From the NCBI RefSeq assembly GCF_016865445.1, contig NZ_AP024412.1:1054001-1118000 (forward strand): a DNA stretch of 64,000 nucleotides, written 5' to 3'. The notes under the pieces are model-generated. The model saw nothing but the letters and a program-made list of their open reading frames with translations. It was not told the DNA's origin and searched no databases. Below, in pieces: positions 1 to 64,000 of this stretch (the stretch's first letter is position 1; each line of letters opens with the position of its first letter). Position numbers and translations under genes: made by a program. The stretch comes from Mariniplasma anaerobium. GTDB lineage: Bacteria > Bacillota_I > Bacilli_A > Acholeplasmatales > Acholeplasmataceae.

Positions 1-261
1 TAAATATGACATTTTGAATATATCCATACCAAAATATAGCATCTCATTAGGATTAATTGGAAAAATAGAGAAATTAAATTTTTCTTCTCTTACCTTCTCA
101 GATGGATAATCACTATTTGAAATAACTATTATCTCATTATTTGGATATAATCTCATCAATTCATGTACTGATACTAAAGTCATTGACTCAGCGCCTTTAT
201 TTTCAAATCCACCACCAAAAATCAGTATATTTTGGTTTTTCTTATTATTATTTAAATTCAC
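1..261 (-). CDS. Polysaccharide pyruvyl transferase family protein, N-terminal part (runs off window)
   Basis: A frame open from a GTG at 261 to the window edge (87 codons). The start is set by GGAGGG six bases upstream of the GTG. The N-terminus has a beta strand followed by a glycine-rich GGGFENKGAESM motif at about residues 16-27, typical of the polysaccharide pyruvyl transferase fold (PF04230), whose members add pyruvate ketals to glycan sugars or are related GT-B-like enzymes. It is the last visible gene of the glycan operon, 20 bases after the preceding glycosyltransferase. The C-terminal catalytic part is not visible, so true pyruvylation is inference. Confidence 0.65.
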   Translation of the reverse strand, partial: MNLNNNKKNQNILIFGGGFENKGAESMTLVSVHELMRLYPNNEIIVISNSDYPSEKVREEKFNFSIFPINPNEMLYFGMDIFKMSYL

Positions 262-281
262 AATGTCCCTCCATGAAATAA

Positions 282-1412
282 TCATTCATCTTTTTTTATA
301 TAGTGTATTATTGATTTCATTCCTTGTTCCATACCTGCAGTAGCATTCGCAAACATTCTTATATTACCGATCACCATCTCTTTTGATTCTAATGTATATA
401 TAGATTTATAAAAAGTAATAACGTCATTTAAATCTATTAAGGTCTTATCATTAGTAAATTGAAGAAAGTATTTAAAATTCTTAGTGTTCTCTAGTAAATC
501 AATTTGGCATCCTGATATAACTGGAAGACCTTTAGCAAAATACTCTCTACTTTTTAAAGAACATGAAATGTTATTATTCTTTCTATACATGCCAAAAACA
601 TCAACGGCTATATCACAGATATTATATATTTCATCAAGGCTTTCTCCAAAAAGTCGACCGTAAAAAACAACATTGGTATTTAAATTATATTTCTTTACTA
701 GCCTCTTATATAGTTTAAGTTTGGGACCATCTCCAACAAAATGAATAATAAGTTTAAACTCTAATTTTCCTGCATTTTTATAGTACATATTCAAGCTTTT
801 TATTATTCTATCATATCCATGCCAATTTTCGAAACTAGAGACTATGCATAAATTAATGGTTTTTGTATCGATTGATAAGGGTGTTTTAACCTTAAGGTTG
901 TCTAGATCAATTCCATTTGTGAATCTCACAGTTGGTATGTTAAATAATTCAGTATTTTCTGTAAAAACAGCAATTCTGTCAACATATTTATATAGTTTTC
1001 TTCTATTAAATCTATCTTTAATGTATAAAGGCCATGAAAATAAGTTGTTTGTTAATTCTCTATCATATGGATAAGTAGGTATTTCTAATAGTATTTTCAC
1101 TTTACCATTCGTGAGTTTTATTCTCTTTAACACTTTTAACATCGAATTAGAAATGAACATTGGTCTCCTTAAATAAATATAATCAACATCTGGCATAACA
1201 GAATCAAATTTCCACTTTGGATTAATGTTACTAAACGGAAGTCTTATACAGATTTTCTCTATAAGACTTAGGCTTTTCTTATATTCCAAATTGATAAACT
1301 TACAATTTAGTCCATTTGAGTCAAATATTTTTTGCTGTGCTAATATCTTCTTATCAATGCCTGTTAATTTTTTAGTATGCAAATCTTTCCAAATAATATA
1401 TAAACCTTTCAT
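282..1412 (-). CDS. Glycosyltransferase, GT4 (group 1) type
   Basis: About 376 residues. The start is placed at the ATG at 1412 (MKGLYIIWKD) rather than an in-frame ATG at 1457, because a GAGG lies before it and the protein begins with a proper Rossmann strand there. The C-terminal half carries GT-B/GT4 features: VSSFENWHGYDRII, a HFVGDGPKL strand-turn, VVFYGRLFG and a donor-site region SLKSREYFAKGLPVISG. It probably adds one sugar of the repeat unit from a nucleotide donor at the inner membrane face. The specific sugar cannot be read. Confidence 0.8.
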   Translation of the reverse strand: MKGLYIIWKDLHTKKLTGIDKKILAQQKIFDSNGLNCKFINLEYKKSLSLIEKICIRLPFSNINPKWKFDSVMPDVDYIYLRRPMFISNSMLKVLKRIKLTNGKVKILLEIPTYPYDRELTNNLFSWPLYIKDRFNRRKLYKYVDRIAVFTENTELFNIPTVRFTNGIDLDNLKVKTPLSIDTKTINLCIVSSFENWHGYDRIIKSLNMYYKNAGKLEFKLIIHFVGDGPKLKLYKRLVKKYNLNTNVVFYGRLFGESLDEIYNICDIAVDVFGMYRKNNNISCSLKSREYFAKGLPVISGCQIDLLENTKNFKYFLQFTNDKTLIDLNDVITFYKSIYTLESKEMVIGNIRMFANATAGMEQGMKSIIHYIKKDE

Positions 1413-1514
1413 GTTAGCCTCATTTCTAAATGATGGTTGATTTCCATCTGATATCAACTTATTATTTTAATTGAATTCGCGAAGATGTCGATTCACTTAA
1501 AAGCGTTTAATTAA

Positions 1515-2396
1515 TCAATTAAAATATTTTTTTGCAAATGCAATAATCAACAATTCGATGTACAAATAGATATAAAATACATGAACCAAGACCTTAAACC
1601 CAGTATTACTACTTCTATACTTTAATAAATAGTATTTTCTACTCTTTAACCAAATTCTTTGTTTCCTATGATAACTCTTGATTGATTTATTAATACTTGT
1701 TGAATGATTATGTATATAGCTTTCGTCTATTAATAATTTACTCTTATATCCTTTTTCTTTAAATTTTACAGCCATGATTCTTTCTTCACAATATAGAAAT
1801 ACAGATTCATCAAAAAAACCTATTGATTCGAATTTTTTGTAATCTAGCATTAGAAATGATCCGGGTAATATGTCTACTGAGCAACAATTGATTCTAATTT
1901 CTTCTTCTGAATATTTATTACCATCTTTAAATAATTTGCTAATTATCTTGCTAGTCTGCATAAGTTCCCTAAATGAATTATTTAATTTCCACGCAGGTTC
2001 TAAAGTTTTTCTGCCAGTAGAATTTAATGCATATGGAGCAACAGCTGAAAGGTTTTTATCTATCATGAAAGATTTAATCATTTTTTTAACAATATCTTCT
2101 TCAAATAGTATATCAGGATTTGCGATTATTATTAAATCAATTTTATACTTGCTAAGATGTGATATCCCAATATTATTTCCATAACTATAACCACCATTTA
2201 ATTGAGTGCGTATTAAATGAATTTTAGAACTCTCTTCTTTTGCTAATATTGAATATGAATTATCTGTAGAATTATTATCAACAACAACTATATAATTTAT
2301 ACTTTCGTATCTCTTTATCATATTTAGCAATGTTAGAGTTGTAGGATAGTCATTATAATTCAATATTACACAACCTATAATCATAGTTTTCCTCAT
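1515..2396 (-). CDS. Glycosyltransferase family 2
   Basis: A 293-residue GT-A fold protein. It opens with a VILNYND strand, has VVDNNSTDNSY (nucleotide-binding loop, about 38-48) and an IIANPDI segment in place of the DXD motif, followed by GSFLMLDYKKFESIGFFDE, the usual acceptor-side motif of rhamnosyltransferase-like GT2 enzymes. A C-terminal hydrophobic stretch (about 270-285) could anchor it to the membrane. It sits between the UDP-sugar dehydrogenase and the GT4 gene in the same orientation. Sugar specificity is unknown. Confidence 0.85.
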   Translation of the reverse strand: MRKTMIIGCVILNYNDYPTTLTLLNMIKRYESINYIVVVDNNSTDNSYSILAKEESSKIHLIRTQLNGGYSYGNNIGISHLSKYKIDLIIIANPDILFEEDIVKKMIKSFMIDKNLSAVAPYALNSTGRKTLEPAWKLNNSFRELMQTSKIISKLFKDGNKYSEEEIRINCCSVDILPGSFLMLDYKKFESIGFFDESVFLYCEERIMAVKFKEKGYKSKLLIDESYIHNHSTSINKSIKSYHRKQRIWLKSRKYYLLKYRSSNTGFKVLVHVFYIYLYIELLIIAFAKKYFN

Positions 2397-2424
2397 TTCA
2401 AATTTTCCGTACTTATAGTTTTTT

Positions 2425-3738
2425 CTAAAGTCTCCAATATAAATAATTGTTACTCTTTAGTTCTTTTATATTAAACATGCTTTTTACATCAATTAGTATC
2501 TTAAATTGCTCATTTCTGTATAGGGACCGGATTTCTTTATGTGAAAGCGACTTGTATTCCGCATGTGCAACGGCGAAAACAAGAGCATCAGATTCTTTGA
2601 TTTCGTCTAATTTGGATAATTTGATCCCATACTCAACTAAGACTTCGCTGGTATCAGCATACGGATCCACAACAAGAGGATCAATTCCATATTTTCTTAA
2701 TTCTTGAATTATATCAAATACTTTTGTATTCCTGACATCTGGACAATTCTCTTTAAATGTAATTCCTAAAATCGACACTTTTGCTTTTCTAACAATAATA
2801 TCAGCTTGTATTAATTTTTTAATAATATTATCGACCACAAATTTCCCTATACTGTCATTTATTTTTCGTCCTGCTAATACTATTTGACTATGGTATCCTA
2901 ATTTCTCAGCTTCATAGACAAAGTAATAAGGATCCACACCAATACAATGCCCCCCTACTAATCCAGGAGTGAATTTTAAAGAGTTCCATTTTGTATTCAT
3001 TGCGTTTACTACTTCCATTGTATCAATATCCATACGATCAAAAACCATTGCTAATTCATTCATAAAAGCTATATTAATATCTCTTTGACTATTTTCAACA
3101 ACCTTAGCAGCTTCTGCTACTTTTATTGAACCTGCTCTATATACTCCAGCTTTAATGACTAATTCATAAACTTTTGCAATTTCCTCTAAAACTTCACTGT
3201 CTTGCCCTGAAACAATTTTAACAATATTCTCCAGTGTATGTAATTTATCTCCTGGATTAATTCTTTCTGGAGAGTATCCCACTTTAAAGTCAATCCCATT
3301 TTTTAATCCGGAAAATTTTTCCAAAATTGGAATACAAATATCTTCTGTTACACCTGGGTATACTGTTGACTCGTATACAACAATAGATCCTCTGGTCAAA
3401 TTTCTACCCAAAATCTCACTTGAAGCTTCGACTGGATTTAAATTAGGTGTTTTATCTTGATTTATCGGCGTTGGCACGGCTACAATATGAAATTTTGCTT
3501 TCCTGAGATTTTTTTCATCAAAAGTGAAAAAAGTAGTAGTTTTGCTAATTTCTTCATTACCAACTTCTTTAGTAGGATCAACACCTCTAATATATTGATT
3601 CACTTTTTCTTCATTGATGTCAAACCCAATGACATCTATATGTTTAGCAAAAGCAACAGCAATAGGCATTCCGACATAACCTAAACCTATTACACTAAGT
3701 TTTGTAGTTTTATTCATTAATTCATTGAAAATCTCCAT
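2425..3738 (-). CDS. Nucleotide-sugar dehydrogenase (WbpO/TviB-type UDP-HexNAc 6-dehydrogenase)
   Basis: A 437-residue enzyme. The N-terminal NAD Rossmann motif is GLGYVGMPIA (about 18-27), followed by YESTVYPGVTEDIC, the central NSQRDINIAFMNE helix, and the catalytic-cysteine motif GGHCIGVDPYYFV (Cys about 263), with a C-terminal UDP-binding domain (SILGITFKENCPDVRNTK). GHCIGVDPYY is characteristic of enzymes oxidising UDP-GlcNAc or UDP-GalNAc, or UDP-ManNAc, to the uronic acid, as distinct from UDP-glucose dehydrogenases. It would supply a HexNAcA donor to the neighbouring glycosyltransferases. Substrate choice among HexNAc sugars is inference. Confidence 0.9.
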   Translation of the reverse strand: MEIFNELMNKTTKLSVIGLGYVGMPIAVAFAKHIDVIGFDINEEKVNQYIRGVDPTKEVGNEEISKTTTFFTFDEKNLRKAKFHIVAVPTPINQDKTPNLNPVEASSEILGRNLTRGSIVVYESTVYPGVTEDICIPILEKFSGLKNGIDFKVGYSPERINPGDKLHTLENIVKIVSGQDSEVLEEIAKVYELVIKAGVYRAGSIKVAEAAKVVENSQRDINIAFMNELAMVFDRMDIDTMEVVNAMNTKWNSLKFTPGLVGGHCIGVDPYYFVYEAEKLGYHSQIVLAGRKINDSIGKFVVDNIIKKLIQADIIVRKAKVSILGITFKENCPDVRNTKVFDIIQELRKYGIDPLVVDPYADTSEVLVEYGIKLSKLDEIKESDALVFAVAHAEYKSLSHKEIRSLYRNEQFKILIDVKSMFNIKELKSNNYLYWRL

Positions 3739-3789
3739 TTTTCTTCTCCTTTACCTTGAAACATATAAACCTGTTTCTAAAAAATAGCT

Positions 3790-4926
3790 TTAGTTAATTA
3801 TACTTTGTAAATAATTATAAACTGTAACTTTATTGTAATTCTCTAGCCCTATTGAAATCGAATTTTCTGGCAACTCGATATTTTCTTCTATTAACCAGCA
3901 AATATCTTCTAAAACAAATAATAGTAATATGTCAATTCTACTCATATTGGAAAATTCTATTTTTGTCGATCGATCGTTCAAAAAAACTTGCATATTTGTT
4001 ACTAATAAGTGCGAATTTCTAAGATTAAAATTATATATCATAGTATCGTAATTCTCACTTCTTCTATCAAATGTTTCCCAATCAAGTATTTTCACTTCAC
4101 CATGCTCTGTAATAAAAATATTACCTTTTTGAAAATCTCCATGCGAATCGACTACATTAATGATATAGTCCATTTCTAGAAAATATCTATTTATCATATC
4201 TGAGATATTCAGTATTTGTTTAAAACTTCTATCAGATAATTTTTGTGAAACTATTTCATGTAAAGATTCAACGTACTTTTTAATCTCTATATTCTCTGGT
4301 TTTCCTTTAATATTATCCAAAATTAAATTTGTTTTGTTTAGAAATGGCTTTCTCTTTTTATTTTGCAACCTAGACATAGGAATTCCGGTTAACAGTGCTT
4401 CTTTGTATCTTGAGTCATTGTGTTCAAGTATTGGTAGAACAAAATCGTATTTACTATTAACTCGAAATTCAATTTCTTTGTGAAACCAATTTCCTTTAAA
4501 ACCTGTTTTTTTAATGTTCGTTACTGTACTATTTTTAAAGTCAAGAATCTTAATTTTTTTATTTCCAGGATATATAATATTTGTATTTATAAAATCTTCA
4601 TTACAAACCAACATAAAATTACTGGAAAATAGTCTTGGTACAAAAACTCCAAATACAATATATAGCTTTATCATCAGTTGCTTTATTATGCTTTGGTTTC
4701 CACTTAGGGTTCTGATAAGAAAACCAATAAGTAATCTTTTATTAACATATTTAGAAAAAATTATATTTAATCTGGGAATACAATAGAATATACACTTATT
4801 CTTCGATTCTTTTGTTGCTTTATCTAATCTATTTAGAAATTCAACTTTTAAGGAGTATTCGGTTTCTAGTGTTTGTTTAATTATTTTATAAACATCTTCC
4901 CTTTTAAAAAAATCATTAAATCCCAT
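3790..4926 (-). CDS. Aminoglycoside phosphotransferase/choline kinase-fold protein
   Basis: A 378-residue protein with the APH-fold catalytic loop DSHGDFQKGNIF (about 269-280) followed by the metal-binding ILDWETFD (about 287-294). This corresponds to the Brenner HxDxxxxN and DxD/DWE motifs of the APH family. The N-lobe is poorly conserved. Its start overlaps the thymidylate-kinase-like gene by 11 bases, so the two are coupled. In a glycan cluster it may phosphorylate a sugar, polyol or choline-type substituent. It is unlikely to be an antibiotic-resistance enzyme. Confidence 0.7.
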   Translation of the reverse strand: MGFNDFFKREDVYKIIKQTLETEYSLKVEFLNRLDKATKESKNKCIFYCIPRLNIIFSKYVNKRLLIGFLIRTLSGNQSIIKQLMIKLYIVFGVFVPRLFSSNFMLVCNEDFINTNIIYPGNKKIKILDFKNSTVTNIKKTGFKGNWFHKEIEFRVNSKYDFVLPILEHNDSRYKEALLTGIPMSRLQNKKRKPFLNKTNLILDNIKGKPENIEIKKYVESLHEIVSQKLSDRSFKQILNISDMINRYFLEMDYIINVVDSHGDFQKGNIFITEHGEVKILDWETFDRRSENYDTMIYNFNLRNSHLLVTNMQVFLNDRSTKIEFSNMSRIDILLLFVLEDICWLIEENIELPENSISIGLENYNKVTVYNYLQSIIN

Positions 4927-5575
4927 ATATAAAATCCTTTATCTGCATAAACGTGAAATTAATATCTTGTTTTTCAGTATCTATCTCTATTTTCCATTTT
5001 TTATGAATCATGAGATTTTTATATATAAACATTCGGTTTTCCCTAATTTCTAAGCTATCAAAATGTGGCTCATTTTTATCGATTGAACGTTTGTAAGACA
5101 CTTCTGGACTGACATACAATATAATAGATTTATCTGCTTTTGGTGATAAAAGTATCGCTAGTTTCCACAGCAAACTTTTTTCTAAATTAATATTTTTTAA
5201 ACTCATTTTAAAATCCACATAAGTATCCCATAAATATCGATCAGCTATTATCGTTATTCCGAATACTCTATATAATCTAAATGTAATAGCATACAATCGG
5301 ATTAAATCAAGCATCCCAAGGATATACCAAATTTTAGAAACAGATTTTTTCTCAAACATTTGCTTTCTATCTTCGTTTCTTCCAGGTTTCGGAAGCTTTT
5401 TACTTAATATAATACGTAGAAAGTTCTTCATAAATTCAAACCATGCTGTATAACCACCTCTACTCCAAATAACTTTATATCTAATTTTTTTCTTTGCTAG
5501 CTCATTTTTTAATAAATCTATCTGTGTAGATTTGCCAGCAGAATCAATCCCACTAAATACTATCAGTTTTTTCAT
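4916..5575 (-). CDS. Thymidylate-kinase-like P-loop nucleoside/sugar kinase
   Basis: A 219-residue protein with the P-loop FSGIDSAGKSTQIDLL (about 7-22) and the ADRYLWDTYVDF segment resembling the DR motif of dTMP kinases. The middle is divergent from housekeeping Tmk. It overlaps the upstream GT4 gene by 4 bases and the downstream APH-like gene by 11 bases, so it belongs to the glycan operon. This suggests a specialised kinase role, not nucleotide metabolism. The substrate is unknown. Confidence 0.7.
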   Translation of the reverse strand: MKKLIVFSGIDSAGKSTQIDLLKNELAKKKIRYKVIWSRGGYTAWFEFMKNFLRIILSKKLPKPGRNEDRKQMFEKKSVSKIWYILGMLDLIRLYAITFRLYRVFGITIIADRYLWDTYVDFKMSLKNINLEKSLLWKLAILLSPKADKSIILYVSPEVSYKRSIDKNEPHFDSLEIRENRMFIYKNLMIHKKWKIEIDTEKQDINFTFMQIKDFIYGI

Positions 5576-6705
5576 AGTAATCTCCTCTTCTTAAGGATTT
5601 CATCCATTTTATTGTTAAAAGCATCTAAAGAAAAATGGGTTTTAAATAATCTGTACGAACCATCTCTCATTGAAAGATAGGCTTCATCGGTTAATAACAA
5701 AATTTTTTCACAAGCTTCTATGGATGAGTCGAAATTTATACCTGCATTAAATTCTTCAACAAGTTTTTTGGTATCAAACTTTATATTGTTTAATAATGGC
5801 AAGCTATATGAAAGATAATCAATAGATTTATATGATAAGCCTACTGTTATATTCTTGTTAACAGCATTATACCCAAAGTGACAATCCTTTAATAATCTAT
5901 GTTTTTCACTCTCACTGAAAACAATTCCATTATCTTCATAGTAAATAGAAATTTTGTCAAGCTCTTCTAAGACATACCTTTTCAAATAGCCGTCACCAAT
6001 AATGACTATTTTCACAATATATTTTCTACTAAGAATTTTTGAAATTTCTATAAGAGATTTGAAGTCATATGAAGATGAAAAATTCCCTAAATACGCAATA
6101 TTAATACTCTTTTCAAATTTTGTGATGTTATTACTTTGATTTTCAGGATTATAATCAATCGTTTTTGTTAAGTAAACAAGTTCATAATCTTTTCTAATTG
6201 GATCTATATATTTTTTGTATCCACTTGTTTCAATTAGGACTAAGTCAGAATTATATAAAGTTTTATCTCTCATAGTTGCCCATTTTTTTAATATATAGCT
6301 AACAGGGAATTTACCACTATTTTGCGGCCAAATATCAATGATATCTGTAATGACTATCTTATTTAGTTTTCTACCAATTTTTGCAGCTATCTTCGCTGAG
6401 TAATTTGGTGGTACTGCAATATATACAGTATCATAATCTACATTAAGTAATATTTTTTTGATTTTAAAACCAAAAACAAGATGTGATAGGATTCTCTTAA
6501 GTGAAAAAGTTTGTGAATAAGTTGGCACTTTTAATTGCACCACATTTGATTTGGTGATACTCTCTATTGTTTTAGTTGAATGATTGAAATTTGTTGTAAC
6601 AACGACTGTTTTAAACCCTTTAGATTCAAAGTACTGTTTCATATGATAAGGTCTTGAAGTGTTATTTTCAAGGTAAAAAGCAGTAACCATAAGAATTTTT
6701 TTCAT
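5572..6705 (-). CDS. Glycosyltransferase, GT4 type
   Basis: A 377-residue GT-B protein. The N-terminal domain (MKKILMVTAFYLENNTSRP) matches the WcaI/WbuB-like group of GT4 enzymes, with ITDIIDIWPQNSGKF in the acceptor domain. The C-terminal domain has NIAYLGNFSSSYDF, KIVIIGDGYLKRYV and GLSYKSIDYLSYSLPLLN at the donor site, then LFKTHFSLDAF near the end. Starts four bases after the preceding gene ends. It probably adds a second or third sugar to the lipid-linked intermediate. Confidence 0.8.
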   Translation of the reverse strand: MKKILMVTAFYLENNTSRPYHMKQYFESKGFKTVVVTTNFNHSTKTIESITKSNVVQLKVPTYSQTFSLKRILSHLVFGFKIKKILLNVDYDTVYIAVPPNYSAKIAAKIGRKLNKIVITDIIDIWPQNSGKFPVSYILKKWATMRDKTLYNSDLVLIETSGYKKYIDPIRKDYELVYLTKTIDYNPENQSNNITKFEKSINIAYLGNFSSSYDFKSLIEISKILSRKYIVKIVIIGDGYLKRYVLEELDKISIYYEDNGIVFSESEKHRLLKDCHFGYNAVNKNITVGLSYKSIDYLSYSLPLLNNIKFDTKKLVEEFNAGINFDSSIEACEKILLLTDEAYLSMRDGSYRLFKTHFSLDAFNNKMDEILKKRRLL

Positions 6706-6709
6706 AACT

Positions 6710-7831
6710 TCATATATCTATTCTCTCGAAGTATCGTATATAATTATTAATTGACTCATCCCAACTAAATTTTTTTGCAAAACTATATCCTTTATCAATG
6801 TATTTTTCTCTTATAGTATTATCGCTATAAACTTTGTATATCTTATCAATCATAACCACATCACTTTCAATTTTCGGGTCTATATAAACCAAATTATCGT
6901 TGTAAACTTCCGCTAATGCACTTGCATTGCAAATAACACAAGGCAATTTATAACTCATTGCTTCTAAAGGTGTTATACCAAAAGATTCCCAAGTACTTGT
7001 ATTCAAGTATAATTTTGCACTTGAGTAATATTTGCCTATTTCTAAATAAGGGACGTTATCTAAAAGAATTACTCTTTTTTCTAAATGCAACTTGCTTATG
7101 AGTTCAAATATTCTATTATCTATTTTTTCTACTTTCTTTCTTCCTATAATTACTAAGTTTGAATTCAATTCATACTTGTTTATGAGTTTGCTAAAAAGAT
7201 AAATCATTAACTCATAATTCTTATGTTCATATCTATCTCCTACTGATAAAATGAAATCTCCATATTCATCTGTTTTGTTATATTCATTTTCATCAATATT
7301 AACACCATGGTAAATCACAACTGCTTTTTCATCATTGATAGCAAATTTGTACTTAATTTCAGCCATTGATAAATGTGACACAAAAATAATATGATCAGAT
7401 AATTTTAAAGATCTTTTTCTAATAAAATAGTCGTAGTTTTCTCTAAAACTTCTAGAAAAAAAAGTTTTGTAACTTGATGTTTGAATGGTCGAATGGACAT
7501 TAGTTATTATCTTGGATCTTAAATTTTTCCAACTTACTGGTATTGCTTCTGATGGAATAAAGATAATATCAGGATTGATTTCTTTTATCATTTTTTTAAC
7601 TGTAAAATTCTCATACTTTAGTCGTTTAAAAGGGTTGCGAATAATTTCTTCTGAAATATATATATATTTAACCTTTTCATTTCCAATTTGATAAGCATCT
7701 TTTCTTTCTTCAGGTAGAAAACAAACAATTTCATAATTTGGAAGTTTTGAGAATCTCGTCAAAAAATTAATTAGAAATGTTTCAGATCCTCCTCCTCTAT
7801 TTGAAATTGCGAAAACAACTAATATTTTCAT
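6710..7831 (-). CDS. Glycosyltransferase, GT4 type
   Basis: A 373-residue GT-B protein with a typical GT4 N-terminus (FAISNRGGGSETFLINFL, about 8-25). The donor domain has ILSVGDRYEHKNYELMI, LVIIGRKKVEKI, VILLDNVPYLEIGKYY and the E-X7-E-like ESFGITPLEAMSYKLPCV (two glutamates seven apart, about 296-304). The start overlaps the upstream nucleotidyltransferase gene by 4 bases. It is the most canonical retaining GT4 in the cluster. The sugar donor is not readable. Confidence 0.88.
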   Translation of the reverse strand: MKILVVFAISNRGGGSETFLINFLTRFSKLPNYEIVCFLPEERKDAYQIGNEKVKYIYISEEIIRNPFKRLKYENFTVKKMIKEINPDIIFIPSEAIPVSWKNLRSKIITNVHSTIQTSSYKTFFSRSFRENYDYFIRKRSLKLSDHIIFVSHLSMAEIKYKFAINDEKAVVIYHGVNIDENEYNKTDEYGDFILSVGDRYEHKNYELMIYLFSKLINKYELNSNLVIIGRKKVEKIDNRIFELISKLHLEKRVILLDNVPYLEIGKYYSSAKLYLNTSTWESFGITPLEAMSYKLPCVICNASALAEVYNDNLVYIDPKIESDVVMIDKIYKVYSDNTIREKYIDKGYSFAKKFSWDESINNYIRYFERIDI

Positions 7832-8886
7832 GATTTAGTCCTATTTAATCTTACTATTCTAAGTAGGCAATAGGTAAATATATTCATACCTTCTGACATT
7901 GCATCTATCATCCATTGATCAAATATATTAGTTCTATTTATGTATGAACTCTTTTTAACACTCCATAGATATTTCTTGATTTTACTTGAAAACTTAAATA
8001 TATTATTATTAATTAAGTGGTTGCAATCTGGGATTGGGGTATTTAAAACATCTCTTGTTAGTGATAATGCTGTATAAACCCTAATGGTTTGGTCATCTTC
8101 TTTTGCCCATAGGAATATTTTATTATAATTAATATCACTAGAGTGTCTTATCAGACGATCTATATCTGCATATAATCTTATACCTGGAGAAGTATTATAA
8201 TAATGTCCTATAGATACATGTAAGAGATTGAAATATAATAAAGCGTTATCAGAAAGAACTTTTATTCCATTATCAAGTGTTTTATAGTTATTTTTTCTAA
8301 AATGCTCCAATCTTCTATGTAATTTTTTTATTCCAATTATGTATCTTCTTGCAATCGGTTTCCACTCGAAATTGACATAGAATTTTTTTCCTTCTAAAAC
8401 ATTAGCTTTAGAAAATGTAGTCATTATAGAATTGGGAACACCTCTTCTGGATTCTTTTATATATCCCAATTCGGACATATACTTAATTACTTCATGATAA
8501 TCACTAGAATCAGCGGATAGATCAATGTCACCAGATGAAAAGCAGCCTAAACATGCATTTGAAGAAAGTATAGTGCCAAAATTCTCTATTAAGATTATAT
8601 TTTTATCTGTACTTGAAAATTTTTGGAAAATTGTTCTAGTTTCTTCTAATATATTATGATTTCTTTTCTCATATTCACGATGTATGCTTGACCACTTGTC
8701 ATTATTTTCATCTACTAGAGATAGAGTATGGGCACCATAAGGCAAAATTTTATTTTCTAATAAATAGTCCACTAATTCCATATTCTTTAACTCTTCAATC
8801 AAAAAATTCGGATTAGCTTTCACTTGTTCTAGCACTTCATCTGGATGTAAAATATAATAATTAACACCTTGATTGAAATTTTTCAT
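7828..8886 (-). CDS. NTP_transf_5-type nucleotidyltransferase family protein
   Basis: A 352-residue protein. The core has a GTILSSNACLGCFSSGDIDL segment (about 104-123) in which D-I-D plays the role of the pol-beta nucleotidyltransferase metal-binding acidic pair, followed by YHEVIKYMSELGY and, further on, FNLLHVSIGHYY and LYADIDRLIRHS. This pattern fits the uncharacterised nucleotidyltransferase family PF14907, common in exopolysaccharide clusters. It overlaps the next GT4 gene by 4 bases. The transferred group and target are unknown. Confidence 0.7.
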   Translation of the reverse strand: MKNFNQGVNYYILHPDEVLEQVKANPNFLIEELKNMELVDYLLENKILPYGAHTLSLVDENNDKWSSIHREYEKRNHNILEETRTIFQKFSSTDKNIILIENFGTILSSNACLGCFSSGDIDLSADSSDYHEVIKYMSELGYIKESRRGVPNSIMTTFSKANVLEGKKFYVNFEWKPIARRYIIGIKKLHRRLEHFRKNNYKTLDNGIKVLSDNALLYFNLLHVSIGHYYNTSPGIRLYADIDRLIRHSSDINYNKIFLWAKEDDQTIRVYTALSLTRDVLNTPIPDCNHLINNNIFKFSSKIKKYLWSVKKSSYINRTNIFDQWMIDAMSEGMNIFTYCLLRIVRLNRTKS

Positions 8887-8940
8887 TTAGCCACCTCACC
8901 TTTGTCACTTTTATATGATAATACAATTAAATCATAACTA

Positions 8941-9564
8941 TTAATCTTTATACCCTTTGAATTTTTCCATTGTTGTATTGTCTTTTGAAGAAATGCCTTC
9001 TCTTTTAAATACTTTTTTTATTGTAATAATTATAATTTTGATATCATTATATAAATTTATACTTTTTACATATTGAAGATCGTAATCAAATTTATCTTCC
9101 CAAGAAATTGCGTTTCTACCACTGATTTGAGCATAGCCAGTTAATCCCGGTCTAACGGAATGTCGCTTACTCTGTTCATTTGTATAATATTTTAAATATT
9201 CAACTAATAGAGGTCGTGGTCCAACAATACTCATATCGCCCCTTATTATATTTAATAAACCTGGCAATTCATCAATACTTGTTGAACGTAGAAATCTACC
9301 AAAATTAGTTAACCTTTCACTATCTGGTAAGAGTACTCCATGTTCATCTCTTTTATCAATCATGGTTCTAAACTTGTAAAGTGTGAAAATTTTCTCATTT
9401 AAACCAGGTCTTTTTTGTTTGAATATAATAGGACTACCAAGCTTTATTCTTATTAAAATAGCGATAATAAATAACAAAGGCAATAGTAGAACAAAAGCAA
9501 TTAAAGAAACAATGAAATCAAAAAATCTTTTAAAGTATTTCTCATATATCCTTTTTCTACGCAT
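8941..9564 (-). CDS. PglC-type phosphoglycosyl transferase (bacterial sugar transferase)
   Basis: A 207-residue monotopic membrane enzyme. It has a positively charged N-terminus, one reentrant membrane helix (about 15-40), then KFRTM, the catalytic-dyad region STSIDELPGLLNIIRGDMS and IVGPRPLL, and RPGLTGYAQISGRN. The length matches the short PglC class rather than polytopic WbaP. It would transfer a phospho-sugar from a UDP donor to undecaprenyl phosphate, the first membrane step of the pathway. Downstream of and overlapping the PglE-like aminotransferase, which suggests a diNAcBac-type first sugar. Confidence 0.92.
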   Translation of the reverse strand: MRRKRIYEKYFKRFFDFIVSLIAFVLLLPLLFIIAILIRIKLGSPIIFKQKRPGLNEKIFTLYKFRTMIDKRDEHGVLLPDSERLTNFGRFLRSTSIDELPGLLNIIRGDMSIVGPRPLLVEYLKYYTNEQSKRHSVRPGLTGYAQISGRNAISWEDKFDYDLQYVKSINLYNDIKIIIITIKKVFKREGISSKDNTTMEKFKGYKD

Positions 9565-10675
9565 TTTTCCAAAATCCTTTTATGATTTCGATAATTTCAT
9601 CTAATTGCACATCTTTTATTTTTGTATCACTTGGTAGACATAATCCATTATTAAATATGTATTCTCCCACATTACTACCGACATAATCATATTTTTCAAA
9701 AAATGGTTGAATATGCATTGGCTTCCATATAGGTCTTGACTCGATATTTTCTTTTTCTAGTGCTTCTATGATATCTAGTGGTCTAACTTTCCCTTTTAAA
9801 ATGACACTTGTTAACCAGCAATTTGGACTATTCCAATCATTAACAGGCATAAACATAATATCATCAATATCCTTAAGATTCTTTTTATAGTAATTATATA
9901 TGTATTGTTTTTTTAAAACCCTTTGATCCAAAACTTTTAATTGACCTCTACCAATACCAGCAACAACATTACTCATTCTGTAATTAAAGCCTAACTCAGA
10001 ATGTTGATAATGTCTCGCTATATCTCTAGCTTGTGTCGACCAGAATCTGACTTTATTAATTCTTTCTTGGTTATTAGATACTAGCATGCCTCCACCAGAG
10101 GTTGTTATGATCTTATTCCCATTAAAACTAAAGATACCATAATCACCAAAGGTACCAGTATATCTACCTTTGTAAGTAGTGCCTAAACTTTCAGCGGCAT
10201 CTTCTATTAAAGTAACATTATACTTTTTGCATAATTCAACTATTTTATCCATATCAGCTGATAGACCATATAAATGTACTACTAAGACTGCTTTTGCATT
10301 AGGATATTTAGTTAATGCTTCTTCTAAGTATTTCGGACTCATATTCCATGTTTCAAAATCACTATCAACAAATACAGGTATAGCATTCTCATAAATAATT
10401 GGGTTTGCAGTGGCTGAAAAAGTTAGAGATTGACACAATACAATATCGTCCTTACAGACACCAGCTGCTCTCAAAGCCATTTGAATAGCCGCTGTTCCGG
10501 ACACTAATGCTGCACCATGTTGAACGCCAACCTTTTCACAAACTTCTTTTTCAAAGTTTGTAACATTTGGTCCAAGTGGTGCTATCCAATTAGTATCAAA
10601 AGCCTCTTTAACATATTGTTGTTCATATCCTTCATCACTCATATGTGGTGAAGCTAAATAAATTTTTTCTTTCAT
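9557..10675 (-). CDS. DegT/DnrJ/EryC1/StrS aminotransferase, PglE-like
   Basis: A 372-residue PLP enzyme. LIEDAAES (about 156-163) gives the PLP-pyridine aspartate region, and FSFNGNKIITTSGGG has the Schiff-base lysine at about 188. GTAAIQMALRAAG binds the phosphate. The N-terminus (IYLASPHMSDEGYE, WIAPLGPNV) is typical of PglE-type UDP-4-keto-6-deoxy-GlcNAc aminotransferases. SD AGGTGA precedes the ATG. The matching 4,6-dehydratase and N-acetyltransferase are not visible in the window. Confidence 0.9.
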   Translation of the reverse strand: MKEKIYLASPHMSDEGYEQQYVKEAFDTNWIAPLGPNVTNFEKEVCEKVGVQHGAALVSGTAAIQMALRAAGVCKDDIVLCQSLTFSATANPIIYENAIPVFVDSDFETWNMSPKYLEEALTKYPNAKAVLVVHLYGLSADMDKIVELCKKYNVTLIEDAAESLGTTYKGRYTGTFGDYGIFSFNGNKIITTSGGGMLVSNNQERINKVRFWSTQARDIARHYQHSELGFNYRMSNVVAGIGRGQLKVLDQRVLKKQYIYNYYKKNLKDIDDIMFMPVNDWNSPNCWLTSVILKGKVRPLDIIEALEKENIESRPIWKPMHIQPFFEKYDYVGSNVGEYIFNNGLCLPSDTKIKDVQLDEIIEIIKGFWKNA

Positions 10676-10683
10676 TATTTCAC

Positions 10684-11316
10684 CTAATCAAAGAACTGTA
10701 TGATTTTTTTTGAGTCATAGTTCTTCGCCTTTAATTTATCAATGATTATTTTATTATTTGTATAACTAGAAATCAAAATGCCATCGTGTTCAATACCCTC
10801 TATTGCTTCAACTGGAATAATCTTTTTTGAAACAATAGTCTTCTCATGTTTATCAACATCATCATCAATTACACAAATGACATTTAAAGGGAAATCATGG
10901 CTTAATGCAATTGTTTGAAGTAATATTTCAGCCACTTCACCTGCACCGTATAACAATATGTTTTTATAACCTTTGATTATAATTTGATTTAAAAAATCTA
11001 TAATATTTTTCTTTGCCTTATTATAAACCCCTAAAGACGAGTTCAAATAACCTATATTCAATACCTTTTTCTTTTCAATACCTTTCTTAGTTAAATAATA
11101 GTACACAGTCTTTGTTGACTGATAATTTTTTTTAATTAATCCTTCTTTTTCATACTCATTTAAGTAGCTATTAATCATCGAAACTGCAACCCCAACTTCT
11201 TTACTCAATTCTCTTTGAGTAATATCCTTATTTTTATCAATCGAATCTAAAATAAGAAATTTTCGATATAGAATTGTAGGTTTAAAGAAATGATTTTCAT
11301 TCATATTATTCACCAT
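10684..11316 (-). CDS. Winged-helix regulator fused to a Rossmann-like domain
   Basis: 210 residues. The first ~75 form a winged helix-turn-helix: ITQRELSKEVGVAVSMINSY is the HTH, and KTVYYYLTKKGIEKK the wing. The second part has a Rossmann strand-loop NILLYGAGEVAEILLQ (about 118-133), then VICVIDDDVDKHEK and GILISSYTNNKIIIDKL, resembling the N-terminal nucleotide-binding domains of sugar-modifying proteins such as PglD. There is an alternative ATG at 11304. An operon-local sensor-regulator that binds a nucleotide-sugar or cofactor is an attractive reading, but it is inference. Confidence 0.7.
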   Translation of the reverse strand: MVNNMNENHFFKPTILYRKFLILDSIDKNKDITQRELSKEVGVAVSMINSYLNEYEKEGLIKKNYQSTKTVYYYLTKKGIEKKKVLNIGYLNSSLGVYNKAKKNIIDFLNQIIIKGYKNILLYGAGEVAEILLQTIALSHDFPLNVICVIDDDVDKHEKTIVSKKIIPVEAIEGIEHDGILISSYTNNKIIIDKLKAKNYDSKKIIQFFD

Positions 11317-12000
11317 CTATATATTGACTTTATTCAAAATATTAAATATTTGACTAAAAGAATCTATTTCGAAATTTTCTTTTATGCCCTTATAGTATTC
11401 AATATTATTATAATAACCTAATCTATTGATCCTTAATGTTATAACAGGATATATAGAACTAATATAAAAATCTTTTTTTGGATTATCTCCTATGTACATC
11501 ATTTCAGAATAATCAATATTTAATCTTTTTGACATTAACTCATAAGGAACTGGGCTAGGTTTCCAAAAATCTCTTCCTAACTCATCAGTTATTATTATTG
11601 CGTCAAAAATATCTCTTATGTTTAATGAGTCAATTTTATTTTTTTGAGTCTCTAAATACCCATCTGTGATAATACCTAATTTATAGTTTTGCTCTTTTAG
11701 TTTTTTTATTACCGGAAGAACATCTTTGTATAAAGAAATTCTTGGTTTGTGATTTCTGTAAACATCCACCAACTCTTTAACACTTATATCAGCACCTAAA
11801 CCTAATTTCTCATTCATTCTATTGAAAACCTTATCGGAACTTATTTTATGTAAAACTTGAAGTGTTTCCAGTAAATATTCAGTGGTATATGTTCTAGTTT
11901 TACTTGATACATATTTTGAAACAGCTAAAAACCCACTTTCAACAAATTCTTTTTCAGATATTAGAGTATCATCAAGATCAAATATTATTGCTTTTATCAT
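11317..12000 (-). CDS. HAD-superfamily hydrolase
   Basis: 227 residues with the HAD motifs in order: IIFDLDDTL (nucleophile Asp about 8, acid Asp about 10), LGIITDGY (motif II), and MMYIGDNPKKDF (motif IV), with a helical C1 cap between. Resembles HAD-IA pyrophosphatase/phosphatase enzymes. It overlaps the ATP-grasp gene by 23 bases. HAD plus ATP-grasp pairs recur in O-antigen-like clusters. The substrate (sugar phosphate or nucleotide by-product) is not known. Confidence 0.85.
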   Translation of the reverse strand: MIKAIIFDLDDTLISEKEFVESGFLAVSKYVSSKTRTYTTEYLLETLQVLHKISSDKVFNRMNEKLGLGADISVKELVDVYRNHKPRISLYKDVLPVIKKLKEQNYKLGIITDGYLETQKNKIDSLNIRDIFDAIIITDELGRDFWKPSPVPYELMSKRLNIDYSEMMYIGDNPKKDFYISSIYPVITLRINRLGYYNNIEYYKGIKENFEIDSFSQIFNILNKVNI

Positions 12001-12964
12001 TTTGAATTATCCCATCTTTCAAACATATCGATCTATCATATCTCAAAAAAACTAGGTCTTCCTCATAATCATCATTGTATGTTAGCTTTTCATTCATCAG
12101 AAGTTTGTATAAGTTTATACAAGAATTCGCTCCACTTTGGATGCTCATAGGTGCCCCTCCACCAAACCTTGGGTTTATCTCAATAAATTTAATGCCTTCT
12201 TTAGTGACCATTAATTGTACTGTTATATGCCCTATAGGTTTTAAAGTTTTCATTAGTTGCATAACTTCATCAATGACAGTTTTATTCTTAATAATTTTTC
12301 CTTTAGAGATTTCTCCGCCTCTAACTGCCATCCTCAACCTTGGAACAATTGTAATCACATTTGAATTGAAATCTAAGAAAACATCTACAGTATATTCATC
12401 TCCTTTGATGAACTCTTGAATCATTGGATTCTTTATAATCTGGGAATAGTTATTTAATTCATCAATACTATTCACTTTAAAAGCATTTATACTGGAACTT
12501 CCATCTACAGGTTTTATAAAAACTGGGAAAACAATAATTTGAGAATCTTTATTATATAATGTCGGAACTTTAAATCCATTTTTTTCAAGATAATATTGGG
12601 TTTTTATTTTATCTCTGCAGATAGAGATAACATCTTCACTTGATATTAAAACTTTAGCACCTGAATTTTTATAGATATAATCCTGATTTTTTGACAATAA
12701 TAGTAAATCAGTATCGATTGTTGGAACAATAAGTTTGATTTGTTCTTTTTTACTAATTTCGATTATCTTATCTATGTATTCTGGGTTGTCAATTCTTGGA
12801 AGTGTAACTTTTTTATCAGCAAAATATAAAGCTGGAGCTGTTTCAGAACAATCTGCAGCTATCACTTTAGAATTAATTTTTAAATCCATAGATGCTTTTT
12901 TAAATAGATTTACAAGTTCAACTCTTCTACCTGCGCTTAATATTAAAATATTATAGTCACTCAT
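11978..12964 (-). CDS. ATP-grasp domain enzyme
   Basis: 328 residues. An N-terminal pre-ATP-grasp Rossmann region (NILILSAGRRVELVNLF) is followed by an ATP-grasp fold: PVFIKPVDGSSSINAFKV is the nucleotide-binding loop, MIQEFIKGDEYTVDVF a central strand, and IKFIEINPRFGGG the Mg-binding motif. It resembles carbamoyl-phosphate-synthase-large-like ligases that activate a carboxylate for amide formation. As first gene of the operon it may amidate a uronic acid made by the dehydrogenase, which is inference. SD GGGAG precedes the ATG. Confidence 0.85.
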   Translation of the reverse strand: MSDYNILILSAGRRVELVNLFKKASMDLKINSKVIAADCSETAPALYFADKKVTLPRIDNPEYIDKIIEISKKEQIKLIVPTIDTDLLLLSKNQDYIYKNSGAKVLISSEDVISICRDKIKTQYYLEKNGFKVPTLYNKDSQIIVFPVFIKPVDGSSSINAFKVNSIDELNNYSQIIKNPMIQEFIKGDEYTVDVFLDFNSNVITIVPRLRMAVRGGEISKGKIIKNKTVIDEVMQLMKTLKPIGHITVQLMVTKEGIKFIEINPRFGGGAPMSIQSGANSCINLYKLLMNEKLTYNDDYEEDLVFLRYDRSICLKDGIIQNDKSNNI

Positions 12965-13009
12965 ACTCTACTCCCATTCTATATTTTTGTTCAATAACTG
13001 AATAATTCT

Positions 13010-13038
13010 ATTTTATATGATGACGCTGCAAATTACAA
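13010..13038 (-). promoter_or_regulatory. Candidate promoter of the glycan operon
   Basis: On the minus strand TTGTAA (13038-13033) and TAAAAT (13015-13010) are separated by exactly 17 bases, 46 bases before the ATP-grasp ATG. It is a reasonable sigma-A-type promoter, but AT-rich DNA gives many such matches. Confidence 0.4.
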
Positions 13039-13296
13039 GGGTAAATCCAAATTTTTGTTATTTTTTAGAACAAAACTTTTAGAATCTTTTGACATGTTTT
13101 TAAAAATGAGTATAAGTGTACTTCAAACCTCTGCTATGCAAACCATTATAATCTTCATTATTAGGAAAATGGAGGGAATAAAAATGAATGAGTAAGATTC
13201 CTTTTGAAATACTGAGATATTCCTATATCTGAAGACGAATAATTCTTGTCTTAAGATTAATACTGATGTCAGTATTCTGCTAAAAAAATGGCAAAC
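13039..13296. other. Non-coding stretch with three short inverted repeats
   Basis: No gene seen between the glycan operon and the prophage. It contains three consecutive inverted repeats: AGATAT/ATATCT (13215-13230), AAGAC/GTCTT (13232-13252) and AATACTGA/TCAGTATT (13259-13276). There is also an orphan ribosome-binding site, GGAGGG, in front of a four-codon frame at 13173-13184, possibly the stub of a gene cut at the prophage edge. This is where a left attachment site would be expected, but none could be identified by eye. Confidence 0.4.
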
Positions 13297-13327
13297 AAAA
13301 AAAGCCGTACCATTTTACAGGTACGGC
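13297..13327 (-). terminator. Rho-independent terminator at the end of the prophage late operon
   Basis: Perfect 8-bp stem GCCGTACC/GGTACGGC (13304-13311 with 13320-13327), 8-base loop, then seven Ts on the minus strand. It lies 20 bases past the stop of the SSB-like gene. Confidence 0.9.
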
Positions 13328-13347
13328 CATTACTTTAAAGTATTTAC

Positions 13348-13608
13348 TTATTCGTTATTAGTATTTATAAAGGTTACTTTTTCTCCTATAATCCTCAATA
13401 TGTTGTTATCGATGTTGAGTGATGCTTTGACTCCGATTGTGGAACCTTCAGAAAGGTACTCCATGACACTATCTATCAATCCTTCATTTAGAGTTACCGG
13501 AATCAAATCAGTATCCTTGCCATTTGGCCTTTTAATATCGATTGAAACAATTCCTGCGAACTTATCGAGTTTGTTCACTCTACCTACTAAAATTACTTGG
13601 TTTAACAT
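13348..13608 (-). CDS. Small single-stranded-DNA-binding (OB-fold) protein
   Basis: 86 residues. It begins MLNQVILVGRV, the classic SSB beta-1 strand, followed by IVSIDIKRPNG, IPVTLNEGL, LSEGSTIGVKASL and IIGEKVTFI. That covers the OB fold but not the usual acidic C-terminal tail (DDIPF). It is the last gene before the terminator. SD AGGAGG lies upstream. A minimal phage SSB or PriB-like protein is likely. The tail needed to recruit host repair proteins is absent. Confidence 0.7.
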   Translation of the reverse strand: MLNQVILVGRVNKLDKFAGIVSIDIKRPNGKDTDLIPVTLNEGLIDSVMEYLSEGSTIGVKASLNIDNNILRIIGEKVTFINTNNE

Positions 13609-13672
13609 ACTTTTCCTCCTTGATTTTGTTATGACACATATTACCTAAATCAAGTTCTTATAGCAAGTATTA

Positions 13673-14164
13673 CTATCCTTTATTGCTTAACTTATCAGCA
13701 ATTATTTTTTCTGCTTCAGATAATGTTTCTTTTCCCTGCATCTTATTGGTAAAAGAAATGTAATCATCAATGATTGTTTCAATCTTTGATTGGTTAGTTT
13801 CAACAAACTCTACTGCTTTTTCTGTTGAACCAGTAACATTACTTACCCACTCACTTAAACGTGATATAACAGCAAGTTTTTTATCATCACCTGCAAGATA
13901 TGATTCACCTTTATCTTTTGCAAGTTTATTTTTCTCTTCCACTATCATAATGAACTCTTTGATAGTTTTTTGAACGCTTTCGTCAAAAACCACTTCTTTT
14001 GCTTTGTTGACAAGCTCATATACGTTTTCTGCAGTGTTTTTAAGGTCTTGCTTTACCTCTTTGATCACTTCATGTAGAGATTGTTCCTTACCCATTTTCG
14101 ATGTCACATATAGTGCTAGCAGTAATAGTGATATTATCAGTAATACGATTTCAAGTGTTGTCAT
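13673..14164 (-). CDS. Membrane-anchored holin-like protein
   Basis: 163 residues with one N-terminal membrane helix (about 4-22) followed by a charged, largely helical tail. The shape and its place at the end of the late operon recall holins of the LLH family. SD AGGAGG is ahead of the ATG. No catalytic motif. The assignment rests on topology and position, not on a diagnostic motif. Confidence 0.5.
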   Translation of the reverse strand: MTTLEIVLLIISLLLLALYVTSKMGKEQSLHEVIKEVKQDLKNTAENVYELVNKAKEVVFDESVQKTIKEFIMIVEEKNKLAKDKGESYLAGDDKKLAVISRLSEWVSNVTGSTEKAVEFVETNQSKIETIIDDYISFTNKMQGKETLSEAEKIIADKLSNKG

Positions 14165-14477
14165 TTTCTTTTCCTCCTAAGTGTTTATAGATATTGACAT
14201 GCGAATCTTCTAATCTAGATACCCGATGCTCTAGAACATTGACATCCTTTTTTAATGTTTTGATGTCTTGTGAATGTAATTCAAGCAGGTTAATCATTTT
14301 TATATTTTGTTTTTCAATTCTTTGTAAATTAACCATGATTTCATCATTATTTGATTTATTGTTTTTATCTTGTCTGTTAAATTGTTTGATTGTGGTTAGA
14401 ATGACTACTACCATAGTCACAATCCAATAAATTAAGTTTTCCATTCTAAATAAATGTAAAAGATTATCCCAGTCCAT
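14151..14477 (-). CDS. Small membrane protein with coiled coil (XhlA-like)
   Basis: 108 residues. A membrane helix (about 15-30) is followed by a heptad-rich segment (IVNLQ-like NLQRIEKQNIKMINLLELH, then TLKKDVNVLEHRVSRLEDS). Phage haemolysin XhlA and other lysis-module proteins have this build, with helix and coil in either order. It overlaps its neighbours by 14 bases on both sides, so it is coupled to the putative holin. Confidence 0.5.
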   Translation of the reverse strand: MDWDNLLHLFRMENLIYWIVTMVVVILTTIKQFNRQDKNNKSNNDEIMVNLQRIEKQNIKMINLLELHSQDIKTLKKDVNVLEHRVSRLEDSHVNIYKHLGGKENDNT

Positions 14478-15102
14478 TTTGTATCATCTCGTTTCGATAA
14501 TTTTCAAGGTAGTCCAGTTGATCTTTTATCTCCTCTACGTAATTTTGTGCAATTTCGTTATCCCAGTTATTCTTAAAATCCATCATTTTAGTAAACCAGG
14601 GTTCTTCAACAACAAGTTCATACTTTCCGGTTTTCTCGTAATGATCAACCATACCTCTTATCCTAAATACATGATAATGGGATTTGAAATTTGTATTCAC
14701 ATCAAAACGCATACGACCGTATTCAAGTTCAGCAGCGATATGATTTAACATAAACTCTTTATCATCATAAACCAGTAGTTGATCGAGTGTTTCCTGGAAT
14801 AATGGATTGATATAGATAAGTGTTCTTTCAATACTCATGACATTGTCAGCTGCAGCTCTATGATATGCAATAATGGATTCATCAAATTGCTGTCTTTGAA
14901 TAAATCGATCTTTAGCAAAAACAAATAGATCATACTCTCCTAGTGTTATATGTAAGTTTCCTCTAAATCCATCAAGCACAACCGTGACATCTTTATCACT
15001 TGAATTATTATCTAATCCATATGCAATTGATCCACCGTAATAAATAAGGAGTATCTCCGTATTAGGAAACACTCCTTCAATCATGTTATATAAATCACTC
15101 AA
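14464..15102 (-). CDS. Nucleotidyltransferase-domain protein (RlaP/YcgL-like)
   Basis: 212 residues with a pol-beta-superfamily signature GGSIAYGLDNNSSDKDVTVV (about 23-42), whose SDKD supplies the acidic pair. A helical C-terminal half contains EYGRMRF and HVFRIRGMVDHYEKTGKYEL. The arrangement resembles the YcgL/RlaP group of predicted nucleotidyltransferases. Such an enzyme is not a structural protein, yet it is embedded between tail-tip and holin-like genes with 8- and 14-base overlaps, so it is co-expressed late. Role unknown. Confidence 0.7.
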   Translation of the reverse strand: MSDLYNMIEGVFPNTEILLIYYGGSIAYGLDNNSSDKDVTVVLDGFRGNLHITLGEYDLFVFAKDRFIQRQQFDESIIAYHRAAADNVMSIERTLIYINPLFQETLDQLLVYDDKEFMLNHIAAELEYGRMRFDVNTNFKSHYHVFRIRGMVDHYEKTGKYELVVEEPWFTKMMDFKNNWDNEIAQNYVEEIKDQLDYLENYRNEMIQNGLG

Positions 15103-15433
15103 TTGGTTCTACCTCCTCTAAAGGCTCAGGAAGTGGTGGTTCAAAGACATCAAAATCATCAATGGCATCTTCAAAACCAACAACATTTTGTTTTAACCAC
15201 TCATACCCTTGAACGATAGGATTAACATCCAAAAATGAAGTGAAATCTTCAAATGGAATTGAGATATCTAATTCTTCTATTGGGTCATTTTTATTTACTC
15301 TTGCTTCTTTAGATAAATAAGACGCAACACAAATTGTTATCTTCTTACTTGAATAACTGATATTGAAAGCTGTAATTCGATGATAGGATGCCCCTATCCC
15401 AAATTTCGTGTTTAATTCTTTTATAATTGCCAT
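15095..15433 (-). CDS. Phage protein of unknown function downstream of tail fibres
   Basis: 112 residues. The first half is beta-rich and the C-terminus is very acidic and proline-rich (FEPPLPEPLEEVEPIE). No recognised motif. Located directly after two tail-tip genes and overlapping the nucleotidyltransferase by 8 bases. Possibly a small tail accessory or fibre chaperone, but that is only position-based. Confidence 0.55.
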   Translation of the reverse strand: MAIIKELNTKFGIGASYHRITAFNISYSSKKITICVASYLSKEARVNKNDPIEELDISIPFEDFTSFLDVNPIVQGYEWLKQNVVGFEDAIDDFDVFEPPLPEPLEEVEPIE

Positions 15434-15441
15434 ACTACTCC

Positions 15442-16122
15442 CTACTTTCTTTTCATTCTATAAATCGTCACTGCGATGCTATCAGGAGACCCAATTGACA
15501 TTCCAGGATTAATATAGAGCGCTCCGAGTGATCCATAGACTGAATGTGCAAAATCCACCATTTTGATTGATGCATCTCCTTGTCCAGATAACGTAGTGAC
15601 TTCTTTCCCATACGCTACCCATTGTTGTATATCAGTTAAAGACGAACGGAATGTTGGTGATATTTCAAAATCGATCACCTTTGTGATTCCACTTGTGATT
15701 GTTGTTCCAGACACAAAACTATCTTCAATATATTGAGCAGTCGTATTCTTAGATGATCTAACATCATGGACCGTATCTTCTGTGTTCACATGATGGCTTA
15801 TATAAGATCCATATAATGTCGCTTGCGCAGAGGTGCGGTAATAAATATATGTATCTGATGTATCAATTGATGGACCATAGGTTGATGCAATCACATGAAT
15901 TTTGTAAATATAATCCGGATCAAATGGATATACCAAACTATGATAATAACTATATCCTTCGTAACTATAAACCTTTTCAAGTTCTCCGCCTATCTTAATA
16001 ACTGATGATACTCCTCTGGCATACAAAGCTTCGTTACTATAATCAAACGCTAGCTCACCAAGATAGGACATATTAGATGTTGTCGGTGTTGTAGTTCCTC
16101 GTTTGACTCTAATGATTGCCAT
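15442..16122 (-). CDS. Tail-tip/receptor-binding protein with Mtd_N-like N-terminus
   Basis: 226 residues. It starts MAIIRVKRGTTTPTTSNM and continues YLGELAFDYSNEALYAR, the N-terminal beta-prism style motif found at the base of phage tail fibres and in the major tropism determinant. The remainder is beta-rich and Tyr/Ser-rich with no enzyme motif. It shares one base (ATGA-type junction) with the preceding fibre gene, whose N-terminus is related. A host-binding role is inferred. Confidence 0.65.
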   Translation of the reverse strand: MAIIRVKRGTTTPTTSNMSYLGELAFDYSNEALYARGVSSVIKIGGELEKVYSYEGYSYYHSLVYPFDPDYIYKIHVIASTYGPSIDTSDTYIYYRTSAQATLYGSYISHHVNTEDTVHDVRSSKNTTAQYIEDSFVSGTTITSGITKVIDFEISPTFRSSLTDIQQWVAYGKEVTTLSGQGDASIKMVDFAHSVYGSLGALYINPGMSIGSPDSIAVTIYRMKRK

Positions 16123-16973
16123 TAATAAGTACCACCATCAATGATCGATGCTGGTTGTAATACCTTGCTTGTATCTATACCTAGTTTGTATGTTATTTTT
16201 GTTGGCGTATATCCTGTATCAACGTATGGGTAATAGATAAGTCCATCAATAATAACTGAGTTTGCATAAGCCGTTTCTGTAGAAGCTAGTGCGATTCCAG
16301 TTGTATCAGAAATCTCAGCTATTTTCACATTGTCAAGAATTGTTCTTTGTTCTGTTGTTAGATGCAGATTTGATGCAACATGTGTGTTATATGTCGTGGA
16401 TGCAACTCCGCCTAAACCTGCTAATGAAATTGTTACTACTCCAGTTGAACCATTGACACTTGTTACTGCATCTGTTGGTGTTAAGAGTTCTTGCCAGTTT
16501 GCGAGGGTTGAGTAAGGTGATGCCTTTAGTATAAAGGTTTTATTTAAATCCGTTCTAACTGCAACGTCACCTTCTTGTGCGTTGGATAATGCAAGCATAG
16601 CAGTTTGACTTGCGACAACATAAGTGTTCGTCATTGCAATCTTAGGAACGACACTATCTGCTAGTTTTCCACTTGCATCTAATATTGGAACATTTCCACT
16701 ACCTGTTCCTGTGTTTTTGGTTGAAGCAGTTCCAAGATTTAGTGCAGTGATCTTCGTATCAATTTGAGTATCTACTTTTGCAACTCCAGGAATCTTAAGA
16801 TAATCTGCTTCAGCGAGTGGTACAGATACACTTGCGACTTTATCAGCTTTTGCAATGTATAAATGTTCACCAGTAAAATCAACTTGAGGTTCTCCAGCTT
16901 TTACGGTTCCTGTTGTACCAATAAGTGGACCAGTACCTGCAGTAGTTCTTCTTTTAATTTGAATTGTAGCCAT
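16122..16973 (-). CDS. Tail fibre protein with Mtd_N-like N-terminus
   Basis: 283 residues. N-terminus MATIQIKRRTTAGTGPL with GEPQVDFTGEHLYIAKAD matches the same Mtd_N-type module as its neighbour. A central segment with SVNGSTGVVTISLAGLGGV and TYNTHVASNLHLTTEQR is of the type repeated in phage tail fibres. SD GGAGG is before the ATG. Likely part of the adsorption apparatus. Confidence 0.7.
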   Translation of the reverse strand: MATIQIKRRTTAGTGPLIGTTGTVKAGEPQVDFTGEHLYIAKADKVASVSVPLAEADYLKIPGVAKVDTQIDTKITALNLGTASTKNTGTGSGNVPILDASGKLADSVVPKIAMTNTYVVASQTAMLALSNAQEGDVAVRTDLNKTFILKASPYSTLANWQELLTPTDAVTSVNGSTGVVTISLAGLGGVASTTYNTHVASNLHLTTEQRTILDNVKIAEISDTTGIALASTETAYANSVIIDGLIYYPYVDTGYTPTKITYKLGIDTSKVLQPASIIDGGTY

Positions 16974-16984
16974 TTAATTTCCTC

Positions 16985-17758
16985 CTATTTTTTCATAAAT
17001 ATACTTGTAATATTGTGGGTAGTATTTCCAGTTGTTAATGTGACAATTCCATTCTCATAAACAACACTTAATGAGTAGTCACCTGATGCATATCTGTATG
17101 AAACTGATGTATTAGATCCAACGAATAAGAACATCTGCTCTCCAGGAAATGTAACGACTGCATGATTGTTAATTGTTACATAGAGAATTGATTGCCTTAA
17201 TTCATCTGAACTTGTTCCAGAAAAGCGATATGTCCCAGCATTCACTAATGTTAATGATTTTCTAACCGGTAAATAGTGGTTGAACACTTGATTATCTAAA
17301 TCATCTACTCTTGTTCTATCATTACTGATTAGTTTTCTTGAATAACTTGTCAATGCAACTGATGTTGTTGTTTTTGAGTATGCACATAAAACAAGTTCAT
17401 ATATGCCATCTGTGACTAAAAGGTTATTAATTATCAATGAAGGATAACTACCTGTTTGTTCTTTCAAATATAAACTCACTGAATTATTTGTGGTATTCAC
17501 TCCTAAAATCACATATCCAAACTTACTGGAATCTGGTGTGACACCAATTGTTGTTTGATTTTCAATATAGATGATGCGTCCATAGACTGAAACGTAACCA
17601 TCACTCAGTGTGATTGTATTGTTGGCTAACGTATAACTAATCTCACTTTTCAATCCTTTTAAGATGCCTACATCACTAGAAAAGAGAAAATGATACAAAT
17701 CTGAATCAACTTTTGATGTGACATTTCCACCTTCAAATGTTATTTTTTGTAGTCCCAT
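16985..17758 (-). CDS. Baseplate/tail-tip protein
   Basis: 257 residues, beta-rich. The N-terminus (GLQKITFEGGNVTSKVDSDL) and central region (LSDGYVSVYGRIIYIENQTT) resemble small tail-tip proteins that carry the upper baseplate. No enzymatic motif. It shares a one-base junction with the tail-associated protein gene upstream. Function assigned by order (after Dit and Tal) and composition. Confidence 0.6.
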   Translation of the reverse strand: MGLQKITFEGGNVTSKVDSDLYHFLFSSDVGILKGLKSEISYTLANNTITLSDGYVSVYGRIIYIENQTTIGVTPDSSKFGYVILGVNTTNNSVSLYLKEQTGSYPSLIINNLLVTDGIYELVLCAYSKTTTSVALTSYSRKLISNDRTRVDDLDNQVFNHYLPVRKSLTLVNAGTYRFSGTSSDELRQSILYVTINNHAVVTFPGEQMFLFVGSNTSVSYRYASGDYSLSVVYENGIVTLTTGNTTHNITSIFMKK

Positions 17759-18876
17759 TAGAACTCACCTCCATCGATATCTGTATTGGTAATTGTGATA
17801 GTATTTGTTGAACTACTACCCGTATTTTTACTGAGTAGTTGGATTTTTTCTGTTAGTTTCACTCGATATTCTCCTAATGTAATCAATGCATAATTTAATG
17901 AATCCTTGAATGTGATCCCTGTGATCACCGATTCATAGGTTTTTCCTTTATGAATAAATGATATATAATCACCCAGATAGATATTGGTAAAAGGTACAAA
18001 CACCTTGTTTTTCATGTCGATCGTAAATGTAATATTGTGATCCAGTTTGGATGTTACCATTTCACTTCTTGCTTTAGTCTCTAATGTCTCAAAGTCATTA
18101 TCGGTATAGATATAACTTTTTGCCATTACACTTGTGTACCTATATTCAGATGTACTATCTTCGGTAATTTCACCAGTCGTAAGCAGACAATATATTTTAA
18201 TGCTGTGATAAATCTGATTATCACTTCTAGGATAAAAGACAACTTTATTAACAAGTTGACTTGTTGAATCATTGGTCTCCACATTTAAGATAGATGAGAA
18301 ATCGCTTTTAATCACCATACCTTGATTGACATTCACAATACGAAAAATAATGCCGGTAATTCGTCCTCTAAGATAAGTAACATCCGTACTAAAGCTAATG
18401 CCATATCCTTTTGAAACAAGTTCAAATAGCTTTGACATACTAATGATGTTATCCGCATCAAAGCTAAGACTTCCAGACACACTTGTTTCTTTGCTTACAG
18501 TCAAATAGGATAGATTCTGTTTTTCATCTGAGTTATTCTTAAAATAATTAGTAATAATTTGATAAAGGTGTTCTACTAAATCACCACTGAAACTAGATGC
18601 AGGTATTTCTAAATTGAAAATCTCCCTGAAATCAAGAGATTTAATGTTTGTTGTATAATCATCGTTTAATTCTATGCTTTCTAGTATGCCTATATATGAA
18701 TAGATATCATTTTTAAATACCACAATATCGCCTATCGTGCAGTTGATATTCGTTTTATTGACTTTGAATGTAGAACGTTTGATTAAAACCATATCTAAAG
18801 CAAGTTCATACTGATTAGTGACATATGCATTGTCTTTATACTGCAGTGTACTTCGATCAAGAAATAATAGTTTCAT
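17758..18876 (-). CDS. Tail-associated (Tal/gp37-like) protein
   Basis: 372 residues. Position right after the distal tail protein and content (INCTIGDIVVFKND, LFLDRSTLQYKD, NKVVFYPRSDNQ, FVPFTNIYLGDYISF) fit the gp27-fold tail hub proteins of siphoviruses of Gram-positive-type hosts (ReqiPepy6 gp37-like). It lacks a visible peptidase or lysozyme extension, unlike many Tal proteins, which would fit a host without peptidoglycan. Start codon three bases after the upstream stop. Confidence 0.65.
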   Translation of the reverse strand: MKLLFLDRSTLQYKDNAYVTNQYELALDMVLIKRSTFKVNKTNINCTIGDIVVFKNDIYSYIGILESIELNDDYTTNIKSLDFREIFNLEIPASSFSGDLVEHLYQIITNYFKNNSDEKQNLSYLTVSKETSVSGSLSFDADNIISMSKLFELVSKGYGISFSTDVTYLRGRITGIIFRIVNVNQGMVIKSDFSSILNVETNDSTSQLVNKVVFYPRSDNQIYHSIKIYCLLTTGEITEDSTSEYRYTSVMAKSYIYTDNDFETLETKARSEMVTSKLDHNITFTIDMKNKVFVPFTNIYLGDYISFIHKGKTYESVITGITFKDSLNYALITLGEYRVKLTEKIQLLSKNTGSSSTNTITITNTDIDGGEF

Positions 18877-18879
18877 AGA

Positions 18880-19710
18880 CTATATGCCTAAATAACCTTC
18901 AAGAATGGTTACTCTGCAGATGGACTCTGTAGCAACACCTGGTTTGAATTCAATCTCATAATTACCATGATCTAAGAATATGAAATTATCTTCTTCAAAA
19001 TCTTGAAGTCCATAAATGTCAGTAACTACTCCTAATTCATCCATGACCATTTCTTGTTTACTAGGAATAGAGTTTATGGTAATCGTTATATCTTCTGCAG
19101 TTAAATATAAACGTAATGTTGATACCACCTCTCCATTTTTCTTGATTAAAACTTCTGGATCAATGACACTTCCCATCATCTCAATCACTAAAGGAGCATC
19201 ATTTAAGCCTTCATTTTTAATAAAGAGTTTTCCTTCATAGGAACTTGAATAATAGTATGGATATGTATATGGATAGACTTTACCGCCTGATGAACCGTTG
19301 GCGATGATTTCATAGGTTTTTTCTTTTAACCATAGCGATAATTTCTTAAATATAATATTACTTTGAATGGTACTTGCCACTAGCTCTGCTTTTGATAAAC
19401 TTGCTACATCAACATAACAGTATGCCTTAAACGCATCATTTTGGTAATGTAATTTATATGCTTCGTTACTTTTGCTAATAAAATCAACAAATGCTTTATA
19501 TCCTTGATATCCTCTTAAAAATATTAATGTTTCTGATATTTCAGATAAAGGGATATTGTACTCTGAGCGAGAATAAAAACGGCTATACTCTAAGTACTTC
19601 ATATCCAAAGAAAAACCAAGACCACTCACTTGAGAGATAATGGTCTGGTTTTTATGATTGAAATAGTAAATATCACCGTATTCGTTTTCTAAATAAAATT
19701 GTCTGATCAA
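18880..19710 (-). CDS. Distal tail protein (Dit-like)
   Basis: 276 residues. N-terminus IRQFYLENEYGDIYYFN with SGLGFSL fits Dit/phage tail family proteins. A Tyr-rich linker (YPYTYPYYYSSSYEGK) separates the N-terminal ring domain from a galectin-like C-terminal half (LFIKNEGLNDAPLVIEM). Follows the tape measure gene with a 4-base overlap, the canonical order. Confidence 0.75.
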   Translation of the reverse strand: MIRQFYLENEYGDIYYFNHKNQTIISQVSGLGFSLDMKYLEYSRFYSRSEYNIPLSEISETLIFLRGYQGYKAFVDFISKSNEAYKLHYQNDAFKAYCYVDVASLSKAELVASTIQSNIIFKKLSLWLKEKTYEIIANGSSGGKVYPYTYPYYYSSSYEGKLFIKNEGLNDAPLVIEMMGSVIDPEVLIKKNGEVVSTLRLYLTAEDITITINSIPSKQEMVMDELGVVTDIYGLQDFEEDNFIFLDHGNYEIEFKPGVATESICRVTILEGYLGI

Positions 19711-21716
19711 ATCACACTACCTCCTAATGCCTTGTTAATTGAGTCAATATCAAAGGTTGGTGATGTTGTATTGATTGTGATGTTGTTTGTATTACTTGAT
19801 GATGAGCTTGAGTTCGAGTTATTTACTGTGCTAGATCCTTTCAAGTTAAATGTATCGGATAAGAAGCCTCCAATACCTCCAAAGAATCCACTGACTTTAT
19901 TTGCAGCATTTGATGCAAAATCACTAATACCATCGGTTACTTTATTAGCAATATCAGATATGCCATCAGTTACACTTGAAAAAGTATCTTTTACTTTGCC
20001 TCCAAAGTCACCTATCTTTTTAGGTAGTTCACCAATCCATTCAAATATCTTCTGAATGAATTCTACAATTTTTTGAACGATATTGAGTACCGGTTCAAGT
20101 ACAAACATCAATATTTTAATTGCTGGAACTAAGATTGCATTTAACACTTCACCAACAACTGTAATAAGTGGTGCTAAAGCTTCTAATATGCCAGCAAACA
20201 TACCAATTTGCATAATCAAGGGCATAAGTATGATATCTAAGATAGGAACAAGTAAATCAATCAGCATTACTACTAAATTGATGATTACATCTAATATAGG
20301 CTGTAATGCTGTCATCAGACTATCTACAATTAAGAGTATGGGTGGTAAGAGCTGCATGAATGTTTCCATCAGCCTACCAAGTAGTGCTCTAAATTCCTCG
20401 CTTTGAAATAACGCCATCGCTAAAATCGCGATTAGCGCGCCTATACCAAGCGTGGCAAAGTTTATACCTGCACCAGCAAAAAGCCCCGCAGAACCGACAC
20501 CTTTAAGCGTCATGGCCACAATATTGAGTAGTGGTCCAACTTTACCAACAATTGCTAAAACAGGACCGATAGCAGCAACTAATCCAATGAGCGTTGCGAC
20601 CATCTTCTTAGTATCTGAATCTAGATTGTTCCATCTAAAAACCCAGTCTTTTACAACTGGGATCATTTCATCTCTTACTTTTATGATTAATGCTTGCAGG
20701 ATTGGCATCATGGTTGTCGCGATATCTACACCTAAGCTAGATAAGGCTTGTTTTGTTCTATCGAGTGCATCAGTAAACTCGCCTGCTTGAGCAGCTTGCT
20801 CATTAGTCACTATGCCAAGATCTCTTGCTTCTTGTCTTAAGTCTCTAATAGTAGAAATCTCACTGGAAAGAATAGGTATGAGTTCTGTTCCAATTTTCTC
20901 TCCAAAGAATTCATTGGCAACACCAACTCTTAAGGCTTCATCTTCTACCTTACTTAATGCTTCACTAATAATTTCAAATGCCTCATCAGCATTCTTACCT
21001 TTTAAATCGTCGACTGATAATCCAATCAAGTCTAAACTATCAGCTACTTTATCAGCGTTTCCAGTTGCAATATCACCTAAGATACCATTGATTTTAATAA
21101 ATGCCTTATTAAGACTCTCAGTTGATGTTCCCATGATCGTAGCAACATGATTCCATTCCTGGAATGCTTCTGCAGTTAAACCTATCTTTTGTGCGGTATC
21201 TCCAATCGAATCAGCAGAATATGCCGCTTTGACTGAAAAGGCCGTTAAAGCAGAAACGGCTCCTAAAATAGGAACCGTTAAAGATTTTGTGAGCGTTGAT
21301 CCAAGTTTACCAATCTTGTCAAATTTAGCATTGCTTAACTCTCTAATTTTATCATTGGTTTTACCAAGTTCATTGTTTAGTTTAGATAACTCTGCTTCAG
21401 TATATTGAACATTGCGCTTTAGCTTATTAAATTCTTCTTGACTCATATCACCAATTTGTACAGCCTTTTTTGCTTTAGTAAGTTCTTGATTCTGTGTTTC
21501 TAGTTTTTTCTTTGTTTGATTTAAGACATCATTTAGTTTACCTTGTTTTGATTTCCAAAGGTCTAGGTTAGATGAATCATAACGAAGATTCGTATTAATG
21601 GCTTTAAGGTCTTTGTTTTGTTCTTTTAAATCTTTCTTAATGCCATTGAGCTCATTTTCTAGATCTTTACCATCAAGCGTTAACTTTATGTTTAATCCTT
21701 TGACTGTTTCTGCCAT
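19707..21716 (-). CDS. Tail tape measure protein
   Basis: 669 residues. The N-terminal ~135 residues are coiled coil (KKDLKEQNKDLKAINTNL, TEAELSKLNNELGK). Next comes a TP901-like core (IGLTAEAFQEWNHVATIMG, LGIVTNEQAAQAGEFTDALD), several hydrophobic helices (about 375-400, 420-440 and 470-550), and a Ser/Asn-rich tail. SD GGAGGTGAG is strong. At roughly 1.5 angstrom per residue this predicts a tail near 100 nm. No lytic transglycosylase or peptidase domain is evident. Confidence 0.9.
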   Translation of the reverse strand: MAETVKGLNIKLTLDGKDLENELNGIKKDLKEQNKDLKAINTNLRYDSSNLDLWKSKQGKLNDVLNQTKKKLETQNQELTKAKKAVQIGDMSQEEFNKLKRNVQYTEAELSKLNNELGKTNDKIRELSNAKFDKIGKLGSTLTKSLTVPILGAVSALTAFSVKAAYSADSIGDTAQKIGLTAEAFQEWNHVATIMGTSTESLNKAFIKINGILGDIATGNADKVADSLDLIGLSVDDLKGKNADEAFEIISEALSKVEDEALRVGVANEFFGEKIGTELIPILSSEISTIRDLRQEARDLGIVTNEQAAQAGEFTDALDRTKQALSSLGVDIATTMMPILQALIIKVRDEMIPVVKDWVFRWNNLDSDTKKMVATLIGLVAAIGPVLAIVGKVGPLLNIVAMTLKGVGSAGLFAGAGINFATLGIGALIAILAMALFQSEEFRALLGRLMETFMQLLPPILLIVDSLMTALQPILDVIINLVVMLIDLLVPILDIILMPLIMQIGMFAGILEALAPLITVVGEVLNAILVPAIKILMFVLEPVLNIVQKIVEFIQKIFEWIGELPKKIGDFGGKVKDTFSSVTDGISDIANKVTDGISDFASNAANKVSGFFGGIGGFLSDTFNLKGSSTVNNSNSSSSSSNTNNITINTTSPTFDIDSINKALGGSVI

Positions 21717-21762
21717 TAAAACTCACCTCCATCTATTAGTACAACCAACATCTAAAATACAA

Positions 21763-21786
21763 AAAGCACATGAAATCATGTGCTTT
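21763..21786 (-). terminator. Terminator-like hairpin between a 21-codon ORF and the tape measure gene
   Basis: 10-bp perfect stem AAAGCACATG/CATGTGCTTT (21763-21772 with 21777-21786) with a 4-base loop. The minus-strand 3' side runs into TTTTTG. It sits inside the late tail operon, 46 bases before the tape measure ATG, so it would attenuate or insulate. Confidence 0.6.
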
Positions 21787-21817
21787 AGGACTTCTATAAG
21801 AAGATTCTTAAGATTTC

Positions 21818-21883
21818 TCAAATTAATGAGATTACACTGCATATACTTCCTGCAGTATAAATGAAATTTTTAAATTTCTTCAT
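21818..21883 (-). CDS. 21-residue small hydrophobic peptide
   Basis: ATG at 21883 preceded by a near-perfect SD GGAGGTGA at 7-base spacing; frame MKKFKNFIYTAGSICSVISL plus Ile, then TGA. A Lys-rich N-terminus is followed by a hydrophobic segment. A 6-bp hairpin (GCTACT/AGTAGC, 21899-21913) abuts the SD, a promoter lies upstream and a terminator downstream. No family is recognised. It could be a type I toxin-like peptide, a leader peptide or an incidental frame. Confidence 0.5.
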   Translation of the reverse strand: MKKFKNFIYTAGSICSVISLI

Positions 21884-21929
21884 CTATAAATCACCTCCGC
21901 TACTCTTAGTAGCCATTAGAAGTGTTTTT

Positions 21930-21958
21930 ATTTTATCATATCTCTTAGGTATCTACAA
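21930..21958 (-). promoter_or_regulatory. Candidate promoter for the small-peptide unit
   Basis: TTGTAG (21958-21953) and TAAAAT (21935-21930) at 17-base spacing on the minus strand, 47 bases before the peptide ATG. The -35 overlaps the stop of the tail-chaperone extension. Confidence 0.4.
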
Positions 21959-22138
21959 TAAGTACCTATCAATATCACTTTGTGTTGCTCTTTTATTTGA
22001 TTGTTTGCCATTATTTACATTCATTTCAAGCTCTACAATATCGAAGTAAGTTGCTAGATCAAAGTTTTTTGTGCCTTCAATAGAAATATTTAAATGAGCG
22101 AGATTGAATATAATGTTTGCTGTTATGTTTACATCATC
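21953..22138 (-). other. Frameshift extension of the tail assembly chaperone (gpGT-like part)
   Basis: After the chaperone stop at 22137, the +1 (equivalently -2) frame stays open for 61 codons to a TAG at 21953. It encodes NITANIIFNLAHLNISI, NFDLATYFDIVELEMNV and DIDRYLL, which looks like the short helical 'T' segment of siphovirus tail chaperones. The junction is a run of seven As before the TGA (22146-22140). The -1 frame closes after four codons, so the shift would have to be +1 or -2. No in-frame start with an SD was found for separate translation. Confidence 0.55.
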
Positions 22139-22490
22139 ATTTTTTTGTGGGTTGCTTGGGTGTGGGTCTTTTCTGAAATGTACCTAGCATTTCACCTATC
22201 GCATTCGTCAGATTTTCTAATTCATCTTGATTGCTTAATAAAGAAAAATCCAATGACATTAAAAAGTCATTGTAAGATTGTTTGCTGAAAGGTCTGTTTA
22301 ACACATAGATGATTCGAAAGATGGTATCAATTACTGTTGATAGATCATCTTCCTTTTTTATGCTTGATTTTTCTATTTTTTTTATATCGCTGAACAATTC
22401 TGTAGAAAATACGTTACGATAATCAATGATCGTAAATAGTGACGAATGAAGGCGATAATCTTTATCGCCTAGTTTAAGTGTTCTTTCCAT
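22137..22490 (-). CDS. Tail assembly chaperone (gpG-like)
   Basis: 117 residues. Compact helical protein, N-terminus RTLKLGDKDYRLHSSLFTII typical of the TAC family, sitting between tail tube and tape measure as expected. It ends in a Pro/Lys tail RPTPKQPTKK over the A7 run. The longer form would be about 178 residues if ribosomes shift into the downstream frame. Confidence 0.75.
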   Translation of the reverse strand: MERTLKLGDKDYRLHSSLFTIIDYRNVFSTELFSDIKKIEKSSIKKEDDLSTVIDTIFRIIYVLNRPFSKQSYNDFLMSLDFSLLSNQDELENLTNAIGEMLGTFQKRPTPKQPTKK

Positions 22491-22499
22491 GTTCTCTCC

Positions 22500-23066
22500 T
22501 TAAATGAATGTTGGTAATCCTGGTGTAGTCGTAAGAAAAGATGGATAGTTTGTATCCCCTACGCCTGCAATAACTCTGAGAATCAAATTATTTCCGGATT
22601 CAATTGGTCTAGCTGTAATGTTTAGTGTGATTGAGTTTGCCTCAATGGAATCCGCTTTAGATTTACTTGCATCACCTGATGGCGTCGCTGTACATAAAAA
22701 ATACCAAATGCGTCTAGCTTTGATATCACCTTGAATTTCATATCCTAAAGCAAATGTCTTTGTTTCACTATTTACTACCTCTACTAGGTTTCCATTAACA
22801 TCTTCTAATACACCAAAGATGTCCTTTTTAAATACATCATCGATTTCTGTAAATTTTAGTGTGACTGTTGTACCTGAATTTGATACCAAGGTCGCGATGA
22901 CTTTATCATCAGCATACACTTGTGTGCTACCACCGATTGCTTCAGTCGTAATCTCTTGTGCTCCTTCTAAGCGTTTAGGTGGTGCAAATGTCCAACTACC
23001 ATCTTCTGCTTGTGTAGCGAGCGCATAGTGAACGTTTGTTAAACCAAATGTAACTTTATTGCTCAT
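22500..23066 (-). CDS. Major tail (tube) protein, phi13-type
   Basis: 188 residues. N-terminus KVTFGLTNVHYALATQ with FAPPKRLEGAQEITTEAIGG is typical of the phi13-family major tail proteins. QVYADDKVIATL and TLKFTEIDDVF follow, then a C-terminal RPIESGNNLILRVIAG. It would form the non-contractile tail tube. SD AGGAGG lies close to the ATG. Confidence 0.9.
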   Translation of the reverse strand: MSNKVTFGLTNVHYALATQAEDGSWTFAPPKRLEGAQEITTEAIGGSTQVYADDKVIATLVSNSGTTVTLKFTEIDDVFKKDIFGVLEDVNGNLVEVVNSETKTFALGYEIQGDIKARRIWYFLCTATPSGDASKSKADSIEANSITLNITARPIESGNNLILRVIAGVGDTNYPSFLTTTPGLPTFI

Positions 23067-23402
23067 TTAAAAAACCTCCTGTTTGATTTCATATACTCTG
23101 TTGACTGAACTGTCTTCATTGACAAATTCAGATAATAATTCAAATTCATATCCCATAAAATATAGGGACGCTTCTAATTGTTCCTCTAAACCTAAATTCT
23201 TCTTTTCAGTAATTAAACTAACTTGAAAGGTTGCTACTTTCGCAACCACTCGATCATCAGCATAGACTATCGCTCGATTACTTAATTCTTGATAGATGAT
23301 GTAATTTCGATCTTCTTCTAATCCATCTCTGGTTCCATAAGATACCTTACCAGGTAAAACAGAATTCAAAGTATCAAATAAAGCTTCTAATTTTTCCTGC
23401 AC
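23067..23402 (-). CDS. Tail terminator/completion protein
   Basis: 111 residues, in the slot between the gp10-like protein and the tail tube. The sequence (YGTRDGLEEDRNYIIYQE, AIVYADDRVVAKVATFQVSLI) matches small tail-completion proteins of HK97-type siphoviruses. Stop and start are adjacent to the neighbours. Function inferred from order and general resemblance. Confidence 0.65.
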   Translation of the reverse strand: MQEKLEALFDTLNSVLPGKVSYGTRDGLEEDRNYIIYQELSNRAIVYADDRVVAKVATFQVSLITEKKNLGLEEQLEASLYFMGYEFELLSEFVNEDSSVNRVYEIKQEVF

Positions 23403-23794
23403 TAAACATCACCTTTTTCAATAATTCTTTTAATATCTTCTAACATTTTAGGAGTTAGCAAATCATAGGCTGGCCGCATAAATGGTCTTGGTCCTACATA
23501 TTTTCCACTGCGATGTGTAAACCCAAATTCAAGTAAGTGTGTCAGTTTCCCTTTTTTATTAGAAAAGATAAAGATTGTCTTATTGATTCCGCTACCTTGA
23601 GGTTCAGCAATAAAAGAATCAGCAAATGGTTTTGAACCACCACTTCTTGGCGCGTGCGTTTTAATGTACTTCACAATTTCCTGTGCTGTTTCATCCAGTC
23701 GTTTTTCGAGCTTCACAATAATTTCTTGTGCATAGTCATCTACCATACTAGATATAGCAGCACCTAAATCATCAAGCGTAACCAATGACATCAC
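23402..23794 (-). CDS. HK97 gp10-like tail component
   Basis: 130 residues with a long N-terminal helix (EIIVKLEKRLDETAQEIV) and the family signature THAPRSGG, then LLEFGFTHRSGKYVGPRPF and MRPAYD. This is the HK97-gp10 family neck/tail component. One-base overlap with the next gene and 23-base overlap with the previous. Confidence 0.85.
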   Translation of the reverse strand: MMSLVTLDDLGAAISSMVDDYAQEIIVKLEKRLDETAQEIVKYIKTHAPRSGGSKPFADSFIAEPQGSGINKTIFIFSNKKGKLTHLLEFGFTHRSGKYVGPRPFMRPAYDLLTPKMLEDIKRIIEKGDV

Positions 23795-24107
23795 TCTTTC
23801 TGATTTTCGTTTTATTCAAATAGAGTTCAATAAACTGTCCTATCTGATAGGTTCGTTCAATCTTGTATATGACATCAGAAATATCTGCATATTTACTGTT
23901 GTCATATAAGAAACTTTGAATCTTGAGTGCAATATCAATCTTGATGTTTGATCGCTTACTCTCATAATATTCATTTGATGTAATACTAAAATTGATACCT
24001 ATCACTTCTTTTGAATGTTGAAGTTGATAGGTTGAAGATCCAATAGAATTTTGAACCAAATCCATGGTTAGCAATTTTAATCTGATATTTGGTGAATTAG
24101 GATACAT
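23772..24107 (-). CDS. Head-tail joining (head closure) protein
   Basis: 111 residues, beta-rich, no diagnostic motif (IRLKLLTMDLVQNSIGSS near the N-terminus). Between the gp6-like connector and gp10-like protein, where head-closure proteins (SPP1 gp16/HK97 gp7-like) are always found. Overlaps both neighbours. Assignment depends on order. Confidence 0.6.
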   Translation of the reverse strand: MYPNSPNIRLKLLTMDLVQNSIGSSTYQLQHSKEVIGINFSITSNEYYESKRSNIKIDIALKIQSFLYDNSKYADISDVIYKIERTYQIGQFIELYLNKTKIRKSDVIGYA

Positions 24108-24393
24108 TTTCTTGTGCTCCCTTTGTTAATGCAATTTGACCGACCAACATATCAAATGTCTTTGGTAGTTCTTTTGCACTTCCATCATTTTTGAAGCCAA
24201 AAAATGTCTTCACATAAATAATAATCACCGTGCTAACCATTGGATTCGATTCGTCATTAATATAAGAAGGATCAATCCCACAACTTATCAGATATGCTTT
24301 GCAGCTACTAATGTGAGTTGATAACTCATCGTCAGCATATGATTCTGACAGGGGGATGAGTAGTGCTTTTTTAACAATGTCTAATATCGCCAT
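24097..24393 (-). CDS. Head-tail connector, gp6-like
   Basis: 98 residues, all helical. IVKKALLIPLSESYADDELS and ISSCKAYLISCGID, followed by VIIIYVKTFFGFKNDG, match the phage gp6-like/DNA packaging connector family that rings the portal. First gene after the major capsid protein. Confidence 0.75.
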   Translation of the reverse strand: MAILDIVKKALLIPLSESYADDELSTHISSCKAYLISCGIDPSYINDESNPMVSTVIIIYVKTFFGFKNDGSAKELPKTFDMLVGQIALTKGAQENVS

Positions 24394-24434
24394 GAGATCA
24401 ATCCTTTCTTACCCTATTTAACTATCTACTGTTA

Positions 24435-25568
24435 TTAGATAACAGCTTTCTTTTTGATACGTAGGAATCCGTTATAGCCCACTACGTTACCACCCGTGAA
24501 TACTGATGCTTTGTAGCTGATGATTCCATCTTTAAATTTGTAATCTGTTGATTTGCCAATTTCAACTGATGAGAACACAGGCACTTCATAGTTCTTAAGT
24601 GCACCATAGGCAATAACATATTCACCAGCTGCAGTATTGCTGTCAGAGACCGCTTTACAATGTGAGTTGATGATATAAGGAATCCCATCGATTGTTTTGC
24701 TCACATAATCGATGGTATGAACTTTGCGACCTTCTTGAGTCTTAAGTCCTGCAAATGCGCGTAAGTCATTCTTATTTAAGATAAGAACTGCACCACCTTC
24801 GATTTCTTCATCTCCACCATAGGCAAAGACGATGTCATCAAGTGTTTGATCAGTGATCGCTTCAATTTCAAGTGCTGCTTTATCTGCAAGTGCAACGGCT
24901 GCATCACTAAAGATTCCAGTGAATGTATTGGTTGTTCCTGCACCACGTAAGATTTGTTCACTGATTTTCTTTTTGAGTGAAATATTGATATTACGTAATA
25001 CTTCTGCTTGGTAAGGAATAGAAGGCAGTTTTTCTAACTCTTCAGTAATTTCTGTATAAGCAGTAATCTTTACTTTAGAAATCGTTAAATATCCAAATGC
25101 AGGTTCAGTTTCACTATAAGGTTGTCCTTCAAGTGTCGTTCCAGCAATGCCATTGCTTTTAACAAATGATTTTTTGTAAGTTTCTCCACCATTTAGATTG
25201 ATCACATTGACGCGATCCACAAGCGTTGATACTTGAGCAAATGGAATAGGTGCTAATCCAGAAGCTGTGTGTTCGGTTAATAAAATCTCTTCACTTGATA
25301 CTTGGATAACACGATTTTCACGTAAACTAGCCCCACGCTGTTCTAGTTTCTCTTTATCGATTTTATTTCTGTTATCGATTACAATCGGTTTTATTTCTGT
25401 TTTAGTTGCGATTGCCATTTTCTTATCAATCACACCACGTTCTTCTTGAAGCACAGTTGTTTCAGTTTCTAGTGTTTCAAGTTTGGTAATCTCTGTTTCG
25501 TTATCAACAAGACCTCTGATTTCAGTCAGTCTTGATTCGATTTCTTTTCTTCTTAATTCTAAATTCAT
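24435..25568 (-). CDS. Major capsid protein, HK97 fold
   Basis: 377 residues. The first ~100 form a coiled-coil scaffold domain (LELRRKEIESRLTEIRGLV, LETLETETTVLQEERG) expected to be removed by the prohead protease. The HK97 fold follows: EHTASGLAPIPFAQVST, AYTEITEELEKLPSIPYQ (spine helix region), ILNKNDLRAFAGLKTQEG, and a C-terminal VFTGGNVVGYNGF. Directly after the protease gene. Confidence 0.93.
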   Translation of the reverse strand: MNLELRRKEIESRLTEIRGLVDNETEITKLETLETETTVLQEERGVIDKKMAIATKTEIKPIVIDNRNKIDKEKLEQRGASLRENRVIQVSSEEILLTEHTASGLAPIPFAQVSTLVDRVNVINLNGGETYKKSFVKSNGIAGTTLEGQPYSETEPAFGYLTISKVKITAYTEITEELEKLPSIPYQAEVLRNINISLKKKISEQILRGAGTTNTFTGIFSDAAVALADKAALEIEAITDQTLDDIVFAYGGDEEIEGGAVLILNKNDLRAFAGLKTQEGRKVHTIDYVSKTIDGIPYIINSHCKAVSDSNTAAGEYVIAYGALKNYEVPVFSSVEIGKSTDYKFKDGIISYKASVFTGGNVVGYNGFLRIKKKAVI

Positions 25569-25582
25569 CGTTATTCTCCTTT

Positions 25583-26176
25583 TTAAATTCGTGTTTTAAT
25601 TTTAATACGTTTTTTAATAATAATTGATTTTTTTTCTTGCTCTTCTAACTCCATAGCCTTTAGTTCTAATTCCATAGATTCTAAAGAACGAGCATATATA
25701 CTAGTTGCATCATATGCCGGTGTATCCACAACCGACACATCATACAAGCGTTCTATCTTTGTAATAGTCCTTTTTGGTATTCTACCTTCACGATTCCATA
25801 CTTGTTCATCAACAGTAAAAGCAAAACTCATTTTATCTAGCAATCCACTTCTGACCATCTTGTAGATGTCTTGGTTCGTATTGGTATCGAGTAATTCAGC
25901 ACGAACTTTTAAACCAATATTATCTACGGTTAGCGATAAGGATTGGTTCTTGGTTCTGGCAATAATTAAAAAGGAGTCCATATGATTGTATTTCATAGGA
26001 ACATCCTTCATTTTAGTATCACTTAGTGCTCTAGAATCAATTTGTTCTATGAAGCCATATTCTTCATCACCTATCAGAGTTTCGTTATTAAAGACTAGTG
26101 CATAACCTTCCAAGATCATTTTGTCATCTTCCTCATGAAGGGTAACATCTGCGAGCCTAGTTTCCTTGATCATCAT
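25583..26176 (-). CDS. HK97-family prohead protease
   Basis: 197 residues. EGYALVFNNET (N-terminal strand), MKYNHMDSFLIIAR (catalytic His about 66), GLLDKMSFAFTV (catalytic Ser about 114) and RLYDVSVVDTPAYDAT (family end motif) are all present. It matures the capsid by removing the scaffold domain of the next gene product. C-terminal ~30 residues are a Lys/Glu/Ile-rich tail. It starts inside the end of the preceding small gene (20-base overlap). Confidence 0.93.
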   Translation of the reverse strand: MMIKETRLADVTLHEEDDKMILEGYALVFNNETLIGDEEYGFIEQIDSRALSDTKMKDVPMKYNHMDSFLIIARTKNQSLSLTVDNIGLKVRAELLDTNTNQDIYKMVRSGLLDKMSFAFTVDEQVWNREGRIPKRTITKIERLYDVSVVDTPAYDATSIYARSLESMELELKAMELEEQEKKSIIIKKRIKIKTRI

Positions 26177-26381
26177 TTCTGACCTCTACTTTCTTTGATT
26201 TGGTGACTGGTTGTTTATCAGTCTTTTGATATTCATATTCAAGCTCAGAGTCCTTATAGAATAAAGACTCTAGCTTTTCCTTTTTACAATAATCATCAAT
26301 GATAATTGTCTTTTGTTTTTGTGTCTCCAAGACGACCTTAAGTGCATCTTCAGATATCTTTCCATTAACTGTTATTTTCAT
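26157..26381 (-). CDS. Small phage protein between portal and protease
   Basis: 74 residues, highly charged (24 Lys/Arg/Glu-rich positions by eye), no known motif. It overlaps the portal stop by 17 bases and the protease start by 20 bases, so it is coupled to head assembly. Unrecognised. Confidence 0.55.
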   Translation of the reverse strand: MKITVNGKISEDALKVVLETQKQKTIIIDDYCKKEKLESLFYKDSELEYEYQKTDKQPVTKSKKVEVRNDDQGN

Positions 26382-27582
26382 CTTTAGATTCCTCCGTTCC
26401 TACTTGATATTGATTTGCTTTATCGGCATCGACAAAGTTTAATGATTGAAGTCGTTTGTTTCCACCTTCAATAGGTTCTAATCCTAGCAAAGCTCTTGAT
26501 TCATTGAGTGACATGATTCCTAAACTCATCAATTTTTCAATAGCAGTTACTTTAGTATTCCATGATGCATATTGAAGTCTTTCACTAAAGAAGATGATTT
26601 CTTCTCCACGTTCTATTTGATTATCTGTAAGTAATCCTAAAGAAAAAGCCTCGCTTAATTGAATAGCAAGAGGCTCAATGGTTGATTCGTAAAATGAGTT
26701 GAATTCTTCTTCTGTATATTTGCTTGTAAATATTGGAACAGATACTCCAAAGTAATCTAAGATCTTTGACTGTAAAAATTCAAGTGTTTCCTTTTCGATA
26801 AGCTTTGGATCCACGTTCAAAGGAATATATTCTGATTTAAGATCTATTGGAATAATAGAACTTCCTTTGACATTCATTGATTCAGATAATGCAGCATCAA
26901 ATAATTCTCGTTGTTTCTTCTTATCTACTTCTGATAACATCCCATTCATCTTGATGATTCCACGGATCTGCATAGATGACTTAATCGCATTATCTATTCC
27001 TTGGAGTAAACTATCGTTGATTGAGATTGTTTTAAGGATCGCTTCATGATCACCCGATGATCCTGTTCCACCAAAGATATCATTTTGTCCATAATGTCTT
27101 CGCAAGTGGATTATATTATCATATGGCAAAGTATACGACTCTCCATTATCAAACAGAAACTTAATGAAATAAGCATCCGATGTGTCAACAATCATCTCAA
27201 CTGTCACTGGCCTTAATGGATAGACACCTTTAAGCCCTCCAGTTTGTTTATCAAATTTAGGATAGATAAATGCATTATCATTCAGTAGCAACAACGTAAT
27301 TGTTTTATAGATAAAATCATAAGGAGTCATAATTTCATTCGGTTTATATTTCAAAAGAAAAGACAGTCGACCTTTCTTCTCGGTTACTGTCTTATCGTTT
27401 TCAGTTTTTATAAATCTTGGTTTTAGTTTTGCGCACTGGCTAGCCACTCGATCAATACATATCTTAACCACATCACTATTTGATATATTGTTTCCAAATG
27501 GTGTATAAAATGTATTAAGATTACTTATTAACTGGAGTGCATCGAATGATCCGGTTTTGCTTTTTCGTTTAAATATCGCCAT
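26365..27582 (-). CDS. Portal protein, HK97 family
   Basis: 405 residues. VKICIDRVASQCAKLKP, LLLNDNAFIYPKFDK, YTLPYDNIIHLRRHYG, LQSKILDYFGVSVPIF and FNSFYESTIEPLAIQLSEAF match the phage_portal family in order. It forms the dodecameric DNA channel at the capsid vertex. Separated from TerL by an extra gene, which is unusual. Confidence 0.93.
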   Translation of the reverse strand: MAIFKRKSKTGSFDALQLISNLNTFYTPFGNNISNSDVVKICIDRVASQCAKLKPRFIKTENDKTVTEKKGRLSFLLKYKPNEIMTPYDFIYKTITLLLLNDNAFIYPKFDKQTGGLKGVYPLRPVTVEMIVDTSDAYFIKFLFDNGESYTLPYDNIIHLRRHYGQNDIFGGTGSSGDHEAILKTISINDSLLQGIDNAIKSSMQIRGIIKMNGMLSEVDKKKQRELFDAALSESMNVKGSSIIPIDLKSEYIPLNVDPKLIEKETLEFLQSKILDYFGVSVPIFTSKYTEEEFNSFYESTIEPLAIQLSEAFSLGLLTDNQIERGEEIIFFSERLQYASWNTKVTAIEKLMSLGIMSLNESRALLGLEPIEGGNKRLQSLNFVDADKANQYQVGTEESKDENNS

Positions 27583-27601
27583 ATAATCACCACATTCTAT
27601 A

Positions 27602-28225
27602 TTATCTTGACCCTATCAATTTATTTATTCTGTCTTTAACTAAAAAATCTATATCCAGATACTCGTTTAGTGTATGCTTAAAACCAAATATCTCTAAAAG
27701 TTCAATATAATATTTTACAGTATCTTGAACTAATGGTATTAGGTCGTTAGCCAAATCAATGGAATCATCTTTTAATTTTGGTTTTTCTGTAATTGGAACT
27801 GTTACAATATGTGCGTTTAGTTTATTTCTAAATTTTCTGACATGTTCCAAAATCTTATTATATTTACCTAGAATATTTTTATTAAATTCAATACGTGTTT
27901 TTTTAACTCCATCAGCTAACTCTGGCTTATAATTATTATCAAGTATTAGTCTGAATAATTTTTGAATGTTCAATGAGGATTTCCCTGAATTATCTAACAA
28001 TAATTTGTAGAGGGTAATATGCAGATGTTCAAAATAAATCTGTGAATGGTATACTGCATAATTCTCTGTTTTTGATGAATATCTATTCAAAATATTTTGA
28101 ATCAAAAACCCGATAGTTGCTTCTGCCAACATACTAATTTGATATGTAAATACATTTTTTAGAAAATTATCAATATCTTGATTTGTAATCTTAACCTCAG
28201 TATTCAAATTTGATTTATTCTTCAT
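27602..28225 (-). CDS. HEPN-domain-like protein inserted between TerL and portal
   Basis: 207 residues from the ATG at 28225, chosen because AAGGTAGG precedes it (an in-frame ATG at 28246 has none). All helical. HVRKFRNKLNAHIV supplies an Arg-x5-His pair (about R133 and H139), the RNase-type HEPN signature, as in AbiU2/RiboL-PSP-like proteins. It interrupts the usually adjacent terminase and portal genes. A phage-borne abortive-infection or superinfection-exclusion role is inference. Confidence 0.6.
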   Translation of the reverse strand: MKNKSNLNTEVKITNQDIDNFLKNVFTYQISMLAEATIGFLIQNILNRYSSKTENYAVYHSQIYFEHLHITLYKLLLDNSGKSSLNIQKLFRLILDNNYKPELADGVKKTRIEFNKNILGKYNKILEHVRKFRNKLNAHIVTVPITEKPKLKDDSIDLANDLIPLVQDTVKYYIELLEIFGFKHTLNEYLDIDFLVKDRINKLIGSR

Positions 28226-28257
28226 ATTTATACCTACCTTTAACATTCTTAAGTAAA

Positions 28258-29901
28258 TTATAACATATTCTCATAATCAATTTTATATCTGTTTAAAACA
28301 ACATATGCAATTATTAATGCAACTGTTCCATCAATACGCTTGTATTTTGAATTTAGCTTTGATGGTTGAATGTTACCATTCAAGTCTACTTTGGCTTGAG
28401 TGTTTGCAAGACACCATTTTAAAATGGGATTATTGTTATAAATTACAAGGCTGTTTTTGAGATCTGCTTCAAGTTGCTTCATTGGTTCAGAGAGAGAATA
28501 GATTCCTTGTCTTACTTTTTCCATATTGAATCCTAGGTCTTCCATTTCTTTTATCCAGTACTGTGAATTCCAAGGATCAAATCCAACCCATAAAGGTCTG
28601 ATACCATATGTCTGTATTATCTTCATGAACCATTGAGTAACTAAACTAAAATCATTTTGGCTTCCCTCTGTTAAAGTAACCAGTCCCCTTTTTACCCAAA
28701 TATCATAAGGAACATTATCTTCAGTTATTCTTTTTTGCAAAACTTCACTTGGCATAAAGAAATGTGCTAACACGAACTTCTTATTGCTGTCTTTTTTCTG
28801 AATTACAAGAATTGCTGCGGTAAGATCTGTTGTTGAAGATAAATCAACACCACCAATTGCATAGCTATCTCTTAGATCATCGATATTATAGGTTTCATCA
28901 TTGTTCAAATCATCAAAATTTAACCAAGAACCAGAATCTGCTTGTTTAATATTATAGTCTTTACAAAGCATTGTTACTCTAGTTGATAAGTCATGTTTTG
29001 ATTTATTCATTACATCTTCTAGGTAGCTATTTAACTTTACAACTCCTATACTAGGATTTGATTTCTGCCATGTCTTTTTATCCTCGTATATCTCGTTTAC
29101 TGAGTCTTGCGTATAAAGCCAGGGAAGAACTCTTTCATCTTGTATCTCACCTTTAAGCATCTTACGACTATAATCAAGTTTACTATCTAAAAAACCACCG
29201 ACTGTTGTCCCTTCGGTGGTTATGATAAATATTAGAGGTTCTTTCTTTGTAGATTGCGATTGTTTGATCGCATCATAGACTTTTGAATCTGTCATTTCAT
29301 GAACTTCATCAATACATCCCACTTCGATGTTATATCCATCTTTATTTCTAGATTGAGCTGATAATTTCTTGATCTTGTTTTTCGTTTTTGGAGAATAGAT
29401 GTAAAAGATGTTTTTCTTGCTTCTTGTTTCCTTTGATAATGATGGAGATTGCTCTCGCATATTATTAATTTCTTCAAAAAGAATGTTTGCTTGTTCTGTT
29501 GTATTAGAAGCACAGATAATGTCTACTCCACCTCTTGAAAGAAAGAACTCAGCAATATCTAATCCGGCAACAAAGGTGGTCTTACCATTCTTTCTAGCGA
29601 TCAACAATATAACTTCATTAAATCTTCTAAGTCCAGTATCAGCCATTTTGAATCCATATGCAGTTTGAATAATTGCTTTTTCCCATAACTCAAGAATAAA
29701 TGGCATCCCATTAAATGGTGATTTTGTATGCTTGCAAAATGTCTCAATGAAGCTTATTCTTAAATCTCCTGGTTTCATATCAAATATGTATTTAGGGTTA
29801 TCAAGATCTTTTACTAAATCATCAAGCTGTTTTTTGAGTTCTTCACCAACAAGAATATCCCCATTCTCTATTTCTTGATAATATTCAACTAGATAGTTCA
29901 T
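28258..29901 (-). CDS. terL: Terminase large subunit
   Basis: 547 residues. Walker A-type ARKNGKTT (about 102-109), Walker B VGCIDEVHEM (about 195-204) and motif III IFIITTEGT make the ATPase; GGVDLSSTTDLTA opens the C-terminal RNase H-like nuclease and SKYKRIDGTVALIIAY ends it. P27/HK97-type headful or cos packaging motor. The start overlaps TerS by 4 bases. Confidence 0.95.
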   Translation of the reverse strand: MNYLVEYYQEIENGDILVGEELKKQLDDLVKDLDNPKYIFDMKPGDLRISFIETFCKHTKSPFNGMPFILELWEKAIIQTAYGFKMADTGLRRFNEVILLIARKNGKTTFVAGLDIAEFFLSRGGVDIICASNTTEQANILFEEINNMREQSPSLSKETRSKKNIFYIYSPKTKNKIKKLSAQSRNKDGYNIEVGCIDEVHEMTDSKVYDAIKQSQSTKKEPLIFIITTEGTTVGGFLDSKLDYSRKMLKGEIQDERVLPWLYTQDSVNEIYEDKKTWQKSNPSIGVVKLNSYLEDVMNKSKHDLSTRVTMLCKDYNIKQADSGSWLNFDDLNNDETYNIDDLRDSYAIGGVDLSSTTDLTAAILVIQKKDSNKKFVLAHFFMPSEVLQKRITEDNVPYDIWVKRGLVTLTEGSQNDFSLVTQWFMKIIQTYGIRPLWVGFDPWNSQYWIKEMEDLGFNMEKVRQGIYSLSEPMKQLEADLKNSLVIYNNNPILKWCLANTQAKVDLNGNIQPSKLNSKYKRIDGTVALIIAYVVLNRYKIDYENML

Positions 29902-30221
29902 TCACTAGCTCTCTTAAGAAATTCATCAAATGCATCTTCTCCATCATCTACTTGTGTTCCTAGAATAGTATTTAAGGTTTTGATTACGGTTCCATAAGAA
30001 TTCACAAGTTTTGTATAATACTTGGCAGCTTCAGTTTGTCGTTGAGAACCTTTAGTTGATATTTGAACTGCTCCAAACTTTCTAATTTGTTCTTGAAGTT
30101 TATCAAGTTCCACTTTCATGAATGCAGCTTGATATATCAAATTATCTACTAGTTCTTTCTTTGATTCATCAACCAAAGAAAAAAGCGACTTAAGTCGCTT
30201 ATATTCAATATTAAGTTCCAT
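29898..30221 (-). CDS. terS: P27-family terminase small subunit
   Basis: 107 residues. The C-terminal half (IRKFGAVQISTKGSQRQ, then KLVNSYGTVIKTLNTIL) matches P27-type small terminases, which recognise the packaging site and stimulate TerL. The ATG lies inside the end of the KAP NTPase gene (11-base overlap), so its translation is coupled to that accessory gene. Confidence 0.8.
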   Translation of the reverse strand: MELNIEYKRLKSLFSLVDESKKELVDNLIYQAAFMKVELDKLQEQIRKFGAVQISTKGSQRQTEAAKYYTKLVNSYGTVIKTLNTILGTQVDDGEDAFDEFLKRASE

Positions 30222-32190
30222 TTATTTGTTTATTTTCACTAATTATATTAATTTTTTCTTCTAAATATGAAATGAATTTTTTCATTGAGTATACCAAAAT
30301 ATTTGATTTTACTTTAGATACACCTTCAGATAAATTCTTCTTTAATTTAACTAGATTATCAATATCGTTCTGAAAAAATTCATTCAAATTTGAAAAGCTA
30401 TACACAAACTTAAATGCTTGATAGACATTTGATAAATCTTCTGCTGTACCAGCAATAATTAGATTTGCTAACTGATCAACATCAATTAGTGAGACGAAAT
30501 TTTTTTCAGTCGTAAATTTCCATTTTTTTTCTTCATCTCTCAAATTACCAAGAAATTCAGCAGACCATTTGACGTTCTTGAAGAAAGAATTAATAGATTG
30601 ATCTGTAATACTCAAATTATGATTTTCAACCTCCTCGTGTAATATATCTAGATTTCTACTCATCTCTTCTTTATTTTCTGGCCAATATGAAATATGCAAA
30701 TTTACTCCAAAATCTTGTGCAACCTTTTCTTTGTATTTATTTATATTAGAAATCATAAGTTTGATGATTTCACCTATATCAATTTTAGTTTCATTGAATA
30801 TATCATTATATAAATATATATAAGACAATAGAGTCGGATAACTTTGAATGTTTAAAGTGTTGTTTTTTAACATTTCTAGTATTTCTCTTAGTGAACTCTC
30901 AATATATTCATCTTCCTTATCTAACCAATATGTTTGTAATTGTTTTAGGCTATTTTCTATCTCATTTCTGAACTCGGAAATCAAACTATCAAAATCAAAA
31001 AGTTGCAATGCAAACACTTCATAATCTAATTCTAACGTATTTAGATATTCTCTAATAATCTCATTTATACTATTTACTACTGATTGAGGAACATTTTCAT
31101 TGGTACTATTAAATACTCTATAAGGATTTTCATTCAATTTATCAACTGGGTTTTTCAATTCGAGTGAACAATAAAATGTATTTTCAACAATAATGTCAAT
31201 CAAATCATCAAAATTCTTTAAGTCAAGTTCAGATATAGTATCATAGAGTTGATTAAAAGCATGCTTTGAAAAAATGAAGGTTCTTAAATTGCTACAATTT
31301 CTTTCAGTGTAAATTCTTTCAATGAAATCTATATTTCTTTTAATAATATCATTTCCAGCAAGTACATAAAACAACTCTTTGATCGGAGGTGCAAATTCAA
31401 AAGTATATCCAATTAGTTTCTCTTTGATTTTATCGTACTTTTCATATGTAGAAAATAAATACTCAATTTTCTTTGAAATAGTATTTAAGTTTGTCGTAAT
31501 TAAACCAGCATCAAATATTTCTTTAACTTCAGATTCTTTAAATAAAATTGAACGATATTTATCTTTCTCCTCATCATCAATAATTGGCAGCTTTAAATCC
31601 TTAACTACTTCTACCTTTTCTACGAAATTATCAACAAAAAATCTTTTTTTAATTTCATCTTCATTCCCTACAACAATCGTTTTAATGCCATATTCTTCAA
31701 CAAAATTATTTATACAACCCATAAGTTCAATAGTATCAATTCTTGAACGTTCCAAATCATCAAATATAAGTATGATTTTTTGTAAGGTTATGTATTTCCA
31801 ATAATCCTCAATTTTAGGCATAGTTATGTAAACTTTAGATAGTAACATTGGAATTAAATTTTTAGCGGTTGCAATGGCAGTATCTTTTGCATATTCAGTA
31901 GCAATACTCTTAGATTTAAATGGGAATCTGTTCCTGTTTTTATTAATTCTATTTTCAGCAATCAATTTTGAATATATTTGTTTCGCTATTTCATCGACAT
32001 TTACTACTCCATAAAGAGAAATATAGATTACCTTGTGATCATATTGTGTACTCATATGGCTAGTTAATACATTTTTGACAAAATAAGATTTACCACTACC
32101 CCATTTTCCGTTAATAAAAAACGCATTGTTCAAATCTTTATCTTGCATATAAAAATCTATAGATTTCAACACATTATCATAGTATTTCAT
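30211..32190 (-). CDS. KAP-family P-loop NTPase
   Basis: 659 residues from the ATG at 32190, set by GGAAGG upstream. Walker A NGKWGSGKS (about 27-35) and Walker B IILIFDDLERS (about 139-149, two adjacent Asp) with VVGNEDEIKKRF as sensor region place it in the KAP NTPase group. The remaining ~400 residues are helical with no known enzyme motif, and no clear membrane insertion is seen. It lies between the candidate cos site and TerS. KAP NTPases recur in phage-exclusion systems (PifA is a member), so defence is plausible. Confidence 0.8.
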   Translation of the reverse strand: MKYYDNVLKSIDFYMQDKDLNNAFFINGKWGSGKSYFVKNVLTSHMSTQYDHKVIYISLYGVVNVDEIAKQIYSKLIAENRINKNRNRFPFKSKSIATEYAKDTAIATAKNLIPMLLSKVYITMPKIEDYWKYITLQKIILIFDDLERSRIDTIELMGCINNFVEEYGIKTIVVGNEDEIKKRFFVDNFVEKVEVVKDLKLPIIDDEEKDKYRSILFKESEVKEIFDAGLITTNLNTISKKIEYLFSTYEKYDKIKEKLIGYTFEFAPPIKELFYVLAGNDIIKRNIDFIERIYTERNCSNLRTFIFSKHAFNQLYDTISELDLKNFDDLIDIIVENTFYCSLELKNPVDKLNENPYRVFNSTNENVPQSVVNSINEIIREYLNTLELDYEVFALQLFDFDSLISEFRNEIENSLKQLQTYWLDKEDEYIESSLREILEMLKNNTLNIQSYPTLLSYIYLYNDIFNETKIDIGEIIKLMISNINKYKEKVAQDFGVNLHISYWPENKEEMSRNLDILHEEVENHNLSITDQSINSFFKNVKWSAEFLGNLRDEEKKWKFTTEKNFVSLIDVDQLANLIIAGTAEDLSNVYQAFKFVYSFSNLNEFFQNDIDNLVKLKKNLSEGVSKVKSNILVYSMKKFISYLEEKINIISENKQINGT

Positions 32191-32229
32191 AATTTTTCCT
32201 TCCATTTCCGGATTTTCAAAAATACTGCC

Positions 32230-32294
32230 TTGCGAATATTAATTGTCCCCTAGCGCGGTACCCTTTGATATAATTTTTGATGAAGATGGGGGGA
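32230..32294. other. Candidate cos/packaging region
   Basis: A short G+C-rich island in AT-rich DNA: GTCCCCTAGCGCGGTACCC (32245-32263) and a run of six Gs (32288-32293). In many HK97-type phages of Firmicutes a similar GGTACCGCGC..GGGG string between HNH and TerS marks the cohesive end. It lies in a non-coding gap between the two accessory genes. Assignment from memory of the pattern and position only. Confidence 0.4.
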
Positions 32295-33407
32295 TTACAA
32301 TTCCATTAAATAGTCATAAAGCGACATCCCTTTGTTATTTAGGTCACTTGCAAGAACTGCATTGTCATACTTTTCTAATCTCCCAAAAAGACTTCCCTTA
32401 TCAAATAAATCCTCTATATCTTCTTCAATGATGGAAAGATTTAAATTACCATCATTCGTTATTGGGTACCTGAACTGGTCTGAGTTCAAATCTTGCTCAT
32501 GAATTTTTTCGAGCACCCCTTTTATATTTTTTAGTTCATCTACATCTGATAATTCCTCAGTCGAACCAGCACCAGCTTTCAGCTCATCTAAAATTGAAAT
32601 AACTTTGTTCCACAAGCCAATAATAGAGTGCGTTTTCTTTCTAAATATTTTAAATGATTCTTCATTCATAATGTAAAAGATAATATCTTTGAGTACTAAT
32701 TCAATTGATAATCTTTCAAAATACAATCTTTGAATATAGTAATCATCATACTCCATTAAGAACTCAGCAGCTTGATTAAAACCATTCATTTGATATCTAA
32801 AACTTTTAGATAGACCACCTGTCCCAATTGTAGAAAAAGTACTATATTTTACCTGGGTTTCAGATACAAAATAAACTGGTTTAGAATTCCCTTTAAATTT
32901 AGGTTTATTGTCATTGATTATCAAGTCAAACAAAGAGTTCGCAATCTCAAAAGAGTTATAAAGTTTATTTAGATCAATCCATATTTGATTCTCAAAATTA
33001 TAATCACCGTATAATCCAAATGGATATCTAAAATAGTCTGAAAACGGATCAATCTTGTTAATATAGTCAATCAGTTTATCAAATTCATCGATGTCGACTT
33101 TACTGCAGACTATAATATGTTTCGACTCTGCAAATAAACTAAGTAAATTATGTTTATTTGTTTTCAACATTGCTAAAACATCTTCTTTTTCACTACACTC
33201 ATCAATTAGGACATGTTTTAATATTAATTCTAAACTATGTCTGAAAGAATACAAACATGGAAATATCAATTGATCTAAGTGCTTTGGTGTTGGTTCATTA
33301 ATCATTTTTTCAAACAACATTTTTGACGTCTTAAAGAACTTAACACCCATTTTCATAAACTCATTTGACACATTATTCTTCCACACATTAAATTCATAAT
33401 CACTCAT
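32295..33407 (-). CDS. Protein with two HEPN-like repeats, unknown function
   Basis: 370 helical residues built of two related halves. Half 1 has YSFRHSLELILKHVLI (about 53-68), KHNLLSLF (85-92) and DYFRYP (124-129). Half 2 has YFERLSIELVLKDIIF (229-244), THSIIGLW (259-266) and DQFRYP (310-315). The helix motif, the His-containing turn and the terminal FRYP repeat in the same order. The first helix resembles HEPN proteins. No start ambiguity: AAGG precedes the ATG. Unrecognised family; it lies beside the KAP NTPase, with which it may act. Confidence 0.6.
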   Translation of the reverse strand: MSDYEFNVWKNNVSNEFMKMGVKFFKTSKMLFEKMINEPTPKHLDQLIFPCLYSFRHSLELILKHVLIDECSEKEDVLAMLKTNKHNLLSLFAESKHIIVCSKVDIDEFDKLIDYINKIDPFSDYFRYPFGLYGDYNFENQIWIDLNKLYNSFEIANSLFDLIINDNKPKFKGNSKPVYFVSETQVKYSTFSTIGTGGLSKSFRYQMNGFNQAAEFLMEYDDYYIQRLYFERLSIELVLKDIIFYIMNEESFKIFRKKTHSIIGLWNKVISILDELKAGAGSTEELSDVDELKNIKGVLEKIHEQDLNSDQFRYPITNDGNLNLSIIEEDIEDLFDKGSLFGRLEKYDNAVLASDLNNKGMSLYDYLMEL

Positions 33408-33460
33408 ATTATCACAACCTTTTTTATAATTATACCAAAAATGAATTATAAAAACGAGGC

Positions 33461-33745
33461 TTATTTACGAATCATATCACCATTTGAATCAAATTCTATT
33501 GTTGGACTAAATCTCTTATGTTCTTTGTTATGACAATCCTTACATAAAAATTCTAAGTTTTCTTGATTAATACTAATAGAAGCATCTCTGACATTATCAA
33601 TTGTTAATCGTTTCTTATGATGAACTTCTTCACCTAGTTTACCACAGCGTTCACATAGTCCGTTGGCTTCACGAATCTTGATTTCTCTTGCTACTGCCCA
33701 GACACTTGACTTGTAAAAATTGTGGATTACCTTAGGTTTTCGCAT
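33461..33745 (-). CDS. HNH endonuclease
   Basis: 94 residues with the zinc-ribbon HNH fold: CERCGK, then EEVHHKKR (catalytic His), NLEFLCKDCHNKEHKRF. Such HNH proteins sit next to terminase genes and are needed for cos cleavage in many HK97-type phages. It overlaps metK by 14 bases and normally directly precedes TerS; here two genes intervene. Confidence 0.92.
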   Translation of the reverse strand: MRKPKVIHNFYKSSVWAVAREIKIREANGLCERCGKLGEEVHHKKRLTIDNVRDASISINQENLEFLCKDCHNKEHKRFSPTIEFDSNGDMIRK

Positions 33746-34862
33746 ATAGTTCTCTCAATTGATTAATCTTATCATCTACGTGTTCCCAGCGAACTGGAAG
33801 ATCTTCTCTACCGAAGTGTCCATAAGCAGCTAACTCTTTGAACTTGACTTTATCCAATTCAAGTTCTTTTCTTATATTTTCAGGTTTAAAGTTAAAAACA
33901 TAATTAACTAATGATGTGATTTCTTCATCATCTGTAACGCCAGTATCAAATGTATTGACAAGTACACTAACTGGCTTTGCTACTCCTATTACATATCCTA
34001 AGCTAACTTCGCAATGTGTGGCCAAACCTGCCCCTACAACGGCTTTTGCAACGTATCTGGCATAATAAGCCGCACTGCGATCAACCTTGCTTACGTCCTT
34101 GCCAGAGAAAGCGCCTCCACCATGTCTTGCATAGCCACCATAAGTGTCAACAATAATTTTTCTACCAGTTAATCCTGAATCAGCATATGGTCCACCTATT
34201 ACAAACTCTCCAGTAGGATTTATGAGAATATCTGCTTCAACTAATGTATCAAAATCAAAAATTTTAGTTAATACTTCATTGATTATGATATCTTCAATAA
34301 ACTCTCTATCAAGACCTGGTTTTGTTTGTGCAGATACAACAATGGTTTGTACTTTGATTGGTTTTCCATCTTCATAACCTACAGACACCTGGCATTTACC
34401 ATCAGGACCAAAGATGTGAGAGTATTTTTCTTTTCGAATCTTGTCTACTTCTTTTGATATTTGATGTGCGTACATGATTGGTAGTGGCATGAATTCTTGT
34501 GTTTCATTACAAGCATAACCAAACATGATCCCTTGATCACCTGCACCTTGTTCTTTGCTGTCGCTTGAATCAACACCAAGTGCAATATTTGGCGACTGCT
34601 TACTTATCTTTTCTAATACAACAAACTTCTCATCATAACCAATCTGTTTTATTGTATCTTTTGCTATTTGAGAATAATTGACAATCGCAGTAGTTGTTAC
34701 TTCACCGAATACAAAAATCAAATCATCTTTGATTGCTGTTTCAACAGCTACTCTTGCATTCTTATCTTGTTCTAATATTGCATCTAAAATTGCATCACTG
34801 ATTTGATCACATACTTTATCAGGATGTCCGCTAAATACTGATTCGCTTGTTACTATTTGCAT
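33732..34862 (-). CDS. metK: S-adenosylmethionine synthetase, prophage-borne
   Basis: 376 residues with all family signatures: SGHPDKVCDQISDAIL (about 11-26), EQGAGDQGIMFGYAC (about 104-118) and GGGAFSGKDVSKVDRSAAY (about 249-267). It makes SAM from methionine and ATP. Slightly shorter than usual (380-400) but apparently intact. Within the prophage, it follows the DNA methylase gene and two small genes, and overlaps HNH. It probably feeds the phage methyltransferase. Confidence 0.95.
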   Translation of the reverse strand: MQIVTSESVFSGHPDKVCDQISDAILDAILEQDKNARVAVETAIKDDLIFVFGEVTTTAIVNYSQIAKDTIKQIGYDEKFVVLEKISKQSPNIALGVDSSDSKEQGAGDQGIMFGYACNETQEFMPLPIMYAHQISKEVDKIRKEKYSHIFGPDGKCQVSVGYEDGKPIKVQTIVVSAQTKPGLDREFIEDIIINEVLTKIFDFDTLVEADILINPTGEFVIGGPYADSGLTGRKIIVDTYGGYARHGGGAFSGKDVSKVDRSAAYYARYVAKAVVGAGLATHCEVSLGYVIGVAKPVSVLVNTFDTGVTDDEEITSLVNYVFNFKPENIRKELELDKVKFKELAAYGHFGREDLPVRWEHVDDKINQLRELYAKT

Positions 34863-34888
34863 ATCTTCACTCTCCTTTTTATATAACG

Positions 34889-34909
34889 AAAAAAGGAGCC
34901 TTAGCTCCT
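34889..34909 (-). terminator. Terminator between a small phage gene and metK
   Basis: Stem AGGAGC/GCTCCT (34894-34899 with 34904-34909), 4-base loop, followed by six Ts on the minus strand. It overlaps the stop codon at 34901. It would reduce read-through from the methylase block into metK. Confidence 0.6.
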
Positions 34910-35215
34910 AATTGATGTTTTTGGCAAATATGCTGTGTACCTTGCGTAATGATATCCTTCGCTTTCAACAAGGATTCCAAAGTCATGCTGTTCTGATGTC
35001 ACCAAGATGCAATGGAATGTTCCATCTTTATCGCAATACATTAATTCAATGTTTTCTTTAATGAAATCATAAACGTCTAATGGATTCTTGATGAAGGTTT
35101 CAAATAAGTCCGGTTCAATCAATACTTCTTTTTCAATCACAAACTCATCTTGTGGAATGAGTTCATAGTTCACTGCTTTTCTAATAAAGTTTGCTTTCAT
35201 TGTGTAATCTCCCAT
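34901..35215 (-). CDS. Small phage protein of unknown function
   Basis: 104 residues, acidic. Phrases such as NYELIPQDEFVIEKEVLIE and VYDFIKENIELMYCDKDG recur in small early proteins of Firmicutes phages as far as I recall, but I cannot name the family with confidence. An alternative start is the ATG at 35200 (MKANFIRK). Overlaps the cysteine-peptidase-like gene by 19 bases. Confidence 0.55.
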   Translation of the reverse strand: MGDYTMKANFIRKAVNYELIPQDEFVIEKEVLIEPDLFETFIKNPLDVYDFIKENIELMYCDKDGTFHCILVTSEQHDFGILVESEGYHYARYTAYLPKTSIRS

Positions 35216-35574
35216 GCTGTATAAACTGATCTATAAGTACAATCCCATGTATCAAGAATCACTCCATCGATGCAAGCTGTAATGTGTCCAGCCATTTTTA
35301 AGATGTAAGTTCCCTTTGGATGTAGTTCTGTAAAATCAGATCCTTTAATTCTTGGTTCACCTTTTACTGCTTTGAATATCAGTCTTGGATTACTCTCTAA
35401 ATACTTATACAAAAACAGTGTGTCTTTGTATCCGGAAAATCCTAGCTCGCGTTTCTTTTGATTTAATTCTCTTCGACATTCTAAGTAATCTTTATTGGTT
35501 GCTGTTGCGATTGCTCTAACAACACAATCTCCTGTTTTGATTCCTTTTGGATGTGCATTAAACTCTTTGAACAT
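35197..35574 (-). CDS. Papain-like/C39-like cysteine peptidase-fold phage protein
   Basis: 125 residues. GDCVVRAIATAT (Cys about 17) gives the nucleophile helix and GHITACIDGVILDTWDCT (His about 96, Asp about 106) the second half of a papain-like triad. Small single-domain proteins of this kind are common in phages next to methylase and metK genes. Whether it cleaves anything is unknown. Confidence 0.6.
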   Translation of the reverse strand: MFKEFNAHPKGIKTGDCVVRAIATATNKDYLECRRELNQKKRELGFSGYKDTLFLYKYLESNPRLIFKAVKGEPRIKGSDFTELHPKGTYILKMAGHITACIDGVILDTWDCTYRSVYTAWEITQ

Positions 35575-35651
35575 TCTTTTAGTCTCCTTTAGTATAATTT
35601 TGTTACTCTATATATCACTCTAAAGGCACTAAATAGCAAGTTATATTTTCA

Positions 35652-36863
35652 CTATAGTAACAAATTCTCAAACAATTCATAATGGCTCAATGGAGACCTT
35701 TTTCCGTTTCGGATTAAATAGCAATCTTCTATCGATTCACTATGTCTGATATATCTTTTGACGATGACATCAACAAATCTTTCATCGAGTTCCATTAAGC
35801 AGCTTTTACGATCAAGTTGATCAGCTGCGATTAATGTTGAACCAGAACCACCAAATAGATCTAGAATTGTTTCATGTCTTCTGCTGGAGTTTGCGATTGC
35901 TTTTCCAACAAGCTCTAAAGGTTTCATTGTGGGATGTTCTTCACTCTTCCTAGGTTTGTTATAGTTCCAAATTGTGTCTTGAGTTCTATCATCAACAAAG
36001 AAATGAGCTGCACCTTCTCTCCAGCCATAAAGAATAGGTTCATGTCTCCAATGATAGTCTTGTCTTCCGAGTACTAATGCATTCTTTTCCCATATTATTT
36101 GTTGTGCGTACTTAAAACCCGCTTCAAGATACGATAATAAAAAATTCTTGAGTTCTGTTGCCGCATGACAAACATAGATTGCTCCACCTGGTTTTAAATT
36201 ATCATACATATTTTTATATGCATTGTATAAAAAAAGATAGAAGTTATTATCTCCCATCTTATCGTTTTTGATTTTACCAGCAGTTCCTTCATAGTCAACG
36301 TTGTAAGGTGGATCTGTAAAGACCATATCCATCGTTTGGTTATCTACTAACTTATTTACATCTTCGCTTTTTGTTGAATCTCCACACATGACTCTATGAT
36401 TCCCAAGGATATAAACATCCCCTAGTTCGCTGAATGGAACTTCTGGAATCTCATCTTCTATATCGAAATCATCATCAGAAGCATTATCTGGAAGTAATTC
36501 TTCTAATTCCTCAAATCCAAACTGAAGCATATCCATATTAATAAAGGAAAGCTCCTCTTCCAGTTTTGAAAAATCCCAAGTTGCAAGTTCAGCTGTTTTA
36601 TTATCCGCTAAGCGAAAAGCTTTGATTTGTGCCTCATTTAAATCATCTGCGATTATGCATGGCACTTCTTCTAAGCCAAGTGACACAGAAGCTTTTAAGC
36701 GTGTGTGTCCGGCTATAATGACATTATCACTTGTAATGACAATCGGAACTTTAAAACCAAACTCCTTAATTGAGTTAGCTACTGCTTTTATTGCTTCATC
36801 ATTATTTCTTGGATTGTTTTCGTACTCTTGGAGTAATGAGACTTTCTTCATCACGATATTCAT
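35652..36863 (-). CDS. ParB-domain DNA methyltransferase
   Basis: 403 residues. The N-terminal ~100 residues are a ParB/Srx-like domain (YENNPRNNDEAIKAVANSI, IIAGHTRLKASVSLG). The methyltransferase follows: motif IV TDPPYNVDYEG (about 183-193) and, after a circularly permuted order, motif I ILDLFGGSGSTLIAADQL. DPPY indicates N6-adenine or N4-cytosine methylation. Common phage enzyme, with recognition site unknown. It overlaps the HTH gene upstream by 62 bases; an ATG at 36851 is an alternative start. Confidence 0.92.
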   Translation of the reverse strand: MNIVMKKVSLLQEYENNPRNNDEAIKAVANSIKEFGFKVPIVITSDNVIIAGHTRLKASVSLGLEEVPCIIADDLNEAQIKAFRLADNKTAELATWDFSKLEEELSFINMDMLQFGFEELEELLPDNASDDDFDIEDEIPEVPFSELGDVYILGNHRVMCGDSTKSEDVNKLVDNQTMDMVFTDPPYNVDYEGTAGKIKNDKMGDNNFYLFLYNAYKNMYDNLKPGGAIYVCHAATELKNFLLSYLEAGFKYAQQIIWEKNALVLGRQDYHWRHEPILYGWREGAAHFFVDDRTQDTIWNYNKPRKSEEHPTMKPLELVGKAIANSSRRHETILDLFGGSGSTLIAADQLDRKSCLMELDERFVDVIVKRYIRHSESIEDCYLIRNGKRSPLSHYELFENLLL

Positions 36864-37323
36864 TCATCCAAACCTCCTCGCCATTTTCTATGCGCTTAGC
36901 CATAAGTTCTATTTCTACTTTCTTTTCGTTATACTCAATGCCAAACTTTGTAATGAGTAAATATTTAATTGCTGATATATCTGGTAGTGATTGTTTCTTG
37001 AACTTTGTAATTCGTTTTTTAGTTCCCGTTTTTGTTTCCTCAATCACAGTTTGTGTTTCTTCATATTCAAAACCTATTGCTCGTTGATAAATAGCGTCAA
37101 TAAGATTTTGTTTTAATTCTTCATCGCCAAATTGAAAAGCGTCATCTAATCTTTGATGCACTTTTCTCAATTTGATAATCGTTTTTTCAGAAACACCTAA
37201 GTATTCAGCAACTTGTCTTTGAGTAGCTCTTTTTGACGTCATTTCTGAGATTGCTTTTAATTTCGTCTCTAGATGTCCAGATTCTTTCCAGCGCTCATAT
37301 GTATCAAGCATTTTTCCTTTCAC
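36802..37323 (-). CDS. Phage helix-turn-helix protein (TerS-like/phBC6A51 type)
   Basis: 173 residues. An N-terminal HTH (ATQRQVAEYLGVSEKTIIKL) is followed by LIDAIYQRAIGFEYEETQTV and LPDISAIKYLLITKFG. This layout occurs in small-terminase-like HTH proteins of Firmicutes phages. As a P27-type TerS is already present by TerL, this is more likely a DNA-binding partner of the adjacent methylase block. Confidence 0.65.
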   Translation of the reverse strand: MKGKMLDTYERWKESGHLETKLKAISEMTSKRATQRQVAEYLGVSEKTIIKLRKVHQRLDDAFQFGDEELKQNLIDAIYQRAIGFEYEETQTVIEETKTGTKKRITKFKKQSLPDISAIKYLLITKFGIEYNEKKVEIELMAKRIENGEEVWMNEYRDEESLITPRVRKQSKK

Positions 37324-37395
37324 TTCAAATCACTCCAACTGTTTATAAACTAAAATAATCCACAGTTGAAATACTACAAGTATCTCTGCAAAAAC

Positions 37396-37424
37396 AAAAA
37401 AAGAACTCATTTCAATGAATTCTT
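37396..37424 (-). terminator. Terminator after the late regulator
   Basis: Inverted repeat AAGAACTCATT/AATGAATTCTT (37401-37411 with 37414-37424, one mismatch) followed by seven Ts on the minus strand. It lies about 100 bases past the ArpU-like gene. Confidence 0.7.
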
Positions 37425-37526
37425 CTTGTTTCTAGGCTGGTCTCATAGCCAGTATTCCATATGTTTACACTTTTCTTATTATAATACTATCACACCCTTG
37501 ACAGTTTCACAATTTGTCATCCCTGC

Positions 37527-37952
37527 TCAATCTTGCCTTTTTTTAGGAAGAACGATTTGTGCTAGTGCTTTTACATGCCATCGCCTTACTGTCGCTGATG
37601 AGTAGACCAGGTTTTTTGCAATTTCACTCCAGCTTAACCAATCGATATACCGATAGATCAGAAGCATTTTTAATTTCGAATCTTCGAGTTGATCAATCAC
37701 ACAAATGATCTCTCCTTTAATGTTTGGAAGCTTTCTTTTCATTTGTGTAATCAGTTGTTCGTTTTCCAATGTTTTTTGTATCCATTTTTCAAATGGTGCC
37801 TTTAAGCTTTTTGTACCATCTACACGTATCTGATCAAAGCTTATTCCAGGAATCGAGTTTGCTAACCGTATGAATTCCTCTGTTTCTTCTTGCATCAGTT
37901 TAATCTTTTGTTTTGTGTAGTAGTATCTGCTCAGGTAATCTCTTACTTGCAT
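37527..37952 (-). CDS. ArpU/RinA-type late transcription regulator (DUF1492-like)
   Basis: 141 residues. N-terminal coiled helices and a C-terminal sigma-70 region-4-like HTH: LLIYRYIDWLSWSEIAKNL followed by YSSATVRRWHVKALAQ. Proteins of this size and fold just before the packaging genes activate late transcription in phages of Gram-positive bacteria. A Ser-Ala-Thr recognition helix is visible. Confidence 0.8.
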   Translation of the reverse strand: MQVRDYLSRYYYTKQKIKLMQEETEEFIRLANSIPGISFDQIRVDGTKSLKAPFEKWIQKTLENEQLITQMKRKLPNIKGEIICVIDQLEDSKLKMLLIYRYIDWLSWSEIAKNLVYSSATVRRWHVKALAQIVLPKKRQD

Positions 37953-38084
37953 CTCTATTCCTCCTTGATTTTACTTAACACATTAATTTTTATAATCATT
38001 CTACAAAGCAAGTAAAAACTGTAATTGTTTACCAGTATAAATCCAAGTTTCTATGGATATCTGTTTTAACTCACTTTTTATAGG

Positions 38085-38227
38085 GTGGTGTTATACATTT
38101 CATGAAATCCTTGTTTCCTCATAAAAATGCTTGTTCAATACCATGCACTAAGGCATATGTTTTCGCATGGTCATTACTATGAAATATCTCTCATATCACT
38201 GACATTCACATCTATTAGTGACACCAC
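38085..38227. repeat. Nested inverted repeats in the gap before the late regulator
   Basis: The 279-base gap 37953-38231 holds no gene. Three 7-base complementarities nest in order: GTGGTGT/ACACCAC (38085/38221), ATTTCAT/ATGAAAT (38097/38179) and ACCATGC/GCATGGT (38140/38165). It could fold into one long structure or serve as binding sites. ATTTCATGAAAT at 38097-38108 is also a palindrome by itself. Confidence 0.4.
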
Positions 38228-38231
38228 ATTT

Positions 38232-39023
38232 TTAAGAATTAAGTAGTGATTTAAATAGATCTTCTAATGATGTGTTACTATGTTGTTTTGTTAAGATTTC
38301 TAAATTATTGGTTATTGACGTTTCAAAAAATTTATAACGATCATCAATCTTCGTATTTGATCTTGATGCATAATTGCACAAGTACCTGACTGCCCTATAT
38401 AACAAATCCCCATCATAACTATGTAATAGGTCTTCAAAGAGTTCATTGTATTTATAGATGTCTAAGGAGTACTCATTAATATAGCGGTATTCGATCAAAC
38501 AACTTGTTAGGTAATGTTTTTTAGGCGCATGTTCATTGATGTCTTTAATCCTTCGCTCTTGTATCTTTTGTTTCTTTGGTTTCTTCTGTTGGTCTTTTTT
38601 TACTTCTTCAATGATTTCATTGGGAGTTTCTGGTTCATCTATTAACCAATACTTCGATAAATCTTGATTTTTACGACTTCTTGTCGCTACTAGGAACCTC
38701 TTTTGGATGCCTTTGGAAGTAATGATGTTTTGATTTAATAGATCCTTATCAATCAAATCAATGTAAGCTAAATATAAAATGATTTCTTGGAGTTTATTTT
38801 TTCCATTGATGTATTTCCCACCAATACCATTAAGAAGAATATAAGAGAGATCTGTTGTGGATGCTTCAAGGTAATAGCCATTCATAAAAACATTAGTGAG
38901 CACAAGTAAATAAGACATAAACCCGAGCGGTCCATACCGATGCATCAGTTTAATGATTTTTGCATCACTAAAGATATTGACATCTAAATTGAAGAAATCT
39001 AATCCAAGACTACTTTTTGACAT
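38232..39023 (-). CDS. DUF4373 / Lin1244-like phage replication-associated protein
   Basis: 263 residues. The N-terminal ~130 residues (GLDFFNLDVNIFSDAKIIKL, YGPLGFMSYLLVLTNVF) match the Lin1244/Lin1753 N-terminal domain found in phage replisome-organiser-like proteins. A Lys-rich linker (QQKKPKKQKIQERR) leads to a helical C-terminus. No separate replicative helicase is seen in the prophage, so it probably loads the host helicase. Confidence 0.7.
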   Translation of the reverse strand: MSKSSLGLDFFNLDVNIFSDAKIIKLMHRYGPLGFMSYLLVLTNVFMNGYYLEASTTDLSYILLNGIGGKYINGKNKLQEIILYLAYIDLIDKDLLNQNIITSKGIQKRFLVATRSRKNQDLSKYWLIDEPETPNEIIEEVKKDQQKKPKKQKIQERRIKDINEHAPKKHYLTSCLIEYRYINEYSLDIYKYNELFEDLLHSYDGDLLYRAVRYLCNYASRSNTKIDDRYKFFETSITNNLEILTKQHSNTSLEDLFKSLLNS

Positions 39024-39216
39024 AACGTGGATACTCCACTTCTGATAACTGTTTTAAGAAATCATCAATTTGTTTTTTTGAGAAACGCCATTTATTAGCA
39101 ATTTTGACTCCATTAAGTTTACCTATACTAATGTAGGTGTAAATTGTTCTTGGTGTGACACGTAAACTAATAGCAACCTCATTAATTGTATAATGAGTGA
39201 TATCTTCTTTTGTCAT
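39010..39216 (-). CDS. Excisionase-like small HTH protein
   Basis: 68 residues, a MerR/excisionase-type winged helix: YTINEVAISLRVTPRTIYTY and KIANKWRFSKKQIDDFLKQ. It overlaps the integrase stop by 4 bases and the DUF4373 start by 14 bases. Probably the directionality factor for the tyrosine recombinase. Confidence 0.8.
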   Translation of the reverse strand: MTKEDITHYTINEVAISLRVTPRTIYTYISIGKLNGVKIANKWRFSKKQIDDFLKQLSEVEYPRYVKK

Positions 39217-40163
39217 TTGTTTTCCTCCTCCTCTTCATCAAATAGATAATTATTGATACGAAACTCTGAATCATCGTTGATGCGGTTGATGTTATGCGCA
39301 TAAATCAAAGTCGTTTCGATATTCTTGTGTCTTAATAGTTGTTGAGTGGATTCTAGTGTTCCACCCGCTTGTAGATTTAAATAAGCAGTTGTATGTCTTA
39401 ACGAATGCGGTGTATGTTTTGCATTATAGATACCAGCTTCTTTCATCAAAATCGTAATAAACCTTCTTAATGTATTTGATGATAACTGCTGGCAACTAGA
39501 TGTTTCTCCATGAGTAACAAACAAATACCTGGAATTATCTCTTCTACGGTTTAGATAATCATTTAACGCATCGGTTACTTCTGCAGATAACTTTACAAAG
39601 GTATCTGCACCATCTTTTCCTTTACCGTGGACATATAGAATCGAATACTTAAAGAGCTTCGATAGGTCTGCTTTTGTTGCTCTTACAACTTCGATAGAAC
39701 GAACACCTGTAATAATCATCAAAAGAATAATTGCATAATTACGATAGCCTCTTATATCGGTTTTACTTTGTTTAGCAACTTCTATCAGTTTAAGGGCTTG
39801 TTCTTTATTAAGAGGTTCTTTCTTGTAATTACGATCAATCTTTGCGCCTTTTATTTTCTCTGCAATATTAAACTGATAAACATCCTCAAATTCATACTGT
39901 CTTTGATTGACTTTCAACCATTGATAAAAATTTCGGATGACTACGATTTGTTTTTGGATTGTATTGGCTCTTAATCCTTCTTCCCACATTTGTTCTCTGT
40001 AATCAATGATGTCAGAACGCTTTGCGTATTGGATGTTATGCCTTTTTAAATAGCGAACATAACGTAGTAGTAAAGCCTTATAGCTATTGACACTATTCTT
40101 CTTGATATCTAGGTTTTCACAAAACAGTTCGATCAACGGTTCTAAAGGATGGGCTTTAATCAT
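39213..40163 (-). CDS. Tyrosine recombinase (XerC/D-like integrase)
   Basis: 316 residues. SAM-like core-binding domain 1-105, then the catalytic residues R155 (TGVRSIEV), K181, H253 and R256 (HSLRHT), H279 and nucleophile Y288 (TTLIYAH). Complete and intact. Overlaps the XRE gene by 8 bases. A short XerC/D-like protein of this kind, co-transcribed with a regulator, may act as integrase or as dimer-resolution enzyme. Confidence 0.92.
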   Translation of the reverse strand: MIKAHPLEPLIELFCENLDIKKNSVNSYKALLLRYVRYLKRHNIQYAKRSDIIDYREQMWEEGLRANTIQKQIVVIRNFYQWLKVNQRQYEFEDVYQFNIAEKIKGAKIDRNYKKEPLNKEQALKLIEVAKQSKTDIRGYRNYAIILLMIITGVRSIEVVRATKADLSKLFKYSILYVHGKGKDGADTFVKLSAEVTDALNDYLNRRRDNSRYLFVTHGETSSCQQLSSNTLRRFITILMKEAGIYNAKHTPHSLRHTTAYLNLQAGGTLESTQQLLRHKNIETTLIYAHNINRINDDSEFRINNYLFDEEEEENK

Positions 40164-40425
40164 TCAATTGGTCCTCTAGATATTTTTCTTCTAAATTGTA
40201 CAAATCTTGTAGATCAATTGATAGTAAGGTCGCAAACTTATACGCAGTCTTTAAGGATAACCTTTGTCCTTTTCTACCGTTTTCAATCATTTCATAATAA
40301 TTTCTACTCATTTCAATCATCTCAGACACTTGCAACATCGTGTATTGATTCTTTTTTCTGAAGTTATATAGATATTTTCTTTGCATTGAACTGTAGTGAA
40401 ATGCTTTTATCTTTCCTTTATCCAT
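40156..40425 (-). CDS. XRE-family helix-turn-helix regulator
   Basis: 89 residues: YNFRKKNQYTMLQVSEMIEM is the HTH entry, NYYEMIENGRKGQRLSLKTA the recognition helix, and IDLQDLYNLEE the family tail. It heads the XRE-integrase-excisionase-DUF4373 operon. A 20-bp perfect palindrome 43 bases upstream is its likely operator. Confidence 0.85.
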   Translation of the reverse strand: MDKGKIKAFHYSSMQRKYLYNFRKKNQYTMLQVSEMIEMSRNYYEMIENGRKGQRLSLKTAYKFATLLSIDLQDLYNLEEKYLEDQLND

Positions 40426-40468
40426 TTATCTTTTACTTCACTTCCCTTTACTTTATAGATTTTTAGCT

Positions 40469-40488
40469 TCAAAATTGGCCAATTTTGA
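40469..40488. promoter_or_regulatory. Operator-like 20-bp palindrome
   Basis: TCAAAATTGGCCAATTTTGA is a perfect palindrome. Its TTGGCC could double as a -35 for the XRE gene with TATAAA 19 bases further. Likely binding site for one of the two XRE regulators. Confidence 0.55.
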
Positions 40489-41000
40489 TAGTTGTAACAA
40501 ACACAAAAAGTTGATTTTCATCAACTCGTTCTTAGCGATTGGGAATTGTTTACGCCATATCAAACTTATTGTTGATGATATATAAACACCATCAAACACA
40601 ACCTTGAACACAGTATGTGACATTCCACACACGGGACGTAATTTTGGTGAAAATCGTCTTGGTGAAATATCGAAGTATTTTATAAGTTTGATTGGATTTC
40701 TCCAACCTCATAGCACGAGAATGACTCTTTGCATAAGCCAATTCTATCAATACATTTATAATTTTCTTTGAGAAAATATTTATACCAAAATCATGCTACA
40801 TATGGCAAAGTGAAGTCAACATGGTTTGGACCTATAAATCTTGTAATTTTCATATCTATGCATATGCAATTCATAAGAACAACCTATTCTATTCAATGAG
40901 AATTTGTTGCGTGATAAATTTGGTAAATTTAAAATATATACTTTATTTCACTCCATATGTAATGATTTTAAAATTATATAAAAATAATTATTAGCCAAAT

Positions 41001-41048
41001 CATTAACATTTAATGTATAATATTTTTATCTTTGCCAACTATAGGAGG
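41001..41048 (+). promoter_or_regulatory. Promoter, operator and ribosome-binding site of the plus-strand regulator
   Basis: TATAAT at 41016-41021 is an exact -10. It is abutted by the inverted repeat CATTAA-CAT-TTAATG (41001-41015), a possible autoregulatory operator. AGGAGG at 41043-41048 sits 7 bases before the ATG at 41056 and decides the start over an in-frame ATG at 41032. Confidence 0.55.
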
Positions 41049-41055
41049 TAAAATA

Positions 41056-41802
41056 ATGAAAAATAAATATCCAAAAATTGGAAGAGTGATGAGAGAAAGA
41101 GCTGGGTATACACAAGGTTTCTTAGTTACACTATTGGGTAATAAATATAGTATCTCATCCATCCGAAATTATGAGATTGGTGAGCGAGATGCTCCCGTAT
41201 CCTATCTGTTAGATTTATCCAATTTATATCGCTGTACATTACCTGATTTGTTTGATGAAGAGAAAACGTATTATATGTATTCAAATATTGATATGCTGAA
41301 CTACTCATATGTAAATCACGAATCAAAGATTGAAAAACCTATTGTTAAATTTGCCTATAGTTATGAACGAAATATCCATACAGATAAATATGATTACTTA
41401 TACTATTTACTGACTGCAGATGATTTAACACTAAACCTTCCAATGGGAACAAGGTTGCTTGTTCAAATGAAGGGCAAAGAAATGATTGATGTTAACTACA
41501 AAGAAAGAATCTATCTGATCTCTGTTGATAAGGAATCACATCCTGATTACGACTATGAGAAAAACTTCCATATTAATCCACACTTTAAAACAACTGAAAC
41601 AAAACAATTTTTCACTAAAGCAAAGCTAGTTAAAGACCTACCAAACAAAACCGTCATGTATTATGATGGTAAAATAGTACGCTGTATGAACTATCGAAAA
41701 TTTAAAAATATGATCGATGGTGTTGTACACAAATATATTTTTGATGAAAATATTGATGAATTTGCATTAATGCCATCTAAGGATGGTTTTATTCTTCAAT
41801 AA
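41056..41802 (+). CDS. XRE-family regulator with large C-terminal domain (phage repressor)
   Basis: 248 residues from the ATG at 41056. HTH in the first 65 residues (GRVMRERAGYTQGFLVTLLG, SISSIRNYEIGER). The C-terminal ~130 residues contain NLPMGTRLLVQMKGKEM, reminiscent of the S24/LexA-type beta domain, but I see no clear Ser-Lys catalytic pair. Transcribed away from the lytic genes and toward the serine recombinases, as expected for a CI-like repressor. Confidence 0.75.
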   Translation: MKNKYPKIGRVMRERAGYTQGFLVTLLGNKYSISSIRNYEIGERDAPVSYLLDLSNLYRCTLPDLFDEEKTYYMYSNIDMLNYSYVNHESKIEKPIVKFAYSYERNIHTDKYDYLYYLLTADDLTLNLPMGTRLLVQMKGKEMIDVNYKERIYLISVDKESHPDYDYEKNFHINPHFKTTETKQFFTKAKLVKDLPNKTVMYYDGKIVRCMNYRKFKNMIDGVVHKYIFDENIDEFALMPSKDGFILQ

Positions 41803-41832
41803 GCTATGATATACTAACGTTGGTGAAAATCG

Positions 41833-41882
41833 AAAACGGGACATGTTCTCTCTTAATTTAGAGGATATATCTCGTTTTTTTT
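41833..41882 (+). terminator. Terminator after the repressor gene
   Basis: Imperfect stem AAACGGGACA/TATCTCGTTT around an inner CTCT/AGAG pairing, followed by eight Ts (41875-41882). It separates the regulator from the recombinases. Confidence 0.65.
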
Positions 41883-41978
41883 GTATTTATTGAAATAGGT
41901 CCCTTTAGATTGGACTATAGACTTGATAAATAACTTCTTAGAGGTAATATACACAGTAACAAAAGGAGGTTTTCACCA

Positions 41979-43676
41979 ATGAACACATATGTAGAAGTCA
42001 TTGAACCAAAGATTCAGTATAAAGATGAAAAAACAAATGAAATAAACGTCAAAAGGAAAGTTGCTGCTTACGCTCGTGTATCGACTGATGAAACCGATCA
42101 GTTAAACAGTTATCAAGTCCAAATCAAAGAATTCACAGAACGGATTAAAAACAATCCGGAATGGGAATTCGCAGGTATGTTTTCTGATGAAGGCATAACA
42201 GGAACTAATATGAAGAAGCGAATTGGCATGCAAAAAATGCTAGATGCTGCAAGAAATGGTGACATTGATATGATTATCACCAAATCAATCTCACGGCTTG
42301 CGAGAAACACAGTAGACATGCTTACCGTGATTAAAGAAATGCGAGAAATCAAAGTTGAGATCTACTTTGAAAAAGAAAACATCAGTAGTGCTGATCCAAA
42401 GATTGATTTCATCTTAACCATCATGTCTTCGATTGCCCAAGAGGAATCCAGAAACATCAGCGAGAATACCAAATGGGGATTTCGCAAACGCTTTGCACAA
42501 GGTCAGTTAATGATGACCACAACCCATTTCTTAGGATACGACAAAGATGATGAAGGTCAATTAATCATTAACCAGGAACAAGCAATAACCGTTAAATACA
42601 TCTTCAATCAATATTTAAATGGTATGGGTATTAGCAAACTTGCTAGACACTTAACTGAAAAAGGATATAAGAATGGTCGAGGTGTAGTCACTTGGTATTC
42701 TGATACTGTAAAAGAGATTTTACGAAATGAGAAATATGCTGGAGATTTAATGCTTCAAAAAACCGTAACAGTTGATTATCTTTCTCATAAAACAATTGCC
42801 AATGATGGACATGCAACAAAATACTATATCAAAGATAATCATGATGCCATCATTGACAGAGAAACTTTTGATATCGTGCAAACGATGATTCATGCAAGAG
42901 ACATCATCTTAGCCAATGATAACAAGGAGCGATTCAAGCATCTCGCCCAAAAACCTATCAAAGGACTTGTCTACTGTAGTAGATGCAAACGCATGTACCG
43001 TTCTAAAATGCACAACTCAGGAACGACATTCAAAAAAAGCATGCTGAAATGTCATACCGATAGAAACAATCCGCATAACTGTGATAATCCTTCTATTCAT
43101 GAGCCGTTAGTAGAACGTGCAACACTCCATCTCATCAAAGAGCTAACCAAGACAGAAGAGATGCAACAATCGCTTTTTGCTTTTATGGAAAAATCACTAC
43201 AACAAATTAATTCTCATGAACCATTGAAAAAACTCAAAGAAAAAAGTATTGATCTAGCCAATGAACTCAAAAAACACGTTAGAAGTAAAATTCGTTCAGG
43301 AATGTCTGATGAGGAATACGACAGAATCTACAGTGAAATCGAAGGTGAACTAGAACAATGTGAAATTGACATCGTAAATCTTAGAAATGAAATCAACCGA
43401 GAACTACTAACTAGAAGACGATTATATGCGTTAACGAACTTTATTGAATCCAACTATGAAGATAAACGCATCATCAAGAGCTTCTTTGGAATGATTCTTG
43501 TCGATGGCAAAAATCACCTAAAATATATCTTAGATGACACGTTTTCAATTATCGATGATTTACATGAAAAAATAGATATTATTAACAAATGCAAGCCCTT
43601 CATAAAGGGCAAATATTATGATGAGACAACAAATAATACAGTAACCTATGAGGTAATTAAATATGAAGGACATTAA
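41979..43676 (+). CDS. Large serine recombinase 1
   Basis: 565 residues. Resolvase domain with catalytic Ser35 (AYARVSTDETD), conserved SISRLARNTVDML and IMSSIAQEESRNISENTKWG. The recombinase domain follows (YSDTVKEILRNEKYAGDLML), then a zinc beta-ribbon (LVYCSRCKRMY..., two further Cys) and a coiled coil. SD AAAGGAGG nine bases before the ATG. Typical phage or element integrase that acts on short att sites. Confidence 0.93.
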   Translation: MNTYVEVIEPKIQYKDEKTNEINVKRKVAAYARVSTDETDQLNSYQVQIKEFTERIKNNPEWEFAGMFSDEGITGTNMKKRIGMQKMLDAARNGDIDMIITKSISRLARNTVDMLTVIKEMREIKVEIYFEKENISSADPKIDFILTIMSSIAQEESRNISENTKWGFRKRFAQGQLMMTTTHFLGYDKDDEGQLIINQEQAITVKYIFNQYLNGMGISKLARHLTEKGYKNGRGVVTWYSDTVKEILRNEKYAGDLMLQKTVTVDYLSHKTIANDGHATKYYIKDNHDAIIDRETFDIVQTMIHARDIILANDNKERFKHLAQKPIKGLVYCSRCKRMYRSKMHNSGTTFKKSMLKCHTDRNNPHNCDNPSIHEPLVERATLHLIKELTKTEEMQQSLFAFMEKSLQQINSHEPLKKLKEKSIDLANELKKHVRSKIRSGMSDEEYDRIYSEIEGELEQCEIDIVNLRNEINRELLTRRRLYALTNFIESNYEDKRIIKSFFGMILVDGKNHLKYILDDTFSIIDDLHEKIDIINKCKPFIKGKYYDETTNNTVTYEVIKYEGH

Positions 43677-45318
43677 AGTTATTGAATCCAATCAATCAAG
43701 AGGACATAAACATATTATTAAACGGGTCGCAGCGTATGCTCGAGTATCCACCAAACAAGAAATGCAAGAATCATCTTTAGATCTTCAAGTTAGGCACTAT
43801 GCTAAAGAAATCATTTTCAACCCAGATTATATTTTTGCTGGGATTTATTATGACCATGGAAAAAGTGGCACCTCAATGATCAAACGAGATGGTTTACAAG
43901 CGTTATTAAAAAAAGCATATGCTGGACATATTGATCTTGTGTTAGTTAAATCGTTATCACGCTTTGCGAGAAATACGATTGATGCGTTAAACGTTATCAG
44001 AGAAACAAGAAAACTAGGCGTTGAGTTCTTCTTTGAAAAAGAAAACCTATATTCATCAGACAGTACCATTGATATGATTCTTACCATGATGGCAGGGCTT
44101 GCTGAAGCAGAGTCTCAACAAATATCATCGAATATACGCTGGGGACACAGAAGTCGTGCAAAAAATGGAAAAGTTCATATATACCCTACATTTGGATATG
44201 ACATCACCAAAGATAGAAAATTCGTTATTAATGAAGCTCAAGCAAAAGCTGTTCGAAGTATCTATCAAATGTATCTTGAAGGTAAAAAAATAAATGAGAT
44301 CCTTATTTACTTACAAGACCAGGGTTTTAAAACAAGTAAGGATAAGGGATTCGATAATTATCAACAAATACGAAATATCTTATGCAATGAAAAATACATT
44401 GGTAAAGTAACCTATGGTAAAAGCTTTACTAAAATCGATGGACGAGAAAAAAAGGTTGTTATCAACAATGGAGAACAACCTAAATACATCATCAATAATC
44501 ACCATGAACCGATCATTGATATAGAAACCTATAATAAAGTCCAATCAATGTTTAAACAGCAAAGAGAAAAAAGGGCAAAGACTCAAAAAGCAGACTACAG
44601 TAATTATGAAAAGTTCGCATATTCTGTTCGACACGAAGCTTACTTGCAACGCAAACAAAAAGGGGTTGTAGATGATGAAGGTAGTGAACCTACACCTTAT
44701 TTCTGTAAATCGCAGGTCCCTGGTTTTTATGCTAAACACGCATCAAAGGTCCTCTTCCGTACTTTAAACGCACTGTCGCGAAAATTTGGCCGTATGGAAG
44801 CATTATTTGACGCCCAGGTTGATGACATACTCTCTAAACAGAAACTGTCAAAGAAACTAAGTAAACAAGAAAAAGTACTTGAAGATTATATGAGACAATA
44901 TTACAAGTTAGAACGAAAAGCTACAAAAGATAAAAAGGATCGAATGATGCTTTATGAGCTAGAAACGCTTATCATTCAGGAAAGTATGAATTATACGGCA
45001 TTAGAAGATGAATACAACTCCATTGAAGAACACTTTAGTCATGCACAAAACATAAAAAAACATATCAACGAACTGAAATATCCAACTGAAGCTTTAACGC
45101 CAGAGAATGTGAATGACATCTTTGAAGGGTTCCTTATTGAAGATTATGATAGATACATTGCATTCATTAATATATCTAATAAAGAACTCACTCCGGAATC
45201 AATGAAAAATGCAGTAACGAATCCGCCACTGCATACAGGTGCTTTTCAAACCACAGGTGCTTATAAATCCGCTGGACAATATGATGTAGAAATAAAGTGG
45301 AGCATCATTCTAATGTAA
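43663..45318 (+). CDS. Large serine recombinase 2
   Basis: 551 residues, 14-base overlap with recombinase 1; SD GAGGTAA. Catalytic Ser29 (AYARVSTKQEM), SLSRFARNTIDAL and MMAGLAEAESQQISSNIRWG are intact, as is the recombinase domain (YQQIRNILCNEKYIGKVTYG). The zinc-ribbon region has lost its paired cysteines (only one Cys remains), unlike recombinase 1. The C-terminus is long. The two proteins may act together, as CcrA/CcrB-type pairs do, but that is inference. Confidence 0.92.
   Translation: MKDIKVIESNQSRGHKHIIKRVAAYARVSTKQEMQESSLDLQVRHYAKEIIFNPDYIFAGIYYDHGKSGTSMIKRDGLQALLKKAYAGHIDLVLVKSLSRFARNTIDALNVIRETRKLGVEFFFEKENLYSSDSTIDMILTMMAGLAEAESQQISSNIRWGHRSRAKNGKVHIYPTFGYDITKDRKFVINEAQAKAVRSIYQMYLEGKKINEILIYLQDQGFKTSKDKGFDNYQQIRNILCNEKYIGKVTYGKSFTKIDGREKKVVINNGEQPKYIINNHHEPIIDIETYNKVQSMFKQQREKRAKTQKADYSNYEKFAYSVRHEAYLQRKQKGVVDDEGSEPTPYFCKSQVPGFYAKHASKVLFRTLNALSRKFGRMEALFDAQVDDILSKQKLSKKLSKQEKVLEDYMRQYYKLERKATKDKKDRMMLYELETLIIQESMNYTALEDEYNSIEEHFSHAQNIKKHINELKYPTEALTPENVNDIFEGFLIEDYDRYIAFINISNKELTPESMKNAVTNPPLHTGAFQTTGAYKSAGQYDVEIKWSIILM
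45202..45238. repeat. 37-bp repeat, copy 1 (inside recombinase 2 3' end)
   Basis: Contains the inverted repeat AATGCAGT/ACTGCAT around AACGAATCCGCC. A second copy lies at 46127-46163 outside any gene (see that entry), with only a few differences. Confidence 0.6.
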
Positions 45319-45372
45319 ACATAAGAAATAAAAGTTGCTATGACAAACAACAAAAAAACTCATATCTAAGCT

Positions 45373-45399
45373 AAAGGGTAGGAATTTCCTACCCTTTTT
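45373..45399 (+). terminator. Terminator after the serine recombinases
   Basis: Perfect stem AAAGGGTAGG/CCTACCCTTT (45373-45382 with 45388-45397), 5-base loop, T run on the plus strand. 55 bases after the recombinase 2 stop; the likely right end of the element's coding region. Confidence 0.85.
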
Positions 45400-45575
45400 G
45401 CTGCATTTAACTAAAAATACATCCTTGATTTCATAACGTTTCATAGCCATGACTATGCAACCGACAGTCCAAACTAATGGGTCACCGTGGTAATTATATG
45501 AGTAATTTTCCATATTAAGATCTTTTATCTTTTGATACTTAATGGATATGGTTTATTTTTATATGCACATACGGA

Positions 45576-45905
45576 TCAGACATTGGAATATTCCTTTTTT
45601 ATCGCATATATTGCTACATCATAATCAATATCGCCTCGTGCATAAAGTGAAATAATTTTATTAAACTTTTTAGGAAATGTTTTCCCACCAGTTAAGTTTA
45701 ACGCTTCTGCTAGATCTTTTGTCTTATTATGTATATTGTTTTTAGGTATTTTAACTTCAAAAGGTATCCCTTTTTTTAATCTAATCTGATTTAAATATAA
45801 ATCAATTGCTGTAGACATGTTAATGCCTAATGAATCTAGAATTTCATCGACTTCTTCTTTGGTTTTTTCTTCAACACTCACATTGATATGTGCATTTTTA
45901 TTCAT
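45576..45905 (-). CDS. RelB/DinJ-family antitoxin without a visible toxin
   Basis: 109 residues from the ATG at 45905 (an in-frame ATG at 45962 adds a Cys-rich, unconserved leader). HINVSVEEKTKEEVDEIL and LGINMSTAIDLYLNQI form the ribbon-helix-helix dimer domain, and KKGIPFEVKIP is the family linker. The C-terminus is longer than usual. No RelE/YafQ gene is found on either side, so it is orphaned or controls something in trans. No convincing SD. Confidence 0.75.
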   Translation of the reverse strand: MNKNAHINVSVEEKTKEEVDEILDSLGINMSTAIDLYLNQIRLKKGIPFEVKIPKNNIHNKTKDLAEALNLTGGKTFPKKFNKIISLYARGDIDYDVAIYAIKKEYSNV

Positions 45906-46126
45906 GATATCATGTGTATATTGGAACACATTTGTGTTACATAAACAATGATAGCATTTCACTTTTTACATTTAAAATTTCAAAAAATTATACCACTATA
46001 GTTTCCAATAACTTTTGTGTATACACTAATTCTCTAAATATTTTCAAGATGCAATACAATATTTTCAATGCAATTTTACTATTTTATTATATTTTGTGAA
46101 ATTACACGGTTAATCTATTACAAAAG

Positions 46127-46163
46127 AAATGAAAAATGCAGTAGCAAATCAGCCACTGCATTC
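46127..46163. repeat. 37-bp repeat, copy 2 (orphan)
   Basis: Near-identical to 45202-45238 in the 3' end of recombinase 2, with the same AATGCAGT...ACTGCATT inverted repeat. It could be a remnant of another recombinase gene's end or a duplicated recombination site. It is followed directly by a gene-fragment duplicate. Confidence 0.55.
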
Positions 46164-46191
46164 TTTCACTTGCTATACCGATGGTAAAATC

Positions 46192-46350
46192 AATATCACA
46201 AAAGCATTTCTAAATATTCTTTCATTTTTACAACCGGTTGATGAACTTCTTTCCAATGATTTGTTCCAACAAAAGCATTATTTAAACTATTTGCGATATC
46301 AGGTTGAAACAATTGATTATAAAGTCTGTCTTCACAAATCCACCATGAAT
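46192..46350 (-). pseudogene. 3' fragment of a DUF6933-like gene (duplicate)
   Basis: 46201-46350 matches 49746-49895 with two mismatches in 150 bases, i.e. the last ~50 codons of the DUF6933-like gene at 49744. The fragment lacks the upstream part and its stop is shifted (Leu then TGA). The remaining gap up to 46562 holds nothing recognisable. Confidence 0.75.
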
Positions 46351-46562
46351 AATACCTAATTCAAATGTATCTGAACTATATGTATTTTCTAATAACTTTA
46401 ATTCTTATCTCTACCCAAAAACACCATATTGCACCTCCACATCTAACAAAACATTACTGAATTATGTTTCACTGAAGCATGTTTCACTATTATTTCATCA
46501 TGTTGTTTAAGATTTGTGAACCCCCATAACAATAATACCTGTCCTTGAAGTCTTTTACTTGT

Positions 46563-47300
46563 TTATATTTTTCTTTCAATATATTTGATTTCTTGATCTG
46601 TAAGTGCTTTTTTCTCTTCGTAACAGCGCTTATAGATTTGTGGAATCACTTGCAACCTTTCATTCATTTCATCTTTTTCAAACAATGAAAAATTAAAATC
46701 TTCGATGCCTAACCAATCTCTATATTCTTGAAATGATTTGGATTTCTTACTCTTAAATGCTTTGATGATATCATTTAATCTCCAAACACCACCACAGTCT
46801 TCAATTATACCAAAACCTTCTCCTTCTAATACAATTGGTGACATATTTGAATCATCTGTATCAAATATATCCTTAAGTTTAATGTCAATAAACCAATCAT
46901 CCCCGAAATCATACCATAATTCCATTCTTTCACCAATCTCAGAAATTGCATATTTCAATGATTCTTTAGTGACATTAAATATGATATCATTTTCTCTTTT
47001 AGAAAAGTCATCAATCATATCGAGTAGTTCATATCGATATCTTATCTTAGGAAGTTCAGGATGTTCCTTCAGAAATGCTTTTTCATCAAATGCATCTCCT
47101 GATACTTTTTTATTTTTCTCTACTTGCATTTTTCCTACAGGAACATTGACTTTGAATAGATGACTTGCTTGCATCTCAAACAAAGGAAGCAGTATATATA
47201 CAAACTCTGCAACCGTCATTCTTTGACGCACTTGAATAGTCCTCCAAATTTTAGGACTGGAATCTCTTAACTCTACGTAAAACTGATATATCTTTGCCAT
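46563..47300 (-). CDS. Plasmid pRiA4b ORF-3-like protein
   Basis: 245 residues from the ATG at 47300, set by AAGGAG nine bases ahead. Signature phrases: QFYVELRDSSPKIWRTIQV near the N-terminus, ELWYDFGDDWFIDIKL, and GIIEDCGGVWRL. The family is widespread on mobile DNA, with unknown biochemical function. It sits in the 3.4-kb stretch between the two 150-bp direct repeats. Confidence 0.85.
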   Translation of the reverse strand: MAKIYQFYVELRDSSPKIWRTIQVRQRMTVAEFVYILLPLFEMQASHLFKVNVPVGKMQVEKNKKVSGDAFDEKAFLKEHPELPKIRYRYELLDMIDDFSKRENDIIFNVTKESLKYAISEIGERMELWYDFGDDWFIDIKLKDIFDTDDSNMSPIVLEGEGFGIIEDCGGVWRLNDIIKAFKSKKSKSFQEYRDWLGIEDFNFSLFEKDEMNERLQVIPQIYKRCYEEKKALTDQEIKYIERKI

Positions 47301-47395
47301 AATATCACAACTCCTTATAAGTAGTAACAATTTCTTCTTCATCAGAAATACTTGTTTCCATAAAATGCTTTACATGCATATAGACATTTGTATAT

Positions 47396-47593
47396 TCAGA
47401 AGTTTTTATCCTCCAACACCCTGAAGATCTTATTCAATGTTCTTTTTGAATTCGTTTTCTTTTCATGCAATATGTTATGCAATAATTCAACTGCATTGTC
47501 ATTCTTTCTGCAAACAAGTTTGAGAACATCTAATAATTCTTTCTGAGATTTAGCTTCTAGCATTAAGTGGTCTTTTTCAGACAACATAATCAT
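47396..47593 (-). CDS. Small protein of unknown function, coupled to UPF0158 gene
   Basis: 65 residues, all-helical, charged (LEAKSQKELLDVLKLVCRK). It overlaps the UPF0158 gene by 4 bases, so the two are co-translated. Unrecognised. Confidence 0.55.
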   Translation of the reverse strand: MIMLSEKDHLMLEAKSQKELLDVLKLVCRKNDNAVELLHNILHEKKTNSKRTLNKIFRVLEDKNF

Positions 47594-48027
47594 TCTCTTT
47601 TCCCCGCTTCGATGATTACTTCTTTACCGTCTTTATCGATATAATCTATGTTATTCTCAACACACCACATCTTTGTGATTCCTAATTGATACTGATCCTT
47701 AAATTTATAAAATGATTCTAATAAATGATATCTAGGCAGCAAATCTTTGACTTTTCGATATTTTTTAGATCCATGAAATTGTTCTACAAACATATCTCGC
47801 ACATTTGGATTTGCGATTGTCTCAAAAAACTCAAGAAACATGTCTTTAGCAAACGGTTCTACACGAATCAACAACAAATCATCATTATTATCCTCGTAAT
47901 CATCCATTGCATAATCATCAATTTGAACTATAAGAGTTTGATGTAACTTGTCATAATACAGATTTTGGTCATAAACTGTATCTTGTGCTATATCGATTAT
48001 TTCACTTAATTCTTTAATCGTTATCAA
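47590..48027 (-). CDS. UPF0158-like protein
   Basis: 145 residues. An acidic segment (DDYAMDDYEDNNDD) is followed by NPNVRDMFVEQFHG, KVKDLLPRYHLLESFYKFKD and MWCVENNIDY, the succession seen in the UPF0158 family. No catalytic motif. Divergent from the DUF4143 ATPase and sharing its upstream region. Confidence 0.65.
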   Translation of the reverse strand: MITIKELSEIIDIAQDTVYDQNLYYDKLHQTLIVQIDDYAMDDYEDNNDDLLLIRVEPFAKDMFLEFFETIANPNVRDMFVEQFHGSKKYRKVKDLLPRYHLLESFYKFKDQYQLGITKMWCVENNIDYIDKDGKEVIIEAGKRE

Positions 48028-48120
48028 ATTCTCACCTTCTTCACTATTTGCAATACTCTTGTAATGTTATTTTACCATTTAAACCAATTAATATAAAGTT
48101 GGAATTAGATTCCTGTTATT

Positions 48121-48199
48121 TCTATTTTCGTGATTATTAATAATTAATTAACTCTATTTTCGTGATTTTATACCTTTTATTATTTCCATTTTCGTGTAT
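48121..48199 (+). repeat. Three 15-bp direct repeats at 32-bp spacing upstream of the ATPase gene
   Basis: TCTATTTTCGTGATT at 48121 and 48153 (identical), and TCCATTTTCGTGTAT at 48185, exactly 32 bases (about three helical turns) apart. The last copy runs into a perfect -10 TATAAT (48197-48202). AGAGG at 48211 is the ribosome-binding site. Looks like an operator array on one DNA face. Confidence 0.7.
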
Positions 48200-48222
48200 A
48201 ATATAATTAAAGAGGTAATTTT

Positions 48223-49569
48223 ATGGAACTAAAAAGAAAATTATATAGTACTTTAATCGAATGGAAAAAAGAAAATGGAAAAACCGCCCTATTAATAGAG
48301 GGAGCAAGACGTGTTGGTAAAACGACAACAGCTCTTGAATTTGCAAAAAATGAATACAAGTCATATGTACTAATAGATTTCAGTATAGCTTCTAATGAAA
48401 TGAAATCTTTGTTTACAAAGTATGCTTCTTCTCTTGATGACTTCTTTTTCTTTATATCAACTTTAACAAATACAACTCTACATCATCGAGATACACTCAT
48501 CATTTTTGATGAAGTCCAATTGTTTCCTAAAGCTAGACAATTAATCAAGCACTTGGTAAAAGATAATCGTTATGATTATATTGAAACTGGATCTTTATTA
48601 TCGATAAAGCAAAATGTTAAAGACATCCTCATCCCTTCTGAAGAAAGGACTATGATTATGCACCCTCTGGATTTCGAAGAATTTTGCATGGCGACTGGAC
48701 ATATACAACTCTTCTCAATTATAAAAAAACATTTTGTCGATTTAAAACCACTTGGCCCAATTCACTCACAAGTTATGAAACTCTATAGACAATATTTGCT
48801 GGTTGGCGGGATGCCTCAAGCAGTACTAGAATTCATTCATTCAAATGATTACACCAAAGTGGATCAAGTAAAAAGAGACATTCTAAGGCTTTATAGAAAT
48901 GATATCGCTAAATATGCAAAGGGATATGAATCAAAAGTTTTACAAATATTTGATGAAATACCAGCTCAACTTTCAAAACACGAGAAAAAATTTAAGCTAG
49001 CATCTATATCTAAAGATGCACGTTTTCGAGAGTATGAAGATGCATTTATGTGGTTAGATGAAGCGATGCTTACAAATGCTTGTTTTAATGCAGATGATCC
49101 TCAAGTTGGACTTGCTTTATATAAAGACAGACTTACTTTAAAACTCTACATGGCTGACACAGGTTTGCTCATTAGTCATGCATATGATTCAACAAGTAAA
49201 ATGCATATAAAAATTGCAGAAAAAATTGTATCAGATCAACTAGAGGCGAACCATGGTATGTTGTTTGAAAATATTGTTGCTCAAGCTCTTAGAGTCAACA
49301 ACAAGAAGTTGTATTTTTATTCTAGAATCGATCAAGAAAACAGTCAAAACACAATGGAAATCGACTTCTTAATTAATGACCCTTATAACCCAAGTAAAAT
49401 AGCTCCAATAGAAGTAAAATCAAGTAAGCGTTACAAAACATCCTCTTTAAATAAATTTAAATCTAAATTTAAATCTCGAATTGGTCAAAGTTTTTTGTTG
49501 CATACAAAAGATTTAGCAATTAAAGATAACATCTACTATTTACCTATATATATGGTTAGCTTTCTTTAA
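48223..49569 (+). CDS. AAA_14/DUF4143 ATPase
   Basis: 448 residues. Walker A LIEGARRVGKTTTALEFA (GARRVGKT, about 26-33) and Walker B TLIIFDEVQLFPKARQ (about 89-104). IETGSLLSIK and HPLDFEEFCMATG follow, then a DUF4143 C-terminal half ending MEIDFLINDP and IAPIEVKSSKRYKTSSL, a nuclease-like (PD-D/ExK style) fold. Common on accessory DNA, with an unclear cellular role. Preceded by the 32-bp repeat array. Confidence 0.92.
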   Translation: MELKRKLYSTLIEWKKENGKTALLIEGARRVGKTTTALEFAKNEYKSYVLIDFSIASNEMKSLFTKYASSLDDFFFFISTLTNTTLHHRDTLIIFDEVQLFPKARQLIKHLVKDNRYDYIETGSLLSIKQNVKDILIPSEERTMIMHPLDFEEFCMATGHIQLFSIIKKHFVDLKPLGPIHSQVMKLYRQYLLVGGMPQAVLEFIHSNDYTKVDQVKRDILRLYRNDIAKYAKGYESKVLQIFDEIPAQLSKHEKKFKLASISKDARFREYEDAFMWLDEAMLTNACFNADDPQVGLALYKDRLTLKLYMADTGLLISHAYDSTSKMHIKIAEKIVSDQLEANHGMLFENIVAQALRVNNKKLYFYSRIDQENSQNTMEIDFLINDPYNPSKIAPIEVKSSKRYKTSSLNKFKSKFKSRIGQSFLLHTKDLAIKDNIYYLPIYMVSFL

Positions 49570-49588
49570 TACAAAAACATATTAAAAC

Positions 49589-49619
49589 AAACTCAAGTTT
49601 TCAACTAACTTGAGTTTTT
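49589..49619 (+). terminator. Terminator after the DUF4143 ATPase
   Basis: Perfect 10-bp stem AACTCAAGTT/AACTTGAGTT (49590-49599 with 49607-49616), 7-base loop, T run on the plus strand. Confidence 0.85.
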
Positions 49620-49743
49620 CTATAGTTATTCATCTTTGAATACCCGAAATACTGCCAGTCTAAAACCAGCATACCTTCTACTTTTGTATATACTAATTCT
49701 TTAAATATTATCAAGATAGAATTCTATATTAAGAATAATAGAA

Positions 49744-50247
49744 CTAAAGCATTTCTAAATATTCTTTCATTTTTACAACCGGTTGATGAACTTCTTTCCA
49801 ATGATTTGTTCCAACAAAAGCATTATTTAAACTATTTGCGATGTCAGGTTGAAACAATTGATTATAAAGTCTATCTTCACAAATCCACCATGAATCCTCA
49901 ACTGCTCTATTTAATTGAGCGACTAGAGTTCTATTTTTTGTTTTGCTATAAGTTACTTCTTTGATTTGATTCACATATTTCATTACAGTCTGCTGATCAT
50001 ATCCTTCAGTACCCATAGCAATTATAATTGCTTTTTGTAACATAAAAATTGGATCTTTAAAATCGCTCTTCTTTACTCCATAGAAAACGATGCAAAACCG
50101 AGTTAAATCATTCATTAAGATTAGTAATTTTTTTCGATTGATATTTATGAAATTTGCATGCCAAGCAAATAGATCATTATCAGTATCTTTTTCAATGACT
50201 TCAGGTTTTAGAAAATCTAATAACTTCTTTGTACAAGAAATATGCAT
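49744..50247 (-). CDS. DUF6933-like protein
   Basis: 167 residues. N-terminus MHISCTKKLLDFLKPE and the segment AWHANFININRKKLLILMND with RFCIVFYGVKK match the DUF6933 group as I recall it. Its last 150 coding bases are duplicated at 46201-46350. No known biochemical activity; in this island it may be an accessory or toxin-like gene. Confidence 0.6.
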   Translation of the reverse strand: MHISCTKKLLDFLKPEVIEKDTDNDLFAWHANFININRKKLLILMNDLTRFCIVFYGVKKSDFKDPIFMLQKAIIIAMGTEGYDQQTVMKYVNQIKEVTYSKTKNRTLVAQLNRAVEDSWWICEDRLYNQLFQPDIANSLNNAFVGTNHWKEVHQPVVKMKEYLEML

Positions 50248-50320
50248 ATGAATTTCCTCATTTCAATATATATAATCAATAAAATAGTCATGAATATCTT
50301 ACGCTAATCATATATTTAAT

Positions 50321-51424
50321 CTATGCTTCATTAGAAATTGTTTCTTTGATCTCTTTAATAATCATTTGAATTTTTTTAAGTGATAGATTAAACAATTTCG
50401 CAATATCAATTAAATCTGTCTCAGTTGGTTTTCCATTTCCTAAAACTGTCATCTCATGTTCAAATTTATGTTTAGTTTGCGTAATATCATAAAATGGCGA
50501 TAACTTATAGCCACCCTTATTGTCATCATATAAAAACGCTGTATTTTTACCATGATCATCTTTGTTTTCATAAAGCACATTAAAACACATACGTTTATAT
50601 GCCTCATACAGATCATCTTGATCTATACATATTTTTTGAATAACTTGAAATAAATGTGAATAATCTAGATTTGGTATTTTAGGTGTGGTTTCTAATAAAG
50701 CAGATAAACTAATCATATGGATGCGTTTTTTGCCAATTTTATCAAATCGCTTTGCGCCAAAATACCCACTATGATTTTTTGAAGGAAACAATTTACATTG
50801 ATTTACATTGATTTTAGCTTTTAAAGCCAATAAATTGGCTTGATATTCTAATTTCCCAATGCCTTTTGGATCAATTGAAGAAGAAAATTTGACAATCCAA
50901 TCTTCTTCATCCATAGTGATATGTACTTTAGGTCTTGCACCACCACTGGCTCCACCAAGTTCATAAATTTCATCAAAATTATTTTTTGTAGCAGAATTTT
51001 CAAAAATTTGTTTAATCTCTGTTGCTAAAGTGTCTAAATCAGAATATTTTCCTATATTTTTTTCACTTTGAGTTGGTTCATATGTTAGAGCCCCTAAGCC
51101 GTTATCATTGATTAGTGATAATTTTGTTAATGCTGATATTTTATCAAAATTTATGCCTTTTTTAGCAAGCATTCTTCTCATCAATAATTCTCCCCATCCA
51201 TCAGGTAATGAATCAAAAAAGACACCAAAGAGTCCATTAAAATGTTCTGATTTTGAAATGTATACTTTATCGGTTAAAGGCAGGTGAAAAGGGGATATAG
51301 AAAATCCGTTTTCTACCCAATTTTTATCATATTGAAAAGCAATTGTTTGATTTGATAAAGTTTCTAAATACCCAACCACTTTATGATTATACTTAACAAC
51401 TAATCGTTTAATATCAATGTTCAT
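50321..51424 (-). CDS. hipA: HipA-family toxin kinase
   Basis: 367 residues. N-terminal HipA_N (VVGYLETLSNQTIAFQYD, SPFHLPLT, LPDGWGELLMRRML). Kinase core with GGASGGARPKVHI (about 157-169), catalytic loop NKDDHGKN (about 287-294, Asp289) and metal-binding DITQ (Asp313). It resembles serine/threonine kinases that phosphorylate a tRNA synthetase. 4-base overlap with hipB. All key residues present, so likely active. Confidence 0.9.
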   Translation of the reverse strand: MNIDIKRLVVKYNHKVVGYLETLSNQTIAFQYDKNWVENGFSISPFHLPLTDKVYISKSEHFNGLFGVFFDSLPDGWGELLMRRMLAKKGINFDKISALTKLSLINDNGLGALTYEPTQSEKNIGKYSDLDTLATEIKQIFENSATKNNFDEIYELGGASGGARPKVHITMDEEDWIVKFSSSIDPKGIGKLEYQANLLALKAKINVNQCKLFPSKNHSGYFGAKRFDKIGKKRIHMISLSALLETTPKIPNLDYSHLFQVIQKICIDQDDLYEAYKRMCFNVLYENKDDHGKNTAFLYDDNKGGYKLSPFYDITQTKHKFEHEMTVLGNGKPTETDLIDIAKLFNLSLKKIQMIIKEIKETISNEA

Positions 51425-51702
51425 CTTCTAATATCCTTTACAATTGGATTTTTAAATATTTCATTAAAATCCTCTAAACAATCTAATACAGAACTTATAG
51501 CTAACAATGCATGTAGAGAAATATCACCATTGGTTTCAAATCTTCTAATTGAGCCATAACTTACACCTGAGCGCTTACTGAGCTCTTTTTGTGTAATGCC
51601 AAACTCCTTTCTTCTTTGTTTTACTCTTTTTACAATGTCATATTTTATAGACTGTACTGTTATGGTAGGGACAAAATCACCTATATCAAATTTATTTTTC
51701 AT
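51421..51702 (-). CDS. hipB: HipB-family XRE antitoxin
   Basis: 93 residues. HTH VKQRRKEFGITQKELSKRSG with VSYGSIRRFETNGDISLHA, then a short dimer tail. Paired with hipA and probably autoregulated through the palindromes just upstream. The start ATG has no visible SD and lies 10 bases from the -10, so the transcript may be almost leaderless. Confidence 0.85.
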   Translation of the reverse strand: MKNKFDIGDFVPTITVQSIKYDIVKRVKQRRKEFGITQKELSKRSGVSYGSIRRFETNGDISLHALLAISSVLDCLEDFNEIFKNPIVKDIRR

Positions 51703-51705
51703 ATT

Positions 51706-51760
51706 ACTAATATATTAACACTTTTATATGATTATGTCAATATATTGCTAATATATTAGC
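51706..51760 (-). promoter_or_regulatory. hipBA promoter with twin operators
   Basis: On the minus strand TTGACA (51740-51735) and TAATAT (51717-51712) are 17 bases apart. The palindrome GCTAATATATTAGC (51747-51760) and the related ACTAATATATTAAC (51706-51719) flank and cover these elements, 41 bases apart, fitting two HipB dimers. Confidence 0.65.
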
Positions 51761-51826
51761 ATTTTATTCTTAAATATTATCTTCTTTTCTTTGTAACAAT
51801 TAAATAAATCCTAGAAAACCAGCATT

Positions 51827-51855
51827 AAAAAAATACCTCAATATAGAGAAGTATT
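51827..51855 (-). terminator. Terminator downstream of the AbiE pair
   Basis: Stem AAATAC..CTC/GAG..GTATTT (51831-51839 with 51845-51855, bulged) with a T run on the minus strand. A T run on the plus strand as well could make it bidirectional. The gap 51761-51974 has nothing else recognisable. Confidence 0.5.
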
Positions 51856-51974
51856 TTTATTTTTTTTTACGTTTTGATTGTATTTATGGATACGTTTATA
51901 TATGTTCAAGCTAATCGTTTTTGGTCAATATATACTCCCCATATAAAGCATCTTTTTATTTTCTATGCTGTTAT

Positions 51975-52925
51975 CTAATATTGTCTTATTTCATCAGGAA
52001 TTAATTCAGTTTTTAATACTGCCTTCAACGTAAGAATACACTTCTCATAACTAACTTTTTTATATATAAATCCTAAAGTGACTTCGTTAAAGTCTGATTC
52101 AAATACTTGTTTATCAATGATTTCTTGTAATATTTCTTTAGGTTTTGAACCAGGTTTTGATGATGGATTGCGATCGGAAAAGTGTTGTCTATCAGACAAG
52201 ACTTCATCAGTTATATCTGCAACTACTTTTTTATCTAACAACCCACTGTTCCAAATCATGTGAATATCATAAATATGTCTTGAATACCTTTCATAAGTTC
52301 CTTCTAAATGATAGTCACACAAAGCGAACAACTTATCTATAAATGTTCTATCTATTGATTGAATACTCGTTTTAAATGTCTCTAAATTATACTTTTTGAT
52401 TAAATTCGGCCCTTCTTCTAGATCTAATAGGTGTTTCGTTATATAGTTACTAACATTTTTCTTTATACAAGGGTACGGTTTATAAACTGATATTGTTTCG
52501 ATTTTAATATGCGGTATCATCTCAGGTGTAGATTCAAATAATCTTTCAAATTCAATTTCATAATGATTAAAATCTCTATCCGATTGAACCTCATCAGGAT
52601 TTAGAAATTTCATTCCAAGTTTATCAATAGTAGCGATAATATTGTCTTTCAATCTTTTTCTTAAACCTCGACCTGCTTTAGCATTTGGAAAATTAATCGT
52701 TAAATCAATATCTTCTGAAAATCTATCAATCACATTATAGCATTTTGATAATGATGTCCCGCCTTTAAATACAATGTCCACATTGTTTTCAAGTTTAGAT
52801 AACTCTTTTAAGAATAATGATACATAATAATCTTTTTCTATTTGATGATTTTGAAGTCCTGGTGTATTTGATGCAGTAGCAATTATAAGTTCTCTAAAAT
52901 CCGCTTTATTTGTGTGTAAATGCAT
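51975..52925 (-). CDS. AbiEii/AbiGii nucleotidyltransferase toxin
   Basis: 316 residues from the ATG at 52925, chosen for its GGGAGG at 5-base spacing (an ATG at 52976 has none). IVFKGGTSLSKCYNVIDRFS with EDIDLTINF is the nucleotidyltransferase core (GGTS..., D-I-D). AbiEii-type enzymes act on tRNA or other RNA when the AbiEi partner is lost. It overlaps the partner gene by 20 bases. Type IV toxin-antitoxin and abortive infection role known for the family. Confidence 0.88.
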   Translation of the reverse strand: MHLHTNKADFRELIIATASNTPGLQNHQIEKDYYVSLFLKELSKLENNVDIVFKGGTSLSKCYNVIDRFSEDIDLTINFPNAKAGRGLRKRLKDNIIATIDKLGMKFLNPDEVQSDRDFNHYEIEFERLFESTPEMIPHIKIETISVYKPYPCIKKNVSNYITKHLLDLEEGPNLIKKYNLETFKTSIQSIDRTFIDKLFALCDYHLEGTYERYSRHIYDIHMIWNSGLLDKKVVADITDEVLSDRQHFSDRNPSSKPGSKPKEILQEIIDKQVFESDFNEVTLGFIYKKVSYEKCILTLKAVLKTELIPDEIRQY

Positions 52926-53568
52926 GAGTCCCTCCCAATTTGTAAAACTGTATTTGTGCATCCTTTGGATATTCATCTACAATATTTTCAATCTCTTCAT
53001 TTGATAAGTTTAACTCATTTAGATAATTGCCAATAATCTCTTTTGAATCACTGAGTGAATATTCACTGAATTTCTTAAAATTGATTAATAGATCTAAAAC
53101 TTGAAGCAGCTTATAATTATGGCTTGTAACTTTAACCCTTGCTTGATTAATAACCACTCTAATGTTTTTCACCATAATTGTTCTTTTCTTCTTTGATACC
53201 TTATTAGAATATATAACTAAATCACTAGATGTTTGTGTAGTTAATCTTAATGCATTTGCCATATAAAATCCGCTTCTATATCCAATTATATCGTTATCTT
53301 CGTTCTTAATATACTTTCTATTTACAGCGTCTTCTGAATTCAGTACAGCCGTCTTTAAAAGTCTATTTGGATTTGGCAATCCATATACACCATTTTTAGA
53401 TTTTACCAATTTTTCTTGTTCGTGTAATCTTCTAATTGATTCTCTAATTGTACCCTGATTAACATCAGGAAAAGTATCATATACTTCTTTTAAAAGAAAT
53501 GGTTCACTAAATTCATATTTTTTTTCAATATGATCATATAATTGATCAATTATTTTCTTCTTTTTCAT
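52906..53568 (-). CDS. AbiEi-like antitoxin partner
   Basis: 220 residues, SD GGAGGT. Winged-helix N-terminus (FLLKEVYDTFPDVNQGTIRE, RLHEQEKLVKSKNGVYGL) followed by an AbiEi-like body (GYRSGFYMANALRLTTQTSS, VYSNKVSKKKRTI-like). Represses the operon and neutralises AbiEii in known systems. It has the expected order and overlap. Confidence 0.75.
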   Translation of the reverse strand: MKKKKIIDQLYDHIEKKYEFSEPFLLKEVYDTFPDVNQGTIRESIRRLHEQEKLVKSKNGVYGLPNPNRLLKTAVLNSEDAVNRKYIKNEDNDIIGYRSGFYMANALRLTTQTSSDLVIYSNKVSKKKRTIMVKNIRVVINQARVKVTSHNYKLLQVLDLLINFKKFSEYSLSDSKEIIGNYLNELNLSNEEIENIVDEYPKDAQIQFYKLGGTHAFTHK

Positions 53569-53663
53569 GATACCTCCTTCACTACAGCATCATTATATCA
53601 CAAACGTTTTATTTTGTGACATTTTTTCTTATATTAAAAGAATTTTTGTCACATAAGATAGAA

Positions 53664-55229
53664 TTATTTTTCATAGGTTTTATGACAATGTGGACAAATA
53701 ATTTCACCCTTATGATTGATCTTAGTAATATTTCTAAAATACATCAACGATTCGACTTGCTTCTGATAATACCAGTAATCCTCATCCTTAAAATCAACTT
53801 TATGGATCGAATGTGTTTTTAATTGTGAGTTATCTGTATAGAAAAAAGTTTTCTTCGTTTCTTCACATTTACCTTCATGTATTTCAGTCATACATGTATT
53901 ACATTGATAAAAATCTTTATATTTATCCTTGTGAAGCTTTCCTCCACAGAAAGGACACACTTCTCTTAAGGTATCTGAATAAATCATACCTTTAAGTATG
54001 ATTTGTTGTATCCGTCTAAATGAATCAATATCTTGCATATTGATATAGACATCATGTCTTTCCAAATAATTTTCATCAAATGGATTTAATACAACCACTT
54101 CATTAAGGTCATAAATCTTCTTATAATTATTAAGTGTCTTACTATTATAGACATTAGTTGTTAACATGATTCGATAAGATTTATCTTTTGTGAAATACAT
54201 CAATATTTCTTTTTTGTTGTTATTAAAGATATCCAATTTCCAATCTTTAAACTCAAAGCTGATATCAAGTGAACTCATATTAATTTTATGTAGTGGATCA
54301 ACTTCAAAATTAAAATGTCCAGTAGCAAATACAGTTAAGATTCTTACATAAGTCAAATAGTTATTGATCATTAAATCAAAATCAACTTCTTCTTTTTTAT
54401 CTTCTAGCTTATATTGATTACTTAATAACAGCTTATATGTCTTATACACCATACGATAATCTTTTTGCATCAAAAAGATGTTAGTCTTTTTAAGGGTTAA
54501 CTTTTTATTTCTATTTTTATTCTTTTTATATATAGGTTTACCTAATCTTGGATTGATTGCTTTGCTGATGAGTGATAATTGATGCAGCATCTCTTTAGAC
54601 AAGTTAAAATATTGATTAAAATCTCTAATATATCCTGTATGTAATTTTCCTAAAGCAAGGAAATAGTTAACATGATTTCCTTTTTCCAGTAAATTAAATT
54701 TCATAGAATTACTAGCATATAATAAATTATTTAATGTACGTCTATTTTTTCTAATCATTAAAAGGATATCATCTATATAGTTACAAAAAATTACATTTTC
54801 ATAAATGCCATATTCATCTTCATAGATTCTTGTCAGTAGTTTTCTAGGCTTTACACCCCTTCTAGTAATATTAGACACATATTGGCCATGGTTGGCCAAA
54901 TGCAACAATGTGTTTTGATTAATCACACGTGCATTTTCTACAGGTAATACCTCTTCACTATCTTTTAAAATAATAATTGGTTTATTAAATATTCTCTTGA
55001 TTGCAGGTGTTGATCTTTTGACATGATGAATCATACTATCTAACTTTTCAAAATCAAAGTCAGGATCAATTGAAAATAAGATCATATCATGAACAACATA
55101 GTAATCAAATTCAATATAGGTTACAGTTGGATGCTTTTTTTGAAAATCTTGAACGTTTTCTAGCATTGAAGATAAGCGATTATACTCCTCTATCTTTACT
55201 TGATCTGTTTTTTTAGTCATCTTACTCAT
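53664..55229 (-). CDS. McrC/DUF2357-like partner with zinc ribbons
   Basis: About 521 residues from the ATG at 55229 (overlapping the preceding stop; a GTG at 55256 is possible). The central YEDEYGIYENVIFCNYIDDI resembles the DUF2357/McrC helix motif around E-Y/EN. The C-terminus carries two zinc ribbons: CPFCGGKL...CNTC and CPHCHKTY. A PD-D/ExK nuclease site is not obvious (DISFEF and DWKLDIF are candidates), so cleavage activity is uncertain. Partner of the McrB-like gene. Confidence 0.65.
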   Translation of the reverse strand: MSKMTKKTDQVKIEEYNRLSSMLENVQDFQKKHPTVTYIEFDYYVVHDMILFSIDPDFDFEKLDSMIHHVKRSTPAIKRIFNKPIIILKDSEEVLPVENARVINQNTLLHLANHGQYVSNITRRGVKPRKLLTRIYEDEYGIYENVIFCNYIDDILLMIRKNRRTLNNLLYASNSMKFNLLEKGNHVNYFLALGKLHTGYIRDFNQYFNLSKEMLHQLSLISKAINPRLGKPIYKKNKNRNKKLTLKKTNIFLMQKDYRMVYKTYKLLLSNQYKLEDKKEEVDFDLMINNYLTYVRILTVFATGHFNFEVDPLHKINMSSLDISFEFKDWKLDIFNNNKKEILMYFTKDKSYRIMLTTNVYNSKTLNNYKKIYDLNEVVVLNPFDENYLERHDVYINMQDIDSFRRIQQIILKGMIYSDTLREVCPFCGGKLHKDKYKDFYQCNTCMTEIHEGKCEETKKTFFYTDNSQLKTHSIHKVDFKDEDYWYYQKQVESLMYFRNITKINHKGEIICPHCHKTYEK

Positions 55230-55884
55230 CATCAAGACGTTTAATAAATTCTGCACAAAGACTCAAATTCAATCTTTCAAATTCCATCTCAAGTTTTTCT
55301 TTATCATCAATGGTCTTCACTTCAAGTTTAGCAACCACTTTACTTAATAATATCTTTTCAATCGCTTCTGATTCAACATCTTCATTTGGAAAACACTCTT
55401 TATAGATATTAACAAAATCTTCAATTTGTTTTAATATACGATTACCAAACGAAATATTAAAAGGTGCTAGTAATATTTCAATACTCTTTATCAATTCACT
55501 ATTTTCAGCATCAAAGCTACCATTTTGTTTAGCTGTAACAAATAATTCATTGATAATTTCATAATCATAATATTGTTTAGATATAGGATCTGAAAAACTG
55601 CGCACTTTAGGTGCACGTTTTGTAAAGTTCATCGTGTGTGCACGATCATAGACTTTATCAGAGATAACAAATGTAGATTCATCACGATTGGCTGTACCTA
55701 TAAACCATACATTAGATGGAACTTTAAGTGTATGTCCATCGTTTAATGCAAGATATTCAACTTCTTCATCTTCTTCTTTTCTGTTAAGCTTCAGATTAAT
55801 CAATTTGATTTCTCTTTGACCTTCTTCATTTTCCATAAGCGATAGAAAATCAGAAAAATAATATTCAATTCTAGATAGATTCAT
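55222..55884 (-). CDS. McrB-like AAA+ ATPase, C-terminal part after a frameshift
   Basis: 220 residues as an ORF; its true reading frame continues upstream to about 55908, adding FTFILLDE, i.e. the Walker B that belongs to the previous ORF's AAA domain. VWFIGTANRDESTFV is sensor 1/the McrB GTxNRD motif, and DKVYDRAHTMNFTKRAP the arginine-finger side. It is not an independent gene. See the entry for the N-terminal part. Confidence 0.85.
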   Translation of the reverse strand: MNLSRIEYYFSDFLSLMENEEGQREIKLINLKLNRKEEDEEVEYLALNDGHTLKVPSNVWFIGTANRDESTFVISDKVYDRAHTMNFTKRAPKVRSFSDPISKQYYDYEIINELFVTAKQNGSFDAENSELIKSIEILLAPFNISFGNRILKQIEDFVNIYKECFPNEDVESEAIEKILLSKVVAKLEVKTIDDKEKLEMEFERLNLSLCAEFIKRLDDE

Positions 55885-55889
55885 CTCAT

Positions 55890-57884
55890 CTAGAAGGATA
55901 AAAGTAAATATTCTTGATTAAGCGCTGCTTTATATAAAGCTAGCGTAAATTTTTTAGGTGTGTATCTCATTGAAAACTCATTATAATAGCCTAACAACTC
56001 ATTTTTATCTTTCCAAGAAGATTCAACTTCTATGATTTCACAGTTGCCAAATACAGCTTCTGAAAATATCTTTGGTAGACTTGTTTTACCAGTTCCGCTC
56101 ATTCCTTGTAAAATCGATAATCTAGAAGATCCAAGGCCAGAAACAAAGGTTGCGATATCTTCTGGTGTATAAGATAAATGAAGTCTTGAATTTCTAGCAT
56201 ATTCTACAACGAAATTGACAAGTTCATTAAGACTAGCATCTTTTGTTTTTAATGTTTTACGCTGCTTTAAATCTTCCCTAAATTGTTCTACTTTAGCATC
56301 TAGTTCAGTAAATGAAGGACATGGATCAAATGCTTGATCAATTTCTTCATCATATGTTGCATTATTTGATTCTGTATTGTTAGATGCTAATCCATTAGCT
56401 TCTAATAGAGTTTCTTCATCTCTATCAAATGCTTTTCGTACAAACATTAAGATTAACACAGCAACAGCTGCAAATAATGCATATATAGCATCAGTACTTA
56501 TGACATAATCAAAATCAATGCCGTTTGGTAGACTAACTCCATAAAAGTTAACAATATCTAGTATAAGAACTTCATTGATTTCTTTTGCGATTTGGAAATA
56601 ATATCCTGATATAGAAACAATAAATATAAAGAAAACATTGACTCCTGTTGCAAATTTAACAATCGAGTTAAATCGTTTATATTTTGAAAGATAACTTGTT
56701 ACTGCTACAACTAGACAAAGTCCCACAGAGATAAGCATAACAACCAGTATAAACGCTATTAAACGATAGCCTGGGTCTAAACTCAAATAGTCTCTTAAAA
56801 TGTCAAAGCCAGTCAAATCAACGAAATTTGTAAATGAACCAAAAATGATATCAATTTTAACAATTGGTAGCAATAACATCAATACTGTTATCGCTGTCAA
56901 TAAGATGACATATAATAGTGGTTCTATTTTAGAATATTTTATTTCATGTCTTCCATTTGATAGTTGTTTTTGACTACCATTTTTCCCTATAAGAATAGCA
57001 TGTGCAAAAACAACGATAATCATCAAGAGCATTGGAATGAATGCTACTGTTTGAACAACGGTATTTAAAGAGATTGTTAAATAAATATCCATTGCTAAAC
57101 CAGTTAGAAAAAATATGACTGAAGCGCTAAAGGTTGTTGTAATTAATGTCTTTGATTTATTAATGAATTTTTCTTTATCAAAAAAGTAATGTGTAAGTGC
57201 ATCAGCAAAATACAGTAAAACACTTAAAAAGATTGCAAAATTGACAAGAAAACTTATGATAACTCTAATATTGGTTTCACCTGAAAACATCACGCGTATC
57301 ATTGTCGCATGATAATTAGGTCCGCTTTGAATTATTGAATATAGTGGAATAAAAAATGTCGTTAAGAATGCAAGAATAGAAACAATATCAATAATTAAAA
57401 TAATGATTGGAAATTTAGAATCATTGATTTCAATTTCTTTATCATCTTTTTTGTAATCAAGGACTCTTCTTCTAAATATAACTAAAACAAATATACCAAT
57501 TGTTAAAATGATATTAAAAATAATTAAAATGATCGCAAATATAGATAAATAATGATGTACTGTTTGAAAGATAATTAATGCGATTGAAAATCCAAGGTTA
57601 TATAAAATTGATAAAAGAATACCCCAATTATTCTTTCTAAATAAACTAAAGCCTGATAAGAGTATTGGGATAATTGATATATAAAATACTAACATCAAGA
57701 TGAAAGCATAGATAATTATATATCCTCCCGATGATATGTTACTCGCTAGCGAAAGTAAACTTTCGCCTTGATATATTAATTTTAAGTTTAGCGACATAAT
57801 CCATAAATTTATAAGAAATACAGTCAGTATTAAACTTAAGATTAATATGCTAAAAAACCATGATTTTTTAAACAAGTTCTTCAT
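55890..57884 (-). CDS. Membrane-fused McrB-like AAA+ ATPase, N-terminal part (frameshifted)
   Basis: 664 residues. About 12 predicted membrane helices fill residues 8-490 (e.g. KSWFFSILILSLILTVFL and TDAIYALFAAVAVLILMF), an acidic linker follows, then AAA+ McrB: SILQGMSGTGKTSLP (Walker A about 594-602) and LLGYYNEFSMRYTPKKF. Stop at 55890 right before Walker B. One extra T in the three-T run at 55906-55908 would restore NQEYFTFILLDEMNLSR across both ORFs (about 890 residues). Either an inactivating indel, phase variation, or an assembly error. Confidence 0.85.
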   Translation of the reverse strand: MKNLFKKSWFFSILILSLILTVFLINLWIMSLNLKLIYQGESLLSLASNISSGGYIIIYAFILMLVFYISIIPILLSGFSLFRKNNWGILLSILYNLGFSIALIIFQTVHHYLSIFAIILIIFNIILTIGIFVLVIFRRRVLDYKKDDKEIEINDSKFPIIILIIDIVSILAFLTTFFIPLYSIIQSGPNYHATMIRVMFSGETNIRVIISFLVNFAIFLSVLLYFADALTHYFFDKEKFINKSKTLITTTFSASVIFFLTGLAMDIYLTISLNTVVQTVAFIPMLLMIIVVFAHAILIGKNGSQKQLSNGRHEIKYSKIEPLLYVILLTAITVLMLLLPIVKIDIIFGSFTNFVDLTGFDILRDYLSLDPGYRLIAFILVVMLISVGLCLVVAVTSYLSKYKRFNSIVKFATGVNVFFIFIVSISGYYFQIAKEINEVLILDIVNFYGVSLPNGIDFDYVISTDAIYALFAAVAVLILMFVRKAFDRDEETLLEANGLASNNTESNNATYDEEIDQAFDPCPSFTELDAKVEQFREDLKQRKTLKTKDASLNELVNFVVEYARNSRLHLSYTPEDIATFVSGLGSSRLSILQGMSGTGKTSLPKIFSEAVFGNCEIIEVESSWKDKNELLGYYNEFSMRYTPKKFTLALYKAALNQEYLLLSF

Positions 57885-58302
57885 ATAAAATTATCTCCTT
57901 TTATATTGTTTCAATCTGCCCTTTTAAAATAATTAAATTAATAAAGAAATCATTTTTATTAGATTTTCTTTAGTATGATTATATCACATGTAAGACATGC
58001 ATAATATAAATCAAATTTTTAAATCAAAAATATATTTTGATAATTTACTTATTTAGGATGAAAATATAAAAAATGGTCTGCTATCTATGCGTATCCTTAA
58101 TACCAGATGTTAATATTTTTTTCCAATATATAGATTAATTATTATTTCTAAAAGGTTGTCTTTTAAATAAAAACATCTCCAATACTCATAATGATTACTT
58201 ATGTCATAGTATAGAAGATGATTATTGTATAATGATTTAGTTTTTTTAATAAAATTAAAATGTATAGTTAAATGTGTGTTATTTTGATATCTATAATCTT
58301 AT
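57885..58302. other. Non-coding gap with an imperfect inverted repeat
   Basis: No gene seen. It would contain the promoter of the McrBC-like operon. An imperfect inverted repeat of about 20 bp arms spans 58174-58220 (CATCTCCAATACT against AGTATAGAAGATG) without a T run. Nothing else recognisable. Confidence 0.4.
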
Positions 58303-58740
58303 TTAAACATATAAATCTTTAATGATTGCTTTCATATGATTATTTTTTTTAACTAATAAATCAACATTTAGACCTACTAAAAACAATCTAGTTTCTTTTG
58401 TTTTCATAATGGCTAATCCTTTGGTGTATTGAATATCATCAATAATATAAGTATAAGTCACTCTACCGCGATCTTTATAAAACCAAATCTTTGTGATTAC
58501 TCCAGTGACTTCAAGATTCATATCAAAATATGTTTTTAAGTTATGTAGTCTAATAAACATAAGACAAATTGCTAACGCTTCAACAGCCCCAAATATGATT
58601 AAACCATTTATATCATTTTTATAAATCAAGTATACAATAAACCCCAATGAAATCACAGAAATGATTGCGCATCCCAGTAATGCATAGTCATGCTTTAAAG
58701 CTCTTAATAGTTTAAAGTTTTTTACAGTTTTTATTTCCAT
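58303..58740 (-). CDS. Small membrane protein, DUF3592-like
   Basis: 145 residues. Two membrane helices (about 18-40 and 45-62) are followed by a soluble beta domain ITKIWFYKDRGRVTYTYIID, similar in layout to DUF3592-type proteins. No known function. Stands alone between the island and the decarboxylase operon, transcribed toward the island. Confidence 0.55.
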   Translation of the reverse strand: MEIKTVKNFKLLRALKHDYALLGCAIISVISLGFIVYLIYKNDINGLIIFGAVEALAICLMFIRLHNLKTYFDMNLEVTGVITKIWFYKDRGRVTYTYIIDDIQYTKGLAIMKTKETRLFLVGLNVDLLVKKNNHMKAIIKDLYV

Positions 58741-58917
58741 TTAGATATTCCCCTTTTGTGATTTTTCAAATATATTATAACATATTGATATTCAATGAAT
58801 TAAAACTTTTTATTTTATTGTTTTAATACTCGAAATAATACCCATCCTATGTTAAAATTGTTATGGAAGCCCTTTCAAATTCATTTTCAACTAAGAAATA
58901 CAAGGAGATGCACTTAT

Positions 58918-60318
58918 ATGGCATTAAAAATCGTTGAAACATCACTTCGTGACGGTCATCAATCATTAATGGCAACACGAATGACAACTAAAGATATCCT
59001 ATCCATCGTTCCAGAACTAGATAAAGCAGGATTTCATGCTCTAGAAGTATGGGGTGGTGCTACTTTTGATGCATGCCTTCGTTTTTTAGATGAAGATCCT
59101 TGGGAAAGACTTAGAGAGATTAAGAAACTTGCACCTAATACAAAACTTCAAATGTTATTTAGAGGACAAAATATTCTAGGATATCGTCATTATCCTGATG
59201 ATATCGTTGAAAAATTTGTGCAAAAGTCTATTGAAAATGGCATAGATATCATTCGTATCTTTGATGCATTAAACGATATTAGAAATCTAAAGTCAGCAGT
59301 CGATGCGACTAAAAAATATGGAGGCCATTGTCAAATCGCCTTATCTTATACCACTTCTCCTGTTCATACGATAGAATATTATGTAAAACTAGCAAAAGAA
59401 GTTGAAGAGATGGGTGCCGATTCCCTATGTATTAAAGATATGGCAGGCATACTTCTACCTGATGATGCATTTAAATTAATTACACAATTAAAGAAAAACA
59501 CTAAACTACCTATAAATCTTCATGGTCACGCCACTGCTGGCATCATGGAGGCAACCTACCTTAAAGCTATAGAAGCTGGTGTCGATATCATCGACACAGC
59601 CTTATCTCCTCTATCAGGTGGGACTTCACAGGTTTCAACCGAATCATTTTGCTACATCTTAAAAGATACTAAATACGATCCTAAATTAAATATTGATTTT
59701 TTAAATCAAGCAGCTGCAAAATTAACAGTCATTAAAGATCAAGCTATAAAAGATGGAACACTTAATCCTAAAGCTCTAACAGCTAATCCAAGTATCTTAG
59801 AATATCAAGTGCCTGGTGGTATGTTATCTAATCTGATGAGTCAGCTTAGAGAACAAAACCAAATGGATGATTATGAAAAAGTCTTAAAAGAAGTTCCTAT
59901 CATTAGAAAAGATCTTGGATATCCTCCACTTGTTACACCAATGAGTCAAATGATTGGTACACAAGCATTAATGAATGTGATGACTCAAAATCCTTATAAA
60001 ATCGTATCTAAAGAGATTAAAGAATATCTTCATGGTCTTTATGGAAAAGCTCCTGCAAAAGTTGATCCAATGCTTTTGACTAAGATTATCGGTGATGACA
60101 AAGTCATTACCCATAGACCAGCTGATGATCTAAAACCTGAATTTGAAAACTTAAAGAAAAAATATGGAGATTTTGCAAAATCTGATGAAGATTTATTATC
60201 AATTGCTTTATTTGGTAAAGTTGCAATTTCATTTCTAGAAAAGAAATATAAACAAACTCACGAACCTAGAAAAGAAGTTTACGCATTTAGCGTCACCATC
60301 GGAGGTGACGCATCATGA
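58918..60318 (+). CDS. oadA: Oxaloacetate/malonate-type decarboxylase carboxyltransferase (alpha) subunit
   Basis: 466 residues from the ATG at 58918 (AAGGAG upstream; an ATG-like start at 58849 gives an odd leader). TIM-barrel motifs: VETSLRDGHQS, RIFDALND, LCIKDMAG (carbamyl-Lys) and INLHGHATAG (metal His pair). It ends before a biotinyl domain, since the carrier is a separate gene. Transfers CO2 from oxaloacetate to biotin. Acts with the three following genes as a Na+-pumping complex. Confidence 0.93.
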   Translation: MALKIVETSLRDGHQSLMATRMTTKDILSIVPELDKAGFHALEVWGGATFDACLRFLDEDPWERLREIKKLAPNTKLQMLFRGQNILGYRHYPDDIVEKFVQKSIENGIDIIRIFDALNDIRNLKSAVDATKKYGGHCQIALSYTTSPVHTIEYYVKLAKEVEEMGADSLCIKDMAGILLPDDAFKLITQLKKNTKLPINLHGHATAGIMEATYLKAIEAGVDIIDTALSPLSGGTSQVSTESFCYILKDTKYDPKLNIDFLNQAAAKLTVIKDQAIKDGTLNPKALTANPSILEYQVPGGMLSNLMSQLREQNQMDDYEKVLKEVPIIRKDLGYPPLVTPMSQMIGTQALMNVMTQNPYKIVSKEIKEYLHGLYGKAPAKVDPMLLTKIIGDDKVITHRPADDLKPEFENLKKKYGDFAKSDEDLLSIALFGKVAISFLEKKYKQTHEPRKEVYAFSVTIGGDAS

Positions 60319-60605
60319 TTTTATTAAGTACCCTGCAAGAAGGTTTATTTGTATCACTATTTAGTATTGTTATTGTATTTGTTCTTCTTAGTTTGATAGC
60401 TCTAGCTATTCAATCTCTAAAATACACTCATAAAAAACCTAAAGTAATGCCTTTAAAAGCTCAAAAATACGTTAAACCTTTTGAATTATCAGATATTAAA
60501 GATGAAGATATGATGGTTGCTGCATTAGTTGCTTCCATTGACTATTTTGAAGAAATTAAAGAAGATGTACGTGTTGTCTCTGTTAAAGAGATAAGCCAAT
60601 CTTGA
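60315..60605 (+). CDS. Decarboxylase gamma-like small membrane subunit
   Basis: 96 residues with one N-terminal membrane helix (LFVSLFSIVIVFVLLSLIAL) and a charged tail; the C-terminus DEDMMVAALVASIDYFEEI is typical of OadG-like subunits, where it holds the complex together. Overlaps oadA by 4 bases. Confidence 0.85.
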   Translation: MILLSTLQEGLFVSLFSIVIVFVLLSLIALAIQSLKYTHKKPKVMPLKAQKYVKPFELSDIKDEDMMVAALVASIDYFEEIKEDVRVVSVKEISQS

Positions 60606-60618
60606 AAGGACAAAATTC

Positions 60619-60945
60619 ATGAAACTATATAAAATAAACGTCAATGGTAAATCATATGAAGTTGAAGTTGAAAGTATTACTGAACATCAATCAACTATTG
60701 AACATAAAGAAGTAACTCCAAAAAATGAATCTACTACAAAGGTTTTAGCCCCTGTGCAAGGTAAAATTACTTTACTCAATGTTAAAGTAGGCAGCATTGT
60801 TAAAAAAGGTGATGTCTTAATGGTATTAGAAGCTATGAAATTAGAAAATGATATCTTATGTCCAGTAGATGGATATGTAAGACAACTTTTAATCAAAGAA
60901 AACCAGAAAGTAGAACTTAATCAACTTATGTTGATTATTGGGTAA
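60619..60945 (+). CDS. Biotin carboxyl carrier protein
   Basis: 108 residues. Ala/Pro-type linker is short (about 28-42); the biotinyl domain has the canonical LEAMKLEND with acceptor Lys74. Carries CO2 from the alpha to the beta subunit. SD AAAGGA. Biotinylation would be by the ligase at the end of the operon. Confidence 0.95.
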   Translation: MKLYKINVNGKSYEVEVESITEHQSTIEHKEVTPKNESTTKVLAPVQGKITLLNVKVGSIVKKGDVLMVLEAMKLENDILCPVDGYVRQLLIKENQKVELNQLMLIIG

Positions 60946-60950
60946 AAGTT

Positions 60951-62114
60951 ATGTGGCAAGCACTCCTTGATTTTTTTGAAAGCACAGGTTTTCGTTTCTT
61001 TTTCGAACCTGGTGGTTGGAAATTTCTAATCATGATTCTACTCTCATTAACACTACTATATCTAGCAGTCTTTAAAAAGTTTGAACCCTATCTTTTAATT
61101 CCTATTGGTTTTGCGATGTTATTAGTTAACATCCCAGGCACTGATATGTTTGTAGAAACTATTAAAATTGTTGATGGTGTTGAAACCACTAGTTATAGTG
61201 GACTTCTAGGTTATCTTTACTATGGTGTTAAACTTGGTATATACCCACCTCTTATCTTCTTAGGAATTGGAGCTACTACTGACTTTGGACCTTTAATTGC
61301 CAACCCTAAATCTATGTTATTAGGAGCTGCAGCACAAGTGGGCATCTTCTTAACATTCATTGGCGCAATCATTTTAGGCTTCTCAGGGCCAGAATCAGCC
61401 TCTATAGGGATTATTGGTGGTGCAGATGGACCAACCTCCATCTTGCTCGCAAGTCGTCTTGCACCGCATTTAATTGGTGCTATATCATTAGCTGCTTATT
61501 CTTATATGGCATTAGTTCCAATGATACAACCTCCAATTATTAAATTATTAACGACTAAAAAAGAGCGTGCCATTAAAATGGAACAATTAAGAGAAGTTAA
61601 ACAATCAGAAAAAGTCTTCTTCCCTGTTATTGTGAGTGTCATTTGTATGACCTTTATTCCATCAAGTGCACCTATTATTGGGATGCTTATGTTAGGTAAT
61701 TTAATTAAAGAATCACAAGTCGTTCCTAATCTAACTAAAACTGCTGGTGAATCTTTGCTTTATATCATTACTATTCTTCTTGGATTATCTATTGGTGCAA
61801 CCACCATGGCTACTCAATTTTTAGAAGTACAAACCTTATTGATTATCACGCTGGGATTATTTGCATTTGGTATCGCCACAGCTTCAGGTGTCATCGCTGG
61901 TAAAGTGATGTGTGTCATGACTCATGGTAAAGTTAATCCGATGATTGGCGCTGCTGGTGTATCAGCTGTTCCTATGGCTGCAAGAGTTGTTCATATTGAA
62001 GGTCAAAAAGTTGATCCAGAAAATTATCTATTGATGCATGCGATGGGTCCAAATGTCGCAGGTGTTATAGGTTCTGCGATTGCTGCTGGTCTATTCTTGA
62101 TGTTCTTTGCTTAA
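60951..62114 (+). CDS. oadB: Na+-translocating decarboxylase beta subunit
   Basis: 387 residues, multipass membrane protein. Signature IIGGADGPTSILLASRLAPH, PMIQPPIIKLLTTKKER and GKVMCVMTHGKVNPMIGAAG, as in OadB/GcdB/MmdB. Decarboxylates carboxybiotin and exports Na+. Starts 5 bases after the carrier gene. Confidence 0.95.
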   Translation: MWQALLDFFESTGFRFFFEPGGWKFLIMILLSLTLLYLAVFKKFEPYLLIPIGFAMLLVNIPGTDMFVETIKIVDGVETTSYSGLLGYLYYGVKLGIYPPLIFLGIGATTDFGPLIANPKSMLLGAAAQVGIFLTFIGAIILGFSGPESASIGIIGGADGPTSILLASRLAPHLIGAISLAAYSYMALVPMIQPPIIKLLTTKKERAIKMEQLREVKQSEKVFFPVIVSVICMTFIPSSAPIIGMLMLGNLIKESQVVPNLTKTAGESLLYIITILLGLSIGATTMATQFLEVQTLLIITLGLFAFGIATASGVIAGKVMCVMTHGKVNPMIGAAGVSAVPMAARVVHIEGQKVDPENYLLMHAMGPNVAGVIGSAIAAGLFLMFFA

Positions 62115-62115
62115 T

Positions 62116-62838
62116 ATGAATATCATAAACTTTAAAACAATTGATTCAACCAATAGTTATTTAAAAAGAGAATATAAAGAATTAAACCACTTCACTTGGG
62201 TTAAAAGTGATGAACAAACACAAGGAAGAGGAAGAATTCATAACACATGGATAGGAAATGATGATTCATTAATGTGTTCTATTCTTTTAAAGCATGATAT
62301 CAATATATCAAACATAGCTTTATATCCCTTAATTGCAGCACAATCCCTACATAAAGTCTTATCAACTTATCATCATGACATGAAGATAAAATGGCCTAAT
62401 GATTTATATATAGGTGATAAAAAAATTGCTGGTATTTTAACTGAGAGTATCATTGAATCAAGTAATGTTCTTGCAATCATTTTAGGCTTTGGTATTAATT
62501 TAAATCAATCAAGTTTTTCTAATGATTTAAAAAAGATTGCTTCTTCTCTATATTTAAATACAGATCAAACATATGATAAAACAATCATATTAAAACAACT
62601 ATCAAAACAATTGTTATCTGATTTGAAACATTATCATCAATTTCCTTTAGATATTATTAACTACTGTAATGATTATAATTATTTAAAAGGACAAAATATT
62701 ACATTTGTTGAAGATGATCAATTATATGATGCTAGAGCTCTAAATATCAATGACCAAGGTCAATTAATCGTAGAAACTAAAGCTGGATTGAAAACATTAA
62801 ACAGTGGATTAGTCTCTTTAAAAAGAAATAAAGATTAA
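62116..62838 (+). CDS. birA: Biotin protein ligase (class I)
   Basis: 240 residues from the ATG at 62116, one base after the oadB stop (a TTG at 62107 is an alternative). EQTQGRGRIHNTWIG and KWPNDLYIGDKKIAGILTE are the biotin- and ATP-binding motifs; GFGINLNQS follows. No N-terminal repressor HTH. Attaches biotin to Lys74 of the carrier in the same operon. Confidence 0.93.
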   Translation: MNIINFKTIDSTNSYLKREYKELNHFTWVKSDEQTQGRGRIHNTWIGNDDSLMCSILLKHDINISNIALYPLIAAQSLHKVLSTYHHDMKIKWPNDLYIGDKKIAGILTESIIESSNVLAIILGFGINLNQSSFSNDLKKIASSLYLNTDQTYDKTIILKQLSKQLLSDLKHYHQFPLDIINYCNDYNYLKGQNITFVEDDQLYDARALNINDQGQLIVETKAGLKTLNSGLVSLKRNKD

Positions 62839-63002
62839 ATAATATTAAATTGATGTATACTATTCACAAATGAGGTGACTAACTATTAAAAGTCAAGTAC
62901 TTTAATAGATTAAATAGTAAAAACCTCCTATAGCAGACAAAAATAGAGGTGTGCTTTAATTACAGATGACTTTTACTTAACCGCCACAGTTTAAGTAATC
63001 AG
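62839..63002. other. Intergenic end of an IS110-family element
   Basis: No gene. Contains inverted AAAAGTCA/TGACTTTT (62888-62895 and 62967-62974) and ACTTAA/TTAAGT (62975-62996, hairpin). Likely the right flank of the transposase gene; the element end has not been located. Confidence 0.4.
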
Positions 63003-64000
63003 TTATTTTAACTTCTTTGAATCGAAATCTTCTTTGTTGGCCTCAATGTGGTGAATGACTCTAATGAGTTTCTTAGCGAGATGAACGAGTGCGACACGGT
63101 GATGTTTACCCTCTTGTTTCTTCTTATCGTAATAAGCATAAAATACAGGATTATAAATCATTACGGTTTGACAGATGTTAATGAGTGTAGCACGTAAGTA
63201 TTTACTTCCTCGCTTGACAAGTTTACCTGTAGAAGACATCGTTCCAGATTGTTTAATTGATGAATCAAGACCTGCATAGGATAACATTTCAGCAGGATTA
63301 GAAAACAAAGAGATGTCACCATATTCACAAATAATAATAGCTGCTGAGATGACACCGATACCTTTAATCGTCTGAATATAGGTTGGATATTGATCCATTA
63401 AAGCTGTGATTTGTTTCTCCGTTTCGTCGATATCTTGATTGATCATCTCAACATAAGAAATTGAAGTCTTCAGTTTGAAGAGTTGATGATCTTGTGTGAC
63501 ACCAATCGTTTGAGATGCCAATGCTTTGAGTTTTACAAATTTGGGATAGTTAAACTTACCCCTTGAAAGTTTCCTTAAAGTTTCAAAATGATTTTCCTTC
63601 ATCTTTGCGATTCTATCTGGAGATGAAAAGCGCTTTAAAAGGTATAAGGATATCTCTGAATAGCCTTGTTCATGCATGAAAGGCTTATACTCAGGAAAGA
63701 TGACATCTAAGACCTTAGTTATCATATTGTAATGCTTTGTCCTCATAGAAATGAGTTTAGAACGTAGTCTAGTTAGTGATTTTAAAGCACTTATATGATA
63801 AGATTGATGATGATAGGCTTTGTAGTCTACAGATCTCATATAAGATGAAATCATTTGTGCATCTTTCTTATCCGTCTTCGTTTTTCTCAGTGATTGGGCT
63901 TCTCCAAACTTCTTCACTAGAAAAGGATTAATCTCCATGAACGAATAGCCATGGAAGGTAAGAAATGACTTAAGGTTTTCACCGTAGTGACCTGTGGCCT
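63003..64000 (-). mobile_element. IS110-family transposase (partial, continues beyond window)
   Basis: In-frame coding continues from the stop at 63003 to the window edge, with no stop (upstream residues GHYGENLKSFLTFHGYSFME precede the ATG at 63938). Visible: TKTDKKDAQMI of the DEDD N-domain, and in the C-terminal Transposase_20 domain IKGIGVISAAIII, LSYAGLDSSIKQSGTMSSTG (serine region) and KRGSKYLRATLI. The true start lies outside. Bridge-RNA-guided transposition is known for this family. Confidence 0.9.

Follow-up and report, generated by a model that had tools for sequence, protein, structure and literature searches.

Among the closest described systems is PDC-S01, a single-gene defence candidate in which an ATPase is fused to a PD-(D/E)-X-K domain and which, in the available passages of PMC12988326, ranks as the fourth most common prokaryotic defence (29,494 bacterial and 9,986 archaeal cases). 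In the accessible part of a rumen survey, PDC-S01 is the most frequent individual locus (10,358; PMC13356809). The candidate is the same gene as the one analysed here, and the available PMC12988326 passages describe no promoter element (0 matches to the word 'promoter'); the accessible portion of PMC11514479 makes no mention of PDC-S01. A direct-repeat operator has been described for a restriction-modification island, where the excerpts available show repression by RptR, a separate repressor that uses 9 bp repeats (PMC12255303). Compared to the RptR operator, the repeats described here have a period near 33 bp, are specific to each paralog and have the ATPase-nuclease itself as their likely reader. 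A search of open-access PMC, with preprints outside its scope, found no published description of them. The PDC-S01 candidate, its ATPase-nuclease make-up and the direct-repeat operators of a defence island are already known; the new element is a self-specific array in front of the PDC-S01 ATPase, which the sequences suggest is best read as an autoregulatory operator array.

We analysed a 64,000-nucleotide stretch of Mariniplasma anaerobium DNA (the window), in which the array, the presumed promoter elements and the ATPase gene lie on the + strand. The first repeat copy, the 15-mer TCTATTTTCGTGATT, occupies positions 48121–48135 and is followed by an identical copy at 48153–48167 and by a variant with 3 mismatches, TCCATTTTCGTGTAT, at 48185–48199, giving array steps of 32 and 32 bp. 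The third copy is 23 nt 5′ of the ATPase gene (start 48223) and overlaps a presumed −10 element, a TATAAT picked by eye at 48197–48202 and overlapped by a second TATAAT at 48202–48207; a presumed ribosome-binding site, AAGAGG, is inferred from the sequence at 48210–48215. The exact coordinates confirm the original prediction of three 15-bp repeats in 32-bp steps, the third of them a variant that sits on the −10.

We compared the array to its genomic background. The exact 15-mer TCTATTTTCGTGATT has 2 occurrences in the 1.9-Mb genome, both in this array, and the paired pattern TTTTCGTG-N22-28-TTTTCGTG matches only at this array genome-wide (2 forward and 0 reverse matches; controls 0 and 0). Within the 250-nt upstream region, the three-copy score at a spacing of 31–35 bp was equalled by 0 of 3000 dinucleotide shuffles, and the score at any spacing from 14 to 60 bp by 0 of 1000. 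Taken singly, the 15-mer is not enriched, either at up to 3 mismatches in the window (9 matches versus 7.1 expected) or at up to 2 mismatches in the genome (18 versus 22 for the reversed pattern). The signal of the window array is carried by exact repetition and spacing, and not by the 15-mer alone.

The gene behind the array (48223–49569) encodes a 448-residue ATPase-nuclease with profile matches to AAA_14 (77.2 bits; cut-off 27), DUF4143 (86.2 bits; cut-off 28.1) and PADLOC PDC-S01 (model PDLC04792, E 1.8e-113 across residues 3–448). A protein search at E 1e-3 found no second relative in its own genome. The AlphaFold2 model, built with 35 sequences (pLDDT 87.2, pTM 0.87), lays out an AAA+ core at about residues 1–158, a helical part, a winged-helix-like region and a PD-(D/E)xK-like domain. 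The predicted winged-helix region spans codons 236–310 (48928–49152), with a recognition helix at about residues 268–280; the label is a reading of helix and strand order in the model, where mean pLDDT is 59 for residues 261–270 and 84 for residues 271–280, and the fragment modelled alone folds poorly (pLDDT 60.8). The nuclease-like domain (codons 344–441; 49252–49545) is assigned from the model and from conserved residues: E349, E379, D381 and K399 are invariant across the 35 sequences and E397 is conserved in at least 90% of them, as catalytic-type residues of a putative PD-(D/E)xK nuclease.

We then measured how often such arrays precede related genes. A first scan of genome contigs yielded 40 ATPase relatives and 36 upstream regions, most of which showed repeat rows by eye. 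The full family set comprises 161 non-redundant genes, after dropping 33 duplicates, 33 genes without an N-terminus and 3 with short upstream DNA. A three-copy score of at least 20 out of 24 was found at 31–35 bp for 83 of the 161 genes, compared to 1, 2, 0, 0 and 0 genes at 16–20, 21–25, 26–30, 36–40 and 41–45 bp, and for only 1 of 156 downstream regions. Among 18 held-out genes, chosen for diversity from the 59 plasmid records and 12 phage-collection records with a match (sources include Segatella, Agathobacter, Collinsella, Fusobacterium, Glaesserella and Acinetobacter), 11 were positive at 31–35 bp and 7 failed, with 1 positive in 90 gene-spacing tests across five other bands. The 92 genes that pass either the three-copy score or the shuffle test (p about 0.01) carry three copies (71 genes), four (19) or five (2); a median of 43.5 nt separates the end of their last 12-mer from the point where the profile match begins.

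Steps of 33/33 are found most often (48 of 83 genes), followed by 32/32 (14 genes). The claim that a protein would see all copies on one face of the DNA holds for the window, where 32 bp corresponds to 3.05 turns at 10.5 bp/turn, but only roughly for the family, as a 33-bp step rotates by about 50 degrees per copy. Without slight unwinding of the DNA, the copies in most relatives would follow a shallow spiral. A family-wide EM consensus, tTnnaAAAAnGTGnaaa, is weak, with seeds ending on different shifts and 24 of 90 arrays scoring under 3, indicating that the family has no single fixed motif; when both strands were allowed, 68 of the 90 arrays had one orientation.

The arrays are restricted to a single subfamily. 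Midpoint rooting of a 157-gene tree separates an ingroup of 140, including the window gene, from an outgroup of 17. Counting three-copy or strong two-copy rows, an array at 31–35 bp precedes 95 of the 140 ingroup genes and 0 of the 17 genes in the sister subfamily. At six other spacing bands, the ingroup counts are 1, 3, 0, 1, 1 and 0 of 140, and the outgroup has 2 rows at 21–25 bp and 2 at 46–50 bp. The 45 ingroup genes that fail the criterion include, by eye, many with weak, degraded or two-copy rows and some with none. Upstream of archaeal DUF4143 genes, whose gene starts are approximate, we found an array in 0 of 27 cases; these come from the phylum of a Euryarchaeota record (L049), where the family model matches 15 of 23 genomes, 29 upstream regions were tried and 2 were too short. 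The protein query had no match in the 23 genomes at E 1e-15. In a further phylum, that of genome G245, relatives at E 1e-30 were present in 2 of 99 genomes, G245 included, and this phylum is consequently little sampled.

The PADLOC models divide along the same line: the query and two ingroup genes have PDLC04792 or 04786 as their first match, and two outgroup genes have PDLC04790. The PDC-S01 label covers at least two subfamilies, one array-bearing and one array-less, and published survey counts therefore probably mix them. Presence of the array divides the candidate family in two. The element does not accompany DUF4143 ATPases in general, as it is limited to one subfamily (0 of 17 and 0 of 27 outside it).

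We also searched from the DNA alone, using AAANGTG three times at 32–34 bp as the pattern across 392 genomes, several of which were already the source of genes in the 161-gene set. The pattern had 67 matches in 33 genomes, versus 14 for the reversed pattern. When one locus per genome was examined in 30 genomes, an ATPase was located 5–183 nt downstream of 18 loci, and all 18 ATPases, two of them in fragments, are closer to ingroup genes than to outgroup genes. The remaining 12 matches have no ATPase behind them, and some are likely chance matches inside genes. Together with the ingroup (95 of 140) and held-out (11 of 18) counts, this search strongly supports the idea that a conserved control element precedes genes of this family.

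Several rows found in these searches stand apart. Repeat rows without an ATPase behind them occur at L356, L360, L370, L374 and L375, the last of which keeps only a short start similar, on our reading, to that of the ATPase; such rows are possibly relics, or other genes could be under the same control. A tblastn search at E 1e-3 found no ATPase near rows of this kind, except for weak matches at L363 and L375. The row at L363 (G228:C2) has the core AAAAAGGTGAAA, and its weak match nearby (E 1.6e-5) is to the array-less subfamily. Rows at 33–34 bp with the core AAAGGTGCAA or AAACGTGCAA occur at L352, L369, L373 and L378, where they precede ingroup ATPases, and at G042:C29:18094-18201, outside the 16 places in G042 with a match. 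Scans of viral contigs with four paired patterns gave 43, 1, 13 and 13 loci (70), none near an ATPase; the scans are uninformative, because variable-gap patterns with 18 to 20 fixed bases can match by chance in so large a collection.

We next considered which molecule uses the repeats. Genome G242 holds 14 paralogs with arrays (of 17 matches), and their repeats differ between paralogs and are preserved within each row. In genome G042, 5 of 16 matches pass the criterion and the repeats are again different. The repeat sequence is specific to the adjacent gene, one property expected of an autoregulatory operator array, which would in addition be bound directly by the encoded protein and affect transcription. 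Among pairs with less than 40% protein identity, arrays from the same genome are no more alike than arrays from different genomes (Mann–Whitney p 0.49), which argues against a shared host factor, as arrays read by such a factor should be more alike within a genome.

The more alike two of the proteins are, the more alike are their repeats (rho 0.21 over 90 genes, versus 0.085 as the largest of 500 permutations). With overall identity removed, the best 20-column window is residues 256–275 (r 0.168), compared to a largest window r of 0.152 in 100 permutations, which ignore relatedness and were scanned every 4 columns where the real data were scanned at every column; of 1000 column sets drawn at random with matched variability, 3 equalled the best window. 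R267, R269 and A266 are the top three single covarying columns and lie around the predicted start of the recognition helix, and a second peak is located in the nuclease domain at about residues 362–395. Repeats contain GTG in 40 of 53 genes with R267 versus 6 of 37 without it, CGGAC in 5 of 6 genes with F at 266 versus 0 of 84 others, and TGCG in 7 of 7 genes with T274-F275 versus 4 of 83 others; these classes were chosen after inspection, R267 after the covariation scan, and they are largely clades, so that Fisher's p overstates the links. On independent tree pairs, the link between R267 and GTG has the same direction (an average of 3.9 versus 0.3 pairs) without reaching significance, at a median p of 0.22, or 0.125 for a wider trait.

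The original prediction named the ATPase or a partner as the protein that acts on the repeats. The paralog-specific repeats, together with covariation near the predicted recognition helix, lend indirect support to the ATPase, and a partner is the less likely of the two, as inspection of 12 annotated plasmid loci by eye shows no product that recurs within 1.5 kb of the gene (one further locus, without annotation, was left out). A host regulator or partner protein could nonetheless read the repeats in place of the ATPase, since a dedicated regulator acting on direct repeats can run a defence island, as the RptR excerpts show (PMC12255303), and 5 of the 12 loci have transcription regulators of various kinds within 1.5 kb. 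Against this, paralogs in one genome have different repeats, the repeats follow the ATPase sequence and no single neighbour is recurrent, which makes a host or partner protein very improbable as the reader.

The repeats could also act as RNA. In type III toxin-antitoxin systems, a tandem-repeat antitoxin RNA precedes the toxin gene, and the present locus shares with them a tandem-repeat row, of about 33 nt per unit, before a single gene that is possibly a toxin. It differs in that tests of folding, family match and termination found no RNA features: the window array folds no better than its shuffles (z +1.27; 188 of 200 fold at least as well), it has no Rfam match at E 1 and no terminator-like site was found at the window locus. 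Moreover, only about 12–18 of 33 nt are conserved between copies by eye, and the density of −10-like sites peaks downstream of the last copy. An antitoxin-like RNA is accordingly the most doubtful of the explanations and can almost be set aside.

With the ATPase as the preferred reader, the position of the promoter bears on how the array would act. A promoter scan at the window locus found no sigma-70-like site on the + strand and recognised no −35. Across the family, exact TATAAT is most frequent in the interval from the last copy to the start codon, at 10.6 per kb; the density is 3.5 between copies, 1.4 in the DNA preceding the array and 0.9 within the last copy. The row thus tends to lie over the promoter or upstream of it. 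The chosen −10-like site is downstream of the last copy in 44 of 81 genes, inside or overlapping the array in 30 and upstream in 7; 9 further genes have no −10-like site.

Based on the sequence comparisons, we hold with reasonable confidence that each ATPase binds the array in front of its own gene and controls the promoter there, most likely by negative autoregulation. The three repeats would form an operator array for the ATPase encoded directly behind them, with one protomer, or dimer, held on each unit of about 33 bp by its winged-helix domain, and with the start of the recognition helix contacting a CGTG-like core. Adjacent protomers, about three turns apart, would fill the row jointly through AAA+ contacts. 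At the window locus, an occupied copy 3 would cover the presumed −10 and, because the last copy sits on this element, occupancy would most likely block RNA polymerase. The protein would then keep its own level low until its ATP state, the binding of a partner or infection alters its grip. The computations show the array, its spacing, its confinement to one subfamily, its paralog specificity and its covariation with the protein; direct binding, the sign of control and the cooperativity, and with them the cooperative repression of the original prediction, as well as the link to infection, are parts of this mechanism that we infer.

The same promoter data could indicate positive control, in which a small amount of the ATPase, or a form of it triggered by infection, switches its own gene on. 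The absence of a recognised −35 on the + strand at the window also fits an activated promoter, and the peak of TATAAT after the last copy, with 44 of 81 sites located there, is an activator's layout. Repression is likelier, given that copy 3 overlaps the presumed −10 in the window and that the chosen site is inside or overlapping the array in 30 of 81 genes; we regard activation as unlikely, though worth keeping in view.

The fold of the ATPase raises a further alternative. The top matches in a second-look structural alignment are two archaeal ATPases, 2qen (model residues 1–321; Z 16.5, rmsd 4.7, 268 aligned, 15% identity) and 2fna/SSO1545 (residues 1–320; Z 15.5, rmsd 3.9, 263 aligned, 13% identity), which have a fold in common with the ATPase, although fold alone is no sign of function. 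NLR, CED-4, Avs5 and ORC proteins come next. Foldseek alone ranked archaeal ORC2 first, and the ORC/Cdc6-type comparison is one of fold only (Foldseek 1w5t E 4.5e-6, TM-score 0.38 by query; VIA Z 11.5); a phmmer search of the ATPase against PDB sequences had no match at E 10. Plasmid Rep proteins and DnaA/ORC-type initiators bind iterons, which are rows of direct repeats, and an initiator may control its own gene. The present arrays are likewise rows of direct repeats and the ATPase fold is partly ORC-like, but they differ in having 3–5 copies near 33 bp before one gene.

The array could be mainly a site of assembly or self-marking, on which an ATPase oligomer forms and its nuclease is kept inactive or poised, with control of the gene as a secondary role. 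The resemblance to archaeal ATPases, NLR/STAND proteins and ORC, the conserved nuclease residues and the arrays of 3 to 5 copies by the criterion used would suit such a role, but some rows have no gene and no result here separates it from plain autoregulation; we consider it distinctly improbable as the main function. A broader speculation, to which we give little though somewhat more weight, is that the ORC/NLR-like ATPase-nuclease is a sensor tethered to its own chromosomal address. A small oligomer on the 33-bp-unit array would limit dose and hold the nuclease poised, orthogonal copies would coexist as helix and array drift together, and a loss of occupancy during infection, by take-over of the DNA or a change in ATP, would release or induce the nuclease.

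The self-specific array offers a first handle on PDC-S01, namely DNA that the protein probably binds, and a ready-made probe for binding and structure work. Across the family, arrays and ATPases would constitute many natural regulator–operator pairs.

We compared the window to seven near relatives and found that DNA similarity is confined to the array and gene (blastn, E 1e-3). Similarity starts inside the array for five of them, at 48159 (L013 and its duplicate L050), 48161 (L012, Sphaerochaetaceae) and 48193 (L014 and L051), and inside the gene, at 48262, for two (L010 and L011). It ends within the gene for all seven, at 49458–49554. No flanking DNA matched in the seven relatives, of which L011 and L012 have under 200 nt upstream. 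These boundaries fit a travelling unit that would consist of array and gene.

In the surroundings, a 159-bp direct repeat (97%) is present at 46192–46350 and 49737–49895, as a copy of the 3′ end of a DUF6933 gene (49744–50247), and the 3.4 kb enclosed by its copies contains a PRiA4_ORF3-like gene, two small ORFs and the array with its ATPase. In a congener (L225), both 159-bp copies map to one place within the 3.6 kb compared. The repeat with its bracketed 3.4 kb looks like the product of an insertion or duplication event. Two adjacent ORFs at 41979–45318 (565 and 551 aa) are large serine recombinases by eye, and the same island also carries HipA and HTH genes (50321–51702) and an AbiEii gene with a DUF6088-like partner, the latter below the cut-off (51975–53568).
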